Origin: Candidatus Methanomethylophilaceae archaeon
GTDB taxonomy: Archaea; Thermoplasmatota; Thermoplasmata; Methanomassiliicoccales; Methanomethylophilaceae
NCBI GenBank assembly: GCA_017540825.1
Contig: JAFYAH010000035.1
Coordinates: 1 to 40,607, forward strand
Direction: 5' to 3'
Length of the DNA stretch: 40,607 nucleotides
Below the pieces are notes generated by a model. The model was not told the DNA's origin, searched no databases, and saw nothing but the letters and a program-made list of their open reading frames with translations. Position 1 is the stretch's first letter; each line of letters begins with the position of its first letter. The position numbers and the translations under genes were made by a program. Positions 1 to 40,607 of this stretch are shown here, one piece after another.

Positions 1-1
1 A

Positions 2-97
2 AACGACATGGACGGCACGATCGCGGTCGTGCCGGACGGATGTATCCTTCTAGACAAGGGCACGGGAACCTTCCCAAAGCCCATAGCCAGAGGATAA
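2..97 (+). CDS. C-terminal end of an unidentified protein (partial)
   Basis: An open frame enters from the left edge and gives 31 codons ending in TAA at 95-97. The visible tail contains DGTIAVVPDG and ends GTFPKPIARG. I do not recognise the family. It is called coding because the frame is open from the edge, uses AGA/GGC-type codons like its neighbours, and is followed by a promoter-like stretch. The start and most of the protein lie outside the window. Confidence 0.5.
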   Translation, partial: NDMDGTIAVVPDGCILLDKGTGTFPKPIARG

Positions 98-167
98 TTC
101 GACGTTTACCCGTATGGATGGAGAACATCGAATCTACAAGGTTTCCGCGGAGTCGCCGTCCGCAAAC

Positions 168-178
168 CTATTAATAAG
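168..178 (+). promoter_or_regulatory. TATA box of the symporter operon
   Basis: The A/T-rich element CTATTAATAAG is the only good archaeal TATA-like motif in the 139 bases between the preceding stop and the small accessory gene. Its centre at about 173 predicts transcription starting near 200, exactly where the inverted repeat at 201-219 begins. Confidence 0.5.
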
Positions 179-200
179 ACATGGGACATAGGGCGACCAG

Positions 201-219
201 CGTGCTAAGTGTTAGCACG
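201..219 (+). promoter_or_regulatory. Perfect inverted repeat, candidate operator
   Basis: CGTGCTAA (201-208) and TTAGCACG (212-219) are perfect reverse complements separated by GTG. The repeat sits at the predicted transcription start, 17 bases before the first ATG of the symporter operon. This is where a dimeric archaeal repressor would block transcription. It could instead be a short hairpin at the 5' end of the mRNA. A related GCTAA...TTAGC repeat lies before the DUF373 gene at 34755-34770. Confidence 0.5.
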
Positions 220-236
220 GTACACGGTGAATTCAG

Positions 237-371
237 ATGACTCTACTCGGAATACCGGACCCATGGATATGGATGGCCTATGTGGGCTGCATCGCATGCG
301 TCGTCTTCTGCTGCGTATACGGCTTCATAAAGGGCAGATCCAGCGAAGAGGAGGATGAAGATGGCAGTCGA
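237..371 (+). CDS. Symporter small accessory protein, ends at CGA
   Basis: This encodes a 44-residue single-span membrane protein. It has a short N-terminus (MTLLGIPDPW), one hydrophobic helix of about 22 residues rich in Cys, Val and Tyr, and an acidic tail (SSEEEDEDGS). This matches the small proteins found just upstream of sodium:solute symporter genes in archaea and bacteria, annotated as symporter small accessory proteins. GGTGA lies six bases before the ATG. The frame has no ordinary stop until 1751, which would be a meaningless 504-codon overlap with the symporter. The first in-frame CGA (369-371) gives the expected size and an 11-base overlap with the symporter start at 361. Confidence 0.8.
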
Positions 372-1992
372 AGGCGTCAACCTGGCCCTCTTCGGAGGCA
401 TGACGGCCATATTCGTCATCATCACGATCCTGCTAGGCTGGTACGGATACAAGAACACGAAGAACGACAAGAGCGAGTTCCTGCTGGGACGCGGCAAGAC
501 CAGCCCCGTCATCATCGCTCTGTCCTACGGGGCCACGTTCCTCAGCGCCTCCGCGGTCATCGGATTCGGCGGGCAGGCTGCCGTCCATGGGATGACGATG
601 CTCTGGCTATGCTTCCTGAACCTGGCCGTCGGGCTAATCGTCGCTTTCATCGTGTTCGGAAGGAGGACGAGGCGCATCGGGAGGAAGCTGGGCGCGTCCA
701 CGTTCGCCGACTTCCTCGGGAAGGTCTACGGCTCCAAGGGGATCCGCGCCTTCACCGCCGTAATCATCTTCGTGATGATGCCCATCTACACGGCCGCGGT
801 GCTCAAGGGCGGGGTCAACTCCCTAGCCGTCATCACCGGCCTCACCGACTACTACAACTACATACTGCTGCTCCTCTCGCTCATAGTCGCCGTCTACGTC
901 GTCTACGGTGGGATCATCGCAGTCATGTACAACGACGCGTTCCAGGCCGCGATCATGTTCGTGGGGATGCTGGCCATCTTCATCGTGACGATGTTCTACT
1001 TCGGCGGGTTCGAGTCCGGGAGCGCCCAGCTCACCAGCCTATGGGACATAAAGGTGGGCGAGGCGGGCCTGGGGGTCCTCGACGGGTTCCAGGGATGGAC
1101 CTCGGCCGCCGAGTTCGGAACGAAGGAATGGCTCACTGTGGTCACATCCTTCCTCATGGGCGTGGGGATAGGCGCCCTGACCCAGCCGCAGCTCGTGGTC
1201 AGGTTCATGTCCGCCAAGAGCGACAGGGACCTGGACAAGTCCCTTATCATCGGTTCCATATTCATGCTGGTGATCGTCGGGTCCGCGTACACGGTAGGGT
1301 CCCTGAGCAACGGGTACTTCTACGACCAGTACGGGCTCACTTCCTTCCAGTACATCAACAGCCTCGGCCTCGGTACGGACTTCATCGTCCCCCAGTACAT
1401 CCTAGAGGTGTTCTCCGGAGTGACCTTCGGGGACGTGTTCGTGTCGCTGTTCCTGCTGTCCCTCATATGCGCCTCCATATCCACCATCAGCGCCCTGATG
1501 CACACCATCGGGGCCGCCGGAGGGTACGACCTGTACGAGATCGTCAAGTCCAGGAGGGGCGAGAAGGAGACCCACGACGCCTCAGTCCGCGTGAGCCGCA
1601 TAGTCATCGTCGTCATGATGGTGATCGTGGTCGTCTACTGCTACGTCATGCCCAAGGACATCATCGCGAAGGCGACGTCCCTGTTCATGGGCATGACCGC
1701 CGCCGCGCTGCTGCCTGCGTACTTCCACGCCCTGTACTCCAAGAGGCCTAACAGGCAGGCCGCGCTGGCCAGCATCTCCGTCGGGACGCTGCTGTACATA
1801 TTCCTTGCCCTGTTCGTGAACAGCAGCCTGAGCATATTCCTACCGATCTGCAAGATGATCACCGGGAACGCGGTGCTTATGCCCGACAGCATGATCGCCT
1901 ACGTGGACCCTCTGGTCATAGCGCTGCCGGTGTCCATCCTGACCATGGCGATAATGCTCCTAGTCAAGAGGAACGCTCCGGCCCCCGCATAA
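361..1992 (+). CDS. Sodium:solute symporter family transporter
   Basis: This is an SSS-family (LeuT-fold) membrane transporter of 543 residues with about 13 predicted membrane helices. Family hallmarks include the early stretch DFLGKVYGSKGIRA, the Gly-rich helix before it, and the segment GVGIGALTQPQLVVRFMSAK typical of this family. It imports a solute driven by the sodium gradient; the substrate cannot be told from sequence. ATG 361 is preferred over ATG 355 because the GAGGAGG ribosome site at 348-354 is six bases before 361. The small protein just upstream is its probable partner. The gene stops at TAA and is followed by a terminator hairpin. Confidence 0.88.
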   Translation: MAVEGVNLALFGGMTAIFVIITILLGWYGYKNTKNDKSEFLLGRGKTSPVIIALSYGATFLSASAVIGFGGQAAVHGMTMLWLCFLNLAVGLIVAFIVFGRRTRRIGRKLGASTFADFLGKVYGSKGIRAFTAVIIFVMMPIYTAAVLKGGVNSLAVITGLTDYYNYILLLLSLIVAVYVVYGGIIAVMYNDAFQAAIMFVGMLAIFIVTMFYFGGFESGSAQLTSLWDIKVGEAGLGVLDGFQGWTSAAEFGTKEWLTVVTSFLMGVGIGALTQPQLVVRFMSAKSDRDLDKSLIIGSIFMLVIVGSAYTVGSLSNGYFYDQYGLTSFQYINSLGLGTDFIVPQYILEVFSGVTFGDVFVSLFLLSLICASISTISALMHTIGAAGGYDLYEIVKSRRGEKETHDASVRVSRIVIVVMMVIVVVYCYVMPKDIIAKATSLFMGMTAAALLPAYFHALYSKRPNRQAALASISVGTLLYIFLALFVNSSLSIFLPICKMITGNAVLMPDSMIAYVDPLVIALPVSILTMAIMLLVKRNAPAPA

Positions 1993-1999
1993 ACCTCAA

Positions 2000-2031
2000 G
2001 GAGGGCCCGAGCCCTCCCTTCTTGCCTTTTT
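2000..2031 (+). terminator. Hairpin and T-run after the symporter
   Basis: GGAGGGC (2000-2006) pairs with GCCCTCC (2011-2017) around a CCGA loop and is followed by a pyrimidine/T-rich run to 2031. It starts eight bases after the symporter stop. Confidence 0.65.
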
Positions 2032-2073
2032 ATTGATTAAACCATCATGCTCTGCCCTCCTGCGATAAAACAG

Positions 2074-2084
2074 TTTTTAATAAA
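2074..2084 (+). promoter_or_regulatory. TATA box of the HTH/ABC operon
   Basis: The A/T run TTTTTAATAAA lies in the 157-base gap between the symporter stop and the HTH gene. It predicts transcription starting near 2105, just before the inverted repeat at 2112-2134. Confidence 0.5.
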
Positions 2085-2111
2085 ACAATAGTATCTACCA
2101 CGTAAGACGTT

Positions 2112-2134
2112 CATCAGGTTGGTTCGACCTGATG
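2112..2134 (+). promoter_or_regulatory. Inverted repeat in the HTH gene leader
   Basis: CATCAGGT (2112-2119) and ACCTGATG (2127-2134) are perfect reverse complements with a seven-base spacer. The repeat lies between the predicted transcription start and the likely start codon at 2150. It overlaps an upstream ATG (2132) whose third codon is CGA. It could be an operator for the HTH protein encoded immediately downstream, or an mRNA hairpin. Confidence 0.5.
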
Positions 2135-2149
2135 CGCCGAACCAGTGAT

Positions 2150-2440
2150 ATGATGAGCAAAGACACCGGAGCCATTAGTTGCGCATCCCTGCTCGAGGAG
2201 AAGCACCTCATTTCCATTCTGCTCTATCTGGAGCGCGAAGGGCTGACAAGGAAGATAGACCTGTACAACAACGTCTCCTTCAACCCGCGCATGCCTGAGA
2301 AGATAGATCGCCTGGAATCCGCAGGGCTGCTCGAGCAGAAGACGGACGGGTACTCGCGCTCCACCCTCCTGGAGCTGACGGAGAAAGGAAGGAAGATCGC
2401 CCAGATGCTCGAGGACATAGACCGCGCCCTGAAGGCTCGA
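2150..2440 (+). CDS. Winged-helix transcriptional regulator, ends at CGA
   Basis: This is a small (96-residue) winged helix-turn-helix protein resembling MarR/PadR-like archaeal regulators. Helices around EEKHLISILLYLEREG precede a recognition region (RMPEKIDRLESAGLLEQK) and a wing ending in LTEKGRKIAQMLEDID. ATG 2150 (or 2153) is chosen because the earlier ATG 2132 has CGA as its third codon. The frame meets CGA at 2438-2440 after KALKA; under the standard code it runs nine more codons (GPQPPERTF) to TAA at 2470. It probably shares a transcript with the ABC ATPase 55 bases downstream, and the leader repeat may be its own operator. Confidence 0.75.
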
Positions 2441-2495
2441 GGGCCCCAGCCGCCGGAGAGAACATTCTAAGTAACCCGTTGACGCTCGCATTGCC

Positions 2496-3212
2496 ATGGC
2501 TTCGGCGCTGGAGCTCGAGAACGTATCGGTGAGGAGGGACGGGAAGTACATCCTGAGATCCGTTTCCTTGAACATAGGCAAAGGCGAGAACGTCGCCGTT
2601 ATCGGCCCTAACGGCTCGGGAAAGACCACCCTGATCAAGCTTCTGCGGGGGGACATCCGCCCGTACTACGACGAGGACGACCCCGCCACGATACGCATAT
2701 TCGAGCTGGAGAGATGGAACATCTTCGACATACGCAGCAGGATGGGCGTGGTCTCCATGGACCTCCAGAGCAGGTTCCGCCCGGAAACCTCCGCCTTCGA
2801 GGTCATATGCTCGGGGTTCTTCAACAGCCTGGACGTGTTCAGGGACCAGCAGGTCACCGACAGGATGGCAACCGCCGTGCGCGACTCCGCGACCATGATG
2901 GGCGTGGAGGACGTCCTGGCCAGGCCCATAGAGAACCTGTCGCTGGGGGAGATGAGGCGCGTCCTTATCGCGAGGGCCATGGTCACCGGGCCGGACCTCC
3001 TGGTGCTGGACGAGCCCATGACCGGGCTGGACATAGTCATGAAGTCCAGGTTCCGCGCGATGTTCGACATCCTGATGGAGAAAGGGGTCAGCATCGTCAT
3101 GATAACCCACGACCTCTCCGACATACCCGCCTCGATGGACCGCGTGATAATGATACGGGACGGGGCCGTCTTCTGCGACGGGAAGAAGGGAGATCTGCTC
3201 ACCGATGGGTAG
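2496..3212 (+). CDS. Orphan ABC transporter-type ATPase
   Basis: This 238-residue ABC ATPase has a complete motif set: Walker A GPNGSGKTT (about residue 33), signature LSLGEMRR, Walker B LLVLDEP with the catalytic Glu, D-loop region GLDIV, and switch His in ITHD. Spacing and the YYDEDD-type insert after Walker A resemble the YlmA/ModF-like soluble ABC ATPases rather than a lipid exporter. No permease or binding-protein gene is adjacent, so the partner is unknown and it may act outside transport. It follows the HTH gene closely and is the only gene in the window ending in TAG. Confidence 0.82.
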   Translation: MASALELENVSVRRDGKYILRSVSLNIGKGENVAVIGPNGSGKTTLIKLLRGDIRPYYDEDDPATIRIFELERWNIFDIRSRMGVVSMDLQSRFRPETSAFEVICSGFFNSLDVFRDQQVTDRMATAVRDSATMMGVEDVLARPIENLSLGEMRRVLIARAMVTGPDLLVLDEPMTGLDIVMKSRFRAMFDILMEKGVSIVMITHDLSDIPASMDRVIMIRDGAVFCDGKKGDLLTDG

Positions 3213-3292
3213 GTATCGGAGCTCTATGGAGAACATATTAAAGTCGAGCGCCATCTGGGTTCGTACACTATGGTGATGGACGGAGGCCCCCG

Positions 3293-3757
3293 ATGTCGTT
3301 CGTATGCCCCGAATGCGGTATGTTGATGGATGATGATGCGGATTTCTGCTACAGGTGCGGATGCAAGAGGTCGAAAGCCAAGACCTTTGTAGACGACAGC
3401 ATCAGACAGACCGCGTGCCCCCGCTGCGGAGCGGAGATCCACGAAGGGGAGATGTTCTGCAGGAGCTGCGGGTCGCCTCTGGACGTGTCCTCTCCGCTGA
3501 AGGCGAGCACGAACAGCACCGTGGCCATGTTCCTGGCGCTCATACCCGGATTCTTCTCCATCTACGGCCTGGGCCATCTGGTGCTCAAGGAATGGGTCAG
3601 GGGCGCGATGTTCCTGGCGATGACCGCGCTATACTGGTACATGCGCTCCTCGACCGGCAACACCCTGCTCCTCGTGGTCCTGAGCATAGGACTGTTCATC
3701 TACCAGGCTCTGGACCTGGCCAGGATAATAATGTTCAGGAGCCTGAGAAATGGCTGA
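3293..3757 (+). CDS. Double zinc-ribbon membrane protein
   Basis: This is a 154-residue protein with two N-terminal zinc ribbons. The first has CPEC and CYRCGC, the second has CPRC and CRSC. About 80 residues with two or three predicted membrane helices follow. The function is unknown; zinc-ribbon plus membrane-helix proteins are abundant in this lineage. A TATA-like ATATTAAA at 3235-3242 and GGAGG seven bases before the ATG support the start. Its TGA overlaps the RFC-L start by eight bases, suggesting co-transcription with the clamp-loader gene. Confidence 0.8.
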   Translation: MSFVCPECGMLMDDDADFCYRCGCKRSKAKTFVDDSIRQTACPRCGAEIHEGEMFCRSCGSPLDVSSPLKASTNSTVAMFLALIPGFFSIYGLGHLVLKEWVRGAMFLAMTALYWYMRSSTGNTLLLVVLSIGLFIYQALDLARIIMFRSLRNG

Positions 3758-5294
3758 CTGGACGGAGAAGTACCGCCCCCGCACCCTGGACGGCGTGCTG
3801 GGGAACCCGTCCGCCGTAAACTCGATGAGGGCATGGGCCAAGCAGTGGGAGTCGGGGAAGCCGCAGTACCGCGCGATGGTTCTCATGGGATCCCCCGGGA
3901 TAGGGAAGACCACCTCCGCGCTGGCCCTGGCCAACGAGATGGGATGGGACGTGGTCGAGATGAACGCGTCCGACCAGCGCACCAGCAGGGAGATAGAGCA
4001 GATCGCGGTCCGCGGGTCCAGGTTCAACACCTTCGGGGTGGACGGCAGCTACATGTCCGCCTCCGAAGGGAGGAAGAAGCTGATAATCCTCGACGAGGCG
4101 GACAACTTCTTCGGGAAGGCGGACAAGGGGGCGATACCGGCGGTCAACACGCTCGTCAAGACCTCCCTGCAGCCTGTGATACTGATAGTCAACGACTTCT
4201 ACGAGCTCAAGAGGAAGAGCGACGCGGTGAAGGACCTCACCCTCCAGGTCACATTCAAGAAGACCACCGCCTCGACGATGTCGAAGGCCCTCTACAGGAT
4301 AGCGGCGGCCGAGGGGGTGGAGGTGGAGCCTGCTGCGATGGAGATCATAGTCGACAACGCGTCCGGGGACATGAGAGCAGCAGTTAGGAACCTGCAGTCC
4401 CTGGCTGAAGGCGCGGACACGGTGACGCTGGAGATGGCCCAGGGCCTTTCCAGGCGCGACTCCCGCAAGGACATGTACGACCTGATGACGGCGATGTTCA
4501 GGAGGCCGGACCCCATGGCGGCCCGCGCCATCCTGCGCGAGGTGGACGCCGAGCCCAGCGATGTAGAGATATGGATAGACGAGAACCTACCGTACGAGTA
4601 TTCGGACCGCGGAGACCTTGTGCGCGGGTACGAGGCACTCTGCCGCGCAGACCTGTACCTGGCCAGGGTCAGCAGGCGCCAGTACTACGGGTTCTGGTCG
4701 TACGCCAACGACATGATGTCCATGGGCGTCACCAACGCCCGCATGACCGACCGCTTCAACAAGGAGAGGATACGCTTCCCGATGTACCTGTCCAGGATGT
4801 CCCGCTCCAAGGCCATGAGGGCACTGAAGAAGGCCGTGGTCTACAAGATCGCCGTGGCGTGCCACACGTCCACCAAGCGCGCGTCAATGGACATGCTGCC
4901 TCACATCAAGGCAATAGCCGCCAACGACCCCTCCATCAGAATCCATCTCGTCGAGACCATGGGCCTGGAGCCGGCCGAGATGGCGTTCATACTGGATGCG
5001 AAAGCCGATTCGGCAATGATAAAGAAGCTCTTCAAGGAGGCGGAGGAGAGGGCGGAGGCCCGCAGGAGGGCGATGACGGCCCCCAGGCCCGCCGCTCCGA
5101 AGCCGGTACCCGAACCGGCCGTGACGCCCGCCCCTGCCAGGATCGAGAAGGCTACTGAGCCGCCCGCGAAAAAGGCCGAGCCCAAGAAGGTCCGCACGTC
5201 CAGCGAGGAGCGCGTCGAAGAGCCCAAGGCGAAGAAGGCCAAGGCTGAGCAGCACAAGCCTTCGGCAGGGCAGAAGTCCCTGTTCGACTTCCGA
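3750..5294 (+). CDS. rfcL: Replication factor C large subunit, ends at CGA
   Basis: This is the large subunit of the archaeal clamp loader, which loads the PCNA sliding clamp on DNA with RFC small subunits. It has 514 residues: the N-terminal motif WTEKYRPRTLDGVLG, Walker A GSPGIGKTT, Walker B LIILDEADN, the AAA+ lid, then a Lys/Ala/Pro-rich linker and a terminal PCNA-interacting box QKSLFDF. In archaeal RFC-L this box is normally the extreme C-terminus. The very next codon is CGA (5292-5294), the only in-frame CGA in the gene. Under the standard code the protein gains 12 residues that overlap the Taw1 start, ending at TGA 5333. Taw1 follows eight bases after CGA. Confidence 0.94.
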
Positions 5295-5302
5295 GGTGTA
5301 AC

Positions 5303-6241
5303 ATGGAACAAGCTTACAAGGACCTGCTGGTGAAGCAGCAGTACCGCTTATACAAGGACCATTCCGCCGTGAAGCTATGCCACTGGATGAAGGAGAGCAT
5401 GGTGCACGAGAGGCACTGCTACAAGCAGGACTTCTACGGGATCAGCAGCCACCGCTGCCTCCAGATGACCCCGGCCATCAACGAGTGCAGCCACATGTGC
5501 ACGTTCTGCTGGCGGATCCAGGAGCACGACTTCGAGGTGAAGGACTGGGCCGAGCCCAAGGAGATGCTGGACGCCCTCATAGAGCATCAGAGGAGCCTCA
5601 TCTGGGGCTTCAAAGGGGACCCGAGGTGCGACCCGAAGATGTTCGAGGAGGCCCGCAACCCCGACCAGGTGGCGATATCGCTGGCCGGTGAGCCCATCAC
5701 CTACCCTTACCTGTCGGAGTTCCTGGAGGAGTGCCACAGGCGCAGGATGACCACGTTCATGGTCACCAACGGGACGTATCCCGACCGCCTGGAGGCCCTG
5801 GACGTCCTCCCGATGCAGCTCTACGTGACCGTGGCCGCCCCTAACAAAGAGATCTACAAGGACGTCTGCAGGCCGAAGATAAGCGACGGGTGGGAGAGGC
5901 TGATGAGGACGCTGGAGATCCTGCCGTCGCTGGACACCCGCACCGTGATAAGGCACACCCTGGTCAAAGGGGTCAACATGGGATGGACGGAGGACTACGG
6001 CCGCCTTGACCGCATCGCCGACCCGGACCTCGTAGAGCCGAAAGGCTACGTGTTCGTGGGAGGATCGAGGAAGAGGCTGTCCATGGCGTGCATGCCGTCC
6101 TTCGAGGAGGTCAAGCAGTTCTCTGCGGAGCTGGGGCCCCACATAGGCATGGAGGTCATCAAGGAGAGGGCGGACAGCCGCGTGGTGCTCCTCGGGCATC
6201 CCGGACAGGAGACGGACATCAGGAAGATCTATGGGATTTGA
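5303..6241 (+). CDS. taw1: tRNA 4-demethylwyosine synthase (Taw1/TYW1)
   Basis: This radical SAM enzyme makes the tricyclic core of wyosine on tRNA-Phe position 37, from N1-methylguanosine and pyruvate. The protein has 312 residues. The radical SAM cluster motif is visible as CSHMCTFCW, with a further conserved Cys upstream (RCLQMTPAINEC) in the region that binds the second iron-sulfur cluster. LAGEPITYP and VTNGTYPD are characteristic of the family. GAGGTG lies before the ATG, supporting this start. It is probably co-transcribed with rfcL. Confidence 0.93.
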   Translation: MEQAYKDLLVKQQYRLYKDHSAVKLCHWMKESMVHERHCYKQDFYGISSHRCLQMTPAINECSHMCTFCWRIQEHDFEVKDWAEPKEMLDALIEHQRSLIWGFKGDPRCDPKMFEEARNPDQVAISLAGEPITYPYLSEFLEECHRRRMTTFMVTNGTYPDRLEALDVLPMQLYVTVAAPNKEIYKDVCRPKISDGWERLMRTLEILPSLDTRTVIRHTLVKGVNMGWTEDYGRLDRIADPDLVEPKGYVFVGGSRKRLSMACMPSFEEVKQFSAELGPHIGMEVIKERADSRVVLLGHPGQETDIRKIYGI

Positions 6242-6250
6242 GCCTTTGAA

Positions 6251-6291
6251 GAATGAATGGATAACCCTTTAGAACAGAGGGTCATTCATTC
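6251..6291. repeat. Long two-part inverted repeat after taw1
   Basis: The outer arms GAATGAATG (6251-6259) and CATTCATTC (6283-6291) and the inner arms ACCCT (6264-6268) and AGGGT (6278-6282) are all perfectly complementary, with a GATA bulge and a nine-base loop. It begins ten bases after the taw1 stop. It may form an RNA hairpin at the mRNA end, but it lacks a downstream T-run, so a role in termination or RNA stability is only inferred. Confidence 0.55.
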
Positions 6292-6349
6292 AATAAGACC
6301 AGCTTAACTCCCCAGAATAATTAAATAGATAGCACAATAAATGTTGATT

Positions 6350-6402
6350 CTGATTACTTTATAAAAAATAAAACAAATTATAAATGAGGGGACATGCCCC
6401 TC
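6350..6402 (-). terminator. Thermosome transcription terminator
   Basis: On the minus strand GAGGGG pairs with CCCCTC (6386-6391 with 6397-6402) just after the thermosome stop. Several T-rich tracts follow down to about 6350. Confidence 0.6.
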
Positions 6403-6411
6403 GGTTTTTAA

Positions 6412-8061
6412 TCACATTCCGGGCATTCCGCCAGGCATTCCGCCAGGCATTCCTCCGGGCCCGCCGGGAGCTCCGCCCTGGGGAGTTGTGCTCCTCCTGG
6501 CCGCGATGACGTCGTCGATCCTGAGGATCATGTTGGCGACCTCCTCCGCGGAGTTGATGGCCTGGACCTTCACCCTGAGGGGCTCCACGACGTTCCTGGC
6601 GAGCATGTCGACAGCGTCGGCGGCGTCGAGGTCGATCCCGTAGTAGGCGGAGGTCTTGTCCTTCTTCTGGTGGGCGTTCTTCAGCTTGATGATGGCGTCG
6701 ATGGGGTCGATACCGGCGTTCTCTGCGAGGGTCCAGGGGATGATCTCCATGGCCTTGGCGAACTTCTCGATGGCGAGCTGCTCCCTTCCGCCGACGGAGG
6801 AGGCGTAGTCCAGGAGCCCGAGCTCGAGCTCGATCTCAGGCGCGCCGGCTCCGGCGACGACCTTGCCGTCCTCGATGGCGACTCCGACCACGCGGATGGC
6901 GTCGTTGAGGGCCCTCTCGACCTCCTCCAGTACGTGCTCGGTCCCTCCGCGGGCGAAGATGGTGATCGCCTTGGGGTTCTTGCATCCGGTGATGAAGGCC
7001 ATGCCGTCCTCTCCGACGAGCTTCTCGTCGACCGCGGCGGCGGTTCCGAGATCCGCGGGGGTGATCTCCATGACGTTGCCGACGATAGTCGCGCCGGTGG
7101 CCTTGGCGATGGCCTCGAGGTCGCTCTGCTTGAGCCTCCTGTATCCGAGGATGCCGTTCTTGGCGAGGTAGTGCTGGACGAGCTCGTCGACTCCCTTCTG
7201 GCAGAACACGACGTTCGCTCCGACCTCCTTGATCTTCGCGACCATCTGCTTCATGGAGCTCTCCTCCTCGTCCATGAAGGACCTCATGGAAGCGGGGTCG
7301 GTGATCTGGATCTGAGCGTCGAACTCGGTCTTCTTGACCTCGAGGGCGCAGGAGAACAGAGCGATCTTGGCGTTCTCGACGTGGGAAGGCATCCTGGAGT
7401 GGACCTTCTCCTTGTCGATGATGACTCCCTCGACGAGGTGGGTGTCGGGGATGACGCCTCCGACCTTCTTCTGGATGCGGATGTTCTTGGTGTCGACCTT
7501 GCCGTTCTCGGCGACGGCCCTGCAGGCCTTGACGACGATGCACGCGAGGTCCTTCTGGGCCTCTCCGACGGACTTGCCGGTGAGCGCGGTCTTGGCGACC
7601 TGGCAGAGGATCTTGTTGTCGTCGGCGTTGACGGCGATGCCGTTCAGGATCTCGACGGCCTTCTCGGCTGCCATCTTGTATCCGTTGGTGATGACGGTGG
7701 GATGGACGTTGGCGTTGATGAGCTCCTCGGACTGCTTGAGGAGCTCTCCGGCGAGGATGACGGAGGACGTGGTCCCGTCCCCGCACTCGGTGTCCTGGGT
7801 CTTGGCGACCTCGACGACCATCTTCGCGGCGGGGTGCTGGACGTCGATCTCCTTCAGGATGGTGACGCCGTCGTTGGTTATGACGACGTCGCCGATGGTG
7901 TTGACGAGCATCTTGTCCATTCCCTTGGGTCCGAGGGTGGACCTGACAGCATCCGCGACCGCTTTGGCGGCGGAGATGTTGTTGAACTGGGCTTCTTTGT
8001 CCTTGCTCCTCTCGGTGCCCTCTTTGAGCACTATGACGGGCTGGTTTCCGTTACCGTACAT
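6412..8061 (-). CDS. thsA: Thermosome subunit (group II chaperonin)
   Basis: This ATP-dependent cytosolic folding chaperonin has 549 residues. Motifs include [11 protein letters not shown] near the N-terminus, nucleotide-binding GDGTTS, and a Gly/Met-rich tail with GGMPG repeats. ATG 8061 is chosen over the longer frame starting at 8112: the TATA box at 8101-8108 lies downstream of 8112, and AAGGTGA precedes ATG 8061. It is transcribed alone. It contains no CGA codon and ends in TGA. Confidence 0.96.
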
Positions 8062-8100
8062 GGCTTTCACCTTACTGGAGTCCGGATAGAATATTCCTTC

Positions 8101-8108
8101 TATATAAA
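8101..8108 (-). promoter_or_regulatory. TATA box of the thermosome gene
   Basis: TTTATATA on the minus strand predicts transcription starting around 8078. That gives a leader of about 17 bases that includes the ribosome site before ATG 8061. Confidence 0.65.
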
Positions 8109-8214
8109 TCATTTGTAAATAATCCTCAATTAAGCCTTGTTCGCGACTGTATGGAGGCCGCTAGCCCAGAGGCATTCGAGCAACAGATTAAACATCGGAG
8201 CCCGATTCCCGTGC

Positions 8215-9348
8215 ATGCTCCTGGACTTCTCGGTGCGCAACCTCGGGCCTTTCAAGGACTCCGCATCCATCTCCGCCAGAGCCGGCAGCCCCGACGAGCA
8301 TCCCGAGAACGTCCTCGAATCCAAGTCTTGCGAGCAGGGAGTCCTCGGAGCGGTGCTCCTCTACGGGCCCAACGGGGCCGGGAAGTCCGTCATCCTGAAG
8401 AGCCTGGAGTCTCTGAGGGCAATGCTCTCGGGCGATCCTGTGACCGATCACGCGAACCCGTTCGCATTCGGCCCATCGGACGAATGCTCGGAGATCTCCG
8501 TCTCCGTCGGGGCGCGGTTCGTCCCGTACACGTACTCCGTGGCGTTCTCGAAGGAGGGGGTCGTATCGGAATCTCTCTACCAGTACGCCACCGGGCGCAG
8601 GTCCATGGTGTTCCTCCGCTCCGGAGGCACCTACAGGTACGGGAAAGGATGCGTCAGGAACCGCAGAACCGCCGAGTCGTCCGTCGGAAGCGGAGGGCTT
8701 TTCCTGCCTTACGCGGCTGCGAACGACGAGGGGTGCGCGGAGGCGCTGGAGGAGATCCTGGGCATCGCGACGGCGGACATAGGCCTGGAAGGCTCCGTTT
8801 CGATGCTCTCCGAGAACGAGGAACTCAAGAGCGTTGTCCTTAGGGCGCTTCGCCTGTCAGACTTCCGCATATCGGATGTCGTATCCAGCCAGGGCGGCGC
8901 AAGGATAGTCCGCGAGGTCGACGGCGAGCGCTACGAGCTCCCGGCCGAGCTGGAGTCCGACGGCACGCTGAGGGCAATCGAGGTCCTGACGGCGGTATGC
9001 CGCGCGCTTATCGAAGGGAGGGCGGTGATCATAGACGACCTGGACCTGCACCTTCATACGCGCGTCGCCAGATGGATCGTGGAGCAGTTCTCGTCCGAGC
9101 GCAACCCCAACTCCTCGCAGCTCTTCGCCTCCGTGCACGACACCGCCCTCATGGACCTGAAAAGCCTGGTAAGAAGAGACCAGGTATACCTCTCGGACAA
9201 GAGGGCCAGGGACGGGTCCGCCACGATCTCCCGCCTCACCGAACATGGCGGCATAAGGAAGGACGCCGATCTCCAGAAGGCCTACTTCGGATGGAAGCTG
9301 GAGTCTCTGCCCAGGATAAGCTCGTCGGAGCAGCTCCTCAGACGCTGA
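8215..9348 (+). CDS. AAA family ATPase (AAA15/RloA-like)
   Basis: This SMC/OLD-like ATPase of 377 residues has Walker A YGPNGAGKS near residue 49. Its C-terminal half carries SDGTLRAIEVL (signature-like), the Walker B segment AVIIDDLDLHLH, and FASVHDTALM. These features are typical of the AAA15/21 ATPases often found in defence or toxin contexts. No nuclease partner is adjacent, so a role is not assigned. ATG 8215 begins the conserved MLLDFSVRNLGPF. A TATA-like AGATTAAA about 28 bases upstream suggests a leaderless mRNA. Its end overlaps the convergent SPL gene by 11 bases. Confidence 0.75.
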   Translation: MLLDFSVRNLGPFKDSASISARAGSPDEHPENVLESKSCEQGVLGAVLLYGPNGAGKSVILKSLESLRAMLSGDPVTDHANPFAFGPSDECSEISVSVGARFVPYTYSVAFSKEGVVSESLYQYATGRRSMVFLRSGGTYRYGKGCVRNRRTAESSVGSGGLFLPYAAANDEGCAEALEEILGIATADIGLEGSVSMLSENEELKSVVLRALRLSDFRISDVVSSQGGARIVREVDGERYELPAELESDGTLRAIEVLTAVCRALIEGRAVIIDDLDLHLHTRVARWIVEQFSSERNPNSSQLFASVHDTALMDLKSLVRRDQVYLSDKRARDGSATISRLTEHGGIRKDADLQKAYFGWKLESLPRISSSEQLLRR

Positions 9349-10147
9349 AGGACCGCCTCAGTTCGAGCCCGCGGCGGCCGAATTCCTTCTCCAGGACGCC
9401 CATGGCGGATTCCGACGGGGCGATCCCCCTGCGATCCATAGAGACAGAGTCCAGATGCCTCATGTCTAGCCCTTCGGCCAGGACTGTTCTGACTCCCGCA
9501 GCGGCTATGGCCTCTGCAAGCTCCGACTCGCGGCCTTCCGTGAACGAGGCCACCGGCGACACGCTCACGACCGTCTCCACGCCTTCGGAGCAGAGCCTCG
9601 AAGCCGCATCCAGACGTGCCTTCGGAGAGGGCGCGCCCGGCTCCAGGACCTTAGACGTCCTCTCGTCCGCGACCGGCACCCTCATCGCCACCTTTGCCCC
9701 CAGGCCCAGGAGCAGGTCGATGTCGCGGACCACCAGGTCCGACTTGGTCAGGACGACCACCCTGTTCCTGCCCGGCATGATGGCCTCCAGGCACGAGCGC
9801 GTGAGCAGGAACCGGCGCTCCGCGTACTGGTACGGGTCGGTGGCGGTCCCGACAGCGATGGCGGATCCTGCCACGGCGGGAAGCTCCCTGGAGAGCCTCT
9901 GGGCTATCCCGCTGCGGACGCGGACCACCCTCCATGAAAGAGGATCGGCGTGGGTGGCCTTCGGGGCGCAGCAGCAGACGCACCCGTGCTCGCACCCGCC
10001 ATAAGGGTTCAGGGCGTACTGGACGGAAGGGATCGACGTGCAGGGAGCAAGAGCCCGCCTGCACTCGGCCATGAGGAACTCCCCGTCCCATTCCCCCTTC
10101 CCGGAGACGAACTCCAGCAGCGTCCTGTTGCCGCTCATGAGGGGCAT
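9338..10147 (-). CDS. SPL-type radical SAM protein
   Basis: This radical SAM protein resembles the spore photoproduct lyase-like (SplB-related) family and has 269 residues. The cluster motif lies in NPYGGCEHGCVCCCAPK; spacing fits CxxxCxxC, with Cys where the usual family motif has Tyr. GTATDPYQYAERR and VVLTKSDLVVRDIDLL are typical of the family. In archaea the substrate is unknown. ATG 10138 (MSGNRTL) is an alternative start. It lies 16 bases after the CGA end of the SNF-type transporter and may be co-transcribed with it. It ends in TGA and contains no CGA. Confidence 0.8.
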   Translation of the reverse strand: MPLMSGNRTLLEFVSGKGEWDGEFLMAECRRALAPCTSIPSVQYALNPYGGCEHGCVCCCAPKATHADPLSWRVVRVRSGIAQRLSRELPAVAGSAIAVGTATDPYQYAERRFLLTRSCLEAIMPGRNRVVVLTKSDLVVRDIDLLLGLGAKVAMRVPVADERTSKVLEPGAPSPKARLDAASRLCSEGVETVVSVSPVASFTEGRESELAEAIAAAGVRTVLAEGLDMRHLDSVSMDRRGIAPSESAMGVLEKEFGRRGLELRRSFSV

Positions 10148-10163
10148 CCCGAACAGCGCGGCC

Positions 10164-11531
10164 TCGTATGCTGTACACCCCCAGGAACGACAGGAGGCCG
10201 ACGGCCAGTATCATGGCCAGGAACACCGGGCACACCCATTTCACCAGGATCCCGTAGTACGGCTTGAGCCTGAACTCCCCGGTGGCCTCGACCTCCTCGA
10301 GGATGAAGGAGGGCTTGACCACATATCCCACGAACAGGCAGGTCATTATCGCGGCTACCGGCATCATGATGGAGTTGCTAAGGAAGTCGAACAGGTCCAG
10401 GAACGCCATGCCGGCCAACTCGAACCCGCTGAGGGGGCCGTAACCGTAGCAGGACAGGATCCCGAGGCCCAGTATGACCGCGGCCGTGATCAGGGTTGCC
10501 CTCCTGCGGGACGCCTTGAAGCGGTCCATGAACACCGACGCCACCGTCTCCGCCAGGGACACAGCGGACGTGAGCGCCGCGAACAGCACCAGCAGGAAGA
10601 ACAGAATCGCGACGAAATAACCGCCCGGCATCACGTCGAACACCTTCGGGAGGGTCACGAACATGAGCGACGGGCCGCTAGATATCCCCGCTTCGCTGAA
10701 GGCGTACACGGCAGGGACTATCATCAGGCCGGCCAGCATCGCCACGGACGTGTCGATGAGGCTTATCCTGCGTGCGGACTTGGGGATGTCCACGTCCTTC
10801 TTCATGTACGACCCGTACGTGATCATGATGCCCATCGCGAGGGACATCGAATAGAACAGCTGGCCCATCGCCCCGAGGAAGGTCGACGCAGAGAGCTTCG
10901 AGAAGTCGGGGACGAGGTACCTCGCCGCGCCGTCCATGGAGCCCGGGAGAGTGAGAACGTATACCGTTATCAGGAGGATCAGCCCGAGGAGGACCGGCAT
11001 CAGGACCTTGCTCATCTTCTCGATGCCCTTGTCTACGCCTACATAGACCAGAACCACGGTGGCCAGAGCGAAGAGGAGGAACCACGTCAGAGGGTCCCCG
11101 AGCACGCCGCCGAGCTCGCACCCGACGAACTGGGGGAAGAAGCCCGTCTCCGATATCGTGTCCAAGCCTCCGCCGGCGGACTCGAACAGGTACTTGGCGA
11201 CCCATCCGCCTATGACGCAGTAGTACGGGACGATTATTATCGGTATCAGCGCGGCGAACCAGCCTATCGCCCTGTGCTTGCGGGAGAGGTCCTCGAAAGC
11301 CGAGACGCACGACTTCCTGGTGCGCCTCCCCAGAGCCAGCTCGGTCATCAGAAGGGTGAACCCGAACACCACGGCAAGCAGTATGTAGACCAGCAGGAAT
11401 ATCCCGCCTCCGTACTGCTCCGCCAGGTACGGGAAGCGCCAGAGGTTCCCCAGCCCGACCGCGGACCCGGCGGCGGCGAGGACGAACCCTATCTTCGACG
11501 AGAAGGAGTCCCTGCCGGATTCGCTGTGCAT
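10164..11531 (-). CDS. SNF-family sodium-dependent transporter, ends at CGA
   Basis: This neurotransmitter:sodium symporter (LeuT family) member has 455 residues and about 12 membrane helices. The helix-1 signature GLGNLWRFPYL lies near residue 22 and the family segment GGWVAKY follows later. It probably imports an amino acid with sodium. The last helix ends LLSFLGVYSI and the next codon is CGA (10164-10166), the only in-frame CGA in the gene. Under the standard code the frame continues through the whole SPL gene to 9651 in a meaningless phase (626 residues). The start fits a leaderless mRNA from the TATA box at 11551-11560. Confidence 0.9.
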
Positions 11532-11550
11532 GCCGCATGTAATGGCTCTG

Positions 11551-11560
11551 TTTATGAAAT
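11551..11560 (-). promoter_or_regulatory. TATA box of the SNF-type transporter
   Basis: ATTTCATAAA on the minus strand is centred 25 bases before ATG 11531, the usual spacing for a leaderless archaeal transcript. It lies just downstream of the CGA that ends NreA, inside what the standard code would treat as NreA coding sequence. Confidence 0.5.
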
Positions 11561-11577
11561 AACCATCGACTGCGAGG

Positions 11578-12858
11578 TCGGTAGAACTCGTCGATGCGGC
11601 GCTGGACCTTCCATTCCCTTATCAGCTCGGACCTGTTCCTCCATTCGTCGTGCTTTATGTCCATGTACGCGTCGATGTGCGGCCACAGCCCTTCCAGGGT
11701 GTCGGACTCCACCGGGTCGTAGAGGAGCGCTGTCCTGCAGTTCTCGCGTATGTTCCAGACACCGAGAGGGATGTTGTAGCCGGGATGGATCTCCCTCATC
11801 ACTATGACGCCGGCGGACCTCCGCTCCTTCTCCAGCCTCTCCGCGATGGCCAGCCTGGCCGCGTAGTAGCTGCCCCCCATGGCCGCGTACGTCGTCCTGC
11901 CGTCGTACCCCTCGCTGTCCACCTCGAAGTCGATATGGGAGTCGGAGAGGTTCCAGCTGGACTGGGGATACCACGCCTCCATCATCTCGAAGCGCCAGGA
12001 GCAGGGCATCATGACTATCGCCCACCTGTTGTCCAGCTGGTCCCAGAAGTAGACGCGGTACTTGTCGATGGTCTCCAGGTGCTTCACCCTGCCGACCAGC
12101 TCCTTGGATATGATGTCGTCGACGGCGGTGATGCTCCATCTCGTCGGGACGAACCGCCTCCGCTTGCCGACGCCCATCGTCCCTACCGAGAACGCCTTCT
12201 CGATCTCGCTGACGCGCGTCCCGGAGCGGTACGACGCCACCACCGCGTCCGTGGCCTTCATGTCCACGTCGTAGAAGCTGCGCTCTAGACTGCGCTCGAA
12301 CCTGCCGTTGCCTACGCTGAGGGTCTCCATGCGCCCCGAAGGGCCGAAAGGCTGCACCGCGTCGTCCAGGACCAGCCTCCCCCTGGGCTTCGACGCCAGG
12401 TTGGCCTCGACCTCCACCGGCTTCTCGGTGAGGGCCAGCTCCTGGACGTTGTCCACTATCCTGCCTGACTTCCTGAAGTCCGTGGCGTCTATCCTGTACT
12501 TGCCGCGGACCAGCCTGAACCTCATGTCCACGATCGCGGACTGCCGGCGGCCGACCCATCTCTCGGGAAGGTCCAGGAGGGACGTGTCACCGTACTCCAT
12601 CGGAAGCAGAGGCCCTATGTCCACCTTCGGATAGCCGTACCTCCCCACGAACACGGACGGAGGGCTGCACCCGGCGATGTCCTTAGAGTCGATCTGAGGG
12701 AGCGTCCTGCATTCTGAATAGAACTTGGTCATCAGAGGGCAGCGGCTCTTCCCGCACAGGCTGCGCGAGCCTTTGCAGATGACGCACAGGCCGTTCTTCA
12801 CCACGGAGTCGTCCATGCTCCGCGCTTCCTCGAACATCGCGCCATAGTCAGTCGACAT
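11578..12858 (-). CDS. nreA: NreA-like DNA repair protein, ends at CGA
   Basis: This archaeal Nre-family protein has 426 residues and is linked to DNA-damage repair together with PCNA. An N-terminal zinc-binding region has CVICKGSRSLCGKSRC. A conserved middle follows, and the C-terminus is a PCNA-interacting box QRRIDEFY. The next codon is CGA (11578-11580), the only in-frame CGA; otherwise the frame runs to 10678 through the transporter gene. ATG 12858 (MSTDYGAMFEEA) is chosen because GAGG lies six bases upstream; ATG 12900 in frame is an alternative. The TATA box at 12958-12971 gives a leader of about 80 bases. Confidence 0.86.
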
Positions 12859-12902
12859 CAGATGCCTCTTCAAGAACAGGGAAGGGTGAGCAGGCGACAT
12901 TT

Positions 12903-12914
12903 GGGCTTTCGCCC
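12903..12914 (-). other. Short leader hairpin before nreA
   Basis: On the minus strand GGGC-GAAA-GCCC forms a four-pair stem capped by a GNRA tetraloop. It lies in the predicted nreA leader, between the transcription start near 12939 and ATG 12858. Its role is unknown. Confidence 0.4.
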
Positions 12915-12957
12915 ATGCAAGGGGATGTCTCCTGCTTTATCTCTCTAAACTCTTACC

Positions 12958-12971
12958 GAGTTATATAATTT
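12958..12971 (-). promoter_or_regulatory. TATA box of nreA
   Basis: AAATTATATAACTC on the minus strand is a strong TATA-like element in the 230-base gap between nreA and the end of ppx. The remainder of that gap (12972-13130) shows T-rich stretches on the minus strand after the ppx stop and no gene. Confidence 0.55.
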
Positions 12972-13130
12972 GGCATTAAACGGCCTGTTCTGGCCATCTG
13001 CCGTCGGAAAATGCGGTTCGGAAGGCTGCCGCCGCATGCTGCAACCATACATATAGCAGATAAAAATTCCAAAATAGGACGATTGATGCATGTGCAAGGA
13101 CCTGCTCCGGACAAGTGACGTCCCTCCCGC

Positions 13131-14699
13131 TCATGTGGATGGCGCCTGGAGGGAGGGCTCGCCGCCAGCTGCCGAGAACTCCGGAGCCAGCCGGAGACGG
13201 CGCTTGAAGAGCTTCCGGAAGTCGTCCTTGATCCTGTCCATGCGCCAGACCTCCATCGAAGGGTCCTCGGAGCTGGAGAACCTCAGGACCACCTCGTCGC
13301 CGGCCGCCTCGAGGAAGATGCCCTCCATGGAGGAGGTGCGGTGCCTGTCCAGTATGTCGGCCATCCTGAGGAACATGGCGCACATCCTCACATCCTGTGA
13401 CTCTTTCGGAGGGACGCCTTTCAGGCTCCGGTCGTTGGGCCCTGGGAACTTCTTGTGATGGAACCTGGCCATGAGCCCCATGTACCTCAGCTCGGTGACG
13501 TCGAAGCCCACCATGTCCGAGTTCTCTATCATCATCTGCGACAGCAGGTTGTGGTCGCTGTAGTTCACCACCTCCCCGATGTCGTGGAGCGTGGCGGCGC
13601 AGGACAGAAGGCTGCGCATGCCGTCGGACATGGAGTGCATGCCGAGCGCCTTGGACCCGTCGAACAGGAGCATGGAGTACCTCTCCACGGCCGCCGCGTG
13701 CCTGGCGTCGTACCCGCACCTGCATGCCAACGACATCACCGACGCGCGCCGGACGTCCAGCCTGGCATGCCCGCGGGAGAGGAGGAAATCGGTCTGCATC
13801 CCCTCCCTGAGCCCGTTCTGGGAGATCTCGATCCTGTCTATCCCGAACAGGGACATCAGCTCGTCGGCTATCGCGCCGCCCCCTATTATTATGTCCGCGC
13901 GCGCCTTGGCGAGTCCGCGCACGTCTTCCCTTCCCGACATGTCCAGGCTGCACAGGTGCTCCATCAGGGACCTGAGCTCCTCCGACGTCATGTAGGACGC
14001 GTCTCCGTCCCCCCTGCGGGCGGCGCACATGGATGCGAGGGCCATCATGGTCCCCGACGAGCCGTATGCCCTGGCGAACCCGGCCTCGCGCACCATCCCG
14101 GTGGCGTGGTAGGAGCTGGTATCCACCCGGCGCAGCAGGACGCCGTAGTCCTCGGGAGAGACGGGCTTGGAGAAGTCTATGCCGTCGCCGTACAGGAACC
14201 TGACCGCGCCGACGCTGAGGCTGTCCATGAACAGGTTCTCGCCGCCTTCGGAAACGACGACCTCGGTGCTCCCGCCGCCGATGTCGATGACTATGGACCT
14301 CTCCCGGGGTCCGTCCGGCCCGAAGACCCCCAGCGCTATGAGCCTGGCCTCCTCCGTCCCGGGGATCACGCGGACGTCTACGTGCTGCGAGACCGCCCTG
14401 ACGAGGTCGTGCCCGTCCGGGGCCTCCCTGGCGGCGCAGGTTGCCATCGCCAGGACCTCCTGAGCGCCCATGCTGCGGGCCGTCCTGGCGAACCTCGAGA
14501 CGATGATCGCCGCCTTCCGTATGGTATCCCTCCCGATGCGGCCATCGGCGTACAGGCCGCGGCCCAGGCGGAGCATCTCCTTGTCCTGGAACACCGTGTC
14601 GCCCGGCACGGCGCCGTAGCACCGCACCACGGACAGGTGTATGGAGTTGGTCCCGATGTCGATGAACCCGACCGTCTCGCTCTCCGTCGACCGGTCCAT
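13131..14699 (-). CDS. ppx: Exopolyphosphatase, Ppx/GppA family
   Basis: This enzyme hydrolyses terminal phosphates from polyphosphate (or guanosine pentaphosphate). It has 522 residues. The N-terminal ASKHA fold shows FIDIGTNSIHLSV as phosphate-1 motif and VIDIGGGSTEVV as phosphate-2 motif. The C-terminal part is HD-like (CAATLHDIGEVV). The ATG overlaps the end of ppk by 23 bases, so the two are translated from one mRNA together with hisD. It ends in TGA and contains no CGA. Confidence 0.92.
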   Translation of the reverse strand: MDRSTESETVGFIDIGTNSIHLSVVRCYGAVPGDTVFQDKEMLRLGRGLYADGRIGRDTIRKAAIIVSRFARTARSMGAQEVLAMATCAAREAPDGHDLVRAVSQHVDVRVIPGTEEARLIALGVFGPDGPRERSIVIDIGGGSTEVVVSEGGENLFMDSLSVGAVRFLYGDGIDFSKPVSPEDYGVLLRRVDTSSYHATGMVREAGFARAYGSSGTMMALASMCAARRGDGDASYMTSEELRSLMEHLCSLDMSGREDVRGLAKARADIIIGGGAIADELMSLFGIDRIEISQNGLREGMQTDFLLSRGHARLDVRRASVMSLACRCGYDARHAAAVERYSMLLFDGSKALGMHSMSDGMRSLLSCAATLHDIGEVVNYSDHNLLSQMMIENSDMVGFDVTELRYMGLMARFHHKKFPGPNDRSLKGVPPKESQDVRMCAMFLRMADILDRHRTSSMEGIFLEAAGDEVVLRFSSSEDPSMEVWRMDRIKDDFRKLFKRRLRLAPEFSAAGGEPSLQAPST

Positions 14700-16743
14700 G
14701 CCACGAGCCCCTGTGCTTGATGAACCATTCCTGGGACCTGAGCTTCTTCTCGTCGGGCGCGCGCTCGACGGGGACGTAGCTTCCGTCGGAGGTCAGGACC
14801 TTGGCCTTCACGTTGTCGGCCAGATGGATCTTCAGTATCTTCTCGCGTATGGCCGCCATCATCTCCCTGTCCAGGACGGGGAACAGGACCTCTACCCTGG
14901 CCAGTAGGTTGCGGGGCATCATGTCGGACGAGCCCATGTACATCTCCGGGCTGCCGCCGTTCTCGAAGTAGTAGATCCTGGAGTGCTCCAGGAAGACGTC
15001 GACTATGCTGGTGACGCGTATGTTCTCGGACACCCCGGGGACTCCTGGCCGGAGGCAGCACAGCCCCCTTATGTTGAGGTCCACCTTCACCCCGGCGATC
15101 GAGGCGCGGTACAAGGAAGCTATTATGTCCGAGTCGATCAGGCCGTTGGCCTTCATGGCTATGTAGCCGCCTCCCCTCTCCTTGTGGACGGCGATCTCCC
15201 TGTCGATCTTGCTTATCAGGGAGTCCTTCAGGGTCAGCGGGGCCACCAGCAGGTGCTTGTACATGCGGGCGCCGAAGAACCCCGTCAGCGCGTTGAACAG
15301 CTCGCCCACGTCCTCTCCGATCTCCGGGTTGGCGGTGAGGAACGATATGTCGCTGTACTGCTTGGCGGTAGAGGAGTTGTAGTTCCCCGAGCTCATGTGG
15401 GTGTACCTGACCAGCTTGCTCCCCTCGAGGCGGACCACCTGGAGAAGCTTCGAGTGGACCTTGAGGTCCAGCGGGCCGAACACCACGTGCACGCCTATCT
15501 TCTCCAGCTCCCTGGCCCAGCGGATGTTGTTGGACTCGTCGAACTTCGCGCGGAGCTCCATCAGCACCGAGACGGTCTTACCGTTCTCCCTCGCCCTGGT
15601 CAGGGCGCGGACCAGGGACGGGTCCTTCCCTATCCTGTACAGGCAGATCTTTATGCTCTGGACGTTGGGGTCCTCGGCGGAGGTGGACACGAACCTCACC
15701 ACGGTCCCGAAAGACTCGTAGGGGTGGAAGAGTATCCAGTCCTTCTTCTTTATCTCGGCGAAGATGTCCGCCCCCTCGGAGAGCTCCGGAGGCGTGTACG
15801 GCTCGAATGTCTTGTACTTCAGCTTAGGGTAGTTCATCCCGGCGATCTGCCAGAGGTCCACCAGCATCACGAAGTCGGACTTATGGACCTGCAGCTCGGA
15901 CAGCTTCAGGTTCTTGGCGAACAGGCGCATCATGTCGTCCGGCATTGTGGACTCCACCACCATCCTGACGGGGAACCCGATCCCCCTGTCCTCTATCGCG
16001 TCCTCCACGGAGGTCATGAAGTCGCAGGCCTCGTCTATGGTCACCTTCACGTCGGCGTTGCGGGTCACCCTGAACGTGTACGCGCCCTCGATCTCCTTGT
16101 CCGGGAAGAGGGCGGAGATGTGGTTCTCGATGATGTCCTCCAGCATCACCAGCTTCGTCCCCTTGGAGGAAGGCACCTCGATGAACCTGGGGAGCACCCC
16201 GGCCGGGACCTTCACCCTGGCGTAGTACGTGCCCTTCTGGTCGGACAGCTTCACGGCTATGTTTAGCGAGTTGTTGGAGATGAACGGGAAGGGATGGGAA
16301 ACGTCCAAGGCGAGGGGGGTGAGGAGGGGATGGACCCTCTCCCTGTAGAACCATGCCACCCACGCCCTCTGGTCCGTGACCAGGTTCTCCACCTTCTCAA
16401 TGGTTATGCCCGCCTTGGCGAGCTCGTCCTTGACGTCGTACCAGCACCTGGTGTAGCTGGTGACCAGGTCCTGGACGGTGGACGAGATGGACTCCAGGAG
16501 CGCGTTCCTGTTTATCCCCAGGTAGTCCGGGCCGAGGAGGGGCACCTTGGACATCAGCCCCGGCACGCGTATCATGAAGAACTCGTCCATGTTGCCGCAG
16601 CATATGGCGATGAACTTCACGCGCTCGAGGATGGGGTTGCTGGCGTCCTGGGCCTGCTGGAGGCAGCGCCTGTTGAACTCGAGCCAGGACAGCTCCCTGT
16701 TGATGAAGTACTTCTCGTCGTAGAGGTCCGGCTCTTCGGCCAC
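14677..16743 (-). CDS. ppk1: Polyphosphate kinase, ends at CGA
   Basis: This enzyme makes polyphosphate from ATP. The N-terminus has the family hallmark FINRELSWLEFNRRCL. The phospholipase-D-like domain carries the catalytic His segments, including VHSKLLQVVR and RYTHMSSGNYN. The gene starts with GTG two bases after the hisD stop and ends at CGA 14677-14679, giving 688 residues, the usual PPK1 length. The frame otherwise continues to 12976, straight through ppx. The C of this CGA is the third base of a Ser codon (AGC) in ppx, so TGA here would be silent in ppx. Confidence 0.93.
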
Positions 16744-16745
16744 CC

Positions 16746-18041
16746 TCACTCCTCCTTCCTGCGCCTGATCTTGACCGACTCGCAGTGGGCGAACAGCCCT
16801 TCCGCCGTGGAGAGGACCTCTATCGTGGGCGCTATGGCCTCCAGGCCGTCCTGCGTCAGGTACTGGACCGTCGAGGTCTTCATGAAGTGAGCCACGTTGA
16901 GGCCGGAGCTGGAGGCGGCGTGGCCGGCCGTGGGGAGGACGTGGTTGGTCCCGGAGGCGTAGTCTCCGGCCGCGACAGGGGTGTACGGGCCGACGAAGAT
17001 GGATCCGGCGTTCCTGACCTTGCCGAGGGCGTCCAGCGGGTCCCTCACCTGTATGGAGAGGTGCTCCGGCGCTATCTCGTTCATCGTCTCTATGGCCAGG
17101 TCGAGGTCCTCGCGGACGATGTACCCGGAGTTGTTCATGGCCTTGCTGATGATGTCCCTCCTGGGGGCGTCCGCGATCATCTTCTCCATGTGCTTCCAGA
17201 CCTTCTCCGGCATGCCGGGGTCGGTGGTCACCAGGAGGCATGCGGACATGGGGTCGTGCTCGGCCTGGGCGACCAGCTCCGAGGCCAGGAGGAAGACGTC
17301 CGCGGAGTCGTCGGCGAGCACCGCGACCTCGCTGGGGCCGGCGGGGAAGTCTATCTCGACCTTGTCCCTGAGCATCATCTTGGCGCTGGTGACGAACACG
17401 TTCCCGGGGCCGACGATCTTCTGGACGGGCTCGATGCTCTCGGTCCCCAGGGCCATGGCGGCGATGGCCTGTGCCCCTCCGCTCAGGTAGATCTCGTCCG
17501 CTCCGGCTATGTCGGCGGCGACGAGGGTGATGGGGTTCGCGGGCGCCGGGGTGCAGAATATGACCTCGTCGACTCCGGCGACCTTGGCCGGGATCACGGT
17601 CATCAGCACGGTGCTGGGGTAGGCCGCGCGGCCGCCGGGGACGTAGCACCCCACCCTCTCCAGTGGCGTGGACTTGACTCCGAGGGTTATGCCGGGCTCG
17701 ACCTCCCTTAGCCAGAGGCCGGCCGGCTTCTGCATCTCATGGAAGCGCTGTATGTTGTATGCGGCGTTCTCGAGCTCCTCCACAACCTCGGCGGGGACCT
17801 TCTCGTACGCGGCCTCGATGTCCTCGCGGGTGACGGCCACGCTGTCCAGCTTGACCTTGTCGAACTTCTCGGTCAGCTCGATGAGGGCCGCGTCGCCCTT
17901 CTCGCGTACCATCTCTATGATGCCTTTGACGGTGTCTGCGACCTGGTCCACCTTGGACCCGCGGTTCGACTTCCAGAACTCCTCGTCCACCTCTTTCCAC
18001 TTGTTGGGGACGAACGGCTCGCTGGGCTTTTCTTGACTCAT
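16746..18041 (-). CDS. hisD: Histidinol dehydrogenase
   Basis: This enzyme catalyses the last two steps of histidine synthesis, oxidising L-histidinol to L-histidine with NAD and zinc. It has 431 residues. Recognisable stretches are PGGRAAYPSTVLM, IVGPGNVFVT, DFPAGPSE, the QAEHDP motif with catalytic residues, and GTNHVLPT near the C-terminus. It is the first gene of the hisD-ppk1-ppx operon. It starts at ATG 18041 and ends in TGA, with no CGA. Confidence 0.95.
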   Translation of the reverse strand: MSQEKPSEPFVPNKWKEVDEEFWKSNRGSKVDQVADTVKGIIEMVREKGDAALIELTEKFDKVKLDSVAVTREDIEAAYEKVPAEVVEELENAAYNIQRFHEMQKPAGLWLREVEPGITLGVKSTPLERVGCYVPGGRAAYPSTVLMTVIPAKVAGVDEVIFCTPAPANPITLVAADIAGADEIYLSGGAQAIAAMALGTESIEPVQKIVGPGNVFVTSAKMMLRDKVEIDFPAGPSEVAVLADDSADVFLLASELVAQAEHDPMSACLLVTTDPGMPEKVWKHMEKMIADAPRRDIISKAMNNSGYIVREDLDLAIETMNEIAPEHLSIQVRDPLDALGKVRNAGSIFVGPYTPVAAGDYASGTNHVLPTAGHAASSSGLNVAHFMKTSTVQYLTQDGLEAIAPTIEVLSTAEGLFAHCESVKIRRRKEE

Positions 18042-18143
18042 GCACCGCCAAATGATGGGGTAGCACTTAATCCTTAGGTAGACGGCCGAGCGCGATGCGC
18101 GCGCAGATAATTATTATAAGCATACGGATATGCCGTCCCGCTC

Positions 18144-19487
18144 ATGAGAGTAATAATTATCGGCGCTGGCAACGTCGGTTACGTGTCTGCGGAGACCATA
18201 TGCGAGGTCCACGATGTGATGGTCGTAGACAACGACCCATCGAGAGAATATATAAAGACCAAGCTGAACGTGTCGTTCCTCAGCGAGGACGGGTCCAACC
18301 CTCGCGTGATCAGGGACGCCATAGAGAAGCATAGGGCCGAAGCGGTCGTCTCCACCCTCGACGACGACACCACTAACCTGTTCGTCTGCATGATCGCCAA
18401 GAGGGTCGACCCCAAGATCCTGACGATAGCGTCGGTCAACGACCCCGACTTCCGCATAGAGCTCACCTCGGGGGGCTACGAGGGCGTCGACATGATCATC
18501 TCGCCCGAGATGAAGACCGCCGAGAAGATGTACCGCATGGCCATACTGGAGAACGTCACCGACTACGAGTTCGTCGATTCGGTCGGTATCGGCGCGGCCG
18601 TGTACCGCGTGACTCCCAAGATAGTAGGGAAGATAGTCCTGCACCTGGACCTGCCGGAGGAGTGCTCGATCTTCGGCATATACCGCAACAAGGAGCTCAT
18701 CCTCGACGTGGACACGGTGGAGATCCGCGAGAAGGACAGCATATGCGTCATAGGCACTCGGAAAGGGCTCGAAGACTTCAACGACTACATAGGCGTAGAG
18801 AACAGGGCGATGGAGTTCGTCATACTGAGCGGCTCCATAGTGGGCGCAAACGTGGCCAAGATGCTGCTGAGCGACAAGAGGAAGAAGATAGTCAAGATAG
18901 TGGACTACGACCCCAGACGGTGCTCCACGCTCACCAAGATCGTCCCGGAGGCGATGACGCTCATGGAGGACTACAAGGACCCGGCCGTCCAGGCGTCGGA
19001 AGACCTGTTCAAGGCCGACTGCCTTCTGGTCACATCCGGGTCGGACGACACCAACCTGCTCATGTGCATGTCGGCGAAGACGTACGAGACCGTCAAGCCT
19101 ATAACCAGGTACTCAAGGCCCGAGTACAAGAGCGTCTTCGCAGGAACAGGCCTGGACACCATCATCGGGTATCACAACATCATAACCAACGAGATCACCC
19201 GCTGCCTGCTCCCGGACGAGGTCGCCCTCATGAGGATGAAAGGGGACAACGAGCTGTTCTTCACGTACGAGGTGGGAGACAAATCCGCCTTCTGCGACAA
19301 GTACCTCGGAGACATGCGCATCCCCGAGAAGATAAAGGTGGTCGCGATCTCCCGGGAGGGCAGGATAATCTACCCGAGCCTGGACACCAAGATCCTGGAG
19401 AAAGACCTGCTCATAGTCTTCACGAACACGGACAAGAAGGCGATCGTCAAATCCGTGTTCGGAAAGAACGTGGTCCCGGAGCTGTGA
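18144..19487 (+). CDS. trkA: Trk potassium uptake regulator TrkA
   Basis: This is the cytosolic NAD-binding gating subunit of the Trk potassium channel, with 447 residues. It has two repeats of RCK-N plus RCK-C: the first starts MRVIIIGAGNVGYV (GxGxxG Rossmann motif). The second begins at about residue 225 with VILSGSIVGANVAKML. GTGA couples its stop to the trkH start, so the channel subunits are made from one mRNA. The A/T-rich stretch 18106-18121 is its likely promoter, giving a very short leader. Confidence 0.93.
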   Translation: MRVIIIGAGNVGYVSAETICEVHDVMVVDNDPSREYIKTKLNVSFLSEDGSNPRVIRDAIEKHRAEAVVSTLDDDTTNLFVCMIAKRVDPKILTIASVNDPDFRIELTSGGYEGVDMIISPEMKTAEKMYRMAILENVTDYEFVDSVGIGAAVYRVTPKIVGKIVLHLDLPEECSIFGIYRNKELILDVDTVEIREKDSICVIGTRKGLEDFNDYIGVENRAMEFVILSGSIVGANVAKMLLSDKRKKIVKIVDYDPRRCSTLTKIVPEAMTLMEDYKDPAVQASEDLFKADCLLVTSGSDDTNLLMCMSAKTYETVKPITRYSRPEYKSVFAGTGLDTIIGYHNIITNEITRCLLPDEVALMRMKGDNELFFTYEVGDKSAFCDKYLGDMRIPEKIKVVAISREGRIIYPSLDTKILEKDLLIVFTNTDKKAIVKSVFGKNVVPEL

Positions 19488-21049
19488 GCGCCTTGGGCAT
19501 ACTGGACAGGAGCAAATACGCGGTCTGGACGAGCACCATCGTCAAGACCCTCGGCCTCATCGAGATGATCCTGGCCGTTAGCCTCATGGTGCCGGCGGGC
19601 GTGGCGCTGGTGCTCGGAGAGGACCCGCGCCCTTATCTGGCCGAGGCTCTGCCTCTGATGACCGCCGGAGCCCTCCAGTTCGTGCTGTTCAGGAAGTCCT
19701 CCAACTTCAAGCCTGTCAGCGGCCTCATGATGATGGGCCTGTGCTGGCTTATGATGTTCGTCGTCGGCGCGGTGCCTTATCTCATCCTAGGGCTGAAGCC
19801 TCTGGACGCGGTGTTCGAATCCGTAAGCGGATACACTACGACCGGGGCCACGATACTCCCGGACCCTACGCACTGGCCGGTGTCGCTAATGGTATGGAGG
19901 TCGTTCACCCAGTGGGTGGGAGGCATCTCGGTCATCCTGGTGTTCATGTACGTCCTCCCGATGGTCGGTATAGGGCGCTCCCTTTTCGTCAACGAGCTCG
20001 CCGGCTCGGGCTCGTCGGACTACACCTTGAAGATGGAGAAGGCCGCGATGTCCTTCATCTTCGTTTACGCCCTCTTCACGCTGGTGAACTATGTGATCAT
20101 AGTGCTCCTCGGCGTCGGGATGGTGGACGCGCTGTGCCTCACCTTCGCAACCATATCCACCGGCGGGTTCCTGAACAACACCAGCAGCATGGCGGACTAC
20201 TCTCTCCCGGTCCAGGTCGTGACCTTGGCGTTCATGTTCCTGGGAGGGGTGAACTTCTATCTCCACTACAACGCCCTCAAGCGCAGGGAGAAGGGGATCT
20301 ACAGGTCCAACTCCGAGTTCAAGTTCAACATAGAATGGTTCCTCATCGGCATAGCGCTGATCTTCCTGATGCCGTTCCTCAACTCCGACCTGAACAACCT
20401 GAATCCGGAAGCGGTCTTCAACGACGTGTGGGAATCGGTGTTCACGGTCATATCCATGGGGACCAGCACCGGGATGTCGATAAGCAACCTCTCCCTGTTC
20501 CCTGCCGAATGCATCACGATTCTGCTGCTGATAGGGTTCATCGGCGCTTCGTCCGGGTCCACCAGCGGAGGCATCAAGATCGGGAGGCTGAACGTCATCT
20601 ACCAGTTCATGAAGGTCACCGTCAGCAAGACGCTCCACCCAAGCGCGGTGAGGGACGTCAGGGTCGACGGCCAGGTCCTGAGCAACAACGCCGTCCTGTC
20701 CGCCTTCTCCATACTGATGCTGTTCACCATGACCCTCATCGTGGGGTCCATAGCCATCATGATGTGCGGCTATCACATATTCGACGCGGTCAACATCGCC
20801 ATAGCCATGGTCGGCAACCTCGGGACGACGTTCCTGAACTTCGGGCCCAACGGAAGCTTCTGCGACGTGAACGACGCCGCCAAGATCGTAATGATGATCC
20901 TGATGTGGGTGGGACGTCTGGAGGTCCTCACCGCGATCGTGTTCATATCCCCGTCGTTCTGGAAGGAGATAGCGATAAACCACAAGAGGTCCCAGAAATG
21001 GAAGCACAGGATGCCCGTGCTCAAGAGCCCTTCATCTCGCAGTAAGCGA
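19484..21049 (+). CDS. trkH: Trk potassium channel subunit TrkH, ends at tandem CGA-TGA
   Basis: This is the membrane channel subunit of the potassium uptake system, with 521 residues. It has four pore-loop repeats with selectivity-filter segments such as SGYTTTGAT, ATISTGGF, GTSTGMS and AMVGNLGTT, and paired membrane helices around each. GTG 19484 overlaps the trkA stop by four bases. CGA at 21047-21049 is followed directly by TGA at 21050-21052. CGA as stop removes only one Arg, so this instance is uninformative alone but fits the pattern. Confidence 0.93.
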
Positions 21050-21857
21050 TGATGTTGAGCGCGGCCTTGTCGCCGGGACGGACCTCGTTTATCGCCCCTG
21101 CGACGATGCGGGCCTTGTCTATCTCCCCCTTCTCGGCCAAGCAGAGGCCCAGCACCTCCATGCCGCCTAAGTGGGTGCGGTCAATCTGCACGGCCCTGGA
21201 GGAGTAGGCTCCGGCCGACTTCACGTTGCCGATTATCCACATGACGTGCCCCGCCAGGGCGAAGGCGTCCGCGCTCTTCTCCTTGAGGCGGTCGCGGACG
21301 TACTTGACGGCCTCCTTCTGCCTCCCAGCGGAAATCAGCGCCGAAGCGTAGCAGACCGCCACGTCGTAGTCGGCCGGATAAGCCGAGAGCAGCCTTCTGG
21401 CCTCCGCCACGGCGTCGGAATGCTCCCCGAGAGAGCTGAGGGCGTCCACGACCATGCACCCGTCATTCGGCGTCGGGGATTGGATGGCCCTCAGGCGGTC
21501 CAAAGCCTCCTCGTGCTCGTCAAGGTCCATGAGGCAGCGGGCCGATTCCCTCAGGACGGGATCGTCCTTTTCGACGCCCTTCAGTATGCCGAGGGCGTTG
21601 GAAGGATACCCGAGGCTCCGGAGAGCCATCGCGGACTGCAGCCTGGTATCGTCGTCCTCCAGAGACGAGACCAGCATCTTCATGAGGTCTAGGGTCACGG
21701 AGTCGTCCCCTACGGACTTCATGATCGACATGCACTTGATTATGGTGAAAGGCTCCCCGCTCGACTCGGCGATTGCCCTGATCTTCAGAGGGACCTCTGA
21801 AAGCCTCCCTTCGGCAATGTCCTTGCGGACCGCGGAGAACTCCGCCTCGATGTCCAT
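21021..21857 (-). CDS. TPR/HEAT-like repeat protein
   Basis: This is a 278-residue helical repeat protein. The N-terminal half has segments such as LQSAMALRSLGYPSNAL and LRESARCLMDLDEHEEAL, and the C-terminal half has repeats like AVCYASALISAGRQKEAVKY, all typical of tetratricopeptide-type scaffolds. The binding partner is unknown. ATG 21857 is preferred over GTG 21872 because a TTTAA element about 27 bases upstream suggests a leaderless mRNA. The 3' end overlaps the convergent trkH end. Confidence 0.75.
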   Translation of the reverse strand: MDIEAEFSAVRKDIAEGRLSEVPLKIRAIAESSGEPFTIIKCMSIMKSVGDDSVTLDLMKMLVSSLEDDDTRLQSAMALRSLGYPSNALGILKGVEKDDPVLRESARCLMDLDEHEEALDRLRAIQSPTPNDGCMVVDALSSLGEHSDAVAEARRLLSAYPADYDVAVCYASALISAGRQKEAVKYVRDRLKEKSADAFALAGHVMWIIGNVKSAGAYSSRAVQIDRTHLGGMEVLGLCLAEKGEIDKARIVAGAINEVRPGDKAALNIIAYCEMKGS

Positions 21858-22091
21858 GGCCCACCCATGCACGACGCATGGTTAAACGTTATCGCAGGAT
21901 CCTGGCGACTCCTCAGCAGTTCCATGCGCCCCTCGTCCGGTGGTCCTCGTAGATCAGGGCCGAACCGCCTCGCGACGGCGGGGTCGGATGCCGGACACGG
22001 CTGGCCTGCGCAGCCAGACAGAGGGATCCCGCAGAAGCGGCGGCCCATAGCATCGGATAAATAAGCGTAGACGGATACTGGGGAAGGTCAT
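21858..22091. other. Divergent intergenic region before the AAA/DUF4435 pair
   Basis: These 234 bases separate the TPR gene (minus) from the AAA ATPase (plus). A TATA-like GATAAATAAG near 22054-22064 serves the plus-strand gene. The remainder is GC-rich with no recognised RNA gene or coding frame. Confidence 0.5.
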
Positions 22092-23129
22092 ATGGTCATC
22101 AAATCGCTCTACATTAGCAGGCTGTTCAACCAATACAGTTACACGTTGAACCTGTGCGACGGCCTGACGTTCGTCCACTCCCCCAACGGATACGGCAAGA
22201 GCACGCTGATGCACATGGTATATGCCGCCATGAAAGGCGATGTCAAGTATCTTTCAGAGATACCGTTCGAGAGGCTCGACGTCGGATTCAAGGACGAATC
22301 GAACCTCATCATAGAGAACGAGTCCGGAGACCTCCTCATCCAGATGCAGAAGAACGAGCTCGAGACCCCTCTGACGCCCGACGAGATGGCCGACATCTGC
22401 GAGGTCGTCTACATCTCCCCCGAGAGGCTCATGGTGAAAAAGCGCGACGGGCACATCAGCCCCGCCCTGGAGACGTACGCGCAGGAGCTCTACGAGCGCA
22501 TAAGGTACTCCAAGGAGCACTCGGAGCTGACGCCTTACGCCGGCCAGAGGAAGGAGATGTCCGACAGCGACCTGGAGTTCTGGTGCAAGGACCTCAAAGC
22601 CAAGCTTGACTTCATCAAGGATGCGGGATTCGAGCCGGAAATACCTGCCGGATACAGATTCCCTCCCTCCAGGTACGAGCTCTCCAGCTACAGGAAGGAC
22701 TACGAGGACCTCACTTACTCCATATCCGAGTATGTGAAGGACAACTACATCCTCGCCGAGTCAATCATAATATTCAAGGACATAATCAACGGGTTCTTCA
22801 TAGGCAAGAAGATGGAGATATCGGAGAACGGGAAGATCGTGATAAACCTCAACGGGGGCGGAGCCCTCCAGCTCAGCAAGCTCTCCTCGGGCGAGAAGCA
22901 GATAATGATCATCTTCTACAACATGCTGTTCCACGCCGACCCCGGCTCGGTGATAATTCTGGACGAGCCCGAGATCTCCCTCCACGTCACCTGGCAGCAA
23001 CGGCTCGGAAAGCTGTTCGACGACATCTGCAGGGTGAGGGGCATGCAGATCGTCGTGGCGACACATTCCCCACAGGTGATACATGACATGTGGGACAATG
23101 CTAGGGAGTTGAAGCCGTACAATGCGTGA
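22092..23129 (+). CDS. AAA family ATPase, AriA-like half of a PARIS-type pair
   Basis: This is an SMC/ABC-like ATPase of 345 residues: Walker A HSPNGYGKST at about residue 30, an inserted coiled or helical middle, signature LSSGEKQIMI, Walker B VIILDEPEISLH, and the switch segment VATHSPQVIH. It overlaps a DUF4435 gene by eight bases. This ATPase plus DUF4435 arrangement is that of the PARIS antiphage system (AriA and AriB). In PARIS, the ATPase complex senses a phage anti-restriction protein and releases the DUF4435 effector. Assignment is by architecture and neighbour, so a related ATPase-nuclease pair is possible. Confidence 0.78.
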   Translation: MVIKSLYISRLFNQYSYTLNLCDGLTFVHSPNGYGKSTLMHMVYAAMKGDVKYLSEIPFERLDVGFKDESNLIIENESGDLLIQMQKNELETPLTPDEMADICEVVYISPERLMVKKRDGHISPALETYAQELYERIRYSKEHSELTPYAGQRKEMSDSDLEFWCKDLKAKLDFIKDAGFEPEIPAGYRFPPSRYELSSYRKDYEDLTYSISEYVKDNYILAESIIIFKDIINGFFIGKKMEISENGKIVINLNGGGALQLSKLSSGEKQIMIIFYNMLFHADPGSVIILDEPEISLHVTWQQRLGKLFDDICRVRGMQIVVATHSPQVIHDMWDNARELKPYNA

Positions 23130-23976
23130 ACATCTCGGATTCAGCGACATCTGCAACGAGGTGATGATGAGCCGCTCCATCTACGGCGGCGCGTTCGTCC
23201 TCGTCGAAGGGGTCACCGACGACCGCGTGTACAGGAAGTTCCTGTCGGAGGACTCGATCATCATCGAGTGCCACTCCAAAGATGCCGTCAAGAGATGCAT
23301 AAAGGAGCTGGCGCAGCACCGCGGCCTGAAGGAGGTCATAGGGATCGTGGACGCCGACCTGGACCTCCTAGACCGCAGGTTCCCCGATCCGCCCCTGTTC
23401 TTCACGGACTGCAGGGACATGGAGATGATGTGCATCCAGAGCAACGCCTTCGAGGACGTCCTGGACGAGTACGGCGACAGGGAGAAGATCCAGAAGTTCG
23501 AGGACAGGTACGGGTCCGTCAAGGACTCGCTGGTGGAGGCGAGCTACCCCGTCGGGCTGCTGATGCGCGTCTCGAGGGACAACGGGATGGGCCTCAACTT
23601 CGGCAACCTCGACGTCTCCAGGTTCGTCAATCCCAAGACCCTGACCATCGACATGGCGGCGATGATCGACGTGGTCATAATGAACTCGGCTCCCTCGGGG
23701 ATATCCAAGAAGAGGGTGCTTCGCATGCTGGAGGACGAGATAAAGAACCTTGAGGACTCCTGGGACGCCGCGAGAGGCCACGACACCGTGTCCATCCTCC
23801 TGCTGGCTCTCCAGAAAGGGCTCGGGTCGTTCAACTCCAGGTCCCTGAACGAGAACGCGCTCGCGGGATCGCTCAGGCTGGCATTCTCCGACTCGGACTT
23901 CGCCAAGACCCGCCTGTACAAGGACTCCTCCGAATGGGCCAACAAGATGGACCTGAACCTGTGGAGGCTCAGACGA
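23122..23976 (+). CDS. DUF4435 (TOPRIM/OLD-like) protein, AriB-like, ends at CGA
   Basis: This is a DUF4435 protein of 284 residues with a TOPRIM-like acidic core. FVLVEGVTDDRVYRKFL carries the first conserved Glu, IGIVDADLD the Asp-x-Asp, and FTDCRDMEMM the third acidic cluster. In PARIS the AriB effector is a TOPRIM nuclease. The ATG overlaps the ATPase stop, so the two are translated together. CGA (23974-23976) follows LNLWRLR and is the only in-frame CGA; the standard code adds 15 residues to TAG 24024, reaching into the promoter of the next gene. Confidence 0.8.
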
Positions 23977-24032
23977 AGGTGCTGGCATGCTTCGCTAGTT
24001 CGTTCTAAGGTTTTAATATGCTAGCGGTACGA

Positions 24033-24040
24033 ATATTTAA
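24033..24040 (+). promoter_or_regulatory. TATA box of the FMN-barrel gene
   Basis: ATATTTAA is centred about 41 bases before ATG 24078. It predicts a leader of about 15 bases carrying GGAGG. An in-frame CGA lies between an earlier possible start and ATG 24078. Confidence 0.55.
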
Positions 24041-24077
24041 GTCCGAGTACCGCCGTTCACGAGCTGGAGGAAACAAA

Positions 24078-24479
24078 ATGGTTACAATCCCCGCAAATGT
24101 GAAAGCCCTCTTCAACGACAAAGAGGCCTGCAAAGTCATCGCCACCGCCTGCGTCAACGGAAAGCCCCACGTGGTCCCCGCAGGGACCATCGGAGTCGCC
24201 GACGACACCACCATGATGGTGTGCCAGATCTTCATGGACGTCACCGCCAAGAACCTCGAGAAGAACCCCAAGGCGTCCTTCGGGGTCATCAAGGGAATGG
24301 AGTCCTACACCGTCAACACGGAGCTCAAGGCGAAGGTCACCGAGGGGCCCCTGTTCGACCAGATGAGCAAAGCCATCATGGACGCTCTCCACCTTCCCGT
24401 CAAGTCCGTGCTGCTCTTCGACGTCAAGTCCGTGTACAACCAGAGCGCCAGCATGGAAGCCGGAAAGAAGATGGCCTGA
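24078..24479 (+). CDS. Pyridoxamine 5'-phosphate oxidase-like flavin protein
   Basis: This is a small (133-residue) split-barrel FMN-binding family protein. The N-terminal part VKALFNDKEACKVIATACVNGKPHVVPAGT has the usual beta pattern of this fold. It contains no arginine at all, which is unusual. The cofactor and substrate are unknown; such proteins bind FMN or F420. GGAGG lies eight bases before the ATG, and the gene has its own terminator, suggesting a strongly expressed single transcript. Confidence 0.82.
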   Translation: MVTIPANVKALFNDKEACKVIATACVNGKPHVVPAGTIGVADDTTMMVCQIFMDVTAKNLEKNPKASFGVIKGMESYTVNTELKAKVTEGPLFDQMSKAIMDALHLPVKSVLLFDVKSVYNQSASMEAGKKMA

Positions 24480-24487
24480 AACTCATT

Positions 24488-24515
24488 CCGCCCTTTCCGG
24501 GCGGCTCCTCTTTTC
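24488..24515 (+). terminator. Terminator after the FMN-barrel gene
   Basis: CCGCCC (24488-24493) pairs with GGGCGG (24499-24504) around TTTCC, followed by CTCCTCTTTTC. Confidence 0.65.
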
Positions 24516-24589
24516 AAACTCGAAAAGCAGCGCCTATATGCGAGCAACCGACGGTTAGAGTTATAACATCGACCTCGATTGGGATGGGC

Positions 24590-26680
24590 ATGCAGGGCAT
24601 GTTCTGCGAGCGTTGCAAAAGCCTAATGCCTCCTGGAAGCACCAGGTGCCGCACATGCGGGGCCCCGATCGACGGATCCTCCGTGAGCAGCCAGTCATGC
24701 CTGTTCAGCGATTCCATGGAGTGGAAGAGCCGGAAGCCAGTGGAGACCAAGGTCGTGGAAGGCGCGGAGTATATGCCCTACGAGCCCCGCGGATGCCAGA
24801 TGATGATCATAGAGGACATCCGCAACGCGCTGGACGAAGGCAGGCACATAGTGATAGAGTCCGGAACCGGCACCGGCAAGACCATCGTCTCCCTCGCAGC
24901 CGCCCTCGAGCATGCGGTCCCTCGCGGAAAGAAGATAGTCTATCTGACCAGGACGATCTCCCAGAGCGACCAGGTGATGCGCGAGCTGCGCTCCATCAGC
25001 ACCATAAAGAGCGTGTCGGGGACGGCCGTGACCGGCAGGAACAAGTCTTGCCCGCTGTACCGCGGGTCTCCAGGGTTCGAGAGCCTCCCCCCTAACGTCC
25101 TCTCGATGATGTGCGACGAGCGGAAGCAGAAGAGCAACAAGGGCCAGGCAGGCGGATGCAGATACTACGACAGGGTGAAGACCGAGCTCCCGTCCATCGA
25201 GTCGTACTGCAAGAAGGAGCTCCCTACGTCCGAGACCCTGGACCGCTTCTGCGAGGGGCGCGGAGCCTGCCCGTACGAGTCCAAGAAGGCCCTCATGAGG
25301 GAGATGGACGTGGTGGCGGTCCCGTACGTCCACATCCTCTCCCCGGACATCAGGAACAACCTCATGGCCAACCTGAACACTGCCGGCGACGCCTCCGGGC
25401 TGACGCTCGTCATTGACGAGGCCCACAACTTCATCGACGCGGCGCGCAGCGAGGAGAGCTTCGAGATCGACGCCAGGCTCGTGGACTCGGCGATAGACGA
25501 ATGCGACGCCATGAAGCGCGCCGAAGTGGCGCCTGGGATAAGGATGGCCGAGTTCATCAGATACTTCAAGAGCTGCATGCGCGCGGTGGCCACGGAGAAG
25601 ATGGGCCTGGGGCAGAAGGAGTACGTGTTCGACGGGGACTTCATCGAAGAGAGGATGATGTCCAGGTTCGACATGAGCAGGGGGGACCTCTCGATGGCCA
25701 TCGACACGATAGCCGAGATCGGCGAAGAGAGGACCAAGCTCCTCATGGAGGGCGGGGACACCCGCATATCTGAGCTGGAGACTCTGGGGAAGGCCATGCA
25801 GAACTGGTGCACGGTGTCGTCCAAGAGGTTCGTGAGGACCATGAAGATAGACCAGGACGGGGAGTACCTCAGCGCCTCGTGCATCGAGCCGGAAGACATA
25901 TCCCTGTTCCTCAGGGGGATCCCGGGGTCCGTCCATATGTCGGGAACCCTCCAGCCTCTGAACCAGTACGCCAGGGTCCTGGGCCTGCCGGAGACCACTC
26001 GCTTCCGCACCTACCCGTCGCCGTTCCCCCCGGAGAACAGGAAGGTGGTCTACGTGGACGGGGTCACCACCCGGCAGGCGGACATGAGGTCGGATCCCGG
26101 CATGCAGAACCGCATCGAGAGGCATATCGTCAGGCTCTGCGAGTCGGTCGACAAGAACACCTTGGTCTTCTTCACGTCGTACAACAACATGCGCACGATG
26201 CGCCCTTACATAGAGCTGCATCTGAACAAGGACCTCTACTGGGAGGAGTCCAGGAACCTGCGCAGGACCATGGCATCCCTGGACCAGTTCCGCGCCGGAA
26301 GGAACGGGGTGTTCTTCTCTGTCATGGGCGGATCCGTCGCAGAGGGGATGGACTTCCCGGGCGACGAGCTCTGCTTCGCTATAATCGTCGGCATACCATA
26401 TCCACCCCCCTCGCCTGAGATGCAGGCCATGTCCGCGATGTTCGACGAGCGCTACGGGCCGGGAAAAGGATGGCTGTACTGCAGCGAAGTCCCTGCCCTC
26501 AGGAAGATGAAGCAGGCGATAGGCCGCCTGATAAGGACCGAGACGGACAGGGGGATGGCGGTCATACTGGACAGCCGCGCGTCCAGGTACGCGAAGCAGC
26601 TGGAGGCGACGCTGTCCTCGGACCCGGCAGGAGAGGCCACCAGGTTCTTCCTGGGCCGCCGTGAGTTCTTAAGAAAATAA
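24590..26680 (+). CDS. XPD/Rad3/DinG-type DNA helicase with N-terminal zinc ribbon
   Basis: This is a superfamily 2 ATP-dependent helicase of 696 residues. A zinc ribbon (CERC and CRTC) begins near residue 6. Motif I is ESGTGTGKT, a Cys-rich stretch follows (CPLYRG, GGCRYY, RGACPYE) that fits an iron-sulfur cluster domain, then the DEAH box VIDEAHNF. C-terminal motifs include MGGSVAEGMDFPG and QAIGRLIRTETDRG. It probably unwinds 5'-3' in repair. TTATAA centred 26-27 bases before ATG 24590 supports a leaderless start; ATG 24584 and 24599 are in frame. Confidence 0.87.
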   Translation: MQGMFCERCKSLMPPGSTRCRTCGAPIDGSSVSSQSCLFSDSMEWKSRKPVETKVVEGAEYMPYEPRGCQMMIIEDIRNALDEGRHIVIESGTGTGKTIVSLAAALEHAVPRGKKIVYLTRTISQSDQVMRELRSISTIKSVSGTAVTGRNKSCPLYRGSPGFESLPPNVLSMMCDERKQKSNKGQAGGCRYYDRVKTELPSIESYCKKELPTSETLDRFCEGRGACPYESKKALMREMDVVAVPYVHILSPDIRNNLMANLNTAGDASGLTLVIDEAHNFIDAARSEESFEIDARLVDSAIDECDAMKRAEVAPGIRMAEFIRYFKSCMRAVATEKMGLGQKEYVFDGDFIEERMMSRFDMSRGDLSMAIDTIAEIGEERTKLLMEGGDTRISELETLGKAMQNWCTVSSKRFVRTMKIDQDGEYLSASCIEPEDISLFLRGIPGSVHMSGTLQPLNQYARVLGLPETTRFRTYPSPFPPENRKVVYVDGVTTRQADMRSDPGMQNRIERHIVRLCESVDKNTLVFFTSYNNMRTMRPYIELHLNKDLYWEESRNLRRTMASLDQFRAGRNGVFFSVMGGSVAEGMDFPGDELCFAIIVGIPYPPPSPEMQAMSAMFDERYGPGKGWLYCSEVPALRKMKQAIGRLIRTETDRGMAVILDSRASRYAKQLEATLSSDPAGEATRFFLGRREFLRK

Positions 26681-26690
26681 CTTATATCGA
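26681..26690 (+). promoter_or_regulatory. TATA box of the tRNA-Ser gene
   Basis: CTTATATCGA is centred about 26 bases before the first base of the tRNA, immediately after the helicase stop. Confidence 0.55.
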
Positions 26691-26711
26691 GCGCGCTTAG
26701 GGTGCATCGCT

Positions 26712-26795
26712 GCGGAGGTAGCCCAGCTGGCCCACGGCGCCGGTCTTGAAAACCGGTGGAGAATCTCCACGGGAGTTCAAATCTCCCTCTCCGCG
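26712..26795 (+). tRNA. tRNA-Ser (anticodon UGA)
   Basis: The acceptor stem pairs GCGGAGG (26712-26718) with TCTCCGC (26788-26794) including one G-T pair, with discriminator G at 26795. The anticodon stem CCGGT/ACCGG holds loop CTTGAAA, giving anticodon UGA. A long variable arm (GGAG...CTCC) is present, as expected for a class II tRNA-Ser, and the T arm is GGGAG-TTCAAAT-CTCCC. CCA is not encoded and a T-run follows. It reads UCA codons. Confidence 0.95.
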
Positions 26796-26870
26796 CTTTT
26801 TCCGATCTCGAAGCTCCGAACCGCTCGCACATTAATGAGGCGGGAGAACGCGCCCCCGCCCCTGCGACGG

Positions 26871-27968
26871 TCAGTCCTTGTGGATGGCCGCGACGAACTT
26901 CTCGTAGTTCTCAGGATGCTGCTCGAAGTAGGCGCGCGACTCGGCGAGGCTGTCCGCGATGCCCTTGGCGACCGCATGCTTGAGGTCCATTGGGTGGAGG
27001 CCGTTCTGGAAAGCCGACTCGAGCTCCTCGTAGCTGGAGACCTCCATGTTGCCGCCGTACTTCTCCGGCCTCTCTATGAGAAGCTTGGAGCCGTTGTTGA
27101 AGAGCAGGAGCCTGGCTATCTCTAGCACGGGGTTGCCTGTCTTGGCGCTCTCGCCGCTGTCGGTCTTGTCCACCTTTATGACGGTGTTGTCGTAGTCTCC
27201 GGGCATGGGGCAGAACGCCTTCTCCAGCTTCTTCCTGATGCTCTCGGGCGAGTCGTGGATGAGGATGCCGGAGTCGGGCTTCGATTTGGACATCTTGGAC
27301 TCCATGGGGTCCATGCGGTTCATCGCCTTCAGGCCGGGCACAAGGGGGGTATGTATGGCGACAGGCGCCTTCCATCCGCATTTCTTGGCGACGTCGCGCG
27401 CGAGCATGTGGGCCCTCCTCTGGTCGAGGCCGCCGTATCCGATGTCTATGTCCATCTTGAAGATGTCCGCAGGCTGCATCAGGGGGTACAGCATCATGGA
27501 TGTGCGGATCTCGTCGTTCTCGGCCTTGCGGCCCATGATGGTCATGGCGCGCTTCACCCTGGCGACCGACGTCTCGCTGCCGATCTTGATCACGGTGGCC
27601 CAGTAGTCCAGGTCCAGGATCTCTGAGGCGAGAACGTACTTCACCTTGTCCTTGGGGATCCCGAGGGAGGCGAAGCTGTCCTTCATGTACTCCGCGCACA
27701 GCTGGATCGTCTCGAGGGAGCCGCCTAGCTTGCCATTGATCTGCGCATGCCAGTCGGCGAAGAATATGATGACCTCCAGGCCTGCCTCTATGTAGTCCTT
27801 GATCTTGTTGGCTACAAGCATCCATCCGAAGTGGCAGAGGCCTGACGGCTCGAACCCTATGTACAGGCGAGGGTGCTCTTTCTCGGCTAGAAGCGCCCTG
27901 AGGGACTCCTCGTCGACGACCTCGAGAGTGTTCCTGGTTATGAGCTCGTACCTTTGTTCTATATCCAT
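26871..27968 (-). CDS. tyrS: Tyrosyl-tRNA synthetase (archaeal type)
   Basis: This class I synthetase charges tRNA-Tyr and has 365 residues. The HIGH-equivalent lies in GFEPSGLCHFGWML, the KMSKS loop is MSKSKPDSGI, and the Tyr-binding segment includes YPLMQPADIF. ATG 27968 is chosen because the TATA element at 27991-27999 is centred 26-27 bases upstream, the leaderless spacing; ATG 27980 would lie upstream of the predicted mRNA start. No CGA is present and it ends in TGA. Confidence 0.93.
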   Translation of the reverse strand: MDIEQRYELITRNTLEVVDEESLRALLAEKEHPRLYIGFEPSGLCHFGWMLVANKIKDYIEAGLEVIIFFADWHAQINGKLGGSLETIQLCAEYMKDSFASLGIPKDKVKYVLASEILDLDYWATVIKIGSETSVARVKRAMTIMGRKAENDEIRTSMMLYPLMQPADIFKMDIDIGYGGLDQRRAHMLARDVAKKCGWKAPVAIHTPLVPGLKAMNRMDPMESKMSKSKPDSGILIHDSPESIRKKLEKAFCPMPGDYDNTVIKVDKTDSGESAKTGNPVLEIARLLLFNNGSKLLIERPEKYGGNMEVSSYEELESAFQNGLHPMDLKHAVAKGIADSLAESRAYFEQHPENYEKFVAAIHKD

Positions 27969-27990
27969 GCGGACGCCCATGCAGATAGGA

Positions 27991-27999
27991 TATAAAAAC
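27991..27999 (-). promoter_or_regulatory. TATA box of tyrS
   Basis: TTTTTATA on the minus strand gives a predicted transcription start at the A of ATG 27968. Confidence 0.6.
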
Positions 28000-28096
28000 T
28001 ACCCGAAACGGCCTGCAGAGTCGTCCTGGATGCGAAACATCAGGCTCCGACGGACGCCGAATCACAGCTGCAATTGGCAAGTTTCTTATCGGCAGC

Positions 28097-28441
28097 ATGC
28101 CATTCGTCTCTAGGATTCCGATGAAAGAGGGAAAGATCTCCAGTCAGGTCGTGAAAGAGCTGGACCAGCTCCACCTGATGCTGAGGATGATACGCGCGAT
28201 AGAGGAGAACCAGCCCATCGGCATCATAAAGCTCTCCGAGATCTTCGACCTTCCCAGCCACAAGGTGAGGTACATGCTCCGCATCCTCGAGAACGACAGC
28301 GTGATTTCCCCGTCTTCCAACGGATGCACGCTTAACAGCGGATACGAGGAGTACGTGGAGCACCAGCTGTCCGCGCTCCGCATGATCAGGTCCAAGACCG
28401 CCGAGATCGAGGACGAGTTTTCCAGAGCCGAAGATTCCTGA
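28097..28441 (+). CDS. Small winged-helix protein
   Basis: This is a 114-residue winged-helix DNA-binding protein. A helical N-terminus (KELDQLHLMLRMIRAI) is followed by the HTH segment IGIIKLSEIFDLPSHKVRYMLRIL and a wing (DSVISPSSNG). The last 35 residues form a helix that could dimerise. ATG 28121 (MKEGKISS), preceded by AGGA, is an alternative start. It lies just upstream of the SRP RNA and divergent from tyrS. The target is unknown. Confidence 0.7.
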   Translation: MPFVSRIPMKEGKISSQVVKELDQLHLMLRMIRAIEENQPIGIIKLSEIFDLPSHKVRYMLRILENDSVISPSSNGCTLNSGYEEYVEHQLSALRMIRSKTAEIEDEFSRAEDS

Positions 28442-28470
28442 CCTCTGTATTCCGAGCCTTAGGCAAGATA

Positions 28471-28478
28471 TTTTATAT
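28471..28478 (+). promoter_or_regulatory. TATA box of the SRP RNA
   Basis: TTTTATAT predicts transcription starting near 28500. The 28442-28470 stretch before it contains nothing else recognised. Confidence 0.55.
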
Positions 28479-28499
28479 GGACTGTCGATACAGGCAATC

Positions 28500-28812
28500 G
28501 TCTGGCTTGGCCGGGGCGCTTGGCGTGCCCTACACCCGAAATCGTCAATATGCGGGGGCGACAGCAGGGGACGGCCCCGCTGAACTACCAAGCCCATCGA
28601 GTGACAATGAGATCTTGTCCTGTAGAGTCGGAGTCGGTAAAGAAGACGGTCGGAGGGTCGTCGTTCGTACCTCATCAAGGAAACCGGGTCAGGTCCTGAC
28701 GGGAGCAGCCTCACTTTGAGCTGCCGACGTTTACGGGAAAGCAGGGTTGAGGAGCGGAATGGCAAACTTGGTCTGGGATGAGAGGACAACCTCTGTGGCC
28801 AGGCGCTTCATC
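28500..28812 (+). ncRNA. Signal recognition particle (7S) RNA
   Basis: The conserved helix 8 motif that binds SRP54 is visible at about 28686-28711: GGGTCAGGTCC, then CGGGAGCAGCC. The 5' segment GCGCTTGGC (28516-28524) can pair with GCCAGGCGC (28798-28806), the 5'-3' closing helix 1 of archaeal SRP RNA. The length of about 310 bases is typical. A T-run follows at about 28813. The exact ends are estimates from the promoter and terminator. The 3' end touches the stop of the convergent Sel1 gene. Confidence 0.9.
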
Positions 28813-29317
28813 TTTTTTCGATGCGCTTGAGGGCGGAGGCGGCAGGCTCGTATCCGTGCTCGGCTGACTTCCTGTACCAATAGGCCGCATCGCCGTCGCA
28901 ATCCCCGCTCTCGCATAGCGCCGCATAGGCGTACTGGGCCTCCGGGACCTCCTTCTCGGCCGCTTTGAGATACCACTCCCCGGCCTTGGAACGGGACTGC
29001 GGGACCCCGGCCCCCTCCTCGTAGAGCTGCCCCATCCTATACTGGGCCATGAGATGGCCGGACTCTGCCGCCGACCTGTACCATCTGGCGGCCTCCTCCC
29101 AGCTCCTGTCGTACATGATGCTGCCGCGGTTGCACTCCCCCAGCATGAACTGCGCTTCCACATGTCCGGACTCGGCCGCGATGCGGAAGTCCTTGGCGGC
29201 CTCGGAGATGGCCCCGGGATCGTCCTCCGTGACATAGAGGGCCATGCCCGCTTCGAACGTCTTCTGCGCCTTCCTGTCCGGGGACGGATCCCCGCTTCCC
29301 TTCTTGAACAGCCTCAT
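28808..29317 (-). CDS. Sel1-repeat protein
   Basis: This 169-residue protein is made of Sel1-like TPR repeats: AAESGHVEAQFMLGEC, AAESGHLMAQYRMGQLYEEG and AAEKEVPEAQYAYAAL are successive units of about 36 residues. These solenoids mediate protein contacts; the partner is unknown. The start is five bases after the CGA that ends the marker-2 gene, suggesting co-transcription. It ends in TGA. Confidence 0.85.
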   Translation of the reverse strand: MRLFKKGSGDPSPDRKAQKTFEAGMALYVTEDDPGAISEAAKDFRIAAESGHVEAQFMLGECNRGSIMYDRSWEEAARWYRSAAESGHLMAQYRMGQLYEEGAGVPQSRSKAGEWYLKAAEKEVPEAQYAYAALCESGDCDGDAAYWYRKSAEHGYEPAASALKRIEKR

Positions 29318-29322
29318 CCCGT

Positions 29323-30297
29323 TCGCCTCCTGGATACGCAGCCAGTGATTATGTCCTTCTCGAAGTCGAAGACCACGGCCGTCTCGGACCCGTCGGTTAT
29401 CCTCAGCACGCGCGTGTCGTCCACCTTCCCCACGACGGCGCCTTCGCAGCCCACCTCAGAGAACAGGGATATGACCTCCTCGGAATGCTCCGGAGGGCAT
29501 GCGAAAACGAAGCCGCAGCCCTGGTAGGTGAGCGCCCATTTGATCGGGTCGACCCCGTCGGGGATGGGTATGCGCGTGACGTCGACGGTCCCGCCCTTGC
29601 AGGAGGACTCCAGCATCATCCCCAGGGTCCCTATGTGGCCCGGGTTGCTCATGTCCTTGCAGGCGTGGGCCAGATGCCTCCTCCCTATCTCCGCGACGGC
29701 CTCCATCTGCCCGCGGACCACCTCGTCCGGCTTGTCCACCGTGGTGACGTACGCGTAGGGGATGTCGTCCGGATACCACCCGACGGTGTCTATCACGAAC
29801 ACGATGTCGTCGCCCGGCCGGGCGGTGCTGCTGAGCAGGACGGCATCCTTGCGCACGCAGCCTACTATCGATATGTCTATCGCGTCGTAGTTGCAGTCGG
29901 GGTGCGTGTGCCCCCCTACTATCGGCACGCCGAACTTCCTGATCCCCTCGCGCATGCCGCGGATTATGCTGTCCTGGCTGCCCGTCGTCCCTATGGACAT
30001 CACGTCGACCATGCCCAGCGGCCTGCCACCCATGGCGGCTATGTCGTTCACGTTGACCAGGACGGCGAAGTACCCTGCGAGATACGGATTGGTCCGCATC
30101 AGGGACTCCATTATCCCGTCGGCGGCGAACAGGACGTACTTCTCTCCCACGTCCAGCACCGCCGCGTCCTCCCCCTCCGCAGCGTAGACCTGCGGGAAGC
30201 CCGCGGTCGGCAGAAGGTCGACTACCTCGTGTATCTTGTTCTTCCTCGTGACTCCGGGGAAGGTCCTGATGGCCTCTGCCATCTCCTTGACTGACAT
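29323..30297 (-). CDS. AIR synthase-like protein, methanogenesis marker 2 family, ends at CGA
   Basis: This is a PurM/HypE/ThiL-fold ATP-binding protein of 324 residues. GEDAAVLDVG near the N-terminus is the family nucleotide segment. LVNVNDIAAMGGRPLGMVDV, IVGGHTHPD and GHIGTLGMMLE match the archaeal protein called methanogenesis marker 2, conserved in methanogens and of unknown reaction. GGAG eight bases before ATG 30297 supports the start; ATG 30330 is in frame. CGA (29323-29325) follows GCVSRR, giving the usual family length. Under the standard code three codons later TGA (29314) overlaps the Sel1 start. Confidence 0.85.
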
Positions 30298-30320
30298 TTG
30301 TATCGCTCCGTTGCGGCTGA

Positions 30321-31265
30321 TCGACGCCATAGGCCTCCTCTGCGGAGGAACAGCATGACGAGGATGCACAACGCCGTGGTTATTCCGATGATGAGCAGCC
30401 ACATGTGGTCGTACTCCGACAGCGGCAGCTGGATGTTCATCCCGTAGTAGCTGAACATCATGGTGGGGATCGACAGGACCAGGGTTATTATGGTCAGGAA
30501 CTTCATGACGATCGCGAGGGAGTTGTTCAGGTCCGACTCCACCAGCTGCCTGGTACCCTTGATGATCTGGCTGTAGGTGTCCGTCATCTCCAGGGCCTGG
30601 CTGGTCTCGATCTGGACGTCGTCCAGCAGCTCCCTGTCGTCCTCTGAGGAGACGAAGCGGGACTGCTTGCCCATCCTCTCGACGATCGAGGCGTTCACCG
30701 ACAGCGACGTCTTGAAGTAGACCAGGTTGGACTCCAGCTCGTGGAGCTCGAACAGGTCGTCCCTGCGGGTCGCCTTGCGGATGGACTCCTCGATGGCCAT
30801 CCTCTTCACCTCGATGTACTTCAGGTCGGCCTGGTAGCTCATGGCCACCCTGTACAGTATCTGCAGGACGAAGCGGGGCCTGTTGCAGAAGTTCACGGCG
30901 CTCGCGTTCTTCGCCTTTCCCGAGAACATGTTCGACACCGCGAACAGGTCCATAAGGGAGACGGTGACTATTGCCGTGTCGGTGACGGTGATGGACAGGG
31001 GGTAGGTTGCGAACTCTTCCCTCCCGTTCCTCCACTCGCGCACTGGGGCGTCGATGAGGATGAGGGTGTATTCCGGAGTCGCCTCCGTCCTCGATCCCTC
31101 CTCGTCGTCCAGAGCGGCGGTGAGGGCCTCGCGGTCGATCCCCAAGGTGCGCTGGACGAGGTCGATCTCCTCGGCCGTGGGGTTGACCATGTTGATCCAC
31201 ACATCGGCACCGATCTCCTCGGTCTTCACCGGATGTCCGTTCTCCATGGCGTAAACATCGATCAT
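30321..31265 (-). CDS. corA: CorA-family magnesium transporter, ends at CGA
   Basis: This is a pentameric divalent-cation channel subunit of 314 residues. It has a soluble N-terminal domain, a long stalk helix, and two C-terminal membrane helices with the signature YGMN between them. The protein ends FLRRGGLWR, the basic tail typical after helix 2. The next codon is CGA (30321-30323), the only in-frame CGA. The standard frame runs into the marker-2 gene to 30222. ATG 31265 is chosen because AGGTGG lies six bases upstream; the in-frame GTG at 31274 is part of that ribosome site. Confidence 0.92.
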
Positions 31266-31275
31266 CTCGTCCACC

Positions 31276-32868
31276 TCAGATCAGGAATGACACTATGACC
31301 ATTACGAACATCAGGAGGACAACGTTGGAGATGGCGGCCGCCACCTTGCCTCCCGTGTCCTCGCGCCTCTCCTGGTCTCTCATCCCGGCCTTTTCCAGCA
31401 CCCAGTCAATCCAGCCCGCAAATATGAAACCTCCGTCAAACGGATAGGCCGGAAGGGCGTTAGATATGGCCAGGAGTATGTCCAGCCAGAATATCCAGTA
31501 CAGCAGCGACAGGAATATCCATGTGAGGTCGCCGGCCGGGGCGTCGTACCACCACTTGACGTTGTCGGGTATCGGGGACATGCCGTTCATCGGCCCGGAC
31601 AGGTATCCCAGGAACGACTTCACGTACGATATGGGCGTCCCGTCGTTGGCGGAGAAGGGCGAAGCGGCCTTGTCCATAAGGATTCCAGGGGTCGTGAGCG
31701 CGAATCCGCCCATGTTGACCACCACTCCCAGGAACCCGACTCCTCCGGACGAGGACAGGACGACAGGGTCGTGGTAGACGACCGTGGGGTCGCTGGAGAC
31801 CGCTACGGTGGCGATGACCACCGAGTCCCCCGGGGAGGTCGTCCTCATCGCCGACGTGAACTCCTGGACTGTGCCTATGAGCCTCTCCTCGCCCCCTATC
31901 GTGATCGAATAGAGGAACTCCCCCGGCGAAAGACCCGCCGAATCGGCCGGGCTGGATTTCACGACGCTCTTCACGAACGCTCCCATCTGCACTGCCGTGG
32001 CGGTGCTTCCGCTCTCGCCCTTGTAGTCGTAATGCAAAATGTACCTCTTGGTCGGATCGAAGGTGCGCCCCGGATCCTCGAACTGCATGGACACGACGCC
32101 GCTGGCCACAGCGGACTCCAGCGGATATACCGTCGGCGATCCCTCCTCGGACGCGCCGGTCACCAGGGCCGTCAGCGGTATCCCCGATGCGAAGGCGGGG
32201 GAGCCCTTGTCCATGCCGTAGACGCCGGGATCGTCTTCGTACGGAGAGGATATGGATGCGCAGGAGAGCATCAGGATGAGGATAGCCGCTATCGCGCAGA
32301 ACGTGTTCACGGTGATCCCCGCGGCGTACACGTCCATCCTGGGCCTGCGCGGCGCGACCTTCATCTGCTCCTCGCTGGGCTCCACGAACGCTCCCAGAGG
32401 GACCACCGCGTAGAGGAGGCCGGTCGAGTCGACGTCGATCCCGTTGGAGCGGGCCTGTATCCCATGCCCCATCTCGTGGACGACCATGGCGAACAGCAGC
32501 GCTACTATCCCGTAGCTCAGCGGGAGGATCGGGTTGAACCCGGGTATGGCCAGGGCGTACTCGATCCCGACGGACGAGCTTCCGATCATCGACGGCAATG
32601 CCATCAGGGCGACGACCAGGGTGTACATCATCAGCAGGAGCAGGACCGCCGAGACCAGCTTCGAGACGAAGCCGAAAGCCCTCCAGAACCTCCTGTAGCG
32701 GCCGATGCGGCCCATCGCCGATATCCCCAGACGGGTCTTGACCATCAGCGCCGGGCCGTACTTGACCAGGTGGAGCCTTTCCGCCTTCTCCGGGTTCCTG
32801 TAGACCCATATGTAGACGGGCACGTATATGGCCAGAAGGACCAGGAGTGCTATGTAGGCGGTGCTCAT
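31276..32868 (-). CDS. Site-2 protease family membrane metalloprotease (M50)
   Basis: This is an intramembrane zinc protease of 530 residues. HEMGHG is the zinc-binding HExxH motif in a membrane helix. A PDZ-like extracellular region follows (GLSPGEFLYSITIGGEE). NALPAYPFDGG is the C-terminal motif supplying the third zinc ligand. It probably cleaves membrane-bound regulators. The TATA element at 32891-32899 lies 26 bases before ATG 32868, suggesting a leaderless mRNA. It ends in TGA two bases from the corA ribosome site. Confidence 0.9.
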   Translation of the reverse strand: MSTAYIALLVLLAIYVPVYIWVYRNPEKAERLHLVKYGPALMVKTRLGISAMGRIGRYRRFWRAFGFVSKLVSAVLLLLMMYTLVVALMALPSMIGSSSVGIEYALAIPGFNPILPLSYGIVALLFAMVVHEMGHGIQARSNGIDVDSTGLLYAVVPLGAFVEPSEEQMKVAPRRPRMDVYAAGITVNTFCAIAAILILMLSCASISSPYEDDPGVYGMDKGSPAFASGIPLTALVTGASEEGSPTVYPLESAVASGVVSMQFEDPGRTFDPTKRYILHYDYKGESGSTATAVQMGAFVKSVVKSSPADSAGLSPGEFLYSITIGGEERLIGTVQEFTSAMRTTSPGDSVVIATVAVSSDPTVVYHDPVVLSSSGGVGFLGVVVNMGGFALTTPGILMDKAASPFSANDGTPISYVKSFLGYLSGPMNGMSPIPDNVKWWYDAPAGDLTWIFLSLLYWIFWLDILLAISNALPAYPFDGGFIFAGWIDWVLEKAGMRDQERREDTGGKVAAAISNVVLLMFVMVIVSFLI

Positions 32869-32890
32869 CCTTCGGAGTTATACGCTCATT

Positions 32891-32899
32891 CTATAAAGG
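32891..32899 (-). promoter_or_regulatory. TATA box of the M50 protease
   Basis: CCTTTATAG on the minus strand is centred about 26 bases before ATG 32868. It falls after the CGA end of mptE (32907-32909) but inside the extra seven codons that the standard code would add to mptE. Confidence 0.5.
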
Positions 32900-32906
32900 G
32901 ATGACA

Positions 32907-33569
32907 TCGGTATACGAGCTCGACCCCAGGGGGGTTCATGCCCTCTATTATCCTTCTCGCCCACCGGAGCTTCCTGGCCTTCGTGCTCTGGTCGGAGCCT
33001 TCCTTGGGCGTCGGATGCTCGTAGTCGAATCCCGGCAGCAGGATCCTGCGGCAGCCGAAGTGCCTCGCGAAGCAGACCGCGCGGTCGCCGTCGGTGAACC
33101 CTCCGAAGTTGTACACTATGTCGCGCGGGGCCGACTGGGTGGTGAGGGCCACCGGGCCCTTCAGAAGCCCCGCGTACCTGCTGACGAGGTCGGCGTTGTC
33201 CCCGTGGGCGTGTACGAGGGTGAGGGCGCCGCGGGAGCTGGCCTCCATCTGCGGGCCGATGTCCCCGTCGAGATCGGTCACGACCACGTCCGGAAGGATG
33301 CCCATGGCCAGGAGGCGGCCGACAGAGGACCCGGACGCGATGAGGGCGCCTTCCGTCCCGAGCCTATTGATGTCCTCCTCCAGCCCCGGCGAGTTACCGA
33401 AAACGGTGCAGGACTCCCTTACGCGGGACCCGGCCTCGTCGTCGGAAACCAGGTCGTCGTTGAGGGTCACCGAGAGCAGGACCCTCACGCAGGCCTCGTC
33501 GTCGTAGCGGGAGTAGCCCATGTCGGAGAGGATCTCCTCGTACACAGGCTCCCACTCGGTAAACCGCAT
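32907..33569 (-). CDS. mptE: Archaeal 6-hydroxymethylpterin pyrophosphokinase MptE, ends at CGA
   Basis: This enzyme activates 6-hydroxymethyl-7,8-dihydropterin with ATP in tetrahydromethanopterin (or folate-like) synthesis. It is a DUF115 protein of 220 residues. VTDLDGD, VHAHGDN and NFGGFTDGDRA are the conserved active-site segments. CGA (32907-32909) follows GVELVY. The standard frame continues seven codons (CHPFIE tail) to TGA 32886, across the promoter of the next gene. The start overlaps the end of the DUF373 gene by 14 bases. Confidence 0.88.
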
Positions 33570-34734
33570 CGTACTCCTCCCCCAGGTCGTCGTCCTTGGA
33601 CTTCCTGCCCTTGCGTCTTATTATACTGCGCTTCTTCGACTGCTTGTCGCGCTTCACGCGCCCCACGAGGAAGTTGACGACCAATGTGAGGGCTATCCCT
33701 GCGGCGACCTCGAGGATCCCTATGTCCAGCATGTGCCAGTAGCCGATGTAGGTCATCAGCACGTCCAGAGAGCCGGTCGCGACCAGCGCGTATGCGGCCA
33801 GCGTCAGCCCGGATATGGCGTAGCTCGTCCTGAAGACCCTCTCGTTCTGGTAGTCCGCGATGATGTTCCCCGCTATGTAGAGCATCAGGGAGATCACCAT
33901 CGGCCATATCAGCGACTCCACGAAGAAGATGACCTTCGGTATCTCGTTCTGGAAGTACATGTTCTGGATCTCCAGGTAGTCGTAGACGGCGGATATGACG
34001 AGGAAGGCCACGGCCACGGCCAGGAACAGGAGCTTGGTGGACTCCTTGAACATGTTGTTGTAGACCCTGGCCTTCAGCTTCTTCAGGCGCTTCCCGACGC
34101 TGTATCCATACAAGATGAGGACCAGGCCGGCGGCCAGCACGGCAAGCCCGCTGGACATCCTGGCGATGCCCGAGATGTCCGGGTCGGATATGTACATCAC
34201 CACGTTGGGGAGCACGAAGAACAGCGAGACCAGCACCAGGAACACGCCTATCGGGGCTACGAACCTGCGCCTCTTGTCAGGGTCGGCCAGCATCTTGGTG
34301 ATTATGTAGAGGTTGCCCTCCAGGCCGGGCGCCTGCTTCACGTACACCCTCTTGGTGGTGACTATCTTCACCCCGCTCAGCAAAGGATAGATGTACTCGT
34401 CCTCGGCCCCGTCGCCGACCAGTATGAGGCCTTCCGGCTTCACGCGCTTCTTCACGGCCTCGAACTCGTCGGAGATGGCCATGTCTGACTTGATCCCGAC
34501 CTGGCTGGCCCCGCATATCAGGGCGACCTCCGCGTCCGTCCCCTCCTTGCGAAGGTCGAGGCAGACCTTTATCGCCGAGAACAGAGCGTTCGTGTCTGAA
34601 TCCTCGGGGTCTGCCATCCCGAGTGCGGTGGCGGCCTCTCTGCAGCGTTCTACGCCTATAAGAGGTGTGGAGACGCCCGCCTTTGTGCCGAAGTCGTCGT
34701 CCCTGTCCACCGCGAGAACCAGAAGCTTCCCCAT
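33556..34734 (-). CDS. DUF373 family membrane protein, ends at CGA
   Basis: This is an archaeal DUF373 protein of 392 residues and unknown function. The soluble N-terminus begins MGKLLVLAVDRDDDFG, has a conserved ALICGASQVGIKSD and LVGDGAEDEYIYPLL, and is followed by several membrane helices from about residue 160. The basic C-terminal tail ends in GEEYDAVY. The next codon is CGA (33556-33558), the only in-frame CGA. The standard frame runs to 33394 inside mptE. Changing this CGA to TGA would be silent in mptE (ACC to ACT, Thr). Confidence 0.88.
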
Positions 34735-34754
34735 GGCCCCCTCATCGGCGTCCG

Positions 34755-34770
34755 GCTAATTATTGTTAGC
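34755..34770 (-). promoter_or_regulatory. Inverted repeat in the DUF373 promoter
   Basis: GCTAA (34755-34759) and TTAGC (34766-34770) are complementary around an A/T-rich centre that is itself the best TATA-like element, about 29 bases before ATG 34734. A repressor bound here would block TBP. The same GCTAA/TTAGC half-sites occur at 201-219. Confidence 0.4.
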
Positions 34771-34873
34771 GACAGGATGCTTGTCGAAGCGCTGACGGCC
34801 TGCCCTCAAGCGCACGGGAAGGGCGACGTCCATCGGTAAGGATTAAGAACGGGTCCCCTCAATACGTCCCCCC

Positions 34874-35515
34874 ATGCGGATAAGGTGGCATGGTCATGCG
34901 TGCTTCGAGTACGGGAACTCCGAGCACACTGTCGTCGTGGACCCTCATGACGGCCGTTCTCTTGGAATCAAGCCCCCTGCCGCTTCGGCGGACATAGTCC
35001 TCATGACCCACGAGCACTACGACCACAGGGCATCATGGATCATCGGCGGCAAACATGAGGACGTCATGGCCAGGGAAGGCCCCTTCGAAGTGAAAGGGCT
35101 GCCTGTGGAGGGCTTCCGCACGTTCCACGACTCCACCGGCGGCAGCGAGAGGGGGCTGAACACCATGTACATGTTCGAGATGGACGGGATCAGGATCTGC
35201 CACTGCGGAGACCTGGGCTGCATCCCCGACGAGCAGACTATGTCCAGGATCAAAGGGGTGGACGTCCTGATGGTGCCTACGGGCGAGGTCTTCACCATGG
35301 TGATGTCCGACGTCCGCAGGTTCATCGAGCAGGTGAACCCAACCATCGTGGTCCCCATGCACTACAGGGTGGGGGGGCTGACGCTCCCGATAAGCACCAT
35401 CGACGAGTTCCTCGAGATAATCCCCGAAGAATACGTGGACTACATCGGGAACGAGATAGACGTGACGCCGGACGACCTCACCGAGATGAAGGAATGCTGG
35501 ATATTCGAGCGCCGA
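34874..35515 (+). CDS. MBL-fold metal-dependent hydrolase, ends at CGA
   Basis: This is a metallo-beta-lactamase fold protein of 213 residues, related to the UPF0173 group. The N-terminal HACFEYG, the metal site THEHYDH, the later CHCGDLG, and the C-terminal PMHYR are in place. The substrate is unknown. CGA (35513-35515) follows CWIFER. The standard code adds seven residues, mostly Arg and Pro, to TGA 35536. It is convergent with the ribosomal cluster, 61 bases away. Confidence 0.86.
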
Positions 35516-35576
35516 CGGCGGCGTCCCGAATCATGACGGACGAAAAGAAAAAAGGAAACAGTTTATGGCCCTGGGC

Positions 35577-36236
35577 TCAGTAGAGCGCGAGGCCTTCTTC
35601 TATCTTGCCCATCTCTATGGGGGTGGTGACGTCCCCCACGAGGACTCCCCGGCTGTTGGCTACGGTACCTGCCCCCAGTACGCGGGACCCGTGGTTCACG
35701 GTGGTCTTGTAAGGCTCCACCTTCAGGACCTCGGATATGAGATCCATCTCCTCCTCGGAAGCGTCCATGTAGCAGATACAGCCCTTGTTGGTGGCCCTGC
35801 AGACGGATCCGACCGTCGCGCAGTCCCCTATTGACGACCTGACGCACTCGACACCCAGGAAGTCCTGGATCTCCTTGACAGTGGCCTCCGAGAACTCGGG
35901 GTTCAGGATCGCGCCGTTGTCGTTCAGGAGGATGTTGTTCCCTGCCGCGTTCAAGGGCTCGGAGAGCTTCATGCAGGGGATGAGCGAGGAGATGGCCTCG
36001 AGCTCGCCGTCCTCTATCATGCCGGTCACCACGGCCCCGTTGGAGTTCATGGCCACTAGGGAGCCGACCACGAAGGAGCCGGAGACGGTCGTCGAGACCG
36101 CCTTGACCCCCAGGGCCTCCTCCACGTCCTTGACGAACTCCGGAGCCGAGTTGGCCGCCACGAGGGCGAGGCTCTCGTTGGCCACCGCGAACACGCCTAT
36201 GTTGGGATTGCCGCCGTAGCGCGAGAGCCTCATCAT
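35577..36236 (-). CDS. eif6: Translation initiation factor 6 (aIF6)
   Basis: This factor binds the 50S subunit and prevents premature joining with 30S. It has 219 residues with pseudo-fivefold repeats, visible as NSNGAVV, LNDNGAI, NKGC and NSRGVLVG. ATG 36236 is chosen over GTG 36245 because GGAG lies eight bases upstream. It is the last gene of the S19e-PDCD5-L39e-L31e-aIF6 cluster, six bases after the L31e stop. It ends in TGA. Confidence 0.95.
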   Translation of the reverse strand: MMRLSRYGGNPNIGVFAVANESLALVAANSAPEFVKDVEEALGVKAVSTTVSGSFVVGSLVAMNSNGAVVTGMIEDGELEAISSLIPCMKLSEPLNAAGNNILLNDNGAILNPEFSEATVKEIQDFLGVECVRSSIGDCATVGSVCRATNKGCICYMDASEEEMDLISEVLKVEPYKTTVNHGSRVLGAGTVANSRGVLVGDVTTPIEMGKIEEGLALY

Positions 36237-36241
36237 AGCGT

Positions 36242-36505
36242 TCACTCCGAGAGAGAGACCTCTACGAGGCCGTCGTCGTACTTCACGGCCTTCACAGAGA
36301 TCCTGGAAGGGGGGTTGCGGATTCCGTTCTTCCAGAGCCTTTCGTTGACGCTGGCGTCGATCCAGACCTTGTCCTCTTCGGTCTTCATGTGCCTTGCGAT
36401 GAAGATCCTGACCTCTTTCACCGCACGGTTGGTCCTGCGGGTGCGGGGGGCCATCTTTGCTTTCCTGAGCGGGACGACCATGATCCTCTCGATTTCGTCT
36501 GCCAT
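36242..36505 (-). CDS. rpl31e: Ribosomal protein L31e
   Basis: This large-subunit ribosomal protein has 87 residues. The segment IMVVPLRKAK followed by APRTRRTNRAVKEVRIFIARHMK is the family core. ATG 36505 (MADEIERI) is chosen because the ribosome site GGAGTGA is just upstream; the in-frame codon directly before it is CGA, which also rules out the longer start. Its start lies five bases after the L39e stop. Confidence 0.95.
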   Translation of the reverse strand: MADEIERIMVVPLRKAKMAPRTRRTNRAVKEVRIFIARHMKTEEDKVWIDASVNERLWKNGIRNPPSRISVKAVKYDDGLVEVSLSE

Positions 36506-36510
36506 TCGAA

Positions 36511-36666
36511 TCACTCCTTAAGTTTGCTCATGCGCCACGACCTTCTCTTGGGGTGGCGGAGGAACTGCCTGTTGGTCCTCATCATGACCCAGGCGGGAAC
36601 GCGGCGGTTCTGCTTGATCTTCTTGTTGAGCCTGGTCTTCATTGCCGGGGGCTTTGTGCTTGACAT
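36511..36666 (-). CDS. rpl39e: Ribosomal protein L39e
   Basis: This is a short (51-residue) basic large-subunit protein lining the exit tunnel. It contains [20 protein letters not shown], the family signature, and ends [16 protein letters not shown] precedes the ATG. It sits between PDCD5 and L31e with gaps of two and five bases. Its small size means automatic gene callers may miss it. Confidence 0.95.
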
Positions 36667-36668
36667 GA

Positions 36669-36998
36669 TTATCTCCTCTCGATTTTGATCTCCCTCTTCT
36701 GAGGGACGATCTGTGCAAGGATGTTCTTCAGCATGGCGTCGTCGATGACGCCCCTGAGTCTTCCGCTCTGAGCGAGCTGGATGAGCTGGACCTCTACGGA
36801 TTCGGCCAGCTGCGGGTTGGCCAGCTTGATGTTCGCCAGCCTGTCCCTGGCCTCGGGAGTCAGTATCTGTCTGAGGACAGACTGCCTCTGCGACTCGACC
36901 TCTTTGGCCTGCTCTTCCTGAGCGGCCTGGTTCTGGGCCTGCTGCTGCAGTTCCATCAACCTTTTCTGTCTGAGCGCTGCCAATTCAGGGTCTTCCAT
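36669..36998 (-). CDS. PDCD5-family DNA-binding protein
   Basis: This is a 109-residue PDCD5-related protein (TFAR19 family) of the archaeal ribosomal cluster. A Gln-rich helical N-terminus ([19 protein letters not shown]) precedes the core [18 protein letters not shown] and the C-terminal [17 protein letters not shown]. Family members bind DNA; the exact role is unsettled. It ends in TAA two bases before L39e. Confidence 0.93.
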
Positions 36999-37011
36999 GC
37001 CGAAGCCTCCT

Positions 37012-37440
37012 TCAGGCCTTCATCTCGTCGTAAACCTCTTTCGCGACGTTGTCCAGAAGGGACTGGCCGGCGGGGCTTATGGAACGACCCTCCTTGTCCT
37101 TGGAGACAAGGTATCCTGCTTTCTCGAGCTGCTGCATGCACTTCCTGGCGATGTTGCGGCTTCCTTTCACAGCCCTGTTGGGCATGGCTCCTTTGTCGGC
37201 GTATCCACCGTACTCGGCTGCGAGCTTGGAGGATCCCATAGGGCCCTTAACGTACAGTTTTCTCAGGATAGAGGCTGCTCTGGTGTACCACCAGTCGTCC
37301 TGGGACGGAGCCTTCTCAGTGTGCCTGCCGGTCTTGACATACTCTGCCCACTCAGGAGGACAGATGTTGCTGTTCTCCTTGAGCTTCTGGGCCGTCTTGA
37401 GTATGAGCTGCTCTGCAGGAACGTCGTAGACGGTTACCAT
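37012..37440 (-). CDS. rps19e: Ribosomal protein S19e
   Basis: This small-subunit ribosomal protein has 142 residues. VTVYDVPAEQLI at the N-terminus, PEWAEYVKTGRHTEKAPSQD and WWYTRAASILRKLYVKGP are family signatures. ATG 37440 is chosen; the upstream in-frame TTG start is excluded by an in-frame CGA and lacks a ribosome site. It is the first gene of the cluster and follows the promoter at 37493-37504. Confidence 0.95.
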   Translation of the reverse strand: MVTVYDVPAEQLILKTAQKLKENSNICPPEWAEYVKTGRHTEKAPSQDDWWYTRAASILRKLYVKGPMGSSKLAAEYGGYADKGAMPNRAVKGSRNIARKCMQQLEKAGYLVSKDKEGRSISPAGQSLLDNVAKEVYDEMKA

Positions 37441-37455
37441 TTTGATACCTCGCAC

Positions 37456-37469
37456 TGCCCTTGCGGGCA
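37456..37469 (-). other. GNRA-capped hairpin at the 5' end of the ribosomal cluster mRNA
   Basis: On the minus strand TGCCC-GCAA-GGGCA forms a five-pair stem with a GCAA tetraloop. It lies within a few bases of the predicted transcription start (about 37472), 16 bases before the S19e ATG. A regulatory or stabilising role is inferred only. Confidence 0.45.
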
Positions 37470-37492
37470 ATAACGGAACGGCGTAGACTGAA

Positions 37493-37504
37493 TTTGTATA
37501 TAAG
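37493..37504 (-). promoter_or_regulatory. TATA box of the ribosomal cluster
   Basis: CTTATATACAAA on the minus strand is a strong TATA element and predicts transcription starting near 37472. Confidence 0.6.
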
Positions 37505-37548
37505 CATTGCTAAGAAAAACACTGAGTACAATGCGCTTATCCTACTCC

Positions 37549-37629
37549 GCACGTTCGGACCAGCCCCCGTGCGGCCTAGAGGTGAAACACCCCTCACGGC
37601 AGATAGCGGACAACCGCCGTTATCTGACA
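37549..37629 (+). other. Run of three hairpins, possible small RNA
   Basis: GCACG (37549-37553) pairs with CGTGC (37568-37572). GGTG (37581-37584) pairs with CACC (37588-37591). AGATA-GCGG (37601-37609) pairs with CCGC (37614-37617) and TATCT (37621-37625). ACA follows the third hairpin after one G, as in archaeal H/ACA guide RNAs. The region lies in the 281-base gap between divergent genes and holds no convincing protein frame. The guide pocket cannot be confirmed by eye. Confidence 0.35.
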
Positions 37630-37721
37630 CCCGTGAACAGCGCATCCTGTTACCGATATTTAATGGATTCTGCGAACGGAATCAAGCAATCCATAAATAC
37701 GGAAAAAGAATGAAATGGAAC

Positions 37722-38246
37722 ATGGATGGAGACAAAGTGTTCTGCACTCAATGCGGAACCGAGATGGGGAGGGACGAGAAGTTCTGCCCCAGCTGCGGAG
37801 CCAACGTGGATGGGACTCCGAATCCGTACGCCGGAAGATCAAGCGGATACAGCTCCCCCGAATCCAGCAGCCTGGACACCACGCGCCTGCTGATCATGCT
37901 GTACGGCATCGCCGCGCTGGCCTTCGGCGTCCTCGGACTCGTCGGAGTGAGCATGCTCAACGATCCTGCCATGCAGCAGGCGTTGAAAGACATGGGCGTG
38001 GTGATCACCGACGACTACGTCACTTCCGCGATGATCGAATGCGCCGTGATAATCGTCAGCGCCGCGTGCGCCCTGGTCAGCAGCTTCCTCGTCAAGAAGA
38101 GGACGAACTACACCGCCGCCCTCGTGCTGTGCATCGCCGCGGCCGCCACGTCGTTCGCCTTCGGACTGCTGTTCGGGATAGTCACCTTCGTGGTCGGCCT
38201 GTACATGGCGTACAGGATCAAGCAGGGCCAGGCCCTGTTCTCCTGA
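37722..38246 (+). CDS. Zinc-ribbon membrane protein
   Basis: This is a 174-residue protein. An N-terminal zinc ribbon (CTQCG and CPSCG) is followed by a Ser/Gly-rich linker and three or four predicted membrane helices. The function is unknown. It resembles the other zinc-ribbon membrane protein at 3293-3757 in layout but not in helix sequence. ATAAATAC (37693-37700) is centred about 26 bases before ATG 37722, suggesting a leaderless start; ATG 37710 is in frame. Confidence 0.75.
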   Translation: MDGDKVFCTQCGTEMGRDEKFCPSCGANVDGTPNPYAGRSSGYSSPESSSLDTTRLLIMLYGIAALAFGVLGLVGVSMLNDPAMQQALKDMGVVITDDYVTSAMIECAVIIVSAACALVSSFLVKKRTNYTAALVLCIAAAATSFAFGLLFGIVTFVVGLYMAYRIKQGQALFS

Positions 38247-38280
38247 GGGCTTCCGGGCCCTCTAAACTCCTTTCTTTTTT
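38245..38280 (+). terminator. Terminator after the zinc-ribbon protein
   Basis: GAGGGC (38245-38250) pairs with GCCCTC (38257-38262) around TTCCGG and is followed by a T-rich run (38271-38280). Confidence 0.65.
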
Positions 38281-38317
38281 CGCAATAGCATTATACCGAT
38301 GCCGTATTTCCATCAAT

Positions 38318-38875
38318 GTGAAGAGCATCGTAGCCGTCAGCGGAGCATCCGGAGCAGCCTACGCGGTCCGTCTCATGGAGGTTCTCCCGGGGGAGAAGCA
38401 TCTGGTCGTTTCCGAGACAGCGAAGGCGATACTCCCTGCGGAGACAGACAGGACCGTGGACGACCTCCGCGCGATGGCCGACGCCTCGTACGAGGACGAC
38501 GACCTGTTCTCGCCCATAGCTTCCGGGAGCTTCAGGTTCGATGCCATGTTCATAGCCCCCTGCAGCGAGTCCACTGTCGCGAAGATAGCCAACGGGATCG
38601 CCGACACGCTGATCACCAGGGCGGCATCGGTATGCATCAAGGAAGGACGCGGGCTCATCCTGCTGGTCCGCGAATCCCCGAAGAGCGCCATAATGCTCGA
38701 GAACGAGCTGAAGCTGGCCAGGCTTGGGGTCGTGATCATGGACGCCAACCCCGGGTTCTACCCCCGTCCCAAGACTGTTGAGGAGATTGTCGACATTGTC
38801 GTCGGGAGATGCATGGACCAGGCCGGAATCGTCCACGATATATACAAAAGATGGACTGGAGAGCACAGAGACTGA
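38318..38875 (+). CDS. ubiX: Flavin prenyltransferase, UbiX/Pad family
   Basis: This enzyme attaches a dimethylallyl group to FMN to make the prenylated flavin cofactor of UbiD decarboxylases. It has 185 residues. SGASGAAYAVRLMEVL is the FMN-binding N-terminus and APCSESTVAKIANGIADTLI the central signature. No ATG fits; GTG 38318 (then KSIVAVSGA) is chosen, with TATA-like ATTATAC about 25 bases upstream. No ubiD is in the window. It ends in TGA. Confidence 0.9.
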   Translation: MKSIVAVSGASGAAYAVRLMEVLPGEKHLVVSETAKAILPAETDRTVDDLRAMADASYEDDDLFSPIASGSFRFDAMFIAPCSESTVAKIANGIADTLITRAASVCIKEGRGLILLVRESPKSAIMLENELKLARLGVVIMDANPGFYPRPKTVEEIVDIVVGRCMDQAGIVHDIYKRWTGEHRD

Positions 38876-38936
38876 ATCCGTCCGATAGCCGGCTCATGCG
38901 CTTTTAAGTCCAAATATTAGCTTTTTTTGAGGTTGC

Positions 38937-38946
38937 TTTTATATTG
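38937..38946 (+). promoter_or_regulatory. TATA box of the DUF1508 gene
   Basis: TTTTATATTG is centred about 26 bases before ATG 38967, predicting a leaderless mRNA; no ribosome site precedes the ATG. Confidence 0.6.
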
Positions 38947-38966
38947 AACAAAGTGATTCACATACC

Positions 38967-39341
38967 ATGGGAAAATTTATTCTCAAGAAAACGAAGAATG
39001 ACGGATTTATGTTCAACCTCCTCGCCACTAACGGACAGGTAATCTGCACTTCGCAGGTCTATGCATCCAAGGCGAGCGCCAAGAACGGAATCGAGTCCGT
39101 CAGGAAGAACGTCAATGCAGAGATCGAGGACCAGACCCTCGCCGAGCCCGAGTCCAAGAAGAACCCCAAGTGGGAGCTCTACAAGGACAAGGGAGACGAG
39201 TACAGGTTCAGGCTCTGCGCTTCCAACGGCGAGCCCATCCTCTCCGGACAGGGATACACCACCAAAGAGAACGCGAAGAACGGAATCGACTCCATCCGCA
39301 GGAACGCGCCCGATTCCGAGATCGTCGAAGAGCTCGAGTGA
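38967..39341 (+). CDS. Tandem DUF1508 (YegP-like) protein
   Basis: This 124-residue protein has two copies of the DUF1508 unit: FMFNLLATNGQVICTSQVY with AKNGIESVRKN, and YRFRLCASNGEPILSGQGY with AKNGIDSIRRN. Proteins of this type are small, often abundant and of unclear function. It has its own promoter and terminator. It ends in TGA. Confidence 0.88.
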   Translation: MGKFILKKTKNDGFMFNLLATNGQVICTSQVYASKASAKNGIESVRKNVNAEIEDQTLAEPESKKNPKWELYKDKGDEYRFRLCASNGEPILSGQGYTTKENAKNGIDSIRRNAPDSEIVEELE

Positions 39342-39351
39342 TTCTACAAAG

Positions 39352-39385
39352 GGGTTCGGCTCCGGCCGTCCCCGCTTCTTTTTAA
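39352..39385 (+). terminator. Terminator after the DUF1508 gene
   Basis: GGGG (39352-39355) can pair with the CCCC of GTCCCC (39371-39374) across a GC-rich middle, followed by CTTCTTTTT. Confidence 0.5.
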
Positions 39386-39410
39386 ATGCTATCTTATTAT
39401 CTTTAGATTA

Positions 39411-39420
39411 ACTTATAAAC
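39411..39420 (+). promoter_or_regulatory. TATA box of the MFS transporter
   Basis: ACTTATAAAC predicts transcription starting near 39442, giving a leader of about seven bases before ATG 39449. Confidence 0.5.
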
Positions 39421-39448
39421 TAGAACCTGCAGTCCCCTTTCCGGTCTC

Positions 39449-40607
39449 ATGGCAAGCATTTCGCAGCGCATTGAATCGTTGCCTATGACGAAGATGACCT
39501 GGACCGTGCTGCTGATCATCGGGATCGGATGGATGTTCGATGCGATGGACCAGGGCATGGTCAGCGGAGTCATCGCGGCCATAGGTACGGACTGGCAACT
39601 CTCCCTTTACGACAAGAGCTGGCTGACCAGCTCCGGAATCATCGGGATGATCATAGGGGCCGCCCTCTCCGGGAACATCGCGGATAGATGGGGAAGGCGC
39701 AAGGTCATAGTGGTCACCCTTCTCCTGTACTCCCTCGGAAGCTTCCTGAGCGGGCTCAGCACCGAGTACTGGATGCTCATCGTGTTCCGCTTCATCACCG
39801 GGTTCGGGCTCGGAGGGGAGCTCCCCGTCGCTTCCGCCATGGTCACCGAGATGTCCCCCGCACGCTACCGCGGAAGGAACGTCGTCCTGCTGGAGAGCTT
39901 CTGGGCATGGGGATGGATCGCCGCATCGCTGGTGGCATACCTTGTCATCCCCGAGTTCGGATGGCGCGCGGCGTTCTTCGTGGGAGCCGTCCCTGCGCTG
40001 TTCGCCGCTGTGCTCAGACAGATGGTCCCCGAGTCCCCCAGATACCTGGAGATTGCAGGGAAGCACGACCAGGCCAACGCCATCGTCTCCGAGATGGAGA
40101 GGCAGGCCGGAGTCGAGTCGATAGACGACGGACCCGAGGAGGACAACGTCGTGAAGGCCGGCTGGGTTGATTCCTTCAAGAAGCTCTGGTCCCGCAAAAA
40201 CGTCAGGAGCACCGTCGTCCTCTGGGTCATCTGGTTCGGGATCAACTTCGGATACTACGGTTTCGTCCTCTGGACCCCCTCGCTGCTCATGGATAGGGGA
40301 TTCGACATGGTCAAGAGCTTCGAGTTCACGCTCATCATGTGCCTGGCTCAGCTCCCCGGATACTTCAGCGCGGCGTATCTGATCGAGAGGATCGGACGCA
40401 AGCCCACCATGATCGTCTACTTCCTCGGGACCGCTCTGGCCTCCTGGCTTTTCGGGCACGCCTCCTCGGAGACGGAGGTCCTGGCCACCGGATGCCTGCT
40501 GTACTTCTTCGCGCTCGGAGCCTGGGGATGCGTCTACTCCTACACCCCCGAGGTGTACCCCACCGACATCCGCGCCTCCGGCTCCGGATGGGCTTCCGCC
40601 TTCGGAC
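39449..40607 (+). CDS. MFS transporter (partial, runs off the right edge)
   Basis: This is a major facilitator superfamily transporter; 386 residues are visible and the C-terminus is outside the window. Helix 1 contains GWMFDAMDQGMVSG with the acidic residue typical of metabolite:proton symporters. The A-motif is ADRWGRRK between helices 2 and 3. A second sugar-porter-like segment IERIGRKP lies between helices 8 and 9. The substrate cannot be told. No CGA is present in the visible part. Confidence 0.88.
   Translation, partial: MASISQRIESLPMTKMTWTVLLIIGIGWMFDAMDQGMVSGVIAAIGTDWQLSLYDKSWLTSSGIIGMIIGAALSGNIADRWGRRKVIVVTLLLYSLGSFLSGLSTEYWMLIVFRFITGFGLGGELPVASAMVTEMSPARYRGRNVVLLESFWAWGWIAASLVAYLVIPEFGWRAAFFVGAVPALFAAVLRQMVPESPRYLEIAGKHDQANAIVSEMERQAGVESIDDGPEEDNVVKAGWVDSFKKLWSRKNVRSTVVLWVIWFGINFGYYGFVLWTPSLLMDRGFDMVKSFEFTLIMCLAQLPGYFSAAYLIERIGRKPTMIVYFLGTALASWLFGHASSETEVLATGCLLYFFALGAWGCVYSYTPEVYPTDIRASGSGWASAFG

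Follow-up and report, generated by a model that had tools for sequence, protein, structure and literature searches.

Comparative evidence that the arginine codon CGA is used as a stop codon in a methanogenic archaeon related to strain ISO4-G1

Introduction

Reassignments of sense codons to stop codons have been described only in organelles as of 2025, namely UCA/UCG in Sphaeropleales mitochondria (PMC6821328) and UUA/UCA in peDinoflagellate plastids (PMC12574857), and the latter report considers plastids the first case outside mitochondria. In these organelles, a sense codon vanishes from the coding sequence and appears at the stop positions of homologues, and a changed release factor is the proposed cause. 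The rare arginine codons CGA, CGG, and AGG have changed meaning after depletion in bacteria, as revealed using Codetta (PMC8629427), although in these cases the new meaning is another amino acid. This large survey of prokaryotic codes found no archaeal sense codon with an unexpected amino acid, and it assigns codons only to amino acids, so a new stop codon would appear as uninferred. Codons with two meanings depending on place have been reported in the codes of ciliates and Blastocrithidia, in which standard stops gained sense (PMC4967479, PMC12153298). In addition, release factor genes may carry an in-frame copy of a codon read by the factor itself, as in the autoregulation of bacterial prfB (RF2), which appears to use a +1 frameshift at UGA, and in the Mimivirus class-I release factor with internal stop codons (PMC3521657). 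Finally, eRF1 mediates premature termination at rare codons in Neurospora, including CGA, for which tRNA-Arg(UCG) is scarce (PMC6755126).

In the present study, we describe an archaeon in which CGA ends roughly one gene in five. Compared with the organellar reassignments, the codon likewise vanishes from the inside of genes and sits at the stop positions of homologues, but the genome is an archaeal chromosome, the factor is of the aRF1/eRF1 type and not the bacterial RF1/RF2 type, the first base is C and not U, the cognate tRNA is retained, and standard stops are still the majority. Compared with the bacterial arginine codons, CGA becomes a terminator; compared with the ciliate and Blastocrithidia codes, a sense codon gained stop meaning; compared with prfB, the frame is kept and the codon is the sense codon CGA; and compared with Neurospora, where the outcome is a loss of product, CGA is used as the normal end of genes. 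No report of CGA as a stop codon in archaea was found among open-access papers, although subscription papers and preprints were not covered. This would be the first sense-to-stop change known outside organelles.

Results

CGA directly follows the PCNA box of RFC-L

The stretch of DNA analyzed herein (the window) comprises 40,607 nucleotides and lies in a 2.37 Mb assembly, designated G000; other genomes are given G numbers. One genome of the same genus (G007) has a chromosome of 1,593,503 bases, the published size of methanogenic archaeon ISO4-G1 from sheep rumen (PMC4824259), so the genus is that of ISO4-G1 in the Methanomethylophilaceae. The initial annotation noted that the PCNA-binding box at the end of RFC-L is followed by the only in-frame CGA of the gene and implied that CGA ends the protein. 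The observation is confirmed and, by comparison with relatives, this interpretation is supported, with the refinement that CGA is not exclusively a stop. The features of the locus are as follows.

3750..5294 (+), RFC-L gene (replication factor C large subunit) with AAA/RFC Pfam domains, ending at CGA
5271..5291 (+), terminal PCNA-interacting box QKSLFDF, conserved as the last residues in genus and family
5292..5294 (+), CGA read as the stop codon of RFC-L
5295..5333 (+), 12-codon tail plus TGA that only the standard code would translate, not conserved and overlapping taw1
5303..6241 (+), taw1 (tRNA-Phe wyosine biosynthesis, radical SAM; PF08608, PF04055)

The frame from 3750 to 5333 contains 528 codons and exactly one CGA, codon 515, whereas the other arginine codons of the gene are CGC (21), AGG (21), AGA (2), CGG (0), and CGT (0). 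Read by the standard code, the tail would be RGVTWNKLTRTCW, which is 13 residues counting the CGA arginine and 12 beyond it, ending at TGA 5331-5333. Codon usage is coding up to the CGA and not after it. In the 25 genus members whose RFC-L end could be read, including this one, the codon after the box is TGA in 19 and CGA in 6 (G000, G001, G004, G006, G011, and G028) and never another. The tails after CGA have nothing in common; one is followed at once by TGA, and another runs open for many codons, and no homologue has a conserved tail. On a tree of RFC-L plus Taw1, the CGA state needs six changes, at least four of which are forced by well-supported branches. In one further genome, G030, the scan stopped at an in-frame TAG near the RFC-L C-terminus, where the near-identical G019 has a glutamate codon, which might reflect pyrrolysine or a mutation.

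CGA is depleted inside genes and enriched at gene ends

To examine whether this usage extends through the genome, about 704 kb of G000 was analyzed, together with samples of G018 (the nearest relative), G014 (same genus, complete), and G033 (another genus of the family, complete). As a gene call starting from the longest ORFs counted many CGAs from spurious frames, coding segments were called by codon usage with CGA scored neutral. CGA with coding sequence on both sides versus coding sequence before and non-coding sequence after was observed 8/99 times in G000, 2/26 in G018, 4/5 in G014, and 61/2 in G033, whereas the control codons in G000 gave 133/13 (CAA), 393/35 (CGG), and 682/48 (AGA). Most of the 8 inside cases in G000 look like doubtful frames or gene junctions. 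Several inside CGAs proved to be such junctions; for example, at one G018 locus (L247, within 10814-11875), CGA is followed within a few codons by the in-frame ATG of thymidylate kinase, and the standard code fuses the two genes. By the looser count, approximate stop use in G000 is TGA 367, CGA 128, TAA 33, and TAG 28 (about 23% CGA), and by the stricter count, 96 CGA against 348 standard stops (about 22%). CGA is used in about 9% of cases in G018 and about 3-4% in G014. The nucleotide after the terminal CGA is not fixed.

Homologues were subsequently compared with a frame filter, without which the test was too noisy. At CGA positions of G000, homologues have TGA or TAA at exactly the same codon in 25 genes and within three codons in about 31, whereas for other codons a homologue stop within three codons occurs in about 1-5% of cases. 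Only CGA, and not CGG, CAA, or CAG, sits at the stops of homologues. Inside alignments to G033 proteins, conserved arginines in G000 are encoded by AGG (413), CGC (199), AGA (34), CGG (20), CGT (10), and CGA (0), i.e. CGA is used 0 times in 676; the corresponding values are 0 of 472 in G018 and 1 of 398 in G014. In G033, CGA is 7 of 702, so this codon was already rare in the family. CGA hardly occurs inside aligned regions (1, 0, and 2 cases in three genus genomes), and a change of CGA to another amino acid is thus not supported.

Eight genes in the window, including RFC-L, appear to end in CGA. The other seven are as follows.

2132..2440 (+), small protein weakly like a winged-helix domain (PF22166 below its curated cut-off), ending at CGA 2438-2440; G018 homologue has TGA at the same codon
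10164..11531 (-), SNF-family symporter (PF00209), ending at CGA 10164-10166; TGA at the same codon in G014 and one codon off in G018
11578..12858 (-), Nre DNA-repair protein (start uncertain), ending at CGA 11578-11580 after a PIP-like end QRRIDEFY; PF04895 is complete one residue before the CGA, and G014 has TGA at the same codon
14677..16749 (-), polyphosphate kinase (start uncertain), ending at CGA 14677-14679; four PP_kinase domains end upstream, and the coding score drops after the CGA
23122..23976 (+), DUF4435 protein (PF14491), ending at CGA 23974-23976; TGA at the same codon in G033 and one codon off in G018
33556..34734 (-), DUF373 membrane protein (PF04123), ending at CGA 33556-33558; the coding score drops after the CGA
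34874..35515 (+), metallo-beta-lactamase-fold protein (PF13483), ending at CGA 35513-35515; G018 has TGA at the same codon

Six of the eight genes have a homologue stop at exactly the codon, whereas polyphosphate kinase and the DUF373 protein rest on codon usage.

A conserved CGA in the aRF1 gene

Each genome, as a rule, has one aRF1 and one Pelota-like hit. In 18 of 19 genus members with readable sequence, the aRF1 gene has exactly one in-frame CGA, always at Arg78 (SIAA-R-LKT), 17 residues after NIKS, and the same frame continues across this codon. Other genera use AGA, AGG, CGC, CGG, or CGT there, and one has lysine. This CGA is invariant although CGA is otherwise almost absent; the preceding codon is GCT or TCT in 18 of 18, although these are 3-13% of Ala/Ser codons, and the next is CTC or CTA. 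The exception, G028, has CGC at this position, and its aRF1 gene ends in CGA. Other genera also carry a single shared in-frame CGA elsewhere in aRF1, at Arg25 (G033 and G034) or near Arg326 (G031 and G035), possibly reflecting parallel regulation. Residues 53, 63, 76, and 91 near NIKS are genus-typical and each nearly absent elsewhere. The NIKS motif is unchanged in most members and is NIRS only in G001 and G006, two species whose RFC-L ends in CGA; no substitution was tied to the reading of C at the first base.

tRNA-Arg(UCG) and the internal CGA of L18e

A tRNA-Arg(UCG) gene is present in G000 (C44:19985-20057) and in many other genus members. In the 14 genes read across the anticodon stem, including that of G000, positions 31 and 39 are A-A or C-A, leaving four pairs, whereas several outgroups have G39 (position 31 not read). 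Short-stem tRNAs are known to change decoding (PMC13092985), but no effect is shown here. No tRNA-Arg(UCG) gene was found in the ISO4-G1 subclade or in G028, where an intron or assembly gap could hide it, and loss is not claimed.

Ribosomal protein L18e has CGA at one arginine (ATC TGG CGA GAC) in 18 of 22 genus members, G000 included, and in 8 of 8 relatives outside the genus. The surrounding stretch, ATCTGGCGAGA, is conserved in DNA across the order, including families where CGA is ordinary, and perhaps represents an overlapping element. Four genus members changed this codon to CGT, among them the CGA users G001 and G028. So CGA must be readable as arginine in at least one essential gene, it cannot always terminate, and its meaning depends on context or competition. 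Moreover, no CGA was found in about 74 sampled gene ends of the ISO4-G1 subclade, which keeps the aRF1 CGA, against 19 of 197 in the rest of the genus, although the same rough scan gave 5 false calls among 107 ends outside the genus, where CGA is ordinary.

Discussion

Thus, comparison of sequences, in the absence of protein or RNA data, strongly suggests that CGA is a working stop codon, interchangeable with TGA, in this archaeon and its close relatives in one subset of the ISO4-G1 genus. As the cognate tRNA gene is retained and CGA remains inside the aRF1 and L18e genes, the claim is dual meaning and not complete reassignment. Most likely, the single class-I release factor aRF1 recognizes CGA besides UGA, UAA, and UAG, although this step is inferred; the termination of eRF1 at rare CGA in Neurospora (PMC6755126) makes it plausible. 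Herein, we propose a feedback like that of bacterial prfB, but without the frameshift, to describe the conserved CGA in the aRF1 gene. When aRF1 is abundant, it would terminate its own synthesis at Arg78, and when aRF1 is scarce, tRNA-Arg(UCG) would read through and the full protein would be made. This link is inferred from position and conservation and is not shown by experiment. The combined reading, in which a broadened aRF1 sets its own level through competition with a tRNA-Arg(UCG) that has an unpaired 31-39 position, is probable but less certain than the stop function of CGA.

The likely route is codon capture, in which, first, CGA became very rare in the family; second, aRF1 gained the ability to read CGA; and third, TGA-to-CGA changes at gene ends became tolerated. 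G028, in which both internal CGAs are gone (CGC in aRF1 and CGT in L18e), aRF1 and RFC-L end in CGA, and no tRNA-Arg(UCG) was detected, may have finished the change. With CGA ending about 3% to 23% of genes in different members of one genus, the change is caught part-way, and the order of codon depletion, factor change, and tRNA loss becomes directly testable. These results also bear on how eRF1/aRF1 reads the first base of stop codons, and gene ends are likely mis-annotated in many rumen methanogen genomes.

Other explanations were considered and disfavoured. CGA might be unassigned, with stalled ribosomes rescued by Pelota/ABCE1 or an unknown factor rather than by aRF1. Rare CGA stalls ribosomes in yeast and Neurospora (PMC6755126), and tRNA-Arg(UCG) was not found in some members by pattern searches. 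However, this tRNA gene is present in G000 and many other members, a stall-type ending would hardly be interchangeable with TGA in about a fifth of genes, and the invariant CGA in the aRF1 gene points to aRF1; therefore, we regard this reading as unlikely.

Ordinary stop loss, in which the ribosome reads on as arginine plus a short neutral tail, requires only a single transition from TGA to CGA, and a tRNA-Arg(UCG) gene exists. Nevertheless, the tails are not conserved and have non-coding codon usage, the median distance to the next stop is 19 codons, and a quarter exceed 94. Stop loss also does not explain that about 100 genes are affected while CGA vanished from inside genes, the recurrence at one codon, or the involvement of only CGA, and this explanation is very doubtful. 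C-to-U editing of mRNA, which may create stop codons in plant organelles, is equally improbable. CGA differs from UGA by only C for U, and in G006 the usual taw1 ATG reads ACG, although an in-frame GTG three codons upstream may be the start. However, CAA and CAG show no excess at stop places, and out-of-frame CGA is not read as edited, as NCG-A codons keep their literal residue as often as controls (edited-type residues 18 of 258 against 58 of 902 for control contexts). Editing would also not explain why the one genus-specific invariant CGA lies in the aRF1 gene. Lastly, although most of the genomes are metagenome assemblies, a sequencing or assembly artefact is highly improbable, as the same CGA appears in several public MAGs from different projects (Tb.RUG.20, RGIG6046, and S8M_St_41) and CGA is depleted inside genes at the same time.
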